In this document: positions 1 through 64,000 of the stretch, one piece after another
How positions within the stretch are numbered: the first letter of the stretch is position 1
Layout of the letters: each line of letters starts with the position of its first letter
Origin: Odontesthes bonariensis
Lineage: Eukaryota; Chordata; Actinopteri; Atheriniformes; Atherinopsidae
Reading direction: 5' to 3'
Assembly: GCF_027942865.1 (NCBI RefSeq)
Contig: NC_134524.1
Location: forward strand, 24,471,536-24,535,535
Length of the DNA: 64,000 nt
Notes under the pieces: model-generated
What the model was told of the DNA's origin: nothing
What the model saw: only the letters and a program-made list of their open reading frames with translations
Databases searched by the model: none
Translations under genes and position numbers: made by a program

Positions 1-514
1 TATACATTTTATGCATTAACAAGGAAGGGGACAAATTTACTTTATCAAATGTCTGTTTAAAACAGCTGGCACTTAAGATTTCAAGTGTGTGGAGTCAATT
101 CATGTGTTTAATTAATTAATTTATTTCTACATTTTGATGTGTTTGGTGTATTTTAACAGGCAGGACAGTGTTTTTAAATTCCACAAAACTGTGACTAAAT
201 GTTTTGCCACATTGTGAAATCACTGTGATCAGTTTTTATGCATAATGCACTTAAATAAATGTTAAACTGGGTAAAAGTGTTGTTGGAATTGCACATACAT
301 TTCTTAAAAACTGAGGTTGTTCATAATATATTTAGTAAAAGGACAATTCATTTAATGTAAAGATTTTTATTATTTACTTATTTTTTGCACTAATACAAAG
401 AAAACGTGCTTATTGTTAGTTCTATGTAATTTTGGAACGAGTTTACTGATGTGGCCCCTTGAGATAAGATTAAGGTGTATACGGCCTTAGACCAAAATGA
501 GTTTGACACCCCTG
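1..514. mobile_element. hAT-like element, right end
   Basis: AT-rich non-coding sequence that stops at 514 with gtttgacacccctg; its reverse complement CAGGGGTGTCAAAC is a terminus seen in many vertebrate hAT elements. Sequence shared with the duplicate locus at 36.3 kb begins directly after this point. That supports 514 as an insertion boundary in copy A only. The left end and the matching 8-bp target duplication lie outside the window, so the class is inferred. Confidence 0.5.
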
Positions 515-579
515 GCTTGGAGAAATCTTTTGTGTGAACTTCAAAAGGATCCAAGTCTTCTTCCTCTCTGTCATTGCAG

Positions 580-1698
580 AAACATGGGGCGCAAGAGGGA
601 TCCAGATGGCACTGCTATAAGGACTGTGGGAAAGTTATCAAACGGTCAAATCTGAGGTATCATCAGAGGCTTCATACTGGAGAGAAGCCATACAGCTGTG
701 ATCAGTGCGGGGCAGCTTTCACTCAATTATCTGATCTAAAGAAACACCAACGTATTCATACAGGAGAGAAACCTTTCAGCTGTGACCAGTGTGGGGCAGC
801 TTTCAATCAATTATCTAATCTAAAGACGCACCAACGTATTCACTCAGGAGAAAAACCTTTCATTTGTGGTCAGTGTGGGAAAGCTTTTACTGCATTAAGC
901 AGTCTAAAGAGACACCAACTTATTCACACAGGAGAGAAGCCATACAGCTGTGGTCAGTGTGGGGCAGCTTTCACTGAATTAGGTGGTCTAAAGAAACACC
1001 AACGTATTCACTCAGGAGAGAAGCCATACAGCTGTGGTCAGTGTGGGGCAGCTTTCACTACATTAGGTAATCTAAAGACACACGAACGTATACACACAGG
1101 CAAGAAACCATACAGCTGTGGTCAGTGTGGGGCAGCTTTCACTTTATTATCTAGTCTAAAGAGACACCAACGTTATCACACAGGAGAGAAGCCATATAGC
1201 TGTGGTCAGTGTGGGGCAGCTTTCACTGAATTAGGTAATCTGAAGACACACCAACGTATACACGCGGGAGAGAAACCATACAGCTGTGGTCAGTGTGAGG
1301 CAGCGTTCACTTTATTATCTAGTCTAAAGAGACACAAACGTGTCCACACAGGAGAGAAGCCATACAGCTGTGGTCAGTGTGGGGCAGCTTTCAATGTATT
1401 GGGTAATCTGAAGACACACCAACGTAGTCACACAGGAGAGAAGCCATACAGCTGTGGTCAGTGTGGGGCAGCTTTCACTTTATTATCTAGTCTAAAGAGA
1501 CACCAACGTATTCACACAGGAGAGAAGCCATACAGCTGTAGTCAGTGTGGGGCAGCGTTCAATGTATTAGGTAATCTGAAGACACACCAACGTAGTCACA
1601 CAGGAGAGAAGCCATACAGCTGTGGTCAGTGTGGGGCAGCTTTCACTTTATTATCTAGTCTAAAGAGACACCAACGTAGTCACACTGCAGAGAAATGA
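580..1698 (+). CDS. C2H2 zinc-finger protein, terminal exon (13 fingers)
   Basis: Terminal coding exon of a C2H2 zinc-finger gene, probably a sequence-specific DNA-binding nuclear protein. The exon follows a pyrimidine-rich acceptor ending tcattgcag at 579; the frame has no ATG there, so upstream exons must supply the start. It encodes one divergent finger (CYKDC spacing) followed by twelve regular fingers of the form SCGQCGAAF...L..H...H, joined by TGEKP-type linkers, and ends TAEK-stop. No KRAB, SCAN or BTB domain is visible in the window. The last four fingers are two near-identical two-finger units (helices NVLGNLKTH and TLLSSLKRH), so the array grew recently by duplication. An ATTAAA near 2183 could serve as a poly(A) signal. 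A paralogue with 11 fingers lies at 36391-37341. The frame is fully open; target and function are unknown. Confidence 0.88.
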   Translation, partial: KHGAQEGSRWHCYKDCGKVIKRSNLRYHQRLHTGEKPYSCDQCGAAFTQLSDLKKHQRIHTGEKPFSCDQCGAAFNQLSNLKTHQRIHSGEKPFICGQCGKAFTALSSLKRHQLIHTGEKPYSCGQCGAAFTELGGLKKHQRIHSGEKPYSCGQCGAAFTTLGNLKTHERIHTGKKPYSCGQCGAAFTLLSSLKRHQRYHTGEKPYSCGQCGAAFTELGNLKTHQRIHAGEKPYSCGQCEAAFTLLSSLKRHKRVHTGEKPYSCGQCGAAFNVLGNLKTHQRSHTGEKPYSCGQCGAAFTLLSSLKRHQRIHTGEKPYSCSQCGAAFNVLGNLKTHQRSHTGEKPYSCGQCGAAFTLLSSLKRHQRSHTAEK

Positions 1699-2490
1699 TT
1701 GGCTTAAATCAACAACAATTTTTATGGCAGATAAGCAAACATTCACCTGGGAGCAGCAACAGGAACTTCCAATCAGAAGCTTTGCCTTTCTTCAGATTAA
1801 AAATCTTCTTTGTGGATTACCACCTTCTCTTGTCAGGACTTTAGTTCTGAATGTTCTGTGGGGAGCACATGTTTGAAGAACCATTGAAAATGCTTTATAA
1901 TTTGTTGGGATTGCTTTAACTGGGGACGGATCTCCCGACGTTTAAGACAAACATGGCATCAATTGTGAGTTGATGGACAGAACAAAATGCAGTCTGTTTG
2001 AAAGTAGACCATGTTTATTCTGTTACACTGAACATATTTTGTTTTGTTTAAAGTTAAGATCCACAAAGTAGCTTTGCAGCAGCTGTGGGTATTTCTGTAA
2101 ACATCTGAAGAAGCAATATATCATTTCAGTTTGATGTGAAGTCGAGCTTTACACTCGTCTGTATTTCATTGTTCTGCATTTCATTAAAGGGCAGATGTTA
2201 ACTTTTCTCATTCTCTTCATGTTCTTGCTACACAGATATGTTTGAAGAAAATGTGTGTCTGGTTACGAGGGAAAGTTGACCCTAATCATCTACCCCAAAG
2301 AACCAGAAATCTTTAACGCAGGCTGAAAAAGGTTTGGAGTTGTTCCCTGTACTTTCCAGACAGCTGTACGATGCTCATGACTGAAGCTGAAAGTTAAGGC
2401 TGTTCCAACACTAAAAGGACACGAGGCTCAACTTTAAGCTGTGAAACTCGTTCAAATGTCTGTGTTGGAATCAGATGTGTGAACGGATTT
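1699..2490 (+). other. Presumed 3' UTR shared by both zinc-finger copies
   Basis: Non-coding sequence that follows the stop codon and is well conserved in the duplicate at 37342-38130, including an ATTAAA hexamer near 2183. No open frame of note. It is consistent with a 3' untranslated region, but the transcript end is not known. Confidence 0.4.
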
Positions 2491-2499
2491 TAGTCCAAA

Positions 2500-3665
2500 T
2501 GTCATGGCTGCACTGAGGGAAAAGGCAGCTAAGCAGGCTAACGGTACTTTGAATGGAACCGTTTAACACGAGAAAACTGATCTGTTTGTTGCTTCTACTA
2601 CTGCTCAGTTACTCACACAATCAGGTACTGAGCAGATTTACCAAACAGACATTCTGCTGTAATCTCAGATGCTCTCAGTCGCGCTGCTCACGTTGTTTTA
2701 GTCCACAACTCTTCTTCTTCTTCTCCCCCGACGGCTACACAATTTACCCAGAATTTACCTGTGGCAGAGTGTGCACACAACACCCTTATACTTTATTGGA
2801 TTGTATCTACAAACTGAAACGCTGATCATTTAAACCTGCTTCAGGCTGTTTTTGTTCCCTTTAGTTTTAAGCTGACTGTTTGGCGTACCCTGAGCATTTC
2901 AATGGAAAATGTTCAGCACAGACTTGGAGTTGTATTGTGTTCTTGTAGTAACTACGTCCCCACAGCTATTATGTCCTGAAGAGTATCTTAGAAAGCGCTT
3001 TGTGCCGCTCACAGTGGGAGAATCTCACTGACAAATCCCACTTTGGCCTAAAGATGTGATCAGCGGTGACTTTTTTGTGTTAGCGACTGGCGCTACGGTC
3101 CTGGCTGAACAGGAAGTAGCCACCAGAAATGCAAGACAGTCGCTGTAGCCACTGAATGTTACGCAGGACTGTTTTCCTGTATGCAGATGGTCATCAGTGA
3201 AGTCACCTCCCCCGAAAGAGCCTCGTCATGTTGTGAATATGTGGCAAAACATGGTAAGCCAGCCGGGGGGGCTGTTAGCGTGACAGAGACAGTCCCTCAG
3301 TCAGAGACGAACCTCAGAAGTTAAACCCAGTTTGTAACTGAGCTGACTCACAGTGGAAGTCACACGTTAGATCTGGTTCTCAAGGAGTGTTTCCTGTTGA
3401 GATCCAGCCGTGTCTGATCAGTGCTGCAGTTTATTGTTTTGCATTATTCTCTCCTCTTACTCAGACTACACCTGAAACTAATCAAAATCAGGAAGCAGCA
3501 TGAAGAATTGTCACATCAGCCAACTCAAAGAACTAATAACAAGTGCTTCAAAAAGGCAAATGACGTAAAAATGAGGAAAATACCCTCAGTCCCCAGAAGT
3601 CTTTCTGGGGTTCCTGCTCCCAAAGCACACTGAGCGCTGTTTCTGTGCTTCAGTGTTTTTCAGTA
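2500..3665. other. Block present only in copy A of duplication 1
   Basis: The counterpart in copy B (near 38130-38163) passes directly from the left to the right flank. This block was therefore inserted in A or deleted from B; I see no clear target duplication or terminal repeats. A 90-codon frame at 2553-2825 starts with a leucine-rich, signal-like stretch but has no recognisable domain or splice context, so I do not call it a gene. Confidence 0.45.
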
Positions 3666-4312
3666 GTTTGTGTTCACTTTTTCCACCTCCGTAATGATCT
3701 GTAAAACTGAAGGTTGTTAAAGATCACAGTGCTGGATCCAAACAATAGTGTAATGTTCCAATCTGACCTCCTGGTGGCAGTGTCGTCTCACTGGTGGGGA
3801 TTTCTCATTGATTCTTTTAAAAGCAGGAATCACTGTCAGATATTCATGATCTGAAGGGGATGAACTCCTGTGCTTCTGCAAAATACCTGAGTTTCCTCCA
3901 GTGCCACCATGAAGTTAGTGTTTTTCGCCATATATATTTATATTTACACTAACTTATAGATTTAATCTGCTGTAACTCCTGGTTAAATGGAGGTTTTCCT
4001 CTGTCTTTAACTGCAGAATTCCACCGTAATATAATTCTAGTTAAAAAAAATAATAATAATAAACTCATGTTTCAGCTTTAGTTATTTATAAATGTAAATT
4101 GATGATACATATTGGATGGAAGCTTTTGGCTCCGGATGAAATGTTTTGGGTTCAGGTGGAACCGAACCAGGTCAGCACCATTATTCCAGAATTCTTTGCA
4201 TCTTCTTCAGATTTTCTCTGTGAAAACAGAGACTTCTGAAACATGTTTCTGAGCTGGTGTGGATGCTGCTGGAAGGACCTCTGCTGGTCACTGGTAGTTT
4301 TTCACATCTGTT

Positions 4313-4545
4313 ATGATGTGTAACCGTAGCAACGGGAAAGTTGTTCACCTGTTGGTACAGCTAACTGAGCTTCACAGAAGCTCAAGAAATGGCTGGAAAA
4401 ATACCCCAAATCTGGATGAGCTGGAGAGGAGACGTCTAGGAAATAGAGCAGGAACAAACTGGAGGAAAAGGAGGAGGAAGTTTAAAGCATTTCTTCCCTC
4501 GATCATCAGGGGAAATGTGAGGTCACTGGTGGATAAGACAACTAC
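4313..4545 (+). pseudogene. LINE endonuclease N-terminal fragment (copy A)
   Basis: The frame ends with a basic RKRRRKF stretch followed by FLPSIIRGNVRSLVDK. This resembles the start of the apurinic-type endonuclease domain of fish non-LTR retrotransposons (pattern NVRSL-NK). Nothing downstream continues the domain. The same fragment is in copy B at 40150-40375, so it predates the duplication. LINE clade not assignable. Confidence 0.45.
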
Positions 4546-4573
4546 ATGGATCAACTACACACTGAAAAGTTGA

Positions 4574-6429
4574 ATCCTAAACTTTCTCTTTTCATTTTCT
4601 TTTCATAGGGACTGAGTTCAAGCCTTTTCCAGGTTCCACTCAATCTTTCTCAGTCTTCAAAGTTTGAAACCAACAAGTCTTATACTTTATTGGGATACAG
4701 AGCACGAGACAGAACACCAAGCAGCTGAACAAACCAGAGACAGTTGATGAGCAAAGCTGCTTCACAGGAAACATGTTGGAAGACTAAAAGATAGTGTCTG
4801 TGGTCATCAGTCTCAGGTAAAAAAGTGCCAAGAAAGCAGCACAAAGCAGCAGAGGCATCGCTCAGAGGGTCAATAAACTGCTTTGGGACTCGGAGATCAT
4901 ATGTTCAAGTCCTGTGAGAACTGCTCAAAGAGTTTAAATGTCTCCAGCTTTTAGAGGCCAAAGCAAAGAGTGAAAAGCTTTAAGGTGGAAAGTTTCATTC
5001 TCTGATTTAATGTCTCAAACTGGTACTGAGCAGCTTTTAGTTTGTCAGGATGAGGGATGAAAGCTCCTAAAGAAATAAAGTCTGCAGTTCAGCATCCAAA
5101 CAGAAGAATGGAAGCAGCTCAGAAAGGAGGCTGAAGCTGTGATTGGGTGGTTCAGGCAGATGCAGAGCAGCTTCTGGAAGCAGAGGGAGGGGCTTCAGCT
5201 CCTGTAGATGCTGATGGCTGTTAGGAAAGGAAGGGCAGTTTGTTCAGCTCAGAGCAGGCTGGGGTTTATCAAGCCAAAATGAAAAGAGAAACTTTAGGAT
5301 TCAACCCTTCAGTGTGGCGTTGAACAGCTCAGGCTGTCGGCTGAAAGCTCTGAGCCTCCGAGAACGTGGAAACTACGACCAGAGCACTTTTAAAGTTCAA
5401 CAACGCTGCTCACAAGGAGCAGCTCAGGATGATGGGATGCTGCCTGGGGTTGGACTCATCACGGGTTCAATTCCCACAGATGCTCTGAGTCACAGCTGTC
5501 TTTCAGCTCGCAGCCCAAGCCGTGCGCCCAGATGCTCAGTTAAACATCAGTTAAAGGCAGATGATTTATCTGATCTGATTATTTACAACATGTTCATTCA
5601 GCTTTGGACATATTTGTGGAATGAATGGTTTATGGCTTGTATCTTTAAAAACTTTGCCCCCTGGTGTGTGAAGAGAAGAAGAAACCACAGGGACCCACAC
5701 AGGAAGAGGGCGGGCTTTATTTGGGGCTTCAACAACCAGCTCAAACTGGCCAAATGAGTGAGAGACACAACGATGGAAACAAGTGTTCAGTAGCTGCTCT
5801 GTAAGTAGTGAAGCTGTGTTTTTCTGCTTTAGCTGAAATCCTTTAACTGTTCCTGCTCTGTGGAGAACTTCTGATAGTGGAGGGGACATTTAAACAGCTC
5901 AGGCTGAGGTCGGATGGAAAACACATGGTGATGAGCTGCTTCAGGAGGAACTTTACACAACTAAGAGCGTACAGAAACTAAGTGAAAAGAATGCAAAATA
6001 AATGCTCAGTTTGATCCAAACTCCTGCAGCTGAGCGTGTAAAGTTAGTTTTGTTATTGAGTGGCTAACATTTCAGATAAAGGACATAACAGCAGTATTTA
6101 CTGCACATGGAGCAGCTTCACATCAGCACAGAAAGATGTTTGTATTCATCGCTGGTTTGATCTGAGCTCTGCGTTTCTCACGTTGTCGGCTTTATAGAGT
6201 TAAATGACTTTATTTGTCTGATTCAGACCAACCTGAGTCTCATTTCTCTTCAGTTCTGACGTCACTGCTGAGCTGCACAGCTGATCCAGGTTAGCTGGGA
6301 TCAAGCTTTTATCACCATTCAGATGTTTGAACTCTTTATCAGTGACTTCAGCAGGAACCTGTGATATGAAAGAGATGGAATAATGAATAAGTGAATCCAG
6401 CTTTTTGCTCCTCATGTCAGCGCTCACAG
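4574..6429. other. No gene recognised
   Basis: About 1.9 kb between the duplication and the Ig receptor remnant. Open frames at 5314-5757 (+) and 5566-5889 (-) overlap each other and show no domain. It probably holds the promoter and leader exon of the receptor gene, but I could not identify a signal-peptide exon. Confidence 0.4.
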
Positions 6430-7552
6430 CTGGTCTGACTGTGAGTCCCAGCAGCTCTCAGCTGTCTGAAGGAGACTCTGTGTCTCTGAGCTGTGAGGAG
6501 GACCACCGCTCTGCTGGATGGACTCTGAGGAGGAACCAGGACTCAGTGTGGATCAGGAAGGGGCAAAGCAGCCGGTTCCTCCTGTAGCATCAGCTCCACA
6601 CAGCCATCAGACAGTGGAGTTTACTGGTGTGAGCCCAGAGAGGGAGCAGCCAGTAACAGCATCAGCCTCACTGTCTCTGCTGGTAAGATCAGACTGTGGA
6701 GTTAGTGCTGATGAAGCTGTGTGGAAATGGATGAAATGCTGCAGTTTGTCTCTGTGCTGAGGTGGATCAGTGATCCTGCAGAGTCCTGTCCTCCCTGTGA
6801 TGGAGGGAGGTGACATCACTCTGAGCTGTCCAACAAAGACCCCCCAGCTGCTTTCTATAAAGATGGCTCCCTCATCAGGGCGGAGCCTGTAGGTCACATG
6901 ACCCTCCACCCTGTTACCAGCTCTGATGAAGGCCTCTGCAGGTGCAGCATCAGCGGTCATGGAGAGTCTCCACCCAGCTGGATCTCTGCCACAGATGAGG
7001 GTTACTCAGGTGACTCTCTGTGATTCCTGAGCTGAGTTTAAAGAGTTTAAACATTCATAATGTGACGATGATGTGATAAATATCTTTATTTCATATAAAG
7101 CCACCACCACACCTCCTCCTACATCCATCTCTCCAGCTGGTTCCTCTCCTCTTCTCTCCCTGGTGTTGCCTCATGTTTCTGCCTGTGTTGTGGTTCTTCT
7201 GCTGGTTCTGCTGGTTCTACTGGTTCTGTAGGTGAGACAGATATTATGTTTCCAGGTTTTATTACATGTGTTCTATCATTCATTCAGATATTTTTATTTC
7301 TGTATTTTCATTATATTATATCACAATACATGTTAAAATATTTCAGCTGATAAAGAACAAGTTGGAGAGGATGATGTCACGTACCGCGATGTTAAGATAT
7401 CACGTCGTAAACAACAGAAAATCAAAACAACTCAAGGTAAAATGTGTGCGTGAACGGAGATATTCTGAAGGCTGGAGATCACTTTTTAAGACTTTTATAC
7501 ATAATTAGAACACTTTAGTTATATTTTAGAGGCTGAATGCAGTATGGAATGA
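6430..7552 (+). pseudogene. Fc-receptor-like Ig receptor with ITIM-like tail, broken
   Basis: Exons of a teleost Fc-receptor-like or inhibitory Ig receptor. Ig domain 1 is at 6430-6682 (starts [20 protein letters not shown], ends near GVYWC). Ig domain 2 is at 6762-6994 ([16 protein letters not shown] ... [11 protein letters not shown] ... [10 protein letters not shown]). A stalk and hydrophobic segment is at 7101-7231. A cytoplasmic exon at 7347-7436 carries DVTYRDVKI, which fits both ITIM (V-x-Y-x-x-V) and ITSM (T-x-Y-x-x-V). A last small exon at 7530-7552 ends in a stop. Lesions: a frameshift in domain 1 near 6540; a frameshift in domain 2 after the first cysteine (near 6845); the conserved Tyr before the second cysteine of domain 2 is Cys; and AT instead of GT at the domain 2 donor (6995). 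Junctions are otherwise in phase. The intact relative would be a surface receptor recruiting SH2 phosphatases. No leader exon was found. A functional allele elsewhere is possible. Confidence 0.75.
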
Positions 7553-7886
7553 TCAGAAAACATCAGGAGGTTGAAACATTTTCAGTAAAGTGAATTTTAT
7601 CTGAAATGTGGAAGAAGAAGTCTGCAAACATGTAAAACTGTTATTTAGAAATGAAAGAATATTTTCACTGTAATTATATTTAAATCAAAGAATATAATGT
7701 TCATTTTAACTGGAATTTCTATTTAAATTGTAGTTAAACACTGAATTATTCAATCCAACAGATAACACTTTGATGATGAAACCTTTTTATTTTTGTTGTT
7801 TCTTTTGATCATTTCTGGATTAAATTACTTAATAACTTCATGAAGTTAAACTAATAAAACCAAAATCTCTGCGTAAGCCAGCTGTT

Positions 7887-7928
7887 CTGTGCACGCTGAG
7901 CTGTGCACGCTGAGCTGTGCACGCTGGG
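7887..7928 (+). repeat. 14-bp tandem repeat, three units
   Basis: Three consecutive copies of ctgtgcacgctgag, the last differing at one base, lie just upstream of the start of segmental duplication 2 (7931). Confidence 0.85.
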
Positions 7929-7930
7929 AT

Positions 7931-9510
7931 TCACTGAGGATGTTTTATTCATGGTGTGCAGCTTCTGCTCTTCTGCACACAGCATGAACTGTACAAGTTA
8001 AAGTGTTTGTTGGTTATTTAACCTGAAAGCCTCCAGCAGCATCCATGTTTCCTCATTAAAGCTCTGAAAGAGGAATGAGTGAAACCTGTCTGTCTGAGTG
8101 TTTCTGTAACCTGAGACAGCAAGAAGCCGTCAGGCTCCTCCTCCTCTGTCTCAGTCTTATGATGTCATCATGTTACTGTGATCATGTGATGAACACACTG
8201 ATGACCTCAGACTTCATCCAACCATCAGTTCACCTCAAGCTAAAGATGAGGTTTATAAAATAACTGAAGGCTGTTTTAAAGACTTTTTCAGGGTTTTTAG
8301 GCTTGTTGCTGCATCAGTGTTAAAATAAGAATAAATGTTTCTGTAAATGTTCAAATTTACTCATTATTTCTGCATTTTGTTGCTGTTGTTTTGCCAATAA
8401 ATGATTGTACTTCTAACTCTCTGTGTTGTGTATTTATTTCCATGTTACTCAGCATGGAACAGGGAGCGTTCCCTCCCTGAGAGGAAAGTCATGTCAGATA
8501 TCATGTTTTTCTATCTTTCTATGAGCTGTGAGGCCAAACAGCAAAAGACTGCAGCTGGTTTTTCTCAGGGTTGAAGGTTGTTTTTGTCACTTTTCTGCCA
8601 CAAGAGGAAAACAGCACAGCTTCATCCACAGGAACCTCCCTCAGGAAACTGTTGGTGGCCACAGAAGTGCTTTAAATTAAAGGCCAAACTGAAGCTAAAG
8701 GAATGATGACAACACTGATAATCTAATGACTTGGATCCAAAGGGAAAGTTCCCATGAGCCTTTGCAGTCAGCATGAAGCAGCCCATAGTCAGAGCCTCCT
8801 CTGCTGCTGCTGAAGTTAATTTCAGCCCAAAGTGAGACATGACGGTGATGTTTCAGGAGCTGCTGACACACACTGAGCAGCTTTAGCTCAGAACACCTGG
8901 AACACACACATCATGGTGTCATCACGTGGTTTCCTGGCTCCGCCCCTCTGATGGTGCCCCTCAGCCTGCCTGATGGCATTCAGGGGCAGCGGGCCGGTGA
9001 GACTCCCTCTGGTGGCAGAAAACAGAATTACACATGGTTTCACTCACTTTCTCGTCGGGTTTAGGAATAAAAGTCCACATGGAAAGGTGGTTATTTTAGG
9101 CTCTGCCTTGTGACTCTCTGCATAGGGACAGCCACCCCTCACCTCCATAACACATCTGATGTCGATACTCTTTTAAGAAAGACATACGTGATGACCACAT
9201 GCCAATTATCGCTGTGGCTGCTTAACCTTAAATGGAAGATGTTTTTGAAGCCTCGAGCCGGATGGTCTCTCCTCTCCAGAGCAGCTGAAGGCCAACAGAA
9301 CCAGATGGAACCCTGAGGTTCCCAAAGCAGATGCCTCCTCCCCCCGACTACACATCCATATCCTGTCCATGTAAACCACAAACAGGGTCGGAGACGAGGG
9401 GCAGAACTGGTAGAGTCCCCGTAACCCAGAACCACTTCCCAACCAGAATGCAGACACAGCTCTGACTGCGTTATTCAGTGACTGGATATCCTGTAAAAGT
9501 GACTTCTGCG
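7931..9510 (+). repeat. Segmental duplication 2, copy A
   Basis: Near-identical to 60928-62694 in the same orientation. Copy B carries an extra (GGAT)n-rich segment near 62030-62222. The copies diverge at 9510/62694, where copy B meets a hAT element. The block holds the receptor 3' UTR, its poly(A) signal and an RTE-type reverse-transcriptase scrap. Confidence 0.9.
8395..8400 (+). terminator. Poly(A) signal AATAAA
   Basis: AATAAA within gccaataaatgattg, ~840 bp after the Ig receptor stop codon and conserved in the duplicate near 61386. It is the likely cleavage signal of the receptor gene. Confidence 0.5.
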
Positions 9511-9565
9511 GCACCCCCCACAGACTCCCTGGGGGTCCAGAGTCCAGAAAACACATGTAACACAA
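9139..9565 (-). pseudogene. RTE/Rex3-like reverse transcriptase fragment
   Basis: Reading on the minus strand gives PSSPTLFVVYMDRI followed by SRGEE. This matches the well-known fish RTE/Rex3-type motif around the turn before the catalytic FADD. The catalytic residues themselves are not present in frame, and several frames are needed to follow it. A second copy lies in duplication 2 (62357-62694). Clade assignment comes from recall of the family. Confidence 0.5.
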
Positions 9566-9744
9566 CCCTAACCCTGGATGGTTAAACTCCCATGATCCCT
9601 ACAGTAACTATGTGAGGGTAAAGATCTGGTCCACTGTTCCATGACCTGAACACATTTCTCCTCCTGAAAGGTTCAGTTACCAATCAGAGCCCCCTCTTCA
9701 GCCTTAAACTTTACAAGAGAAGTGAGATTTTCCCCAATAACAGA

Positions 9745-11945
9745 TAATGTGCGTCGAAAAAAGTGGAAAGGGTGTCTGCTTCCCGGACATTTACTGGCAG
9801 CTTATTCCACAATAGAGGGGCCTGCTAACTGAAGGCTCTGCCTCCCATTCTACTTTTAGAAACTCTGGGAACCTCAAGTAAACCTGCAGTTTGGGAACGA
9901 AGTGCTCTGTTAGGAAAATATCTTACAATGAGATCTTTAAGATATGATGGAGCTCGGTCATTAAGAGCTTTATATGTAAGGAGAAGAATCTTAAATTATA
10001 TTCTGAATTTAACAGGGAGCCAATGAAGAGAAGCTAAAATTGGAGAAATATGAGCTCTCCTGTTAGTTCTTGTCAAAACTCTGGCTGCAGCATTTTGGAT
10101 CAACAGAAGGCTTTTCAGAGAATATGTGGGACAGCCCAATAATAAAGAATTACAGTAGTCCAATCTTGAAGTAACAAATGCATGAATTAGTTTTTCTGCA
10201 TCACTCTGAGACAAGATGTTCCTGATTTTAACAATATTACGAAGGTGAAAGAAGGCAGTCCTAGAAACCTGTTTTATATGCGAGTCAAGTTCTGGTCAAA
10301 AATAACTCCAAGGTTCCTCACTGTAGAGCTAGAAGCCAAGGAAATACCATCTGGAGTAACTATATAGCTAGATAATTTCTCCCTGAAACGCTCAGGTCCA
10401 AAGATAACGACTTCAGTTTTGTCTGAATTTAGCAGCAGACAGTTCTGAGTCATCCAGGTCTTTATGTCTTTAAGACATGCTTGTAGTCTGACCAACCTAT
10501 TGGGTTCATCTGGTTTTATAGATAAGTACAGCTGAGTATCATCAGCATAGCAATGGAAATGTATGCCATGCTGTCTAATAATGTTACCTAATGGAAGCAT
10601 GTATAAAGTAAAAAGAATCGGTCCAAGCACAGAACCCTGGGGAACTCCATGACTTACTCTGGTGTGTGAGGAAGATTCTTCATTTACAAGAACAAACTGA
10701 AATCTATCAGATAAATATGATTTAAACCAGCCTAATGCAGTTCCTTTAATCCCAATAACATGTTCAAGTCTGTGTAATAAGATACTGTGATCGACCGTAT
10801 CAAATGCAGCACTGAGATCCAACAGGACAAGCACAGACACAAGTCCGCTATCAGAGGCTAAGAGGAGATCATTGGTAACTTTCAGCAGTGCAGTTTCTGT
10901 GCTATGATGCACTCTGAATCCTGACTGAAACTCTTCAAACAGATTATTTCTGTGTAAATGATCACAAAGCTGAGCTGCAACTATTTTTTTCAAGAACTTT
11001 AGACATAAAAGGGAGATTGGATATAGGTCTATAATGAGCCAACACTTCTGAATCAAGAGTAGGTTTTTTAAGTAAAGGTTTAATTACAGCAACCTTAAAA
11101 GTCTGAGGTACATATCCTGTCAACAAAGACAGATTGATCAAATCCAATATGGAAGTGTCAATTAATGGGAAAACCTCCTTGAACAGTCTGGTTGGGATTG
11201 GGTCTAAAACACAAGTTGATGGTTTAGAAGAGACTATTGCTGTTGTTAGTTCAGAGAGATCAACTGGGCAGAAGCCGTCTAAATACAATTCAGGTTCTAA
11301 AGATACTTCTAAAGCTGCTGTACTTGATGATACATCACTGATAATAGTGGGAAGGACTCCATCAATCTTCTCTCTGATAGAAACAATTTTATTAATAAAG
11401 AAGCTCATGAAATCATCACTGCTGAGAGTTAAAGGAATAACTGGCTCAGCAGAGCTCGGACTCTTAGTCAGACTGGCTACAGTGCTGAAAAGAAACCTGG
11501 GATTATGCTTATTCTCTTCTATCAATGATGAATAATAAGCAGTTCTAGCTTTACGAAGGACTTTCTTATACATTGTTAAACTATCTTTCCAGACTAACTG
11601 AGACTCTTCTAAATTAGAGGAATGCCACTGTCTCTCGAACTTTCTTGCAGTCTGCTTTAAAGCACGCAGCTGTGAATTATACCAAGGAGCCAACCTCTTC
11701 TGACTGATTACCTTCCTTTTCAGAGGGGCAACATTGTCCAGTGCTGTACGCATTGAAACTATAGTGCTGTCAACAAGAGAGTCAAGTGCTGCTGGAGTAA
11801 AGTTTAGGTAGTCGTCCTCTGTCATATCTGCACATTGCAGTGAAGAAAAGGATGATGGAATTAAGTCTTTAAATCTGGTTATACGTAAATTTCTTCTCAG
11901 AAACTGTATAGTCAAGTAATGTAAACTCAAAGGTTATCAGTAAAG
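9745..11945 (-). mobile_element. L2-type LINE, 5'-truncated and dead
   Basis: Minus-strand non-LTR retrotransposon remnant. From 11945 downward come the linker region, then the reverse transcriptase: HYRPISNLPF, LLDLSAAFDTVDHS, GVPQGSVLGP and the catalytic YADD in HCYADDTQLY. The L2-like C-terminal part reads DAEKLIHAFVTSRLDYCN and continues to about 9745. The endonuclease domain is missing (5' truncation). Lesions are a frameshift near 11000, a frameshift near 10288 and an in-frame TAA after PVKFRI near 9996. It is not able to move. Assignment to L2 rests on the LSAAFDTVDH and YADDTQLY motifs. Confidence 0.82.
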
Positions 11946-12175
11946 TTCAAAAGTTCAGTGTATGGTACAACACACATCACTCGAATATATGATTGCCTGT
12001 AACATGAGTACATAAATTCTTTCACAAAAGAACCATTCTAAATTTGACATTGATCATCAAACTTTTTAAATCACAAAAGATTTTAACAAAACTACAGAAA
12101 GAAGTTAAGAAAACTGCAGCTTTAGTGGGAAATGTGACAGGATGGTCAAAAGGTTAGAAAAGAGGAAGAAAAGGG
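11946..12175. other. No gene recognised
   Basis: Short stretch between the L2 LINE and a dispersed repeat; nothing identified. Confidence 0.4.
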
Positions 12176-12720
12176 CCCAGAAGTATGTTTCACACACAGC
12201 TAAAATGATAAAGCTCCATTTTATTTGGCCATCTGGCCGGCTTATTGAAATCAATAGCTGAGGTTGTGTTTCTGGGATGGTTTAACGCTTTAACGGTTAG
12301 CATTAGCAGGCCGGCCTAACTGTGAATAGCAGCCAGGTTATCTGAACTTTTTACTCTCTGCTGCATGTTCTGACTGCCCGTGTCCAGGAGCAGGAATCAA
12401 ACCAATGACACAGAGCACTTTGAAGACATTTCTGCTAACGTCTGACCGCTAAATTCATTCTTTTCTGGACTCACCTGCATGCAGCTTTCTGTTGCTATGC
12501 TACCAGATGTTCCGAGATGAGCCGAAGCTTCGCAGTGTGTGTCGGGTAATGGGCCGTTTCTCAATGTGCGTATTTGTCTGTAGTGATGTTTCCAACAGGG
12601 TCTTGACTCTGAAGCGCATGTCCAGTAACTTCGGATGTATTTTGTGAAGCTCGTACCGAAGCGCGTGTCGATGACTATTTGGTAACGTCAGAGGCCTTTC
12701 CAACCGGCCGTACCATGTGA
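12176..12720 (-). repeat. Dispersed repeat, inverted partner at 27860-28130
   Basis: 12240-12510 read on the minus strand matches 27895-28130. It includes a conserved segment with a GCAG/gtgag donor-like junction, so this looks like the 5' non-coding exon region of a transposon family present twice in opposite orientation. The family is not identified. Confidence 0.55.
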
Positions 12721-12999
12721 CCGGTTTAGGAGGGTTTTTTTTTCAGTAAAATGTATTGTTCTATGTAAATGTGCAAAAAGCATGGCATACAAAACATTGT
12801 TCAGATATCTGTAGTGTTGAGCTGACTGTAGAAATATCAACATAATCAACATGTTATTCTGTGTATGATTAAGTTGAAAAATGAAGAAATAATGCATTAT
12901 TCATATAAGATAAAACACAATAGCAGAGGCGGCGCTAAGGGGTTGCTTGCGGTTGCTATAGCAACCCCAAGAATGTGCTCAGCAACCCCATAGCTACCC

Positions 13000-13161
13000 T
13001 GTAATGATATACAACGGCGCTAGAGGGCGCCGCCGCATAACTCAAGCTGCAATGTATATATCCGGTGCTGCATCAAGCTGCAAGGTATATATCCGGTGCT
13101 GCCTCTCAAAATAAATCAGTTATCATTACACAGCTACAGGACTCAGTCGCATTTTATTACA
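13000..13161 (+). repeat. 5' LTR of the Ty3/gypsy element
   Basis: A 162-bp segment with TGTAAT at the start and ATTACA at the end (the TG...CA inverted termini of LTRs), followed immediately by a primer-binding site. It contains a direct duplication of a ~30-bp unit (tgcaaggtatatatccggtg type). There is no matching 3' LTR in the window, so the boundary rests on the termini and the PBS. Confidence 0.7.
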
Positions 13162-13173
13162 TGGTGTCAGGAA
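13162..13173 (+). promoter_or_regulatory. tRNA primer-binding site (tRNA-Leu type)
   Basis: TGGTGTCAGGAA directly follows the LTR. TGGTGTCAG is complementary to the 3' end (...CTGACACCA) of vertebrate leucine tRNAs, which would prime minus-strand synthesis. Confidence 0.6.
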
Positions 13174-13201
13174 AGACGAATCCTCGTCAAGAAAAAAAAA
13201 A

Positions 13202-14985
13202 ATGGACGCGCTAAAAGCACCGGATACCTTACGGTTGGAAGGAAACATCGCCGACAATTGGAAAAGATGGAGACAAAAGTTTGAATTTTTTATGGCGGCT
13301 ACAGGCATTGAAGGAAAGTCACAGAAAGTACAGAGCTGCACGTTGCTACACGTCATCGGGGATGAAGCACTGGAGATCTATAACAACTTCGAATTCACAG
13401 AGCAAGAGGATAAGACAAAACTTAAGGTACTGCTCGAGAAGTTCGAGCAACACTTCACCCCCCAAAGGAATGTGACGTTTGAGAGGCATGTGTTCAACAC
13501 TCGTGTACAGGCCCACGGCGAAAGCATCGACCAGTTTGTTACGGATTTGAGATCAAAGGCGAGGTCATGTGAGTACGGACAAATATGTGACAGTTTGATA
13601 AAAGACCGAATTGTTGTGGGAATAAGGGATGACCACGTAAGGGCAAAATTATTGAGAAGAACCGACCTAGACTTACCCCAGGCTATCGACATATGCCGCG
13701 CTGCAGAGTCTAGCCGTATACAATTGGACCAATTACAACCAAAAGCACAAGCCGAGTGTGCAGTCAACAAAATCAAACGAGAGCGCGAAAAAAAGCAGCA
13801 GACGTCACCCGCCACCTCACACAGGCAAAATATGATTCGGGACTGTAAATACTGCGGCCGAGATCACCAGAAGGGAAAATGCCAAGCATACGGTAAAAAA
13901 TGCAACAGCTGTGGAAAAATGAATCACTTCTCGAACAAATGCATGTCAAAAACAGCGTCGTACATGACCAGAAAGCCAGTGCACAGGGTAGAAGAACAAT
14001 CCGAATCGGATCCAGAAGAAATGTACGTCAACATGGTAAAGGCAAGTGGTGGGGAAGACTGGGAAGCGGACCTCGTCATCAACGACAAGAAAGTCACAAT
14101 CAAAATAGACACCGGCGCGCAATGCAACGTAATACCTGAATCAATCCATCGACAAACAGGAGCACAAATTGGGAAATCAAAAGCAAAACTGGTAACTTAT
14201 GGAGGGCAGTGCCTAAAGCCAATGGGGAAATGTCAACTGCTGACGGAATACAAGGGCCAGTTTCATCAAGTTGAATTTCAAGTGCTGAACCAGAAGGCAA
14301 CACCACTGCTGGGCCTAACAACTTGTGTAAGCCTCGGACTCATAAAACGCATCAGAGAAATAACAACAGGCCAAAGTCAAGACATTCCAACGGAATATGC
14401 AGACGTGTTCGAAGGACTGGGGCGCTTCGAAGGAGAACAGCGCATCGAGATCAGAGCAGACGCACAGCCCATCATCCATGCCCCGAGGAGAGTCCCAGTC
14501 GCCCTGAGAGAGAAAATAAAAGATGAACTGAAGAGGATGGAACACCTGGACGTCATCGAAAAGGTAACGGAGCCGAGGCAGTGGGTGAGCAGCATGGTGA
14601 CGGTATGGAAGCCAGAGAAACAGAAAATATGGATATGCATGGACCCCAAGGACTTAAACGACGCTATCGAAAGGGAACACTACCCCATGAGGACGATCAA
14701 AGAAGTGATGGCCCGGATGCCAGGAGCCAAGGTACTCAGCACACTCGACCCACAATGTGGAAACTGGCAGGTGAAGTTGGACAAGGAAAGCTCAGCGCTG
14801 TGCACGTTCAACACTCCATTCGGATGATACGCATACAAAAGACTGCCATTCGGAATCAGCACTGCCGGAGAAATATTCCAAAGACTGATGACAGAAATGT
14901 TTGAGGACATAGAGGGAGTGGAAGTAATTGTCGATGACATCCTCGTATGGGGAACAAACAAAGAGCAACCACTGCATGAAAAGAG
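13202..14985 (+). pseudogene. Ty3/gypsy gag-pol fragment
   Basis: Fused Gag-Pol frame starting at ATG 13202, just after the leader. Order: a retrotransposon Gag domain (residues ~10-180); two CCHC zinc knuckles (CKYCGRDHQKGKC and CNSCGKMNHFSNKC); an aspartic protease with DTG in IDTGAQCNVIP; and the start of reverse transcriptase. The long open frame stops at a TGA at 14827 inside the RT fingers, but the same frame continues through the catalytic motif VDDILVWG to about 14985. There homology ends a few bases before the inverted terminus of a Harbinger element (15004). RNase H, integrase and the 3' LTR are absent. Family resemblance is to K02A2.6/Mag-like Ty3/gypsy elements, by recall. Not functional. 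Confidence 0.85.
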
Positions 14986-15162
14986 GGATTTGCGGATGTA
15001 TGTGGCCCCTTACATGACAAAAAGCACAGAATCAAAGCATGCAGTTTGAGACAAACGTTTGTAAAAATGGGCTATACAAATAAAATTGCCTTGCCTATAC
15101 AGCACAAAAACCTAACAAAAATTCCTCTGCCGTTGCAGGCCCAACTTAAATCAACATGCATA

Positions 15163-15715
15163 TTAATTAAAATAATTTAACACACATTGGTCTCTGACCA
15201 GCCGACCACAGTTGCCATCCGGGAAGATGGCAGGAATGTCCCAGTCTATGAGAGCTGGCACTCTGGGGGCCCTCTCCTTTCTCAGGCAGGCCACATTGTG
15301 GAGGACAGCACAGGCCACAATGATATCACATGCCCTGTCTGGGCTGACTCTCAGGTGGTTCAGACACTGAAAGCGTGCCTTCAGTAGGCCAAATGTCATT
15401 TCGATCCGGGCCCTTGTTCTGGTACGGGCATGGTTGTATGCCAGTTGTGCCTCCAGAGGGTCTGCAAATGGAGTGAGCAGAAAAGGCTGGCAGGCATACC
15501 CTCTGTCACCCAGCAATACACCCAGGAATTCACCTGTGAATACAAAATGTTACCATCGCAACCTCATAAGTAGTGACAGTCTTAACACAGCCATGATGTT
15601 AAAAGTGGTTATCAATAGAGGTTCTGTGGCTCACCTTGTGATAGGCGCCAATAGATCTGAGTTCCGAAACACTCGGGAGTCGTTGACCGAGCCGGGCCAC
15701 TTTGCCACAACATAA
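15163..15715 (-). pseudogene. HARBI1-like Harbinger nuclease, exons
   Basis: DDE-type nuclease of PIF/Harbinger transposons. The terminal exon 15163-15533 follows acceptor TTCACAG and contains LLGDRGYACQPFLLTPF and the IEMTFGLLKARFQCL stretch bearing the catalytic glutamate. The upstream exon 15635-15715 (VVAKWPGSVNDSRVF) ends at a good GTGAGC donor and carries the second aspartate. Further upstream only FISFPGHRRLCDIKEEF and GFPNVIGA pieces remain (15740-15935). The segment with the first catalytic Asp (usually in a GAIDCTH-like motif) is deleted, so the enzyme is dead. Confidence 0.78.
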
Positions 15716-15951
15716 CTGATCAAATAGTCAGCATTTCAGACCATCTGAAATGATAAGATGCACCGATGACATTGGGGAAACCTGTAATACGATACAATGA
15801 GTATCTTACTCTGAATGTTAACATTGTAATTGTAACTGTAATTTTTTTTTTTTTTTAATTCTTACCCGCAATCCTATAGAACTCCTCCTTGATGTCACAG
15901 AGTCTTCTATGCCCAGGGAAGGAGATGAAGATGCTTGCAAGTCCTTTAATT

Positions 15952-16302
15952 GCGTTTTTTTTTCACTGCTAAAACAGTACAGGCAGGCACATTCTTAATA
16001 AAAAGTTGCTGCCATGTCCATTTTGGTTGCTTGCTTCCGCTTGACTCAGAGCGCGGATCTCCAAAACACATGAGAAGCTATACAGAATCATACGCGGCGG
16101 ACAGCACAGCTTTATGCCAATTACCCACACAGGCTCCACACCTCCACACGCATCGCGTCTCCAATCATAACTCATCAGGGGAAATCACATTTTGCCAATA
16201 TTTTTGAGACCCCCCAACATTTCCCAAATCATGTTTTCGGGGGGTCTCGTGTCAGTTTCAGGGGGTCTCGGATCCCCCGAGTCCCCCGTAGTTCGAACAC
16301 TG
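15952..16302. mobile_element. hAT-like end inserted in the Harbinger element
   Basis: The sequence ends ...gtagttcgaacactg at 16302; its reverse complement CAGTGTTCGAACTAC is a hAT-like terminus preceded by G/C-run inverted motifs (ggggggtctcg). The right flank cctaattg partly resembles tttaattg on the left (15944-15951). The left terminus is not clear, so the element is probably truncated. Confidence 0.4.
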
Positions 16303-16358
16303 CCTAATTGTGATAATTTCAGTGGAGTGTGGTGAGTGTGTATTTGTGCACTACTTAC

Positions 16359-16517
16359 GCATTCAGGTGGTCAGCAATGGTTTGCCACGCTTGCTCCCTT
16401 TGTTTTTTAACTGTGGCAGTATTTCCTTTTTCTTTTATTTTTGTCCGTCACCTCTTCATATGCTTCCATTAATAATTATTGCTCCGCTGGGGAGAAATAC
16501 GCCGCCCTTGTTGCCAT
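16359..16517 (-). pseudogene. Myb/SANT-like domain exon of Harbinger
   Basis: Starts at an ATG (16517) and ends at a GTAAGT donor. It reads YFSPAEQ, LLMEAYEEVTDKNKRK and a later QAW-like region in alternating frames. This is the pattern of the Myb/SANT-like DNA-binding partner protein that Harbinger elements carry beside the nuclease. Stops and frameshifts disable it. Confidence 0.6.
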
Positions 16518-17193
16518 GGTGAATCAGTGAATCTATGATCGATCGTGGGGTCTATTTAAGAAAGCCGTGTGCAGCACTTATCCAGGATCGCTTTCACCTG
16601 GCTTAATGAATCCGTGTCTGCTCATCCTGGATTGGCCTTTGTGCAACCAACTAAGCCTGGGCGCCCATGTTGTGGATTACTTGAACCTGGCTAAGTAACT
16701 CATCCTGGATGTCTTAATCCTACTTTTGTGCAACGGGCCCCAGCTTTACTGGTGAAACGGCTATCCACATTGTTCCTAGATCTACAGTAGCTGTGGTGAT
16801 GTCATTCTACAGTCAGCCAATCACGTCTGTTCTAAATTACCCGGAGAAATCGGAGGTCTAAAATAATATTTCCATAAAGCAGATTTATGAGATAAATAGA
16901 AACCCTATTTAATTGTATTCTCAGTTTAATTTGTTTTTGAATAGTCATATGTTACAGTTTTCCTCTAATTTTAGCACCCATTCACTCATAACATAGCTAA
17001 ACTGCAATTCTAAATGGATATTTGGCAATTCTAACTGGAATATGGCGATTTTGAGAATGTCCTTCTTCAAGTAACACAAATAAGGTATGAAATCCCAGTT
17101 GTTTTTCATATGCTCGCCGAAACACTATTATCAAATAGTCTTCTTGTGACTTGGTTTGTTGGTCGACTCTAGGTGCTTGCAGTCTATCTAGAG

Positions 17194-18543
17194 CAGGGTT
17201 GGGGAGTAACGGATTACATGTAACGGCGTTACGGTAAAAGGATACAAAATAAAAGTAACTGTAATCCGTTACAGTACAAGCAAAAACTATGTACTCAGAT
17301 TACAGTTACATTCAGTGAGAATGGGGGTTACTTAACAGGATTACAATTTGTGCGAGGTTGCAGTGACAGAAGTACAGAGCGGCAGGGTCGGACTGGGGAA
17401 AAAAAAAATCGGCCCTGGCAATTTTCCCCGGGACCAGCCCCCCCTCAGTATTAATTAGTATCTCCAATCTAATTAAATAAAAATAAAAAAACGAGCACAG
17501 ACCGCTCATACAGTCAATGGCATGTACCCATAGAAAAAATACACACTCACACACACATCACACAACCTGACTATCGGCTGCTAACAACCATGATCAGTAG
17601 GCTAACCTACACAAACCCAGACACATAATGGCTCGGCGGCCAGCAATCGGATAAACCAATGAAGTGAATCAATCCTGTGAAAGAATGAAAACAAGTGAAT
17701 GAAACCTGCACTCACCCATTATGAAGTTAACTCTGCCAGCCCCATACTCTTGCCCCTGCTCAGCCAACTCCTTGACGTCGGGTATGGTTGGTAACGTTAC
17801 TGCGGCTAGCATTAGCAACGAGGCTGCTAGGCATGCTAAATCGGTAAGCATTAAGCATCAAGGCTACTGAAGAAAGCTAGTCTTTTTAGCTACGTTATAT
17901 TATCATCTTCTTCTCGGCTATAAGTTAACCTTTGTTTACGGCCACTGGCCCTAACCTGACGCGCTAGTTGTCAAATCACCTGGAAGTTTTCACCGGAAGT
18001 ACTGGCGCACACACACAAGCAAGGGTGTGCAAAGAAAAATAAAATGTGATGTAAAAGTCTTACTTTGCTTATTTATTACTAAAGTAGAGCACTTCATTGT
18101 CATTGCACATGTATTAATGAAATGCAGTTTGGCATCTTATCAAGTGTAACGCGTGCAGATTGTATAGCATGCAGTATTTAGAGATAAAATGCAGTTATTT
18201 ACAGCTAGTGTAAGGAAAGATGGTTAATAGATATGTGCAGAATAGATCAATTACCTAGGGAAATGCATGTATGTGCAGAGAATGTATAATGTAGTTATGG
18301 CAGTACAATGAAAAGAAAAATAGCATGGTATAAATAAATGTGATAAATACAGATGAAATCATACAGATAATATACAGATTATCCTATACCATAAATAGGT
18401 AAAAGTAATCCAAAAGTAATCCAAAAGTAATTAGTTACATTACTTTTTTAAGTAATCCAAAAAGTTACACTACAATTACATTTTAAACAAGGTAACTTGT
18501 AACTGTAATGGATTACATTTTTAAAGTAACTTCCCCAACACTG
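17194..18543. mobile_element. hAT element, 1350 bp, with perfect 8-bp TSD
   Basis: Termini CAGGGTTGGGGAGTAAC at 17194 and (minus strand) CAGTGTTGGGGAAGTTAC ending at 18543. They are flanked by atctagag at 17186-17193 and 18544-18551. It is nested in the outer hAT. A second copy in reverse orientation starts at 62695. It carries one open, spliced-looking segment (17716-17851, minus) but no recognisable transposase. Confidence 0.88.
17716..17851 (-). other. Exon-like open segment in the hAT, conserved in a second copy
   Basis: Starts with ATG, reads MLTDLACLAASLLMLAAVTL ... VKELAEQGQEYGAGRVNFIM and ends at a strong GTGAGT donor. The copy at 63387-63522 has the same length, frame and donor with a few substitutions. 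It may be the first exon of the autonomous element's gene. No family recognised. Confidence 0.4.
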
Positions 18544-18900
18544 ATCTAGAGCTACTTGCTGAGTAGCCTAGTGTCAGTGCAGTTAGCACCATCTTTTGAA
18601 AATAACGGACACACTTTTTACTTTATGTTAGGTTGCCAGCGTGCTTCCTGCCATAATGTGATGCGAGTAGATTGGCTTGAGTAGGCTAATGTGTGAGCAA
18701 CAAGTTTGAACGTAACGTTGTGCCCGTGTGATTTAGCACTGTACGAGGCTCTTTTGCTAGCAACCCCTCACATTCATGCAGCAACTGCATAGCAACCCCA
18801 ACGAAAAATCGCTGGCGCCGCCGCTGCACAATAGACAGAAACTATTTATCAGAAAAAATACATCTATATCTACATATATCTCAGGAGAAATTAACATCTA

Positions 18901-18926
18901 TATATTTATATATCTATCTATCTATC

Positions 18927-18964
<38 letters not shown>

Positions 18965-18975
18965 TGTATATATAC
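18901..18975. repeat. TCTA/GATA palindromic microsatellite
   Basis: Run of (TCTA)n switching to (GATA)n at 18928, so the two halves are mutually complementary and could form a hairpin; flanked by TATA-rich sequence. Confidence 0.9.
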
Positions 18976-19714
18976 ATTCTTTTTTGGAGCGGCAGAGACA
19001 CATTTATCAGCGTTTTAAATGGTAGAGGGTGCCCCTACCTCGTCCTCCTTCATACTGAATCATGCCAGCGGTCCAGCTTACCTTCAGATCTACATCCTCC
19101 AACAGAGCATGATATCACTGTCTGTTCCTCCTGTTGTCCCAAACACTCCATCTGTAGAAGATGTCCTTCAGTCTGTCTGTTCTCTCTGGTGTCAGATGGA
19201 AAATGAGCTGAATGGCAAAGCTGGGCTGAAGAAATGATTTTAAAGAAGCTTTAAATGACTTGGAGGGAAATATGCGGCTGTAGATACTTTGACTGATGAG
19301 CCGGGATCAGTTCTTCTTTTCAGTAGAAGACCTAATTATTCTGTATGTCTCATGTGAACTGAATACATGTGAAACAAACATCTGGAACCCTGTTTATTGG
19401 GCTTCAAGCCAGAAAACTATTGTAAATTATGAATTAATTGATTAAAATATGAATTTGATCACTTTTTTCTGGTTAAAACCAAAGTAAATTACATAATAAA
19501 TGAGTCAGATGTGCGAAAAAAAAAAGATTTAAACTAAACATTTTATTATAAAATGTCATCATAGAAAATGTAAAACAAGCCTTAATGAAGAAGTCATTTT
19601 ACTGCTATTTATGAATAAATAGCATGTATGCACTTGCTATTTCATTAGACATATTCTTTGTGTCCGGATATGAAGCTTCTGCTCCATGAGAGCCATTAAA
19701 GCATCATCCAGGTT
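18976..19714. other. No gene recognised
   Basis: Unique-looking sequence with short open frames (19019-19237) that show no domain. Confidence 0.4.
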
Positions 19715-19860
19715 TAAAGAAGCGGGTGGATCTGCGGGACAGACAGATGAAGGATGGAGACCTGGCGCTGATTCTGAGAAATGTGACGACTGGTGACAGA
19801 GGAACATATGAGTGTCCAGTCGTCCAGGAAGGAAGAAACCAGGAGAGTGGAGACGTTGGG
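19715..19860 (+). pseudogene. Ig V-set domain fragment
   Basis: Reads RVDLRDRQMKDGDLALILRN then VTTGDRGTYECPVVQ, i.e. the D-E-F strands of a V-set domain with the D-x-G-x-Y-x-C motif, as in fish butyrophilin/CXADR-like receptors. The first half with the B-strand cysteine and tryptophan is missing, and no exon junctions are evident. It is a relic of an Ig-superfamily gene. Confidence 0.6.
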
Positions 19861-20058
19861 CCTCATGCAACAACCGTTCCTACGCACACATTTGTTCTTA
19901 ACTGCTGCGTACCAGGGATTTAAGAGAATGTGCTCATTCACCAATCTTTTGGTATTTTACGTTTTCTTTCAGGTAGGAACAGAATTTACGAGTGATCCAG
20001 AGCTGTCGTAGGAGTTTCCTAAAGTAGTCCGCTGTTATTCCAATCAAGTTTGCTTGAC

Positions 20059-21320
20059 TAATGGAGTTTATATTACTTTGAAGATATGATAAATAAATAC
20101 ATCCATGATACCCCATAGTGATGCTGACATGATTCTGTTGGAATTAAATGATGCACTAACTGAAGGTTAATCTGACTGATGAAAGTATCTTGGGAACAAA
20201 GAGGGAACAGGATGAGACCAAGAGGCTTCAGCTGAAGATGGTGTCATAAGTCTCCCACTAAGAATCTCTGGGGAAAACAGTGAGAACAATAAATATGTAG
20301 TTCCACCATCCTGTCCTCACACCACACTGCTAAGATTGAAAAAACACTGTTGAAATTCAAAAACAATAACAAAGAAGATTAAAGTGAAAGCGAGTTTTAT
20401 TCAGTGGCTGTAAATGAAGAGAAAAAACTCCAGAAAAAAACTCTGAAGCTGGAGATGTTTGAATTGTTTTGTTTCTGTTGAATGAAATCAAATAACAACT
20501 AAAATGTCTTTTCATGTGAATCAGAAGGTGTCTCAGAGTTGTTCCCCACAGTGTTTTTCAGCCCACATGTTTAAATATTGAGCAGATTCTCCTCTGAGCT
20601 GATTGGCTGATTGCTTTTTGTTCACACTGTGATGCTGTTAGCTCTCATGTCATAGAGGACCCAGACTCTGCTGGAGTTGGGTTATATGGTCATGTTGATC
20701 ATTTCCATCAATCACCAGTGAGTGGGATCAGGTCTGAATCACTGAAAACTCACTTTCAGGAACACAACTATTTGTCATTCTTAGTCTCCTCCATAAAAGT
20801 AGATTTTTACATCTTCAGCTTCTTGGTAGTTCCCAGAACAACCATCTTCCACCATGTCCCACCCTCTGACTTTATCACCCGCAGCCATGTTAGTAAGATG
20901 GAAATGTCTCTTCTACCAGAACATCATCTGCTTCTTAGATAAAACTGCATCTCACAGATTCCACTTATTCAGCTCCTCTTAGTCACAGCACCCTCTGCTG
21001 GATTGCAGGGGAACTACAGCAGACTGACATTTATTGGAATCTTAGCAGTGTGGTGTGAGGACAGGATGGTGGAACTACATATTTATTGTTCTCACTGTTT
21101 TCCCCAGAGATTCTTAGTGGGAGACTTATGACACCATCTTCAGCTGAAGCCTCTTGGTCTCATCCTGTTCCCTCTTTGTTCCCAAGATACTTTCATCAGT
21201 CAGATTAACCTTCAGTTAGTGCATCATTTAAGACCAACAGAATCATGTCAGCATCACTATGGGTATCATGGATATATTTATTTATCATTTCTTCAAAGTA
21301 ATTAAATATAAACCCCATTA
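20059..21320. mobile_element. Foldback element with ~280-bp inverted arms
   Basis: 20059-20337 is the near-exact reverse complement of 21038-21320, separated by a 700-bp spacer with no coding content. The outer ends read TAATGG...CCATTA, so a TA target duplication is possible (Tc1/mariner-like or foldback type). The arms are long enough to form a strong hairpin. Superfamily unassigned. Confidence 0.8.
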
Positions 21321-21321
<1 letters not shown>

Positions 21322-21388
<67 letters not shown>

Positions 21389-21411
21389 ATCTATCTATCT
21401 ATCTATCTATC
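21322..21411. repeat. (AT)n then (ATCT)n microsatellite, left of Tx1 LINE
   Basis: About 65 bp of alternating AT followed by seven ATCT units. The 5' end of the Tx1-type LINE begins directly after it. The same tetranucleotide resumes at the 3' end of the LINE (27072). Confidence 0.92.
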
Positions 21412-21602
21412 CTTCTTTTCTCAGAGTGCATGCTGGGAGTTTGTTGAAGGAAGGTGTGGTGAGTTTGCTGAGAGTTTGTGAACTTTTTCTGACTCATTTT
21501 CTCACTGTGTGATTATGATGTAAATCGTGTGATTATTTTGAGGTAGGTTTTGGTGTGTTTTGGTGTAGTTTGGCGGAGGGTTAGCCGTGTTTCACGGCGG
21601 GG

Positions 21603-22998
21603 ATGGCGTCTTTGGAGACGCTTTCCCTTTCAATCCGCCATGGGGTGCGGGTTCAGCCCGACCCGTTAGTACCTGTGGAGGAGGTTCTCCTGGCTGTGGG
21701 AGACCAGGTGGGACATGCAAACCTGTCCTACGCCTCCAGGATGAACAGAGGGGTTGTGGTGTTTGTGAAGGAAGAGCGTTTGGTGGCTGAGTTGTTGGCG
21801 AGCGGAGTGACTTTGAACGGTATGTACCTGCAGGTTTCCCCACTCGCCGTGCCTTCCACCCGAGTCACCGTCTCCGGTGTTCCCCCGTTTATCCCCAATG
21901 AGGCGCTGGAGCAAGAGCTGCAGCGCTTCGGGAAGATGGCGAGTGGTTTCAAGACAGTAGGTCTGGGGTGTAAGAGCGACAAACTGAGACTCGTTCAGGA
22001 GACAGTGTTTCATGTTCCTGAGCTGTCCGTCACAAACGATGGACGTGTCATTCAGAGTGAGACACGGAGAGGGACTTTACATGGTGTACGCCAGCACGGG
22101 CAATATGAAATGTTTTGAGTGTGGAGATGTGGGGCATAAGCGGGTCGCTTGTCCTCACAGGCTCGCGAACGAGCGCGCTCGTGGGGATGTGATGTCGGGT
22201 GGCGAGGCGGTGGCTAGCGCCGCCGCGCCCGCACCCACACCCACCCCCACAGCTCCCACGGCGATCGAGACCGATTCAGGAGAGGGCTCCAGCGGGCAGG
22301 CAGGGGGAAAAGGACAAGGAGCTAAGACAGCAGCTAATGACAGTTTGGCTGGTTCAGAGCCAAAAACAGGAGAAACTGAAAAAGCAGAGGAGGCTCAGAC
22401 AGCAGAGGAGATACAGGTAGCTGGAGTAGATCAGGTACAGGCAGCAGGAGAAGAGGTACAGGCAGCAGGAGTAGATCAGGAACAGGCAGCAGGAGAAGAG
22501 GTACAGGCAGCAGGAGTAGATCAGGAACAGGCAGCAGGGGTAGATCAGGAACAGGCAGCAGAAGCAGAGGAGGTCAGTGGGGGAAACATCTGGGGAGGGC
22601 AGGCAGCTGGATCTGACCAAAGTCAGGCTGCTGGTGTACAGGTGAGGAGTGGGCAGTCAGGTGTGTCACAGAGTGTTGGTGAGGAAGATGAGGAGGGGAT
22701 GGAGTATGAGTCGGACTCTGACTGTGTGTCTGTAGCAGATTCACAGTCATTGAGTGGAGATCTTTACACTCTGGAAGACATTAATACTTTCCTCGATGAA
22801 ACCTTTGGGCAGTCTGTGAAGGTGACTGATTATTTCTCAGATCCAGAAAAGTTTTTAAAAAGCGCACTAACGTTACAGAAAATTGTTGGAGTCGACAACC
22901 TTGATGAAAAGAAACGTTTTCGTCTAAAAAAACACATGACCTCTATCAGAAAGATGCTAAGACTCAAAACAAGAAAAGGATTAAGAAAGATAAGATAA
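21603..22998 (+). pseudogene. Tx1-type LINE ORF1 (nucleic-acid-binding protein)
   Basis: Starts at ATG 21603 (MASLETLSLSIRHGVRVQPD). The first ~130 residues form an RNA-binding-like domain. The frame shifts by one near 21996, and the next frame continues with RRQ-like residues to the CCHC knuckle CFECGDVGHKRVACP at ~22110-22155. The C-terminal half is acidic and contains tandem QAAGVDQE/QAAGEEVQ repeats (22420-22575). The stop TAA at 22996-22998 overlaps the ORF2 ATG (TAATG), the arrangement used by several LINEs for reinitiation. Confidence 0.82.
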
Positions 22999-25900
22999 TG
23001 ACGATGATGAATGTGGCACACAACTGTATCCTCTTACTGCTCTCTCTACTGTTTCTTTTCACCTGTCTTCTGCCTCTTATGAATAAGCTGAGGGTAGCAT
23101 CTTTAAATATTAACGGTGGGAGGGATCAACACAAGAGGGCGCTAGTTTCAGAGATGGTTTCTCAAAAGAAACTAGATATAATCTTCTTACAGGAGACACA
23201 CAGTACTATGGATCACGTGGTAGACTGGGGTCTGGGGTGGAGAGGCCTGTACACTCTGTCACATGGCACCAACCTGTCTGCAGGTGTGGCCACCCTGTTT
23301 TCTCCAGGTCTGGACGTCAGAATCACCTCTACCACAGAGATCATTGCAGGCAGGGCTTTAGCTGTTAAAGCAGAAATTCAGGGTTTCATCTTCTGTCTGA
23401 TAAATGTCTATGCTCCCAATCAGGGCTCAGACAGACTGGACCTTTTGCAGAGGATCTCTGTGTTTGTGAAGCAGTGTGCTCAGGAAGAGTGTGTAGTCAT
23501 GGGGGGAGACTGGAACTGCACCACAGAGTTCACACTAGACAGGATAGGACAGGAGCCTCATCTACAGTCTGCTGCAGCATTATCTCGGCTGGGAGCAGAG
23601 CTGGGTGTGGTGGATGTATGGAGGGTTAAACATCCTCACACAAAGCAGTACACCTGGGTGAAGGTGGTGGATGGGGCTATGAGTGCAGCCAGGCTGGACA
23701 GGGTTTACATGCCGCAGGTTTTCAGCAATAGATTACTGAACAGTTTTATTTACCCGGTTGGTTTTACTGATCATCACCTAGTCACTTTTGACTTTCATAT
23801 TTCACAGACACCCAAATGCAGCTCTTACTGGCATTTTAACATAAAGCTCCTTCAGGACACTGATTTTTGCCAAAGATTTGAGGTTTTCTGGGGAGTCTGG
23901 AGAGGGAGGAAGAGGGATTTTGAGTCTCTTAGTCAGTGGTGGGAGGTTGGGAAAGCACACATCAGAGCTTTCTGTCAGCAGTACACCAGCCACTCAACCA
24001 TACAAGTTAAACGAGCCATACAACACTTAGAAGAAGAAATCAGGGACCTGGAAAACAATTTTTGCACGCACAACAACACAGATAGTCACACATTGAAACA
24101 AAAGAGACAGGAACTGAGCACTTTTTTACGGGAAAGGGGGTTTTGGTGAGGGCACGGTTCACTAGTGTCAGGGAGATGGACGCTCCCACCTCCTTCTTTT
24201 TAAATCTGGAGAAGTCTGTCTCACAGACAAAACAGATGGTTTGTCTCCGCCTTCCTGATGGGACAGTAACCACTGACCAGAAAGAGATGAGGGGGCACGC
24301 AGTGGATTTTTACAGTACCCTCTTCCGGGCAGAGAACTGTAGCAGGGAGTGCCAGGACGAGCTGCTGCAGGGACTTCCTCAGCTGAGCAGCGAGGATAGA
24401 GCCGCCCTGGATGCTCATATTTCCATGGAGGAACTCACTGCTGCAGTGGGACAGATGGCCTCTGGTCGGGCTCCAGGACTGGATGGACTCCCTGCAGATT
24501 TTTACAAACGTTTCTGGAGGTGTTTAGGTGCTGACCTGTGGGAGGTTCTACAGGAGTGCACTCTCACAGGATTGTTAATAACATCATGTCGACACGCAGT
24601 TCTTTCTTTGATTCCGAAGAAAGGAGACCTGGCTCTATTAATGAACTGGAGGCCTGTGGCCCTGCTATGCACTGACTACAAACTTTTTTCGAAAGTGCTT
24701 GCCAACAGGCTAAAAAATTGTCTTGACCTGATCATCCACAGAGACCAATCGTACTGTGTCCCGGACAGATCCATCATGGATAATCTTCTTTTGATGAGGG
24801 ACTTGTTTGATTTTTGTAAGGTGTACAATGTTGATGTTGGGGTGGTTTCTTTAGACCAGGAGAAGGCGTTTGACAAGGTTGATCACAGTTATCTTTTTTC
24901 CACCTTAAAGGCTTTTGGTTTTGGGGATGGTTTTTTGTCACTGCTGGGTTTGCTGTACACAGATTCTTGTTGTTTGGTGAAGGTGGGGGGTGCTTTGAGC
25001 TGTCCAATTAAGGTTAAAAGAGGAATCAAACAGGGATGTCCTATTTCTGGACAGTTGTATTCCCTCGCCATTGAACCTCTTTTGAACAGGTTGAGGTCTA
25101 GACTGTCTGGAATTTTGCTATCAGGTATACCTCAGCGGCCCCCCCTGGTAGTGTCAGCATATGCTGATGACATCAGTGTTTTTATTAGGGATCAGGGAGA
25201 TGTCAACCACCTGACCAACAGTTTGGATCTCTATCAGAGAGCATCCTCCTCAAAAGTAAACTGGGCGAAGAGTGATGCTCTCCTGGTTGGTCAGTGGATA
25301 GACACGGAAATACCAAGGCTACCAGGACGTTTCAGCTGGGTAAGACAGGGACTAAAGGTCCTAGGTGTGTTTCTGGGGACAAATGAGTTTAAGAGCAAGA
25401 ACTGGGAGGGTGCTGTGGAGAAAGTGTGTGCCAGACTGTCTAAATGGAAATGGCTGCTACCTCAGCTTTCCTACAGGGGAAGGGTCCTGATTGTCAATAA
25501 TTTGGTCGCCTCGGCCCTTTGGCACAAACTCACAGTCCTACCATCACCAAAGGGCCTGATTGAAGAAATCCAGAGAGCAATTGTGGACTTTTTTGTGGTC
25601 AGGGAGGCACTGGCTAAGGCCAGCAGTACTGTACCTGCCGGTACAAGAGGGAGGACAGGGACTGGTGGACATTGCCTCTCGTGTCACGGCGTTCAGGCTG
25701 CAGACAGCTCTAAAACTCTTGTACAGTTTTGGCCTGCCATGGGTTGACACAGCTTCTTTGTTGCTGAGGAAGGCTGGACGGCTGGGGTACGATAAACACC
25801 TGTTCCTGCTTCAGCCCCAGTCGGTGGATCTGACTGGTCTTACACCCTTCTACCGGTCAGTGCTACAGGCTTGGCAGGTTTTAACATCAACACGTAAAGC

Positions 25901-26953
25901 AACAACAACACCAGGGATGTGGCTATTTGAAGAACCGCTCATTGGGAATAGTTTTATCGCCTCCCAAGTCTTGTCTTCTGCCAGCCTGAGGTCCAGACTG
26001 AGAGAAGCAGGAATTGTGAAGCTGGGTCATCTGGTGAAGACATCCATCCCTCATCTCGCTGACCTGCTCAACATCAAGTCAAATAGGTTCTACTCCGCCT
26101 GGTAGAAGAGGTTTGTGTCGCCCTGCCTGGAGGTTTCAGAGGTTTTGTTCAAGACCCCTCTTTATTTAATCTATGGGACCAAGAGTGTGAATATGTCTTT
26201 CCTTCCTTGGCTGTCTCTCCAGCTGTGGGACAGTGGCAGCCTGAGGAGGATGGCCTGCTGTCTCTGAAGACCTCCGAGTCTGCAGACTTTGAGTCTGTTG
26301 GGAAGAAGGATCTCTATCTCCTCAGTGTTAAAGTTGGAAACCTGCGCACCCTGGTAGGTTTAAAGGCGTCAAAGTGGACAGAGTTTTTTGGCATGGGACC
26401 TTCCCCAGGAGGCTGTTGGCGGTCCCTGTACAAACCTCCTGTCGACAAACGGACAGGAGACCTCCAGTGGAGGATCGTACATGGGGCCACAGCTACAAAC
26501 GGGTATCTGGTGCACCTCGATCCTGGCACAGGGGATGGCTGTCCGTTCTGCCCTCAGTCAGAGACAGTCTACCACCTCTTTGTCCAGTGTCCCAGACTGG
26601 AGGCGCTGTTTAGACAGCTGCAGAGGTGGTTTCGGGGGTTAGGTGAGGGTTTCTCCTCCAGCCTGTTCATCTTTGGGCCACATTATTGTGCAAGGAGGAA
26701 GGCTGTACTTCAGTTGCTTAATTTCATTTCAGGAACAGCAAAGCTAGCCATCTGGAAAACCAGGAAGAATAGAGTGAGAGGTCAGGGGTCAGAGGACGTA
26801 GTGTCCATGTTGACTGGGTTGCTAGCAGCTCGGCTCAGAGTGGAGTTTAGTTTTTATAAACTCACCAGACAAACAGACGAGTTTGAAAAGCTTTGGGGTG
26901 TGAGGGATGTCCTTTGTTCAGTCAGAGAAAACTCTCTGATCCTGAACCTTTAA
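22998..26953 (+). pseudogene. Tx1-type LINE ORF2 (endonuclease-reverse transcriptase)
   Basis: Endonuclease: LRVASLNINGGRDQHKR, LQETHS, GGDWN, AARLDRVY and FTDHHLV, all present. Frameshift near 24140. The reverse transcriptase follows in a second frame: GRAPGLDGLPADFYK, SLIPKKGD, NWRPVALLCTDYKL, VVSLDQEKAFDKVDH, IKQGCPISGQLYSLAIEP and catalytic AYADDISVF. Frameshifts near 25590 and 26100 separate the C-terminal domain, which ends with a cysteine motif (CPFCPQSETVYHLFVQCPRL) and a stop at 26953. Endonuclease and RT active-site residues look intact; only the frame is broken. Confidence 0.88.
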
Positions 26954-27071
26954 CTTGATTTGCTGGTTTTTGTTTGTGTGTTTTTGTTTGTTTTTCTGTT
27001 TTATTTTTAGTTAGCGACGAAAAATGTATACAGAGTACATAGAAATAAAGGTTTGTTTTAAAATTCAAAAT

Positions 27072-27156
<85 letters not shown>

Positions 27157-27189
27157 ACATACATACATACATACATACATACATACATT
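27072..27189. repeat. (CTAT)n-(ACAT)n microsatellite, right of Tx1 LINE
   Basis: About 21 CTAT units followed by about 8 ACAT units, directly after the LINE 3' end. Same motif and strand as the short array at 21387-21411. Confidence 0.93.
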
Positions 27190-28135
27190 AGTGGTAGGCC
27201 GTTATCGGCGTTAACGTGCTGCGATAATTTGAGAGTCTTATCGGGCGATATAAAAAATATCGCTGTTAATCTATTCTCAAAGTTGGGTTGGGAACTGGGT
27301 CAAAATAGGTAGCCTAAGCAAACTGTGATGACTTTTACCTTGATATTTTAGCTCGGATGTGGGCCGATGTACTTTGTCTGCCGTTAGGTGAGATTAAAAC
27401 AGAAGATAGCTATATATATATATATACACATATATATATATATATATATAGTTTATGTATATATACACATATCCAACAGAACAATTTTTGCTGATTTTAT
27501 GTACATTTATGTGCAGGAGTCTACCCGCATATAGTCAAAGAGGTTATTGCTGCTCAGCACACAAAACTGAAAATGAAGCTTCTCTTCAGAGTGAACAAAG
27601 GCCAAAATGATTCAACAAAACAAACTAGATCTTAAAGATTCGGGGCTTGTGGTGCTCAAGGTGTGGTACACACTATTTTGTGGGAAATATTTAATTTCTT
27701 CCTAAAAGCTCTCCATAGCTGCTGGCGATCACCTAAAGACCGAGAAAAAAAACTCTCCTAGTTGCGGTTACTATGGCTACTACAGCCAATCACAATGTGC
27801 TCTCGTTCATGCAGTGTGACGTAATCAGCAAGCGACGGAAGCCGAGCCGATTCGACCAAACAATGCGTTCTGCGCTTCGTAGCGTTGTGCCGAAGCGTCC
27901 CGACTCTGAACATCTGGTAGCATAGCAACAGAAAGCTGCATGCAGGTGAGTCCAGAAAAGAATTAATTTAGCGGTCAGACGTTAGCAGAAATGTCTTCAA
28001 AGTGCTCTGTGTCATTGGTTTGATTCCTGCTGCTGGACACGGGCAGTCAGAACATGCAGCAGAGAGTAAAAAGTTCAGATAACCTGGCTGCTATTCACAG
28101 TTAGCCCGGCATGCTAATGCTAACGCTTGATAGAA
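27190..28135. repeat. Transposon-like region with inverted partner at 12.2-12.5 kb
   Basis: Begins TAGTGGTAGGCCGTTATCGG, which resembles the terminus of a fish DNA transposon. It contains a (TA)n tract at 27412-27470, and its last 240 bp (27895-28130) match 12240-12510 in opposite orientation. No coding domain is visible. Boundaries and class uncertain. Confidence 0.45.
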
Positions 28136-28214
28136 GTGTGCAGCCAAAACATGTGATTTGATGTGTTTAACGTACACAATATGCCATATTTCATGATTTT
28201 CAAGCCAGATTTTA

Positions 28215-28275
28215 ATGTTGCTCATGTTGGGGGTGGTGGGGGTGGTGGGGGGTGGGGGTGGTGGGGGGGGGGTAG
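28215..28275 (+). repeat. G-rich low-complexity tract
   Basis: Alternating runs of 4-10 G separated by GT, on the plus strand. Four or more G-runs in close spacing fit the G-quadruplex pattern. Confidence 0.85.
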
Positions 28276-28289
28276 TATGTGTGCAGTGT

Positions 28290-28418
28290 GGTTGTCGGTG
28301 TGATGTTGTGTGTGAGTTTATGAATTGAATTGATTTGATTACTGATTTTATTATGTAAAGCACTTTGTGCTGCTTTTTTAGTATGAAAGGTGCTATATAA
28401 ATAAAGTTTGATTTGATT
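28290..28418 (+). repeat. LINE/SINE 3' tail
   Basis: Ends aaaggtgctatataaataaagtttgatttgatt, the kind of 3' end with TTGATT-type repeats common to fish L2-related elements and their SINEs. No coding part remains. Confidence 0.5.
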
Positions 28419-29140
28419 AGATCTTAAAATGGGACTTAATTATGCTCAATATAAATCCTTTAATTACATGAAGAGTTTAAGTTGTGTGAAGAGGAGTCAT
28501 AGCATTATTATAAAGACTTGTGGGTGATCCAGGAAAGTATCACAGGAGCAGTAGAAATCCAGTTCTCCTCAGTATCAGTGTGTGATTTCTCAGATTTACA
28601 CTCAGAAGCCCATTAAAAGACAGTCTGACTGTCCTCTTCAGAAGTGTCTCATGAAAGCTTCATTATTCACTTTCCTTTACATATCCAATATTTTCTGTTA
28701 TCCACGAATCAACCAGGACTGAGCACATGATAAAAAGGTTCTGGAAATGAGAACGGGTTTAGAAACGGAGAGAATCTGAACCTCAGGCTTTGGGATGATA
28801 GTGGGACCCTTTCCTCAAACAGGATCATTGTCTTAATGTAGTAAAATGATTTAAGTTGATGGTGTTCCACTGACTCAGATGAGATTTATGGGATATTGCA
28901 CACAGTGGGTGTCGGTCTACAGAGTTATTATTACATTTTTTTCTGAATTTGATCAAAAAGCTACAAATATTTTGAACTGTGACCTCAGTGGGTCTTTAAA
29001 AGAAGAATTTTAAAGTTCACAGGGATTTTAAAAAAAGCACAGTAATGAGTTTAATTGAATGTGACTGGATGGTTAAAAACTGTGCAGAAAGGTTATCAAG
29101 AGAAGAAGAAAAGTGGGTGTGGTTTAACACGCTGCATGCC
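28419..29140. other. No gene recognised
   Basis: No domain-bearing frame, repeat or splice-site pattern was identified here. Confidence 0.4.
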
Positions 29141-29196
29141 ACAGCTGGATCTTATCATATGTGCTGACAGTTGCAGAGTCCATCAGTCGGACCAGA

Positions 29197-29511
29197 ATGG
29201 AGCAGAACCAGGAGCAGAACCGGGAACTGAAGCACGAACAGAACCAGGAACAGAACCAGGAGCTGAAGCAGGAGCTGAAGCGGGAGCTGAAGCACGAACA
29301 GAACCAGGAACAGAACCAGGAACAGAACCAGGAACAGAACCAGGAACAGAACCAGGAACTGAAGCAGGAGCTGAAGCAGGAGCCGAAGCAGGAGCCGAAG
29401 CAGGAGCCGAAGCAGGAGCAGAACCAGGGCAAGAACCAGGAGCAGAACCAGGAGCTTAACCCCTCCACCAGGAACAGAGCCGGCTCATCCTCTGGGTCCA
29501 CCGGGCCACAG
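29197..29511 (+). other. Hexamer-based repeat with a candidate coding exon
   Basis: From ATG 29197 the frame reads MEQNQEQNRELKHEQNQEQ and continues as ~75 residues of NQEQ/ELKQ repeats, then NPSTRNRAGSSSGSTGPQ up to a GTCAGTG donor at 29512. The DNA is an array of 6/12-bp units (gaacca, ggaaca, gaagca, ggagct) from about 29205 to 29456. Because the period is a multiple of three, a second forward frame and one reverse frame are also open, so openness is weak evidence. It could be the first coding exon of a Gln/Glu-rich coiled-coil protein or a non-coding minisatellite. Confidence 0.4.
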
Positions 29512-30603
29512 GTCAGTGTGGAGGAGGTTTTTATTTTATTTCTTATTTTTGTGATTTGGACTCTGCACATTAATCAACATATCAGCAAAGCATCCATGTA
29601 AATATGCCGGAGTTAGCACAGTTGCTAAATTTCATCCGTTGTCCTCAGGCAGGTGTCATAAAAACATACAGACAATACAGCATGACAAAAAACTAAAGAA
29701 CAAACACACAGAAAATATTTAGAAAGATTGACATCACAGTTAAGAGTCCGTACACAAAAGGGAAAAGACGGAGAGGTGACACATGAGAGCAGCTCTGGCT
29801 GTTTTCAACCACTGTTTAAGGGTCTTTTTAAAGGTGGTGGAATTGTCCCAGTTTTAACACGAGTTGGCAGTGTGTTCCAGCACTGTTCATCTGATGGACT
29901 CCACCATTTGGCCAAACTTAGTCCTGTATCATTGCACATCAGTCTCCTCAAGTGCTCTGGGGTTTACTTTAGAGGATTCTGTCTTTATGAAATCCTGTAA
30001 TAGTGGAGGGGCTAATCCTTTGGAAACCTTAAAGATGAGACAGACATCCAAAAAACAGCTGATAGCTATCAAAGTAGCTTTAGTCCAAGTTCCCCAACTG
30101 AGCCAATGAAAAATCTATTGATAACTCACAGTAATCTCTTACTTACTTGAGCAAGGCTGCTCAATTTCTCCATTGATAAAATAAATTTAACAACTCTACA
30201 ACATAAAAATTCATAAAAAAAAAACATGTAGAATATAGCATATACTTTGTTGTCTACAGTAGTAGATCAACCCTCATCTTACTTTGAAGCTCCCAGAAGT
30301 GACGTCGACGCAGCTTTAGCAGCAGAGAAGCTATTAGGCTTGTGATGATAATAATAAACTCCTGGACTATTTTCAAACTTCCAAATGCATAGTTTGGTGA
30401 GTACAGACCATATTTGTACTACTGTAGAAGTTTGGTATCATGGCATGTGATTTTAGTGTGGTAATTTTGGAGATACTGCCAGGTCCCATTAACGCTTGTA
30501 CGAAGCTATTCGGGATAACTCTGTAATTCAGCTGATGTTCAGCCAAGATCGAAAAAACTTTTGGTGGGCTACTTGGCTGGATATCAAAACTATCGCTTTA
30601 AAG

Positions 30604-31270
30604 TCACCACCACATATTATTATTCCTCCCATTTCTAAAATCATGGACACGGAGCTCAAGTCCTTCAGGCAGGGCTAGGTGGCGTTTAAACAACTCGTTA
30701 ACAAACTCAATGACAGACCTTCCTTCTTTTTCTTCTGGAACCCTGTAAATTCTGATAGTATTTCTTCTTGCACGGCTCTCCAGATCGACAACTTTGTCCC
30801 GCATCTGCGTGTTTTCTTTCACCACCGCCAGTAGCATTTCTTTCATCTCCAAGCAGGTCGACTCCAAATCAGCTACTCGGGTTTGTGCCTCAGCTATGTT
30901 AGCATTTTGGCTATGGAGCTCCTGCAAAACTTCACCTTTAAACTCCGCGAGGTCGTCTTTCAAAGCTTTCTTGACGTTGTTTTTAAATTCGTCCAGGTCT
31001 CGTCTCATTCATTGTTTAAAGTCTTTTAACTCTGTATGAAGCATTGTTAGAGCTTGAAGCAGAGCGTTCTGGTCAGTGCTAGCTTCACCTAACATTGTTT
31101 CTCCGTTGTCGTCGTTTTCCTCGTGCTCAGCAGACTCGATCACTTCTGGGTTTTGTTGTGTATCACTCACATTGTTGTTCATCATCTGACTCCTTAGCTT
31201 TCTCCCTCCGTCCATGCTTAAATTGAAACAATATTAGTGCTATTTATATTGATAGGAGGTACTTTGTTCA
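30604..31270 (-). pseudogene. L1-type LINE ORF1 fragment
   Basis: On the minus strand from ATG 31215: an acidic N-terminus (VSDTQQNPEVIESAEHEEND), a coiled coil rich in heptads, an in-frame TGA near 31013, then further coiled coil and the RRM-like core RRNTIRIYRVPEEKEGRSVI...LFKRHLALPEG. Truncated at 30604, before the C-terminal domain. This is the trimeric RNA-binding ORF1p of fish L1 elements, 5' end retained and 3' end lost, inserted in the Rex1/L2-like LINE. Confidence 0.78.
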
Positions 31271-32993
31271 AACCGACTTGCAGGAGCTCGCTATTATGTG
31301 ACTATCTTGTTGTAGCGCTGCATTGGAAGCCGACTGTTTATTTTTTTGTTCAAATGTAAACAACAGTTTTGGAGCCAATAGGACACTGGCACCGTGGGTC
31401 CTGAAAGAATTGCAGCAGCTTCTTGAATTGGCATGACAGTATAATACAGTGTTGTCAGCATATGGTTGCATCTTTATATTTCTACAGACATTTGGTAAGT
31501 TATGGACATTTAGGCTGAATGAAACGGGACCCAATATTGAGCCCTGTGGTACTCGGGTGTTTCCTGTGCGACAGGTATGATTTCATCCAGCAGAGGGCAC
31601 TATTTGAAAAGTTGAAATGAGTTGATTTAGCAATAAGCACATCATGATAAATGGTGTCAAATGCACGCTTTAAATCAAGAAATACAGCAGCTACAAAGCC
31701 ACCCTGATCCAACAAGCTCTTTAAGTTTTCTAGGAAATAACAGGCAGCTGTCTCTGCTGAATGGAATTTCCTAAATCCAAACTGCATTGGATGAAGAGTG
31801 GCATGGCCATTATTTCAGTGTTCAGTCAGTTCTGTGGTAACCCATTTCTCCGCTACTTTGGAAATTCTAGGTAAAATACTTATGGGTCGATAGATTTTTT
31901 TCGGCCTTAAAGATGCACTGAAACGAATGTTCATCTATCATTCAAATGAAATTTTTGTCTTTTTCTAAAACCATCAATCCAACTTGAACTAAATTTTCCG
32001 GGCATAACTTTTTATAACGGCCATTTAAAAGTGTGAATTATATGGCCTTTGGTGCGAAATTGGCCACATGACCGTGACGTCATAGGGTTGACTCCCTTAT
32101 TTGCTAGTATGGCTGGCTGCGATAATAACATACATTTGATGGACCTATCTCTCATAAAGGAACCAAAATTCTGATACAAACATCAGCAGGTCGAAAGAAC
32201 ACACCTCTAACATTATGTGGAAAAACTTTCGTTGAATTTAAGCCACACAAATCGATGTAATATCTATATTGAAGAGGCTCTCTGCACCTCCCGTATGGGT
32301 ACTGGAAATGAAAGAAAGTTACCATTTTCAGCACAGGATCGGCGGCACAAAACAGCCATCGCTGATTATTATTAAGATGTTATCAATCAAATGACACAAT
32401 AGTGTATGTTTGCTGTGGTAAACTGGAAAAGATTTGAACATGCCGGTTTTGCAGATATGGCATTCTGCTGCACTGTCTTTGACACGTTGAAACCTAACGA
32501 AGGGGCACTTTGAAATCCAGCCACTTAAAAAAAACGTATGTGATAATAACATGGTTTTAATGTAAGCTTAATAAACAATGGCGTGGATTAACGGGTCGGA
32601 GATCCTCCATTGCGCGGCCCCGTCTGCGGATCCTCACGGGTCGGCGGCAGGGAGATGGGCACCCGGCCTCGGCACGACCGTCAGCAGCCATCGGTAGGAC
32701 TGATCCACGGAGCCTCGGATGTCGTAGCCGGCGCAATCACCGGAGAGACCAGACAGCAATTCTAGCTGGATATGTGTGTAGACCGAAGAGCAAAGCGAGC
32801 AGTCCCCTGCTTCCGAGCAGCAATTCAGGTGCAGCTACCGGCAGGCGGCAGCACGCAGTGATACGATCCATCGTGCTCTCAGCCAATAGCAGTGGTCGAC
32901 ACTTGCCTCTCAGAAGCGAACAGTAAGCGAACATTATTATATATAAAAAAAAAACAAGTCCAGTAATGTCCGATCTGGAAATTTCAGACTCAC

Positions 32994-33408
32994 CTAGCTG
33001 TCTTCGCGCCCGAGCAGTAGTTCAGCAGGGACAGTCTCCGTCGGCACACCAGGTCCAGCGATGTCAATAGTTGGAACAGCTTCAGCTAAAAGACGTCTCC
33101 TATTCCCAACCATTCCCGCGATCTCCACAGTTTTAAATGAAACTTTTGTGATGGAAATGTACGGAGCACAACACGGATGTTGAGGACACTTCAAAATCAC
33201 GACGATGCCTCCGTACAAACTGTATCCACCGTGCTCTCGTCTTTGCCTTCTCCTTGTCAGCCTCAGTTCCAGAAGTTTTTGGTTTGGGAAACATGTGCAG
33301 AGAGATCCCTTCAGTGAAGCTGCTATTTTTGCAACTAACACCATTTGTTCCTCCAGCAACACAATATTTTCTGCCGTGCTGTGATGTCTTAGCCATAGAC
33401 GCCTCCAT
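32994..33408 (-). pseudogene. THAP-domain protein of the Kolobok-like element
   Basis: Starts MEASMAKTSQHGRKYC and shows the THAP pattern: cysteines, SLHMFPKP, W in RARWIQFVRRHRRDF, LCSVHF (C-x2-H). A frame change near 33140 leads to RRRLLAEAVPTIDIAG, the usual post-THAP AVPTI segment. It would be the DNA-binding part of a Kolobok/P-type transposase. The frameshift and loss of downstream coding sequence make it non-functional. Confidence 0.75.
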
Positions 33409-33492
33409 TACAGTTAGACTACGAGAACTTCTGTGTCAACCCTATGACGTCACGCATTAAAAAAAGAATTCGCACAAAAAGACAAAATGTGG

Positions 33493-34093
33493 TAGCCTGG
33501 CGACGCCATCCTATGTACTTCCGCCCAAAGATTTTGGCTCCGCACATAGTCTGGCCAAATCCCCCTACCTCGGTTCTCTCAGTGTTTTGCCAATCAGCAA
33601 ACAGTTGCGAGTGGTGACGCAGAACTCACGCGCGGAGTCCATTGTAGTCCATATAATTGTAGTTCAACCGCAGCGGAAATAAACATGGCGACGGAAGAAC
33701 GCTAGAAGCTATCCATGAAGTTGTCTCAACTCTGGAGAGCATTACACAATTAAAACGAGAGCAAGAGGAATGCCTCTTCAATATTGTTAGTGGCAAGGAT
33801 GTCGTAGCTCTCCTTCCAACTGGCTTTGGGAAAAGTTTGATTTATCAAATGGTACCGGTTATAATGAAAGCGGATGTGGGAAGCGTGATTCGCGAGCTAG
33901 AGCCTCGCGAGAGTAAGCATGAACCTCGGCGCATAACCAACGTCATTTCTAAACATTATGATTGGTTAAGGGAACTCTGTTACTCCAATGAATTTAAGTT
34001 GCTGGGTAAGGTCCCGCCCTCCATGGAAACGGATTCCTCTTGGGTTTTCCCAGACTGTTTGACAAAGTCAACAGTCGGCTTTCGCCCAGGCTA
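33493..34093 (+). mobile_element. RecQ-fragment-carrying element, copy 1 (9-bp TSD)
   Basis: A 601-bp unit starting TAGCCTGGCGACGCC and ending CGCCCAGGCTA, flanked by a perfect 9-bp direct repeat aaaatgtgg (33484-33492 and 34094-34102). The 9-bp duplication suggests a Mutator-like (MULE) origin. Inside, one open frame reads ESITQLKREQEECLF and VVALLPTGFGKSLIYQMVP, the RecQ-helicase motif I (Walker A GFGKS at 33813-33836). It continues to a stop whose first two bases are the terminal TA of the element. The ATG in good context at 33685 is out of frame with it. About 96% identical by eye to copy 2. Confidence 0.85.
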
Positions 34094-34330
34094 AAAATGT
34101 GGCTCCTTTTGAGCCCGTTTTAACATGACTTCCCGGATAAATTATTATCCAGACAATATCTCATTTTAATTGCAAGGCTTGGAACCTTTAGAATCAGCAG
34201 CAAAAACTGTGAAATTCCAACAATTAAAATTCGTTTCATAAGCACTTTAAAGACGGGGGGGGGGGGGTGACCCGAGCTATCTTCCATTTAGACTTTATCT
34301 CAATTTTTCATTCATTTTATCATTTCATTG

Positions 34331-34680
34331 TTCAACCAGGACAGATTATTTCTATGTTGCTTGGATTTACCTTTTTTTTTGTGAAGTGCGTTATAATATA
34401 ATTGACCTTTTTTAATAAAGTTATCTGAGTGAGCCTCAATGTCGTTATTTTCCAGAATATTAGACCTTCTAGATTTTGGATTTCCTCATTCAGGAATTGT
34501 ACCGGACACCATGCCTCATAAGGTGCGATCGGGGGGTATTCCCCACCCCCACTAGGTAATGGAACCGATCAAAGGATCTCAGAGAGAATGATCTAATTTG
34601 GAGGAAGAGGCTGTCTCAAGACTGATATGATCCAACAAAAGGTCTCTATATTGGTTAATGCAAAGATTTTTTTTTTTCCC
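34331..34680. other. No gene recognised
   Basis: AT-rich stretch between LINE fragments, with a short hairpin (ggggggtattccccaccccc near 34530). Not assigned. Confidence 0.35.
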
Positions 34681-35420
34681 AATTTAAAAGTATAGTTTTC
34701 TTTGCAATACATTAGGCAGTGCAAATCATGTGAATTGACTTTGTCTCAAAGGTCATGTCATCTACATGGGCTAGTAAGCAAACTGATGGGGAGGGTGGTA
34801 TTTTACATTTCAGACACTTTGACAAGTCTTCACATATCAGGCGCCAGAACCTCTGGAAAGGTGGACAGAACCAAATTGCATGGATGTAATTATCAGGTAT
34901 ATTTCCTGTACATTGCGAGCAAGTGCTAGATGATGCAAAACCCATCCTGAACATCCGTTGACCTGTTTAGTGTACTCTGTGAATAATTTTATCTTGTATC
35001 AATTGTAAATTAGGATTTTTAAGCATTTTAAAAGTTCTTAAACATATCTGGGACCAAAGGTTTTGGTCAAAGTTGACTGACAGATCCGTCTCCCATTTCA
35101 CAATGGGAAGGGATATTGATTTGTCTATGTTAGACAATGCCCTGTAGATTTTTTACAGTAATTTGATAAGTTGAAGATTAAGGAAAGTTTATTATATTAT
35201 TATGTTGTAGGATGTCAGGGTTGTTCCAGATGGGTGTACGTTTGCATGGGATTAGTGAAGACTGTATCGTTTTAAGAAACTCCCACCATGCAGTCAGAGA
35301 GGAGCTCACATTGATGCTCTTGAAGCATATATGGCGTTTTATGTTTGAACTAATGAATGGAAGATCCAAAATCATTATATTGTTGCATAGTGTCTGTTCT
35401 ACGTCTAACCTTCTCTAGCC
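34681..35420 (-). pseudogene. L1-type LINE ORF2 C-terminal fragment
   Basis: Minus-strand pieces: [18 protein letters not shown] and [11 protein letters not shown] at 35178-35375, then the cysteine-containing end CSQCTGNIPDNYIHAIWFCP and FQRFWRLICEDLSKCL at 34712-34954. The T-run at 34667-34680 on the plus strand would be its A-rich tail. 5' truncated and frame-broken; separate from the L1 at 40.7-43.5 kb. Confidence 0.62.
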
Positions 35421-36324
35421 TTTCTAAATACATTATATCCTGGAATGCTGGTAGCTGCTGTAGATGATGATGAATGTGTCAACCAACTTTCACATATTCC
35501 AAGTATATCAATATTAGAGTCACTTAATAAACGTTCCATTTGCTCAGTTTGTGTTTTTCCTGGTTAAAAACAGCAAAGTGTTTCCTGGTTTCATCTCCTC
35601 TCTCTGAGCTGCAGATCCAGATGTGCTTTGACTCAACATGTGCTGCAGGCTGAATGATCTGCTGGAAGAAAATCAGTGGGCAGATTGTTGTGGTGGGACG
35701 TTTTCTGGCTCTCAGTCTGCAGATTTGAGAGGTTCAGGAACTAATCTTCATTATTTGTGTTTAAAGTCTCTGGGTTACATGAATTGAACCTGGTGGTGGT
35801 AATATTCTGGGTCTTTAATGGTTAGATGACAGGTTTGTAGAGTTGTTTTAACAAAGAGAAACAAAGTTTGAGTTAAAACGGACTGTGTTTCCCTGATGGC
35901 TGTTGAGCTGAATGGCTGCAGACCTCTGAGTTGTAAGCTTGAACAGAGGGTTCGTGTAAAGAATGTCATGTATTACCACCACTGTTACTTTTATTTCTTT
36001 AACCCAGCGGTCATCAACCTTTTTCAGCCCAACCTCTACATGGTGTTTAAGTGAACAACTTAGACAAGACTCTGGTTCCTTCCATCATTTAGAAATATTG
36101 TAGCTCAAGTTCCTTTTCAGAGTTTCATCATGACAAAAAGAATTAGTAAAAGAGCAAAACGCCAGAGTTTACAGCTTAAAAAGCTGAACGTGTGCACAAC
36201 ACACCAGAGCACAGTGCTGATAGCTTAGGGCACTTATAAACGCACCCTCAGCGTTCACGTTTGATCTGAGATATTGAGACCTGAGTGGCTCGGTCTGTCC
36301 AGGTCCAGTTAGAATATGTTGGTT
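35421..36324. other. No gene recognised; hAT-like terminus at 36007
   Basis: Mostly anonymous sequence. CAGCGGTCATCAACCTTTTT at 36007 resembles the common vertebrate hAT end CAGNGGTTCTCAACC, but the other end and a target duplication were not found. Confidence 0.4.
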
Positions 36325-36390
36325 AGCTTAGAGAAATCTTTTGTGTGAACTTCAAAAGGATCTAAGTCTTCTTCCTCTCTGTCATTGCAG

Positions 36391-37341
36391 AAACGTAGAG
36401 CCCAAGAGGGATCCGGATGGCACTGCTGTAAGGACTGTGGGAAAGTTATCAAACAATCAAATCTGAGGTATCATCAGAGGCTTCATACTGGAGAGAAGCC
36501 ACACAGCTGTGGTCAGTGTGGGGCAGCTTTCACTGCATTATCTAATCTAAAGACACACCAACGTATTCACACAGGAGAGAAGCCTTTCAGCTGTGGTCAG
36601 TGTGGGGCAGCTTTCACTGCATTATCTAATCTAAAGGCACACCAACGTATTCACTCAGGAGAGAAACCTTTCAGCTGTGGTCAGTGTGGGGCAGCTTTTA
36701 CTCAATCATCTGATCTAAAGAAACACCAACGTATTCACACAGGAGAGAAGCCTTTCATCTGTGACCAGTGTGGGGCAGCTTTCACTCAATTAGGTAGTCT
36801 AAAGAGACACCAACGTAGTCACACAGGAGAAAAACCTTTCAGCTGTGGTCAGTGTGGTGCAGCTTTCTCTGCATTATCTAATCTAAAGACACACCAACGT
36901 ATTCACACAGGACAGAAACCTTTCATCTGTGGTCAGTGTGGGGCAGCTTTCACTCAATTATCTGTTCTAAGGACACACCAAAGTATTCACACAGGACAGA
37001 GACCTTTCATCTGTGGTCAGTGTGGGGCAGCTTTCACTCAATTAGGTAACCTAAAGACACACCAACGTATTCACACAGGAGAGAAGCCATACAGCTGTGG
37101 TCAGTGTGAGGCAGCTTTCACTCAATTATCTAGTCTAAAGACACACCAACATATACACACAGGAGAGAAACCTTTCAGCTGTGGTCAGTGTGGGGCAGCT
37201 TTCACTGAATTAGGTAGTCTAAAGACACACCAACGTAGTCACACAGGAGAGAAGCCATACAGCTGTGGTCAGTGTGGGGCAGCTTTCACCAGATTATCTA
37301 GTCTAAAGAGACACCAACGTAGTCACACTGCAGAGAAATGA
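36391..37341 (+). CDS. C2H2 zinc-finger protein, terminal exon (11 fingers)
   Basis: Paralogue of the exon at 580-1698, with the same acceptor (tcattgcag at 36390) and the same TAEK-stop end. One divergent finger (HCCKDCGK) is followed by ten regular C2H2 fingers joined by TGEKP/SGEKP/TGQKP linkers. Compared with copy A it has two fewer fingers and different helix residues in most fingers (for example TALSNLKTH, TQSSDLKKH, TQLGNLKTH), while the scaffold SCGQCGAAF is nearly unchanged. This suggests divergence of DNA-contact positions after duplication, or exchange among a larger cluster. No upstream exons are visible. The frame is intact, so it may be functional. Confidence 0.88.
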   Translation, partial: KRRAQEGSGWHCCKDCGKVIKQSNLRYHQRLHTGEKPHSCGQCGAAFTALSNLKTHQRIHTGEKPFSCGQCGAAFTALSNLKAHQRIHSGEKPFSCGQCGAAFTQSSDLKKHQRIHTGEKPFICDQCGAAFTQLGSLKRHQRSHTGEKPFSCGQCGAAFSALSNLKTHQRIHTGQKPFICGQCGAAFTQLSVLRTHQSIHTGQRPFICGQCGAAFTQLGNLKTHQRIHTGEKPYSCGQCEAAFTQLSSLKTHQHIHTGEKPFSCGQCGAAFTELGSLKTHQRSHTGEKPYSCGQCGAAFTRLSSLKRHQRSHTAEK

Positions 37342-38409
37342 TTGGCTTAATCAACAACAATTTTTACGGCAGATAAGCAAACATTCACCTGGCAGCAGCA
37401 ACAGGAACAACCAATCAGAAGCCTTGCCTCTGTTCAGATTAAAAATTTTCTTTGTGGATTACCACCTTCTCTTGTCAGGACTTTAGTTCTGACTGTTCTG
37501 TGGGTAGCACATGTTTGAAGAACCATTGAAAGTGCTTTATAATTTGTTGGGATTGCTTTAACTGGGGACGGATCTCCCGACGTTCAAGACAAACATGGCA
37601 TCAATTGTGAGTTGATGGACAGAACAAAATGCAGTCTGTTTGAAAGTAGAAACATGTTTATTCTGTTACACTGAACATATTTGTTTTGTTTAAAGTTAAG
37701 ATCCACAAAGTAGCTTTGCACCAGCTGTGGGTATTTATGTAAACATCTGAAGAAGCAATATATCATTTCAGTTTGATGTGAAGTCGCGCTTTACACTCGT
37801 CTGTATTTCATTGTTCTGCATTTCATTAAAGGTCAGATGTTAACTTTTCTCATGCTCTTCATGTTCTTGCTACACAGATATTTTTGAAGAAAATGTGTGT
37901 TTGGTTACGAGGGAAAGTTGACCCTTATCATCTTCCCCAAAGACCCAGAAATCTTTAACGCAATCTGAAAAAGGTTTGGAGTTGTTCCCTGTACTTCCCA
38001 GACAGCTGTATGATGCTGATGACTGAAGCTGAAAGTTAAGGCTGTTCCAACACTAAAAGGGCACGAGGCTCAACTTCAAGCTGTGAAACTCTTTCAAATG
38101 TCTGTTGTGTTTGAATCAGACGTGTGAACAGATTTTAGTCCAAACTTTGGGTTGAAACTTACTTTTTCAACCTCCGTAATGATCTGTAAAACTGAAGGTT
38201 GTTGAAGAACACAGTGCTGGATCCAAACAATAGTGTAATGTTCCAATTTCACCTCCTGGTGGCAGTGTCGTCTCACTGGGGATTTCTCATTGGTTCTTTT
38301 AAAAGCAGGAATCAACGTCAGATATTCATGATCTGAAGAGAGTGAACTCCTGTGCTTCTGCAGAATACCTGAGTTTCCTCCAGTTCGACCATGAAGTTAG
38401 TGTTTTTCG

Positions 38410-39766
38410 CAATGCTGGTTTGGCAATGGTATTATCCGGGACCTATCCCGGCCCAAACCATCGACCTGGGCTGCTTGGCCCAAGGGGAAAATAGTTGTAA
38501 CTAATTTTTGTCACTTATCTTATTCTTGCATTAATATCAATTCAACTGTAGTCTGCATAAATTCACCATTGCAGCGCAGCCGCCTGCTGCTTCACAGCAG
38601 ATTAAATAGGTTCTACCATGTAGGGGAATTCTCTCCTCCCAAATGTTTCAGATGGTTTGGGCCATGGCTCGTCTTTTAAATAACAATGGCGCGAAACAGA
38701 GCGCGTCAGTGATGGAGGGTAGAAAGAGGCCAGGTGGAACAGAGAGGGCTAAGCTAAAAAAAAGACAGATGGCAGCCAAATGTGCCAAATTGACAGATAT
38801 CTTCTCAAGATAAGCTGGTAGGTTACTGAGAGATATGGATAATAGGCCTGGTTGTGAATTTGATCAAATAGTCTATAACGTGGCGAACGTTTGCAATGTC
38901 AACTCAACTGTCATCTGACAGCTTTTGTTGTTAAATATGTAAAATCTCACAATTTATATGATTTAGAAGTGTATTCCTATATTCAAAGAAGAACCGAACA
39001 CTTTCTTTACATTCCAGTTCTGATGAACAATTAACGCTTTATCACGCTTTATCTCCTCATCAACTGTAGCCTGCATAGGCGCGCACATGTGGTTACTAAC
39101 GCAATATTAAATAGGGCCGATCACATTTGTTGTTTGATATTTGTTATTAAATGCATCTCAAACATGCAATTAAAATAAATATAATTATTTAGAAGGGCTG
39201 TATGCAAATATTGTACATGGTCTGCGTGCGCAGGGACAGGGGCACCGCGAGCACGTTGGAGTGTTTAGTTGCCTTTTTTAATTACTGGAGAGTCTGCACC
39301 AGCATCATGTTTCATGTTCAAGCCTTCCCCTCCCATATATTATAATGTGAGCTGAGCCCGCTCACGCCCGTGCAGGGAATAGAGTGTTCTATTTTCAAGT
39401 TGCAATGAGCACTTATTCGGACACCGCGCGGGCACGACGCTTTGATGTGAAAGGAAGAATCTGTTTTCTTGTTGATTTCTATCCATTTCGGACTGAACAT
39501 GAATACAGGTGCAGACCCGTGCTTGCTGTGTGTAAATGAACCGAACACTTGCTTTACATTCCAGTTTTCCATTTTTTGACAAGCAGTTTCAAATGTGCTG
39601 TCACGGTTATCTCCTCTCCAACTGTAACTGTATTTTTTTTTATTGTTATCGATTGTTTTTTTGTTTGTTTTATCTTTTTTCACGGACTCAAATTCCTCCT
39701 CCATATTAGAGTGGCCTGAATTTGAATTAAATTCCCGGACTGAGAAAATGGCCCACCCCGGTCCTG
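38410..39766 (+). mobile_element. hAT element in copy B, 8-bp TSD
   Basis: The empty site is preserved in copy A (gtgtttttcgccat at ~3920), which defines the insertion exactly. The element starts CAATGCTGG and ends GGTCCTG, flanked by gtttttcg at 38402-38409 and 39767-39774. At 38712-38813 a short frame reads MEGRKRPGGTERAKLKKRQ ... LTDIFSR, resembling the N-terminus of ZMYM/TTF-type hAT transposases. The rest of the transposase is missing. Confidence 0.82.
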
Positions 39767-40149
39767 GTTTTTCGCCATATATATTTATATTTACACTAAC
39801 TTACAGATTTAATCTGCTGTAACTCCTGGTTAAATGGAGGTTTTCCTCTTTCTTTAACTGCAGAATTCCACCGTAATATAATTCTAGTCTAGAAAGAAAT
39901 AAAATAATAAACTCATATGTCAGCTTTAGTTATTTATAAATGTAGATTGATGATACAAATTGGATGGAAGCTTTTGGCTCTGGATTAAATGTTTTGGGTT
40001 CAGGTGGAACCAAACCAGGTCAGCACCATTATTCCAGAATTCTTTGCATCTTCTTCAGATTTTCTCTGTGAAAACAGAGACTTCTGAACTGGTGTGGATG
40101 CTGCTGGAAAGACCTCTGCTGGTCACTCTTGTAGTTTTCCACATCTGTT

Positions 40150-40375
40150 ATGATGTGTAACCATAGCAACGGGAAAGTTGTTCACCTGTTGGTGCAGCTA
40201 ACTGAGCTTCACAAAAGCCCAAGAAATGGCTGGAAAAATACCCCAAATCTGGATGAGCTTAAGAAGAGATGTCTAGGATGCAGAGCAGGAACAAACTGGA
40301 GGAAAAGGAGGAGGAAGTTTAAAGCATTTCTTCCCTCGATCATCAGGGGAAATGTGAGATCACTGGTGGATAATG
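40150..40375 (+). pseudogene. LINE endonuclease N-terminal fragment (copy B)
   Basis: Duplicate of 4313-4545, ending FLPSIIRGNVRSLVDN before homology with copy A is lost. Same interpretation and uncertainty as there. Confidence 0.45.
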
Positions 40376-40553
40376 CCCCTTTTCCACCGTTTTAAAAATC
40401 GACCTCTATGTAAGAACACTGCCCACCTACCGCCACCTGAGTGTGAAAACAAATTGAGTTTGTTTCGGGCACCCTCTGCTGCTTCCTTCCAGTAGGTATC
40501 AGTGTTGGGCTTTGTTTGCGGGAGCTGTGAGTTTCCATTAGTTTCCATTGAAC

Positions 40554-40583
40554 ATGGGCCCTAACAAGGAGCTGGAGAGTCAG
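40554..40583 (+). other. Possible short first coding exon
   Basis: ATG followed by GPNKELESQ and a GTAAC donor, 180 bp after the transposon-like terminus at ~40371. It could be the start of the Ulp1/PHD gene whose remnants follow the L1 insertion. Weak evidence. Confidence 0.25.
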
Positions 40584-40753
40584 GTAACACTTTTTTACTA
40601 TTGTATGTATAAATTTCCACTCCCTAATGGGTAATATTTCAGTTATGACATTTAGAGTATATTGTGTTGAAATAAAATTACCTTAAAACGTGCAAGGAAA
40701 ATCACTAATACTACAACAATGTAGTAGCAGAGAAACTGCCACTGTGTAATCCT

Positions 40754-43523
40754 GATTCAAGATATTTTTTATTGAAGTTTTCTCAACATAACAAATGTGC
40801 AGCGTTTCATAGTCAATACAGAGATATGATTATGGGTATATATCAATCACAGCATGCACAAGTGAGATGTACAAGAATACAGAAATAAAAGAATGAAAAT
40901 AAACCAAATAAAATCAAACGGTGTAAAAAGTAATCCCTCCCATGTCACAGCCAGGTTACTAGTCATAGCATAAGATCACTGTTATGCCGAAAGCATGACT
41001 GAGCCAAAAATGTGCAGCATAGCTGAGCTGTACTCAAGGGCCAAGCCTTTACAGAGTCTGGAATACGTTTAGGAAGGGGCCCCACACCTTCTGGAACTTC
41101 TCATTTGATTGCTGAAGTGAGTATCTTAACCTTCTCCAGTTTTAAGAAGGACACAATGTCTTCCAGCCATTGCGCATGAGTGGGAGGAAAAGTATCCTTC
41201 CACCTGAGCAGAATTGCTCAACGGGCCAGAAGGGAAGCAAAGGATAAAGTGCGTTGCTTTGCTATAGTTAGCTTTTTCTCCCCTCCCATGACCCCAAACA
41301 GAGCAGTCAGTGGGTTTGGTTCTAATTTGATGTTTAGCACCCGAGAAAGTGTCTGAAAAACTTCTCTCCAATAATTATTAAGGCCTGAGCAGGACCAGTA
41401 CATATGAATGAGAGAAGCTTCCACATGTTTGCATCTGACACAGTATGGACTAATGTCCGGGTATATGGAGGACAATTTTGCTTTTGAAATATGAGCCCAG
41501 TGTACCACTTTGAACTGAATTAAACCAGTGTTGTTTTTGACAACCATCTTAGATTTAGTCTTAGTCTTAGTCTTTTGGACTAAAATGCTTATTAGTTTTA
41601 GTCACTTCTATATGTGTTAGTTTTAGTCCAGTTTTAGTCGACGAAAAGTCAAAAAGGTTTTAGTCTAGTTTTAGTCAAAAAAGAGAGAAAAAATAAGTAT
41701 AGTCTACCTTGTTAAGAAAATAGTATGGTCTTAACTATCAAACAAGCAGAACAAAAATACATAGCTTATTAACTGACCCTGTACTAAAGCTTTCTGATTT
41801 TTCATTCTGTACTGTGCGTGTGTCCCAACTTTACTGTAAGCGCACTAAACGCACAGGTCCTGGTTAGGGCTGCACAACGTCACTTGTGGCTTTTAAGCTA
41901 AAGCTAGCAGACTCTACGTATAACAGTAACTCGACCTGTTTAACATATCAAGTTACGTGCTGACAGAACGTACACACAAAGAGATAACCACATCGTCACT
42001 GAATGTAAACATGCTGCTAAAGTAACACAATTGTAATGAATTGACGTTAGCGTAACAAAAGCTAATTTTAGCCTGAAGTTAGCAGCCCATTTGCGCCAGG
42101 AGTATGTGGAAAACGTACTAATGTATTAGCTTACTATGAAATTTATCGATTATGTTAACAGCATTTGTAACTTACCTTTGAAAAAATATCCCTGTGGCGA
42201 GCCTTAAGATGCCGCAGCAGATACTTTTTAGGTTTTAATTGACACACACAATAAGCAGAAATGTCATGCATTTTAAACGTCTGACAGATCACCCACTAAC
42301 ATTTTTGTCCATTCTCGTTTTGTCAACGAAAACTCACACATGTCTCGTCATGTTTTCGTCATCAGACAGCTATGTTTATCTCGTCACCGTCTCGTTATCG
42401 TCATGAAAAAAAGTGCCGTCAACGAAATGATTTCGTCATCGTCATCGTTGACGAAAACAACACTTAATTAAACAGTGACGTGCACAGAGGGCTGATGAAT
42501 TAACCAATTGGAGTATGGAAACCCAAGTATCTTCTCATAAGGAAAAACCTAAGTCCTCCTCCCATGCTGTTTTGAGCTTATCTGTGGGGGCACTCCGAAG
42601 ATCCAACAGCTTGCCATAAAAAGCTGAAATGAGCCTCTTTTTAAGTGGATCCATAGAAAGAACAGTGTCAACAATGGTCGATTCTGCTGCTGTAATGGAT
42701 CTGGACGCCTGAGAAAGATCAAAATGTCTCGCCTGAAGATACCTGAAAAAATTTGACTTAGGGAGGCAGAATTTTCTACTCAACTGCTCAAATGAAGCCA
42801 AACTGTTGTCTATAAACAGATCTTTAAAACGTACAATACCTTTCCTGTGACATTCTTGAAAGGCAGAATCCTGGCAGGATGGTTTGAAAAGGTAGTTTGA
42901 TGCAATGGGGCTTAGGAGAGAAAAGCTATGAAAACCGAAATGCTTCCTAAATTGGGCCCAGACTTTTAGAGAGTGTTTAACCATTGGGTTTCTAATTGGT
43001 TTGATTGAGGGAAGTGGAAGTGAGGATCCAAGAAGTGCAAAAATTGATAAGTTATCGTGTGACTGTAGCTCCATCGCCACCCAGTCAGGTTCAGAATGCA
43101 AGGCAGCGCAAGTTAGCAGCCCAATAATACAAGCGAAAGTTTGGAAGGGCCAGACCGCCTGTCGCCTTGGTCTTTTGAAGATGGATCCTGTTCAAACGTG
43201 GTCGTTTACCCTGCCATAAGTATGAAGAAATAACTTAGTCGAGAAGTTGAAAAAAGGATCCAGGGATAAAGAGTGGTAAAGCCTGGAAAAGGTACAAAAA
43301 TTTAGGTAGAATGGTCATTTTGACTGAGTTGATGCGACCCACAAGAGACATTGACAGGGGCGACCACTGTGTTAGGGTTTGTTTAGTTTGATTTAACAAT
43401 GTGATTAAGATTCTCCTGGAAAAGATCTTGATGCTTCTTTGTCACGGATATGCCCAAGTAGGAAAATTTGTTGTTCTCAATTTTGAAAGGAAAACCGCTA
43501 AGGTCTAAGGCATGTGCTTCATT
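40754..43523 (-). mobile_element. L1-type LINE, 5'-truncated, with 14-bp TSD
   Basis: Flanked by cactgtgtaatcct at 40740-40753 and 43524-43537. Minus strand; the 3' end is A-rich (AATAAAAAATATCTTGAATC at 40754). ORF2 C-terminal third: VAMELQSHDNLSIFALLGSS and related residues at 42535-43101, then VVHWAHISKAKLSSIYPDIS, CVRCKHVEASLIHMYWSCSG at 41218-41510. A hAT (41526-42465) inserted later. Endonuclease and reverse transcriptase are absent. Confidence 0.83.
41526..42465. mobile_element. Non-autonomous hAT, 940 bp, nested in the L1
   Basis: Left end CAGTGTTGTTTTTGACAACC, right end (minus) AAGTGTTGTTTTCGTCAACG, flanked by aattaaac at 41518-41525 and 42466-42473. Interior with repeated TTTTAGTC motifs at the left and TCGTCATCGTC at the right; no coding content. 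Confidence 0.88.
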
Positions 43524-43567
43524 CACTGTGTAATCCTAATGACATCTTTGTAACATTTGTTTTATAG

Positions 43568-43678
43568 GTGATAAATACATATTTAACTGTGCTAATGCTC
43601 AAGCACAACCAGTGCAATGCCGGTCAAGTTGCCTTCATTGACACTTTTGCAATGACCTCAATCTGGGCAATGAAGTAA
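43568..43678 (+). pseudogene. Ulp1-like protease domain fragment
   Basis: Follows an acceptor (gttttatag) and reads VINTYLTVLMLKHNQ then AGQVAFIDTFAMTSIWAMK-stop, the early part of a C48/Ulp1 SUMO-protease fold (the VIN-x-YL-x-L motif). Catalytic His/Asp/Cys segments are absent and a stop follows. It probably belongs with the PHD exons downstream to a transposon-borne gene. Confidence 0.45.
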
Positions 43679-43789
43679 AAAAAAATCAGAAGGCAGTGGA
43701 CAAATTCAGGCTTGCCAAGTCCCTCCTTAGAGAATCGGGTGTTTTCTTTTCGCTCAACATTGTCAGTCACTTCATGTTGTTGTTTTTTA

Positions 43790-44100
43790 TTCGATTCAAT
43801 TCAATTCATTTTTATTTATATAGCGCCAAATACAACAAATGTCATCTCAAGGCACTTAGATAGTAAGTCCAATTCAAGCCAATTGGAATTCAATTAATTA
43901 ATAATAATCATAATTCAGAGTGTGAGCGTGCATGGTTGTTTGTCTCGTATGTCTCTATGTGGCCCTGCGATGGACTGGCGGCCTGTCCAGGGTGTACCCT
44001 GCCTCTCGCCCATTGACTGCTGGGATAGGCTCCAGCCCACCCGCGACCCGATCGACGGATTCAGCGGTATAGATAATGGATGGATGGATGGATGGATAAT
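43790..44100 (+). repeat. RTE/Rex3-type 3' end or SINE
   Basis: 43922-44095 contains cgatggactggcggcctgtc, cattgactgctgggataggc and a (GGAT)n tail, the consensus-like 3' end of fish Rex3/RTE elements and their SINEs. The preceding ~120 bp (tttatttatatagcgccaaa) is another common fish repeat motif. Confidence 0.65.
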
Positions 44101-44284
44101 CATAATTCATAAAATACTGATCATAATTCATAAAATTTAAATATAATTAATTAATTAATATGATTTAAATAAAATGTATGCATGTTATCTCACAAATAAG
44201 CAACCCTAAGACAGTCAATTCATTCTATGCCAAGCAAATTGTATTAATCTGAACATATTTGTTTAATATTGTTTGTCTTAACAG

Positions 44285-44778
44285 ATGACCTGAGCAACTG
44301 TTGTTCTTTTTGTGGGTAGGAGGACCAGGATGGAACCCAAAGGGTAATTTCTATGCTTTGCCACAAAAAATGAAAAGGAATAGTTTTTACTGTATCAATG
44401 TTGCCCAGGTTATTTACAACAATTGATTACTACATTCTTCTGCATCATCGGCATCTACAGGTACTACTAATACAGGCATCACTTTTGTTGTACTCGTTTT
44501 GTGTTGACATGCAAGATTACTTACTTTCCATTGTACATATGCTGTTGAAAATAGTTTTTTAGCCAGAACTAAACAATTATGTTGGTGAGAAGAAGGAATA
44601 TTAAAGATATTATAAGTCAATTCATTTAGAGTTATTGTTAGGACACTTTATAATCTAAAATGTGCATACCACTACACCTGCCTATTTTCCCAGATTTGCT
44701 GTGACGTGTGTCAGAGGTGGTACCACCAGAATTGTGTGGATTGGCCTCCAGTGGATGAGGAGTTCTTGTGTCCCGCTT
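44285..44778 (+). pseudogene. PHD-finger, two exons
   Basis: Exon 44285-44343 gives the first CxxC (CSFCG) and contains a TAG directly after it. Exon 44694-44778, between good AG and GT sites, reads ICCDVCQRWYHQNCVDW then EEFLCPA with the last Cys across the junction. Together they show the PHD zinc-binding order, including C-x2-C, W-Y-H-x2-C and C-P-x-C. PHD fingers bind histone tails. Here the in-frame stop and neighbouring transposon debris point to a degraded mobile-element gene. Confidence 0.62.
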
Positions 44779-46667
44779 GTAAGTAATGCTGTCCCATGTT
44801 ATTTATTCTATTTGTTTTTATATTGTTAAAATGTTTTTTATTATTGATATTTTGGTTTGTTTTCATAGAAAGCTATTGTGACATGTTTATTGTGAAGGTG
44901 TTCAGTGTTCAAAGTGTTTTTCATCACAATAAATTATGTATATGCTCCCAATGATTTTGTGTGCACATTTCCCAAAAGAAGAGTTGGGGTGAATTTATCA
45001 CCAGGTAAAAATTACAATATCCTAGTGGGATGATTGTTTTTCTGTTTCTCCCAGCATAAATTACCTTTTCAGATTATAGTCAAAGGACTGATACTGATGA
45101 GGGGAGTCGTTTTCATGCATGTGCCACCTTCCTAGTAAAAGTTAAGGGGGGGGGTGCTTATTCCGGCAGGTGGAAAACCAGGCCTGCCGTGATATGCACC
45201 CCCTTTGATTTTTTTTTTCTGTTAATCCCAGAATCAAATGCTTTTCACAGTAAAAAAAAAAAAAGACTAGTGTGTTGAACCAGAGTCAGTTTAGTGCATG
45301 TGACAGCTTTACAGTAAGAGTTAAGCAGGGGGTACATGCTGTATCACAGGAGAGGGAACACAAGGCCTGCCATGAAATGCTCCCCATCTGCACAATTTTG
45401 TTTCTTTGACCTCAGCATTAGGTACTTTTAACTTTATGAATTTGGTGCCAATATATGTATGAGTTTGATAGGTCTGATAACAGATATGTTAGTGGTGGAT
45501 GGGGGATTGGTTTATTGTATTTTATCTTATAAAGCAGCAAGAAAAATATTTAATTTCTTAAAAACAAGTGTAGCTATTGAATATGAGAATATGTCCTTTA
45601 ATGGTGAGAAACACACAGATGCTATGACTTGTCTATCAGGCATAGATCAAATTACATTTTCATATCGTGATATTCAGGATCAGAAGGCTATTGTTTCGAC
45701 CTACATAGCCTACAGGTTAACACAAATAAAAGCACTTACTTTTGAACCTTGTAACAAAAGCTGGATTCATATTTAAGTCTTGTGAGATCCCAAGTCAAAT
45801 ATATTCACCTTGTTTTGAAAAATCAAGTCCATTCATTTTGTACTTATGGCTGGGGTTTATATTTTCACAGCGCTCGCTATAACGCGATTTTGTGTTGAGA
45901 AGAACATCGGAACACTCTTTAGACTTTTAAAGACTGAAAGCAACCGATGTTCTTCTCTTCCATCTCCTTCATAAATAATTAAATCGTAGAATAGTATGTT
46001 CTCCAGCGTTTGTTTAGGCGAAATGCTTCACTTTCTGAACAAACAAGTGGTGTGCGCTCGCTCCCGCGAGGGGGTGCATCTGATGGCAGGGGTGCCGAAT
46101 TCGGCAAGCCGCCCCATCGTTTCCGATTGCGGTAGCAAATCCTACGGTACAGCACAGCTCTTTGACCACTACCGCTACAAGTCATACTGAAAGTGATGGA
46201 CTGTCTGAGTTTTGAAGGTACTATTTTAACCTGCCTGGATGTCCTTTGTAATTCTTTTTTGGACTGCTGCTTCACTTCTTTTTTTTTTAGCCTTGAAGAT
46301 GAGCACAATAAAACACCATTTAAGTGAATTCCCGCATTTGGCTTTAATTTTTGTCATAACAGAGCCCAGCCACACTTGTATATACTTTTTGCCCCCATAT
46401 ATTTTTCATATTATGGCATTTTATATGCCAAGACCTTTTTTTCTCGAAAAAAAAAAAAAAGATCTATTTCGAGATACCGAAGCTCGTTTTGTGGCGCTAT
46501 GGGGCTAATGATGTATTTTCCACGATGACGGGTTCAGATATTTTGTTAGTTCTGCCAAGTTAAGTTAGTTTTCTCATCACAGCAAAACAGCGGGAAAAAC
46601 TGAGGGGCATCCACTGGCTGAAGTGCAGCTCAGTTAGATAGACTCTCTGCCCACGGATGCCACCGTC
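44779..46667. other. No intact gene; degenerate tandem duplication inside
   Basis: 45030-45240 and 45240-45430 are two diverged copies of a ~195-bp unit (shared phrases include gcatgtgcc/gcatgtgac, agttaag, aggcctgcc, tgctccc/tgcaccccc). The 105-codon frame at 45459-45776 has no recognisable domain. Confidence 0.45.
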
Positions 46668-47248
46668 TAGCCTGGCGACGCCATCCTACGTACTTCCGCA
46701 CATAGTCTGGCCAAATCCCCCTACCTCGGTTCGCTCAGTGTTTTGCCAATCAGCAAACAGTTGCGAGTGGTGACGCAGAACTCACGCGCGGAGTCCATTG
46801 TAGTCCATATAATTGTAGTTCAACCGCAGCGGAAATAAACATGGCGACGGAAGAACGCTAGAAGCTATCCATGAAGTTGTCTCAACTCTGAAGAGCATTA
46901 CACAATTAAAACGGGAGCAAGAGGAATGCCTCTTCAATATTGTTAGTGGCAAGGATGTCGAAGCTCTCCTTCCAACTGGCTTTGGGAAAAGTTTGATTTA
47001 TCAAATGGTACCGGTATAATGAAAGCGGATGTGGGAAGCGTGATTCGCGAGCTAGAGCCTCGCGAGAGTAAGCATGAACCTCGGCGCATAACCAACGTCA
47101 TTTCTAAACATTATGATTGGTTAAGGGAACTCCGTTACTCCAATGAATTTAAGTTGCTGGGTAAGGTCCCGCCCTCCATGGAAACGGATTCCTCTTGGGT
47201 TTTCCCAGACTGTTTGACAGAGTCAACAGTCGGCTTTCGCCCAGGCTA
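46668..47248 (+). mobile_element. RecQ-fragment-carrying element, copy 2 (9-bp TSD)
   Basis: A 581-bp unit with the same termini as copy 1 (TAGCCTGGCGACGCC ... CGCCCAGGCTA), flanked by gccaccgtc at 46659-46667 and 47249-47257. It lacks ~20 bp near the left end relative to copy 1, and a 1-bp deletion near 47016 breaks the helicase-like frame. The Walker A coding segment is at 46969-46992. The out-of-frame ATG and following TAG are shared with copy 1, so they were in the mobilised progenitor. Confidence 0.85.
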
Positions 47249-48002
47249 GCCACCGTCTGCGCTGAAGCGCAAAAATTGACTTGACTTAGAGCAGTCAACA
47301 GAATTACACACGCATGTGTTGACTTAACATTCCAGATCCTCCCCAACTGTCACGAAAGCGGGGAGATTAGGTGCTGACACAGAAACACGCTCATTTTCAA
47401 GCTCACCAAATTCCCTCGTGATCTCGATAAAAACACTAAACGCACACATCTTTTTATTTCCTATGTAAGCAGTCTACTGTATGCTGTGTTCTCAAAACAA
47501 ACAGTGAAAACAAGAAAATGTAACTTCTTATTATCATTAGGTGCGTTTATATGGACACGTTTCGTTTAAAGAGATTACATGTAATCGGTTTATTAGAATT
47601 CGACCGAACTGTATATATGAGCCACAAATAAAGAGATTAAATTTCTTCCGAGTTTACATGTTACAGCAATTTAATCCGATAGGATGATGTTTTAACAAAT
47701 GTTGCAGTATGTCTGAGCTGTTTCTTTGCTTTGTGTTACATGAAAAAATGAGGTGCTCTGTTTTTTTTTCTTTTAAAAAAAACTGCATAGAAGGCCAAGG
47801 GGCAGGACAGCCCCAGTCCGCGCACGCAAGCACACACGCACCACTGACAGGCATACCTGTCCATCTCATTCATTGCTGTGAAAATGCCGTCTCTTATGCC
47901 AATCGGCCGGAGGTTTATTTGGACGTGTTCAATGCCGTTTTACTAAAATGTCAAGCAAAGCGTGGATTATTGTTTTAAATGGGTCGTTTTGACAAAAAGT
48001 CT

Positions 48003-48079
48003 GGGGTTGCTTTAGGGTTGCTGAGTAATTTCTTGGGGTTGCTATAGCAACTGCAAGCAACCCTGTAGCGCCGCCTCTG
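48003..48079 (-). mobile_element. End fragment of the CAGAGGCGGCGC hAT family
   Basis: On the minus strand, 48079 downward reads CAGAGGCGGCGCTACAGGG and continues parallel to 12924-12990. Only this end is recognisable; the other end and the target duplication were not found. Confidence 0.6.
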
Positions 48080-48108
48080 TGCTACACACATAGAAAAAAG
48101 ATATTTGG

Positions 48109-48492
48109 CTACTTACTAGTAACATTTCTCTCCTCCTCAAATCCGACATCGACACCATGGCTGACGTCCGAAAGGGGTCTGCCTCCCAGTATGTCGTCCA
48201 TTTCCGTCTGGTACGCGAAATTGGCCGGGCTTGATCCGCTTTTACCTTTACCATTTTGCCTTTTGGCATTGGAGTAGGCGGCCTTCAGGGCTTTCCATCT
48301 TGACTTAATCTGGTCAACGGACCGGTCAAACCCTGCCTCTTTCAAGGCTGTGTGGACATCATTAAAGATTTCCGAGTTCCTCATCTTCCTCCCGTCCAGT
48401 TTTGACATGATATTTTGCTCTTGCAACGTTTTCAATAAAAACACTGTTTCCTCCCCCGACCAATTTTTGTTCTTCTTCACCGTCGCCGTCAT
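48109..48492 (-). CDS. Myb/SANT-like DNA-binding protein of a Harbinger element
   Basis: Frame of 127 residues from ATG 48492: MTATVKKNKNWSGEETVFLL, then DGRKMRNSEIFNDVHTALKE, IKSRWKALKAAYSNAKRQNG and a linker with FAYQTEMDDILGGRP. This is the trihelix/Myb-like domain (spaced aromatic residues W, F, W) found as the second protein of Harbinger transposons, which brings the nuclease to the element ends. A GTAAGT donor at the end (near 48118) suggests splicing into a lost exon. The frame is open; host function is unlikely. Confidence 0.7.
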   Translation of the reverse strand: MTATVKKNKNWSGEETVFLLKTLQEQNIMSKLDGRKMRNSEIFNDVHTALKEAGFDRSVDQIKSRWKALKAAYSNAKRQNGKGKSGSSPANFAYQTEMDDILGGRPLSDVSHGVDVGFEEERNVTSK

Positions 48493-48809
48493 TTTAACTT
48501 CGATATCTTCCGTTATTTGCCATTTAACTAGAACTACACAGTCTTTATTAACTTTATCTCGCGCGCCCTTACACTTGCGCAGTAACATGAAACATGTTCT
48601 AATAAACGGTTTATCCAGGTGTGCCTGTTTATATGGGGAATTTCCTCCTTCAATCGGATTATATGAACGGTCCAAACATAAATATTTAACCCGTTTATAT
48701 TTAAGGAGATTATTTGACTGTTTACATGACGCATATTTAATCTCTTTACACGTGTAATCGGTTTAAAAGTGCATTTAATCAGATTAAACGTGTCCATATA
48801 AACGCACCT

Positions 48810-51203
48810 ATTAAAACTAAGACGTTGTCATCTCGAGATAATGGCATCAAAAGTGAATAATTGTAGGCTATGCATTCTATGCTTATCTGCTCAACTACCA
48901 AACACAATAAGACTTATAAAGACACAAAATGGTGACTTGGATTAGAAATAAGATAAGCAGTGTCAGTGAAAGTCAGTCTGTCCACGGTTTTGGTCGAGAC
49001 TGATGAGCAGTGAGTTCAGAAAGTTTTCCAATCTTTCTTACATTTTGTTTTTGTGAAGAAAGTGTTGTCCCTTCTGGGCTACAGTAGAAACGTGAAGGGG
49101 AAACCTGTTGGAGGACTGAGGAGGAAGAGGAGGAGGAGGAGGGCGAAGTGTCACATTCTTGCATAATTATCGCTCAGTCTATGGCTACAAAAACACAACA
49201 AAGGAAACCACATTATATTACATTTCTGCCAGTGAATCACCCCAGATGTTACATGCTGGAACTTTAAAGAATTTTTGGCCCCAGTGGCAGTCTTTCGTCT
49301 GTTGGGGAAAGGATCTTTCTCTGACAGTTTTCCTCATTCTTCTTGGCAGAAATGTTTAATCTCAACCAGACTGGATGGGTAGCCACAGTGCACGTTTTCA
49401 AGTCTTTTCGAAGCGTTCCTTAAAAACACTCCAGGGTTTTCTTCGGTGTTACACTTCAGGCCATTCCTTGAGAAACGTAAACCTGCTTCCATCTTTGCCT
49501 CTGTTATCAGTAGTCTCTCCACGTTCAGTTGAACAGTCCTTTTTAGCTTGGGAGGGTCCCATATTGTGAGATTAATTTCCTGATTGGAAGCTGGGATAAG
49601 AGCTGAATGATCCACTAAATTTTCAGGAAATGAGCTTCAGTGCTTCTTTTAGTATCTCCTTTAGCATTTCCTTTATGAAAGCAAACGGTATTGCTCCGTC
49701 GCATTTTTCCTTGCAGTCGCAACATCAAAGCGATGGAGTCACACTCACTGTGATCCACTTAGATTTGAAGACAGGAGGCTGGAAAGCAAGCTGACGTGAG
49801 CGGCCTGCAATAACATCTTTCGCTTTTGTGGCTTTTTCTTTCCTCTTTTTTCAATTACCAACCTTGATCGTGAATTTATATTTCCACTGATTTCATAAAT
49901 ATAGAATATAATCTCAGTGATATGACATGATAAGAGCATTTGCGTTTGCACAACAGCAGGTGAAACTGATTCGCAATGAGTGTTGCTTCCTAACTGGACA
50001 GGTTGATTTCACAGAAGTGTGATTGACTTGGAGTTAGCCTAGATTGTGTTGTTTAGGTGTTCCCTTTATTGTTTTGAGCGGTGTATACTGTTCAAATTAC
50101 AAAACCTTTTTTTTCTTCTATTGTGACTGAAAATCTATTGAATACCTTGGTGTTTCTTAACAAAGCGCCCACACCTGTAAAGATGCCATGAGAAAAGCTA
50201 GATGAACCTTCAGCTGAATTGATTTGTCACTGAAGGAAGTCTTTCCTCAAGCGGAGAGCAGCATATCCAAATGGAGCTACAAACGAAAAAAAAACGAAAT
50301 GCAATAAGTGGCTGGACCCTCTTCTTCTAACCTCGGTGTGACCCCACTGTGAAGAATGTGCAACCACTTCGAACTGGTTTCGCCACGCGAACAACAGCCC
50401 GACTCTTGACTCTTTGTTTTAAAAATATTACAGCGAATAACTGAACATAAGCTGCATGAAATTCAGGGTATGTCTCTCTTTCACACATTTTTTTTTTAGG
50501 CTCCGGTTCGTTTTCCCCATTTAACCGAGACCCTTCAATTTAGATTGGCTCAAACTCCATGTTTCACGTCTCTGCAGAGGTGACCTTTCCGGGTGACATT
50601 TGGAAATTAATTCCCCTCGAGCAACACGTCACAGAGGCCGTTTTCCTGGAAGTGTCTTTTTGGTTGTTTGTTATGTTTCTCTCTTCTACTTGATATTAAC
50701 TCTGTCACATCCCTGGTATAGTTAAAATGACAAAACCTCAGATAATCTGTTTGCATAGGTGATATGATGCGATATGATTGTTTTTTATTCAAAACATTTA
50801 TTCTCCCAACCCCTACACAAATCAAATGAGACAGAAGGAATTCTGTTAATTGTGTCACTTACTAAAACTATAATCCTCCTGAAGCGAGGACTTATGTATT
50901 TTGAATCTTTGATCGCTGCTGGTTGCCTGACTGAATCAATGCTGCTGTCCATAGCAGTGGAACCTGACCTCACGACCATTTCTTGATAACCTTAACAGCT
51001 CCTCATTTCAGATTGGCTGTCACGTTTTTTGTTTTTCTGAATTCCACTCGTGGCCTGTGCATTCTAGAATCAGGTACAGCCTGACTGCAGCAGCCAAATT
51101 ACGCCCAGCAAAAATACGATGAAAACAGAACAAATCTACTTCTCAGCACCAACAATCGCGCAATCAGTATTTGTTCATTTAAATCGTAGCCTGCGGTTGA
51201 AAC
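48810..51203. other. No gene recognised; purine-rich tract
   Basis: About 2.4 kb without a domain-bearing frame. 49113-49146 is a GGAGGA-type purine tract. Open frames at 49334-49615 (-) and 50774-50986 (+) show nothing recognisable. Confidence 0.45.
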
Positions 51204-51206
51204 GCA

Positions 51207-51928
51207 GGCCACATTTACACATAGCAAGGTATTTAGAGAAACAGATATTTCCCCCCCTTCCGTTTTCAATAATAACATCGTGCACACAACATCGTTTTCA
51301 AAAAACTTGTCATTTACATCAACCCGCATAAATACGCCGTCAACCGCCATAATAACTATGCCAAACCTATTGGCGGCAGTGTAGGGAAAGGAATAAAGCC
51401 ATGCAAGCCAATCAAAATCCTCAGAATCGAGGACTTTCCTCATGTGAAGGAGGAGATAACGCGAGCAAATATCACAACAAAATTGAAGGCATTAAGAGGG
51501 AAATATAGACAGTCAGTGCATACTGGACGCAGGAGCGGCCACGGAAGAGTGGTGCTCCTCTATTTTGAATTGTGCGAGCAGGTTTGGGGTGGCAAATGCA
51601 ATAAGGCCAGAATGGTTTGCACAAATGTAAAAATTAGTAGAACTTTAACATCATCCATGATAATCCTGGTCAGTAGCCAAACAAACTGTAAACATAAGGC
51701 GCTCGCATGACGTTAAGCATTTTCTGGCGCATAATGTGACGTTTAAGAACCTAAAACGCCGTTTCTCCCAGTTGACACGGCAACACATAACCGGCATTAT
51801 CAGAAATCTCCACTTTGGCCGGAGGTTTTAGAAATAATCGTTTTCTGTGATAAAAACGGGGTTTTGGTATAAATGAGAGGCGAAACCGCAGGAAAATATC
51901 TGCGTCTTCCTATCGTGTAAACGGGGCC
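51207..51928 (+). mobile_element. Harbinger-like element, 722 bp, with Myb/SANT fragment
   Basis: Termini GGCCACATTTACACATAG and (minus) GGCCCCGTTTACACGATAG, flanked by 3-bp gca at 51204-51206 and 51929-51931. On the plus strand at 51445-51595 it encodes EITRANITTKLKALRGKYRQ followed by SGHGRVVLLYFELCEQVWGG, the C-terminal half of a Myb/SANT- or MADF-like domain typical of Harbinger partners. No nuclease. Non-autonomous. Confidence 0.72.
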
Positions 51929-51931
51929 GCA

Positions 51932-52419
51932 GTAACCAGCAGCTAGACTTTCAGCCACTAATACACACATCTGTCCAGTTGTGGCTCATTTGCACCGGTT
52001 CCTCAGTGAGACGAGGGACTTATGTTTTAACTTTTAAATCCCTTCTTGGTTAGATTTCAGGGTATTATGAATTACCCCCACTTTGAATTATTATCAACAC
52101 ATTTTCCCTGCAATCAAAACTATATCTTTCTGTACCTGACTCACACTGGAAAAGTAAAGCCTTTCTAAGCCTTTCTGCTCACCTTTGACATTTGTCTTTC
52201 ATTCCACCAGACAACTTTAGTGTCCCCACTTAGAAAAACAGCAATGGAAAAATGGTCTTTTGGATATTTTTTAATCTTATTGTGGAAATAGTAATGAGTA
52301 TGCAATTTTTTTTTTGTAACAAATGGGTAAAAGGTCACTTTGTGGTAATAGTATCAAAATTTGAAAAAAAGTTATGGGGAAATACATGTACATACCTGTT
52401 TAGATACTACTGATATGAA
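51932..52419. other. No gene recognised
   Basis: AT-rich sequence leading into a LINE fragment. Confidence 0.35.
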
Positions 52420-53171
52420 TGGTTTTCACTGCCCTGGATGGGAAACACTTTGGGTCAATTCTGTTGCCACAGGCAGAACCAATAGCAAGTGGGGGGGATG
52501 TGGAAATCGTTGATTCTTACAAGTACTTAGGTACAATATTTGACAGTGAGCTCAAGTTTCATGTAAACACTGAGACAATTGTCAAAAAGGGACAACAGAG
52601 AATTCATCTGCTGAGGAAGCTTAACTCCTTCAGTGTCTCTAAAACCATTTTACGTAACTTTTATCAGTCTTTTAACTTTTTTTTATGTTGGTTCAATAGC
52701 CTATCAGTCAAAGACAAGAACAGTCTCAGCAGCATTGTTAACACTTCAAAGATTATTGGAACACAGCTAAACAGTCTGAGTGCTCTGTTTAACAAACAGG
52801 CAGTCCAAAAGGCTGAAAGTATCATCAGTCAGCCTGATCATGTTTTAGGTGGTGAATTTTCATCAATGCCCTCTGGGAGGCGCTATTATTCTGTCAGGAC
52901 AAAAACAAAAAGGTATTCTGGATCCTTCATTCCTACAACCATTAGATTATTAAATAAGGTTGTAGGAATAGAGTATATTACTGACAATTTGATTTACTGA
53001 GCGCTGTTCATCACTGACAGGACAGGGTGTTTGACTGTATGTGTGTGTTAAGATGTATGTTTTTATCTATCTATTTTTCTTATTTATACTATTTAATGTT
53101 GATTGATGGAGACTGGGACTGCAAACCTAATTGCCCACTGATGGGATAAATAAAGTTTTCTGAATCTGAAT
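52420..53171 (+). pseudogene. Non-LTR LINE C-terminal fragment
   Basis: Reads VDSYKYLGTIFDSELKFHVN, QQRIHLLRKLNSF and LNKVVGIEYITDNLIY-stop, the region just after the reverse transcriptase palm (the YLG motif) of fish CR1/L2/Rex1-group LINEs. The 3' tail ends aataaagttttctgaatctgaatc. 5' truncated. Confidence 0.65.
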
Positions 53172-54085
53172 CAGTGTGGTAGAGAGGAACAAAGTACAGA
53201 CACGAGAGGATTGCTAGAAAGCAAGTCATTGAAAACAATCCAAAACGACTTTTAGAACAAGAAATGGAGGTGGCTGAAAAAAATGACGATAATCTGGGAG
53301 CAAACTGCAAATCACATCGGTATTTAATACAGGTTTGGGGACATTACTACAAACAGAAGTCATGAGGATAAAACAACAAAGAAAAAAAAGGCCATTTGTT
53401 TTGAATGAGTGGGGATATCCAAACTTTTGGCTGGGACACTAAATAAGTGACAGGACATGACCGAAAAAGACAAAAACTCGCACATATAAAACATCACATA
53501 GACGTTCTACAATATCCGTTCAAAGGTGTTTTGTGAGACAAGCCGCTGCAACAAACAAAATGCTGCCTTAAGGTTATTAAAGGAGTATCACGTATCTAAC
53601 GCCGACATTTCTGACGTCACAACTTGGCCCGACAGCTGCAAAGATCTAATAAACTCACACCTAACACAGATTTCTCATTTCTTTCCATTTCAAGTCAGGT
53701 CTTCCTCAGCCCCAACAGACACTGATTCAAGTGACATTAACACAGCTCCCTGTGGAGCTACAAGGGGTTTTATGCGACCGCATCACCGATGGAAAAAAAC
53801 AAAAACAATGAACCGTGGAACTCTTTACATCCTCCTTCAAATGCATTTTGAAATGAAGCAAAATTCACGGCTATTGGACAAAAAAGCTTTAGGTAAACTA
53901 CAAAAAACACAAACCGTGAGACGTTATTCGAGCTGCGCCTTTGAGGAACACTTAAATGCTCGATGCTATAATGTTAAAAGCAAAAGTATTATTGAAATTA
54001 CAGATTGAAAACTAAATCCTATCCTCTGAATGTGGACATGTAAGTCCGTAACAAAGAAAAATGTCACGCCTCAAAAGCAGATGTC
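53172..54085. other. Downstream region of asb11; no separate gene
   Basis: Contains the motif ccaaacttttggctgggaca near 53420, which resembles a Tc1-type end, and a 160-codon frame at 53526-54008 without domain support. The asb11 3' UTR probably lies here; no AATAAA was found on the minus strand. Confidence 0.4.
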
Positions 54086-57000
54086 TCATCGGTAGAGAAG
54101 GCGATCCGTGAGGCTGTTTGGGAGGTTAAGGCTGGAGGCTTTGTGCAGACGACTCCTCCCGAGACTTCGGCGAATAGAGAGACGACACAGCTGAAACAGA
54201 GAGCAGAGACCTGCGCCAAGGAGAGGAAACAGAAGTAACAAAAAAAAAAAAAAAAAAAAAAAGAATTCGTTCATAGTTAAAGTAGAACAACTAGGAAAAA
54301 GGTTTTGGTGCCTGATGAGTGTGTGGATGTAGTTACTTTGTACGACACACCTCTTTTCTGCAGTGTGACTCTAACTGCGCTGTTTGGCAACGACAGGTCC
54401 AGAGGAGTCCATCCCTGAGCGTTCCTGCGCCACCTATCGGCCCCGAAGTCGAGCAGAAGTTCCACCACATTCGACCTTCCACGCCGAACTGCAGCATGTA
54501 AAGGACTTTCCAGCCAATTTCCAGCGTGAACATCTGCCCCTGTATGTATGCAAAAACAGCTAAATGAAGACATTTTGACCCTAGACACCAAAAACCACAC
54601 GTTTCCTCACGAATTGCACGCCGCTAAGGCTGGGAAATGAATACTAGTGACTTAGGAAAATATAAGCAAAACATGGAGAAGAGCATTTAGTAATGTCAAA
54701 TGGTTTGCAGCCACATCTGTTAGTTCTGCAAGTTAGATGAGCAGCGAGACTTGTGCAGGAGTAATGGGCTCCTGTGAAGTGTCAAAGTGTGAAAGACTGC
54801 TTTCTGTCTCTGTGGAAAGGGAAAGTGGGGGGCAAAGAAAGGTTAGACGGTGGATGGATAAAAATCCCCCAGCCAGCGGCCGGAACAAAAGCTGCAGCTG
54901 CAAAACACTCAGAAACGTCTGAATTTTCCCTCAACAGCAACATAAGTAAAGTATTGAGCTGGCCGATGCCCTGGTTGATGGACAATGTCACACCGGATCA
55001 GAGCTTCCTGCGGTGTGTGCTAATGGTCCAGTCTGAGCTCTCGTGTGTGAAGCAGCAGCAGTCGCACTTTTGCTCCTGCTGAGAACTCCGGGATAGCGTC
55101 AGCAAATATGAAATGAATGAAATAAGTGAGTACAAAGAGAAAAAAGTAAACTGCCATGTGGGAAGCAGCTGCTTTTTAAATTTGTTAGAAGCATGTTATA
55201 CAGCCAGCTGGCTAGCTAAAAGTGATGGTTTTACTTTCCTAAACATGATTACTTTTCTATGTTTTTTTTGGTCAATTTTATGGACTAACAAGAAAAAAAA
55301 AAAAAAAAAAAAAAAAAAACTATTTCTGTAACTGAAAAGATGATATTTTTTTTTTTCTGTTGTGAACGTGTTTCACAACAGTCACTGTGCTATTATAAAC
55401 AAATAAAGTATAGATTGTGACATTAACTCGAGTCCTGTGAAGGACTGTTTCCTCAATATCAACACACCAGTTGAAAGGATTCTGTGCCTTCGCCTGTTTT
55501 CCATTTGTGTGAAACATGATGACAACAGAAAAAAAAGGTTAAGATGTGGGACTAACTTTGGATTTGTACCATAAAGTCTCGCTTCAATGTTCTTTTCATC
55601 TTCATTTTTTTAATCTGTCACTATGGTTACGGCCACCATACTTCATTTGTACCACACACGCTTTGTTATTTATGTCTGGTCTCACAGGATCTAAATCCCA
55701 ATGTAACCCCCCACTTGAAACTAGCCTCTCTGTTATGCTAATGAAGTTAGTTGTGTCTGTTCACTTTCTGGGCTGCAGGGCAACTGCAACACGTGCCTCT
55801 GCGGGCTCCTCCTAGTGTGTGTCTGTTCCTTAAGATTGATTGAACGCAGCGGTGAAATCACCATTTTTGTGAAAGACATGCTGGCAAAATAAAAGAAGCG
55901 TCCTCCTCCTCCTGTCCTTTTGTTCCTACTCATTACCTGAACGTAGCAGCACCTCTACACTGGCTGCAGCCTGGGCCTGGCAGGCAGAATACAGCGCCGT
56001 CCCCATCTCTGGAAGCTCCATGTCAATAGGAGCTCCGCTGGACAGCAGCAGCGCCTCCAGACACTCTCTGTGACCTGGTGACGAAACAACACGGCATCAC
56101 AACCTGTGCTGGGACATTTCGCGTTTTAACACTCTGGACGTTTTCGCGCGCGCACACACCGTTTATTGCAGCTTCATGGATGGGTGAAGCCAGGGGGTGG
56201 ATGTTGTGGACGGAGGCGCCGTGCTCTAAGAGGAGCCTGACGCAATCAGCACTCCTGCTCCTGCAGGAGTTATAGAGAGGTGTGGCGCCATCTTTCGTTA
56301 CTTCATTTGCCTGAGAATGGAGTATAATAGCTGTTTATTCATCAAGACACACCCTCCCCACACACACACACACACACACACTCACATGGCTCCCTAAGCT
56401 CTAAGACCTATAAACAGATTGAGCTACTAAAACTTTGAGAAGTTTGAGCTTCAGGAAGGGAGGTTCCAGCCACATGATGCTCAGAGAGAATCAGAAGGTT
56501 GTTTTGCTAAATAATGCAAAGACTGTTGTTACTCCCCCAAATTCAGCCTTGGCACACATTGTCAGTTATATATATTTCTTATAAAATGTTTCAGTGGAGG
56601 TGACAACTCAGCTTGTTCTTTTTACATCTTTAAAGCTTGTTTGCATAATGATGACGAATTGTTATACAGTAGTTACTGTATATGTGCTTGAGAAAGACTG
56701 GGCAAGCAACATGCAGAGGGATAAATCTTTAAATCTCACAATTAATCATTGCGCTCTCGGTCGAATAAGTTAAACTGACAATTTGGCTTATTTCAACAAC
56801 GATTCAAAAATATCAGTATAGTATATCCACACTCCTGTCCCCCTTAACATCTCCTAGTATGGACAAGGATCTCAGGTACAAATTCTGAATTAGTCTCTTC
56901 GGTTAAAACTTAAAAGATTGAACTCGAATCGAGGCATTCTTACATTTGCACCGTTGTCCAACAGAAATTTGGCACATGCGAAATGACCGCCGAGACAGGC

Positions 57001-57583
57001 CTCGTGTAGAGGAGAGACTCTGTCGATGGTGAGTGGGTCCACAGGGAAGCCCTGCAGAGGAGATGAGGGTGTTACAAGACTGTCAGGGTTTCATTTGGTC
57101 ACATGGAGTTGATATAAAAACAAATGAAAGGCCACGTCTTGAGTTAACCTGAGCGAGAAGAGTCCCGAGTTCCAGGAATCTTCCCTGGGATGCCGCTTCG
57201 TGGAAAGGAGTCCTTTCCCACCAGTGGTCTAAAACAAAGGCAGAACAGGAAAGCGAGCACATGCAGACAGCACACAGAAACACCACCGTGGCCCACAAAT
57301 CCTGCCTCGTCCCGCTGCAATGTTACGCTAAACTCATGACAACTCTTGTACTTCTAGTTGCTCAGCATCATCCCACACCTCAATTCACTGAATATTACCC
57401 ACATTTCCAGACTCTCTTCGTAGAAAGACATCATGCACGTAACCCAGTTGCATTTTGGTTTCTCTAATATCAGCAGAGATAAATAACCATAAACACAAAG
57501 AGTAAAAACTCACCCTCCATCAGCCAGTTGTACGCCAGACCCGCGTTCGTGGGCTGCACAACACAACACGGACAAACAGCCAT
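54086..57583 (-). CDS. asb11: Ankyrin repeat and SOCS box protein (asb11-like), 7 exons
   Basis: Substrate adaptor of a cullin-RING (Elongin B/C-Cullin 5) ubiquitin ligase. Exons (minus): 57583-57514, 57228-57149, 57051-56944, 56310-56160, 56074-55937, 54539-54351, 54210-54086. All junctions are GT-AG and phases agree throughout, giving 286 residues. The start at 57583 gives MAVCPCCVVQPTNAGLAYNW; an upstream non-coding exon is possible. Six ankyrin repeats occupy residues ~27-220 (RTPFHEAASQGR, VSPLHEACLGGHFACAKFLL, ATPLYNSCRSRSADCVRLLL, ASPIHEAAINGHRECLEALL, GTALYSACQAQAAASVEVLL, ESPLHAAVRRGRSNVVELLL). A C-terminal SOCS box follows at ~246-286 (LFQLCRLSIRRSLGR ... LLYR). ASB5, ASB9 and ASB11 are close relatives. 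The choice of asb11 rests on piga lying just upstream on the same strand, as in human Xp22. No lesion seen. Confidence 0.88.
55290..55319. repeat. Poly-A tract in asb11 intron
   Basis: Uninterrupted A-rich run inside the 55-kb-side intron (54540-55936) of asb11; a shorter A-run is at 54239-54264. No LINE or SINE body was recognised next to them. Confidence 0.8.
56352..56386. repeat. (CA)n microsatellite in asb11 intron
   Basis: Run of CA dinucleotides between asb11 exons at 56160-56310 and 56944-57051. Confidence 0.85.
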
Positions 57584-58345
57584 CGTGAAATTCAAACAAT
57601 AGCAAAATCCTCCACAACTGTTCAGGGACTCCAGCTCACTCAGGATACACAAACCTGAAGTCGCCTTCCTCCAACCCTTATCTGGGTCCTTGGTCACCTC
57701 CCCCACATTACCCCTCCCCCCATACTCGTCCTAGTGCATTGATAAAGACTACAGTGTCTGCGTAACAATGCTGGCTGTAACGGTCCTGAGCTGACACCTC
57801 TTGAACCAAGGACATTTTTCTTGTGTGTGCGTGAACAGAGAAACGGGCACAAGCTTGAGTTTTTTGCAAATCGTTGGCATTTGGGTGTAGAAGAGCATTA
57901 TCTGAAAACAACACCTAGGATCAATAGGGAACTCCAAATGTTAAACACACACCAGTGCTTCTTAGTTTTTGCTCTCCTTAAGTGAACTGGAAAAACAAGG
58001 TTTACTGCACACAGGACAAGACATTTACACTTTCTAAGGATTGTTTTGTTTGTCACTCGTTCATCCCGAAAAGCCCTTTCTCCGATTCTCTGATACGGTC
58101 TACGTCTGTTTCTGATCGATCTCTGGGAAACGAAACAACAAAAGCAACTTGTCAGAAAAAATTTTTAAATCAGCAGGTTCAATTTATTTTGCAGACCAAG
58201 TTGCTTGGAAGCGACACGATCATCTGGAAAACTCACAGATTGCAAGCGAGTGCAATCAACCAACCCATTTACTCTATGTTCAGTGCAAACGTGTCCAATG
58301 TTAAACATGAGAAAGTGCTTATCGATTCTCAAGGCGTGCTTCAGA

Positions 58346-58351
58346 TTTATT
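58346..58351 (-). terminator. Candidate piga poly(A) signal
   Basis: TTTATT on the plus strand (AATAAA on the minus strand), ~160 bp beyond the piga stop codon. A second one lies near 58186. Either could end the piga transcript before asb11 begins. Confidence 0.5.
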
Positions 58352-58512
58352 GCTGTAACACAGGTCCCTTTTGTTAAGTCAATGTAAACAATCGTGGGTG
58401 AGCACCGTGAGCACGTTTAGCATTCAGCGGCTGTGCTCAAAATGTGTGCTGACACCATACAGATGCCGTCCAAGTGGCTGCAAGTGAGGCAGAGGTAAAG
58501 AGGTGATCACTG

Positions 58513-58782
58513 TTAGGAGGTTTCTGTTCTGTCTGCTGCACCCTTCGCGTTGCTGTTTTCCTGCCTCCACAGTCCGCGTAGGCCGGTGGCGTCCACGGCG
58601 GCGTCCATGACAGCGTCCATGACCCGATCTGGCGCCAGCCACTGCAGGAGCAGCAGGAAGAGAAAGTCCAGCACAGCCACAAAGGCAAAGATGGAGCCCG
58701 CCACGGGGCCGCAGTGGGACCTCAGCCTCTGTAACCTCCTGTCCAGGGGAAGCACTCCCTCTCCGGCCACTCTGTCATACAC
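58513..58782 (-). CDS. PIG-A, terminal exon
   Basis: Last exon of piga, the catalytic subunit of the ER complex that transfers GlcNAc to phosphatidylinositol, the first step of GPI-anchor synthesis. It begins after acceptor CCCTTCAG in phase 0 and encodes 89 residues: VYDRVAGEGVLPLDRRLQRL, RSHCGPVAGSIFAFVAVLDF, FLFLLLLQWLAPDRVMDAVM, DATGLRGLW, stop TAA at 58513-58515. This matches the C-terminus of vertebrate PIG-A, with its single membrane helix (VAGSIFAFVAVLDFLFLLLL) and short lumenal tail. No earlier piga exon was found between 58783 and 64000. The upstream intron therefore exceeds 5.2 kb and is filled with repeats, or the rest lies elsewhere. The gene runs tandem with asb11, ~930 bp apart. 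Confidence 0.85.
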   Translation of the reverse strand: MYDRVAGEGVLPLDRRLQRLRSHCGPVAGSIFAFVAVLDFLFLLLLQWLAPDRVMDAVMDAAVDATGLRGLWRQENSNAKGAADRTETS

Positions 58783-58812
58783 CTGAAGGGAACATACAGT
58801 CAGGAGTGTCAA

Positions 58813-58850
58813 CAAAACAACATGTTGAACATGTTGAACATGTAGAACAT
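58813..58850. repeat. AACATGTTG minisatellite, part 1
   Basis: Short run of 9-bp units (aacatgttg/aacatgtag) that ends at the solo LTR. The array resumes at 59502. Confidence 0.8.
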
Positions 58851-59501
58851 TGTTACGTCCACTTAGTGACCCAGTCAGCAGACAATAACACGACAACCAA
58901 TGAAATCAAACAAGTCTTAGTGAAAGTGAGCAACGCAGTTTATTAAAACAAAAAGACACACTGAAGTGGGGGAGGATGGGATAAAGAGATTGTGCCAAAA
59001 CAAATTAAATTAATATAACAAAAGGAGGCCTACCTAAACTACCTCTGAAGAAAATAAAGTGCAAACAAAATGGCTAACTGGCTTCTCTAGCAAAAGAACA
59101 TTTCAAAACATTACAGGAATGGCACAACCAATAAACCTAGTGAGATAACAATTTTCACCTACGTGCATGAACAAATGTAAAGGGTACCCCAACTTACCTA
59201 GACCCAAAACCTCCCACCACACACAGTCCAAATTAAGAGTCAGAGACACTACTTAGCCAGACGAGGACAGCAAGCACAAGCAAAAACCAAAAAAAAAGGC
59301 CAAAGGTCTGGGATGTCCTCCATTTTAAGGTCTCTCCCTTGTCACCATAGGCCAGCTGGGGAGGTAGAGAGCCAATGAGCAGCCGAGCCTGCTTGCACAG
59401 GTGTACAGCATTTCTGCTGTAAGCACCTAAAAGACACAGGGGAGGGGGGAAAGACACAGACACAACGCACACACTCACACATACATGCCTGGCATGTAAC
59501 A
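58851..59501. repeat. Solo LTR, 651 bp
   Basis: Begins TGTTACGTCC and ends CATGTAACA (TG...CA with TGTTAC/GTAACA inverted ends), flanked by the 5-bp direct repeat aacat (58846-58850 and 59502-59506). Contains an AATAAA at 59053. No internal retroelement coding sequence, so it is a solo LTR left after recombination. The 5-bp repeat also belongs to the host minisatellite, so the target duplication is suggestive only. Confidence 0.68.
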
Positions 59502-59806
59502 AACATGTTGAACATGTAGAACATGTAGAACATGTTCAACATGTTGAACATGTAGAACAATTAGAACATGTTGAACATGTTGAACATGTAGAACATGCAG
59601 AACATGTAGAACATGTTGAACCTGTAGAACCTGTAGAACATGTTCAACATGTAGAACATGCAGAACATGTTGAACCTGTAGAACCTGTAGAACATGTAGA
59701 ACATGTTGAACATGTTGAACATGTAGAACCTGTAGAACATGTAGAACACGTTCAACATGTTGAACATGTAGAACATATAGAACATGTAGAACATGTAGAA
59801 CATGTC
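59502..59806. repeat. AACATGTTG minisatellite, part 2
   Basis: About 33 units of a 9-bp motif alternating aacatgttg, aacatgtag, aacctgtag. ACATGT is self-complementary, so most units are small palindromes. The array lies in the last piga intron. Open frames of MFYMFN type across it are a by-product of the period being a multiple of three. Confidence 0.92.
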
Positions 59807-60140
59807 CTGGGTGTTCCTGTGAAGCAGCTGAACTTCAGTCTCCATGGTCCTCAGGACCTCAGCAGCAGGACTGTGTTGAGCTACAGATGAAGAAGCTTTA
59901 ATCCAGCCCAGATGCTGTGATTCATCTGTCTGTTTCTCAGCAGGATCTGACTCTCCATCATGTGTTGCTGCAGTGTTCCCTGACAGTCCTGTCCGCTCAT
60001 TCTCCAGTTTTCCATCCGTTACGTGTTGCTCTCAGTGTTAGAATCAGCTTCTGTCTGTGTTTTATTCACTTTGTTCAGCAGCTGATGGAAGTTCAGACTT
60101 TACTACTCAGACTGAAGTGTTAACTACTCAGACTGAAGTG
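59807..60140. other. No gene recognised; 22-bp direct repeat at the end
   Basis: Ends with two copies of ttaactactcagactgaagtg-like sequence (60098-60140) just before a MITE. Not assigned to piga or any gene. Confidence 0.4.
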
Positions 60141-60143
60141 TTA

Positions 60144-60732
60144 AGGCTGAGTCATACTTCTTTTAACTGCCCTTGCGCTTGGGTCTTGCGCTTGTGTTAA
60201 TGGCTCGAGACGTTTATGCTTCATTTAGCTTTGCCGGCGCTTGCGTGTGCTGCGTGGCGATTCACCGCCAGGACAGTAGGTGGAGTAGCGGGTCTTTTCA
60301 ATGAAAGGAAATTCACTGCCAGGACCTCTTCGGCAAGTCTCTCTTCAAGTGGATTCATCATAGACATAATATATTATATATATGGGATTCATGCTTCTTC
60401 TTCTTCTTCGCTTTCTACCTTGGCGTTTGAAAACAGCGGTCTTTTATTAGGGGATGAAACCAGAAGATCAACACGCCGCCATCCATTCCATTCGTCCATC
60501 TTTTGACAGACAACACGAACAGCCAATGAGAACGAGAGTTGCGCCGCGCTGAACCAATCCCGTGGCTGGAATAGGGCCATGCTAGTGGCTACTCTATAGC
60601 TCTGCTCGGGTCTTGCGTGAAGTTTAGAAAATTGAGGTGACACACGCAAGGGGGGGCTTGCAACCGCGCAAGGGCTTGCGTTTTGTCTTGCGTCTTGCGT
60701 TGTGTCTTGCCTTACCGACTATAAACCAGGCT
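60144..60732. mobile_element. Harbinger-type MITE, 589 bp
   Basis: Left end AGGCTGAGTCATACTTC and right end (minus) AGCCTGGTTTATAGTC, flanked by TTA at 60141-60143 and 60733-60735, the usual Harbinger target. The interior has repeated CTTGCG motifs at both ends and no coding domain. Confidence 0.68.
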
Positions 60733-62044
60733 TTAGATTACGTTGTTAATGTAATACCCCCGAGTTCAGGCTCCATAGTGTTTGGGACAGAGTGATGGTG
60801 GCTACATTAAAGCAGCCATGTTTAGCGCTTAGTTTGCAGGGCTGCTGGTGCAGAGAGCTCTGATATGTGAACACAGGAAGAAGAATCATCTCTCAGTTCA
60901 TATCAGCTGCTTGTTTCTGTCCTGAAGTCACTGAGAATGTTTTATTCATGGTGTGCAGCTTCTGCTCTTCTGCACACAGCATGAACTGTACAAGTTAAAG
61001 TGTTTGTTGGTTATTTAACCTGAAAGCCTCCAGCAGCATCCATGTTTCCTCATTAAAGCTCTGAAAGAGGAATGAGTGAAACCTGTCTGAGTGTTTCTGT
61101 AACCTGAGACAGATAGAAGCCGTCAGGCTCCTCCTCCTCTGTCTCAGTCTGATGATGTCATCATGTTACTGTGATCATGTGATGAACACACTGATGACCT
61201 CAGACTTCATCCAACCATCAGTTCACCTCAAGCTAAAGATGAGGTTTATAAAATAACTGAAGGCTGTTTTAAAGACTTTTTCAGGGTTTTTAGGCTTGTT
61301 GCTGCATCAGTGTTAAAATAAGAATAACTGTTCCTGTAAATGTTCAAATTTACTCATTATTTCTGCATTTTGTTGTTGTTTTGCCAATAAATGATTGTAC
61401 TTTTAACTCTCTGTGTTGTGTATTTATTTCCATGTTACTCAGCATGGAACAGGGAACGTTCCCTCCCTGAGAGGAAAGTCGTGTCAGATATCATGTTTTT
61501 CTATCTTTCTATGAGCTGTGAGGCCAAACAGCAAAAGACTGCAGCTGGTTTTTCTCAGGGTTGAAGGTTGTTTTTGTCACTTTTCTGCCACAAGAGGAAA
61601 ACAGCACAGCTTCATCCACAGGAACCTCCCTCAGGAAACTGTTGGTGGCCACAGAAGTGCTTTAAATTAAAGGCCAAACTGAACCTAAAGTAATGATGAC
61701 AACACTGATAATCTAATGACTTGGATCCAAAGGGAAAGTCCCCATGAGCCTTTGCAGTCAGCATGAAGCAGTCCATGGTCAGAGCCTCCTCTGCTGCTGC
61801 TGAAGTTAATTTCAGCCCAAAGTGAGACATGACGGTGATGTTTCAGGAGCTGCTGACACACACTGAGCAGCTTTAGCTCAGAACACCTGGAACACACACA
61901 CATCATGGTGTCATCACGTGGTTTCCTGGCTCCACCCCTCTGATGGTGCCCCTCAGCCTGCCTGCTGGCATTCAGGGGCAGCGGGCCGGTGAGACTCCCT
62001 CTGGTGGCAGAAAACAGAATTACACAAACAAACCTTTCCCACCG

Positions 62045-62222
62045 TCTTCACTGCCTGATGGATGGATGGAAGGGTGGATGGAGGGAGGGTTAGATGATGG
62101 ATGGATGGATGTATAGATGGATGGATAGATAATGGATGGATGGATGAATGATGGATGGATGTAAAGATGGATGGATAGATGATGGATGGATGGATGGATG
62201 GATGGATGGATGGATGGATGTT
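62045..62222. repeat. (GGAT)n microsatellite
   Basis: Imperfect GATG/GGAT repeats, present in copy B of duplication 2 but absent in copy A, where the flanks join (near 9036). Confidence 0.9.
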
Positions 62223-62356
62223 TTCACTTACTGCTTCGTCGGGTTTAGGAATAAAAGTCCACATGGAAAGGTGGTTATTTCAGGCTCTGTCTTCTGACTC
62301 TCTGCATAGGGACAGCCACCCCTCACCTCCATAACACATCTGATGTCGATACTCTT

Positions 62357-62694
62357 TTAAGAAAGACACACGTGATGACCACATGCCAATTATCGCTGTG
62401 GCTGCTTAACCTTAAGTGGAAGATGTTTTTGAAGCCTCGAGCCGGATCGTCTCTCCTCTCCAGAGCAGCTGAAGGTCAACAGAACCAGATGGAACCCTGA
62501 AGTTCCCAAAGCAGATGCCTCCTCCCCCCGACTACACATCCAGATCCTGTCCATGTAAACCACAAACAGGGTCGGAGACGAGGGGCAGAACTGGTGGAGT
62601 CACCGTAAACCAGAACCACTTCCCAACCAGAATGCAGACACAGCTCTGACTGCGTTGTTCAGTGACTGGATATCCTGTAAAAGTGACTTCTGCG
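62357..62694 (-). pseudogene. RTE/Rex3-like reverse transcriptase fragment (copy B)
   Basis: Duplicate of the fragment at 9139-9510, with a few substitutions. Truncated at 62694 by the hAT insertion. Confidence 0.5.
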
Positions 62695-63632
62695 CAGTGT
62701 TGGTTAAGTTACTGTAAAAATGTAATCCGTTACAGTTACAAGTTACGTTGTTTAAAATGTAATTGTAGTGTAACTTTTTGGATTACTTAAAAAAGTAATG
62801 TAACTAATTACTTTTGGATTACTTTTGGATTACTTTTACCTATTTATGGTATAGGATAATCTGTATATTATCTGCATGATTCCATCTGTATTTATCACAT
62901 TTATTTATACCATGATATTTTTCTTTTCATTGTACTGCCATAACTACATTATACATTCTCTGCACATACATGCATTTCCCTAGGTAATTGATCTATTCTG
63001 CACATATCTATTAACCATCTTTCCTTACACTAGCTGTAAATAACTGCATTTTATCTCTAAATACTGCAGCTATACAATCTGCACATGTTACACTTGATAA
63101 GATGCCAAACTGCATTTCATTAATACATGTGCAATGACAATGAAGTGCTCTACTTTAGTAATAAATAACCAAAGTAAGACTTTTACATCACATTTTATTT
63201 TTCTTTGCACACCCTTGCTTGTGTGTGTGTGCCAGTACTTCCGGTGAAAACTTCCAGGTGATTTGACAGCTAGCGCGTCAGGTTTGGGCCAGTGGCCGTA
63301 AACAAAGGTTAACTTATAGCCAAGAAGAAAGATGATAATATAACGTAGCTAAAAAGACTAGCTTTCTTCAGTAGCCTTGATGCTTAATGCTTACCAATTT
63401 AGCAAGCCTAGCAGCCTCGTTGCTAATGCTAGCCACCGTAACGTTACCAACCATACCCGACGTCAAGGAGTTGGCTGAGCAGGGGCAAGAGTATGGGGCT
63501 GGCAGAGTTAACTTCATAATGGGTGAGTGCAGGTTTCATTCACTTGTTTTCATTCTTTCATAGGATTGATTCACTTCAATGGTTTATCCGATTGCTGGCC
63601 ACCGAGCCATTATGTGTCTGGGTTTGTGTAGG
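62695..63632. mobile_element. Second copy of the CAGTGTTGG hAT, interrupted
   Basis: Reverse-orientation copy of 17606-18543. Begins CAGTGTTGGTTAAGTTAC at 62695 and follows the other copy until 63632, where a different terminus (CAGTGGTGTAGTCTAC) appears. The far end lies beyond the window or was lost. Confidence 0.82.
63387..63522 (+). other. Exon-like open segment in the second hAT copy
   Basis: Counterpart of 17716-17851: same ATG, 136-nt length, frame (VKELAEQGQEYGAGRVNFIM) and GTGAGT donor. Possible first coding exon of the autonomous hAT gene. Confidence 0.4.
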
Positions 63633-63638
63633 TTACTG

Positions 63639-64000
63639 ACAGTGGTGTAGTCTACCTTTTTGAGGTGGGTATACTGTATAGTTGGCCAGTCATTGGCCCG
63701 TGGTACCAAACTAGGGGTCGGGACTCGGGACCCCTCGGAACCAATAGTAGCCCCTTAATGCATGCACGCCGTACCTCCAGTGGCGAGCTGTAATAGTCAT
63801 TGAAAAGTAATAAGTACCATAGTACTACAATACTATGACATAACACAGTTAAGATGAAAAGCCCTCTAAAAACTATGACAAAAAATAGGCCAATGTAAAG
63901 TTTCATCTTTAAGCATTTTCATCTATGACAATCAAAAATGTTACTATCAAGTAGGCCTACAGCAAGTCAAGCCCAAACAAAATGAAATGAACTGATTTTT
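63639..64000. mobile_element. Terminus of another DNA transposon
   Basis: Starts CAGTGGTGTAGTCTACC, a fish transposon-like end, inside the hAT copy, and runs past the window edge. No coding domain seen; class inferred from the CAGTG start only. Confidence 0.35.

Follow-up and report, generated by a model that had tools for sequence, protein, structure and literature searches.

A short repeated unit with a RecQ-type helicase fragment in Odontesthes bonariensis is an internally deleted derivative of a longer DNA transposon, very likely of the AcademH type

The window, i.e., the whole 64,000-nucleotide stretch of the Odontesthes bonariensis genome that was analysed (NC_134524.1, positions 24,471,536 to 24,535,535), holds two copies of one short element (Table 1). 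The termini of the 601-bp unit read TAGCCTGG...CCAGGCTA (longer ends TAGCCTGGCGACGCC and CTTTCGCCCAGGCTA), and strict agreement between the two is limited to the first 8 bases. A left-end pattern of 15 bases with up to 3 mismatches was matched four times in the window against 0.35 expected from shuffled sequence, namely by two exact matches and by two opposite-strand matches with 3 mismatches that overlap the exact pair, while a right-end pattern of 20 bases gave two exact matches against 0.00 expected. The interval 33484..34102 originally proposed for unit, termini and flanks proved exact to the base, and the duplication is a perfect one of 9 bp. Within copy 1, the open frame containing LPTGFGKS resembles RecQ-group DNA helicases over about 45 residues; its Pfam DEAD match (5.2e-05, 23.5 bits) lies below the 26-bit cut-off, and its best match in PDB is the ATP-dependent DNA helicase 1oyw (3.5e-04), which we take to be E. 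coli RecQ.

Table 1. Coordinates of the two element copies and their parts within the window.
Feature	Position	Strand	Description
Element copy 1	33493..34093	+	601 bp, non-autonomous, internal-deletion derivative of 8.1-kb element
Copy 1, left target-site duplication	33484..33492	.	9 bp, AAAATGTGG
Copy 1, right target-site duplication	34094..34102	.	9 bp, AAAATGTGG
Copy 1, left end of parent	33493..33857	+	terminal repeat, 5' region, first helicase codons
Copy 1, native helicase ATG, then frameshift, stop at codon 7	33685..33705	+	
Copy 1, helicase motif I remnant LPTGFGKS	33813..33836	+	native ATG in another frame
Copy 1, deletion junction	33858..33859	.	one extra base relative to family
Copy 1, right end of parent	33860..34093	+	upstream region of convergent DUF6589 gene and terminal repeat
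Element copy 2	46668..47248	+	581 bp, same element as copy 1
Copy 2, left target-site duplication	46659..46667	.	9 bp, GCCACCGTC
Copy 2, right target-site duplication	47249..47257	.	9 bp, GCCACCGTC

The genome (945 Mb, 187 contigs) was searched with the unit at the DNA level, and the best 40 of 989 candidates, which were scored and are by that choice biased to window-like copies, all matched at 99–100% (40/40). The set of 41 copies that was compared consists of copy 2 of the window, L001–L008 (L002 being copy 1) and L041–L072; all of these near copies have both ends and an exact 9-bp duplication (41/41). Their distinct 9-mers number 31, fewer than the copies, because some copies share a site by segmental duplication. 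In a second sample, 20 places on contigs C1–C3 were picked by hand among 100 of the 784 junction matches, all of these 100 being exact to the pattern. Seventeen of these were readable and carried an exact 9-bp duplication (17/17); L082 and L088 are without one end, and the left end of L097 lies outside the stretch read. The 20 places are 87.8 to 99.2% identical to the majority sequence, gaps counted. The two samples together contain 48 distinct 9-mers, and with 41/41 near and 17/17 further readable copies the proposal of a family that is short, non-autonomous and strict in its 9-bp duplications is borne out; duplications of other lengths, which would have spoken against it, occurred in none of the 58 readable copies.

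The same deletion junction recurs at several hundred places. A pattern of 31 bases spanning the family junction, with up to 3 mismatches allowed, was found 784 times genome-wide, and a right-end pattern of 24 bases with up to 2 mismatches 890 times, the reversed control giving 0 in each case. The junction pattern taken from copy 1 of the window was found at only 4 places, owing to the extra base of copy 1. Some of the copies lie in multiplied segments. Seven of them at C25:11.2-11.7 Mb (L003–L006, L008, L041 and L044) share the duplication CAGAAATTG together with three flanking bases on each side and are probably one insertion multiplied by segmental duplication. Junction matches are also dense at C3:33.4-34.6 Mb, many of them 50–100 kb apart, and this is perhaps another amplified segment.

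The helicase fragment in the short unit is non-coding. The five long copies read at this point (see below) have 4 bases right after the helicase ATG that are deleted in the short unit. This deletion is present in 41/41 compared copies, in 37 as the exact pattern and in the remaining 4 with an adjacent substitution. In the majority sequence of the short family a stop follows at codon 7 after the ATG, and the helicase frame closes at the deletion junction; substitution has removed the codon-7 stop in 4/41 copies (L052, L057, L061 and L070), all of which retain the frameshift. The open frame running to a stop formed by the terminal TA, as originally described, is true of copy 1 but is no general feature: it runs on because of the one extra base at the junction, which among the 41 copies was seen only in copy 1 and in L001, its segmental copy. 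Selection on the fragment is ruled out by the 4-base deletion in every compared copy, the codon-7 stop of the majority sequence and the closure of the frame at the junction.

A source of the fragment was found in long copies of the same element. A search of the genome with the RecQ family model gave at least 40 matches, the best 35 of 1583 candidates being scored, and the long loci found in this way begin with a left end that corresponds to bases 1–364 of the unit at about 95%. The long copy on contig C19 measures 8143 bp, has the duplication GGAAAGATC on both sides and carries the right part of the unit at its end. Bases 1–365 of the unit align to its bases 1–369 (353/369, 96%) and bases 368–601 to its bases 7917–8143 (218/235), i.e., the two differ by 4% on the left and 7% on the right, gaps counted. 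A copy of 8114 bp with the duplication GGTCTGGGG is located on C2, and on C23 a copy that was read in part through its middle has ends 8361 bp apart and the duplication CAATTTTCC. The unit is therefore both ends of an 8.1–8.4-kb element joined together, about 7.5 kb between them having been lost. Derivation from an element with a helicase gene of its own, the second of the two origins first suggested, is in this way established in the form of the two ends of a C19-type long copy. The exact parent copy was not among the long copies read at the helicase ATG, none of which (0/5) carries the 4-base deletion of the unit, and for the long copy at C23:29.70 Mb no right end was found within the fetched stretch. 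Two further long copies with equal scores lie a few kb apart in opposite orientation at C23:30.518-30.535 Mb, each with one in-frame TAG within its DUF6589 match; they are probably an inverted duplication.

On the plus strand of the C19 copy a helicase gene starts at base 193 and reads inward from the left end. Its DEAD (7.4e-16) and Helicase_C (7.5e-18) domains lie in separate frames, and each of these frames has a match to the RecQ family model below its curated cut-off (3.8e-21 and 2.8e-23). A PADLOC scan of the helicase frame returned bacterial helicase models, the best being DpdF (2.2e-26), and these matches are taken as general helicase likeness. The minus strand is read in the opposite direction, from the right end inward and convergent with the helicase gene: its first frame has an ATG at base 7829 and its last frame contains a DUF6589 domain (6.7e-24). 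The minus-strand frames, read as single frames, are taken as exons of one DUF6589 gene, which seems to have introns, and in the short unit the likely ATG of this gene falls in the deleted part. Along the DUF6589 strand of the C19 copy the motifs IIFDN, GGDRLT and LEHLN occur in that order in different frames, and their D, D and E residues are proposed, from sequence, as candidate catalytic residues. The DUF6589 protein is likely the transposase of the long element. An autonomous copy with a MULE transposase had been anticipated; long copies do exist, and a Mutator transposase domain was found in none of the 14 unspliced C19 frames of at least 90 aa (14/14 negative). One intron-side frame of the C19 copy has a weak match to a receptor domain below its cut-off, which is taken as chance.

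The pairing of the two genes is not restricted to the C19 copy. Among 22 DUF6589 matches in the genome, 14, representing 13 loci (C18 has two), are opposite in strand to the nearest RecQ match and 0 are on the same strand; the remaining 8 have none within 10 kb among the RecQ matches listed. The name DUF6589 was not found in any paper of the literature searched. Two elements, L079 on C3 and L080 on C23, have DUF6589 and no nearby RecQ among the matches listed. L079 has a frame of 1269 aa with cysteine pairs, and a second frame of these elements contains GCDTTSQFTGIGK. A motif NxPxDxxLEHxN is common to the long element and to these RecQ-less C3 and C23 elements, with F for L in one of them. Nuclease-bearing members of Academ have an XPG-type nuclease beside the transposase, and it is presumably this lineage that the cysteine pairs and the second frame resemble. 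Pfam and PDB searches of the second frame gave no support for a nuclease; L079 and L080 are possibly nuclease-bearing Academ elements.

The helicase of the C19 copy is about 49–59% identical to the helicases of other such loci over long stretches, with identity down to 42% in short pieces. Against the presumed host RecQ loci (L009, L010, L018, L028 and L037) it matches only over 22–63 residues at 40–50%, the matches being also shortened by the exon-by-exon reading of these loci, and a host recq gene, which had been considered as the source of the fragment, is not indicated by this comparison. One of the five, the C26 locus, was identified, ATP-dependent DNA helicase Q5 being by far its best match in PDB (1.4e-59). 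The ends and duplications of other transposon subfamilies were scanned as well. The C14 subfamily has TAGCCTGG at both ends and an exact 9-bp duplication, GCTTTATAC; the C16 subfamily ends in TAGCCTGG and TAGCCTGA (terminal 8-mer 7/8) with an exact 9-bp duplication, CGGTGAAGT, and gave one weak 6/8 match besides this true pair. The scan of the C25 subfamily gave no pair, and the two swapped-pair controls gave one weak 6/8 match each, without TAGCC ends. As the helicases have diverged while the ends are shared across subfamilies, the helicase would be an old part of this transposon group.

We consider the unit to be, very likely, a non-autonomous derivative, by internal deletion, of a DNA transposon of the AcademH type. 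AcademH is said to have been treated by Kojima in 2020 (Mob DNA 11:15) as a lineage found in animals, going by the title of that paper as cited. The assignment rests on the agreement of helicase and 9-bp duplications with features reported for AcademH: the helicase gene is present in the C19 copy, and duplications of 9 bp were found in 58 short copies, 3 long copies and 2/3 other subfamilies. According to PMC10045372, AcademH generates duplications of 9 or 10 bp and AcademX of 3 or 4 bp, in relation to helicase and nuclease, respectively; like the long element, AcademH encodes a helicase, which that passage calls a helicase and not RecQ. AcademH is also listed among helicase-bearing transposons in PMC10799480, and copies of Academ in zebrafish, medaka and stickleback appear in the superfamily counts of PMC4746887. 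Judged from these partial descriptions in citing papers, no difference between AcademH and the present family was found, and what they say of AcademH does not extend to the DUF6589 protein, the convergent genes, the ends in TAGCCTGG, the preferred target or the 600-bp derivative.

The strongest of the alternatives, itself unlikely, is a separate undescribed superfamily outside Academ that combines a DUF6589 transposase with a helicase. The absence of the name DUF6589 from the literature searched would fit with this, as would the fact that the comparison with Academ was one of descriptions. On the other hand, RecQ-less DUF6589 elements are present in the genome, as expected if DUF6589 spans AcademH and the presumably nuclease-bearing Academ, and a helicase together with 9- or 10-bp duplications is what PMC10045372 reports for AcademH.

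It is even less probable that the unit is a Mutator-like non-autonomous element, an animal Pack-MULE, carrying a captured fragment of a host RecQ gene. The 9-bp duplications and the fragment with a helicase motif inside the unit suggested this origin, and the family is like Mutator elements and Pack-MULEs in its duplication length and in having short derivatives with gene pieces. It is unlike them in that its terminal repeats are short, the two termini of the unit agreeing strictly only over those first 8 bases, and in that the fragment comes from the element's own gene: the left end of the 8.1-kb transposon matches it at 96% identity, at the same place between the same ends. The lack of a Mutator domain in the C19 frames and the distance of the element's helicase from the presumed host RecQ loci also argue against it. 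Capture of a host gene is refuted by the long copies, whose own left end is the fragment, which consequently belongs to a larger element with a different, likely DUF6589, transposase.

Kolobok elements duplicate TTAA, and given this the duplication length rules out KolobokH or another Kolobok-type element that carries a RecQ helicase, an explanation with next to no probability, as the duplications of 58/58 readable copies are 9 bp long and vary in sequence. The likeness would consist in a RecQ helicase together with a DDE transposase, here a candidate one. PMC9587614 describes a RecQ helicase for fungal KolobokH and for a red-alga element with the helicase on the complementary strand, stating at the same time that KolobokH is confined to fungi.

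The sites into which the short element has inserted show a sequence preference. A scan of 25 positions showed G three bases before the duplication in 22/31 distinct sites (uncorrected binomial p 3e-9 against flank composition) and C three bases after it in 19/31 (uncorrected binomial p 5e-7 against flank composition). In a separate set of 17 sites, G three before was found in 9 (p 0.0018) and C three after in 10 (p 0.0005), with three other positions of that set at 0.003–0.008. C two bases before the duplication was seen in 17/31 sites (p 1.6e-5), its mirror partner, G two after, in only 10. The preference is weak and symmetric, which is what an insertion complex working on both strands would be expected to produce, and can be written as a 15-bp target with G at its start and C at its end, each separated by two bases from the duplicated nine.

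It seems most likely from these sequence features that the long copies make the DUF6589 protein, that this protein is a DDE transposase binding the TAGCCTGG ends of both long and short copies, and that it would insert these copies into sites of the weak symmetric preference by cutting the target strands nine bases apart. The element's helicase would probably help strand opening or processing at the ends or the target. The deletion that created the short unit probably happened only once, and the unit would have spread because both ends were kept. A helicase fragment would be retained in it without capture or selection, because the two genes converge and derivatives with both ends keep the start region of each gene. 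It is tempting, although rather doubtful, to speculate that DUF6589 is a DDE transposase common to helicase- and nuclease-bearing Academ that works with the RecQ helicase at the symmetric 15-bp target, and that the accessory enzyme, rather than the transposase, sets the stagger, 9 bp versus 3–4 bp. If this were true, the 600-bp family would be a ready two-component test system.

AcademH elements as a kind were already known; new are this family, the link to DUF6589 and the symmetric target preference. What looked like an animal Mutator element with a captured gene piece is, in these results, a transposon with a RecQ-type helicase of its own. The results also supply an AcademH family, probably of a vertebrate, that has multiplied recently and has both long and short members. 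They link DUF6589, which Pfam lists without a function, to a likely transposase, and they provide a target preference that is open to testing. RecQ-like frames in such genomes can be parts of transposons, and caution is called for in annotating them as host helicase genes.

The surroundings of copy 1 are themselves repeated. About 2.5 kb round the insertion recur at C24:25.08 Mb, where L001 is located, with 97.6% identity, and the short flanks of copy 1, duplication included, are found again at C29:28.89 Mb (L045). A frame with a THAP domain (window 33133-33435, minus strand, Pfam 4.1e-08) adjoins the insertion, with its open end about 50 bp from the unit.
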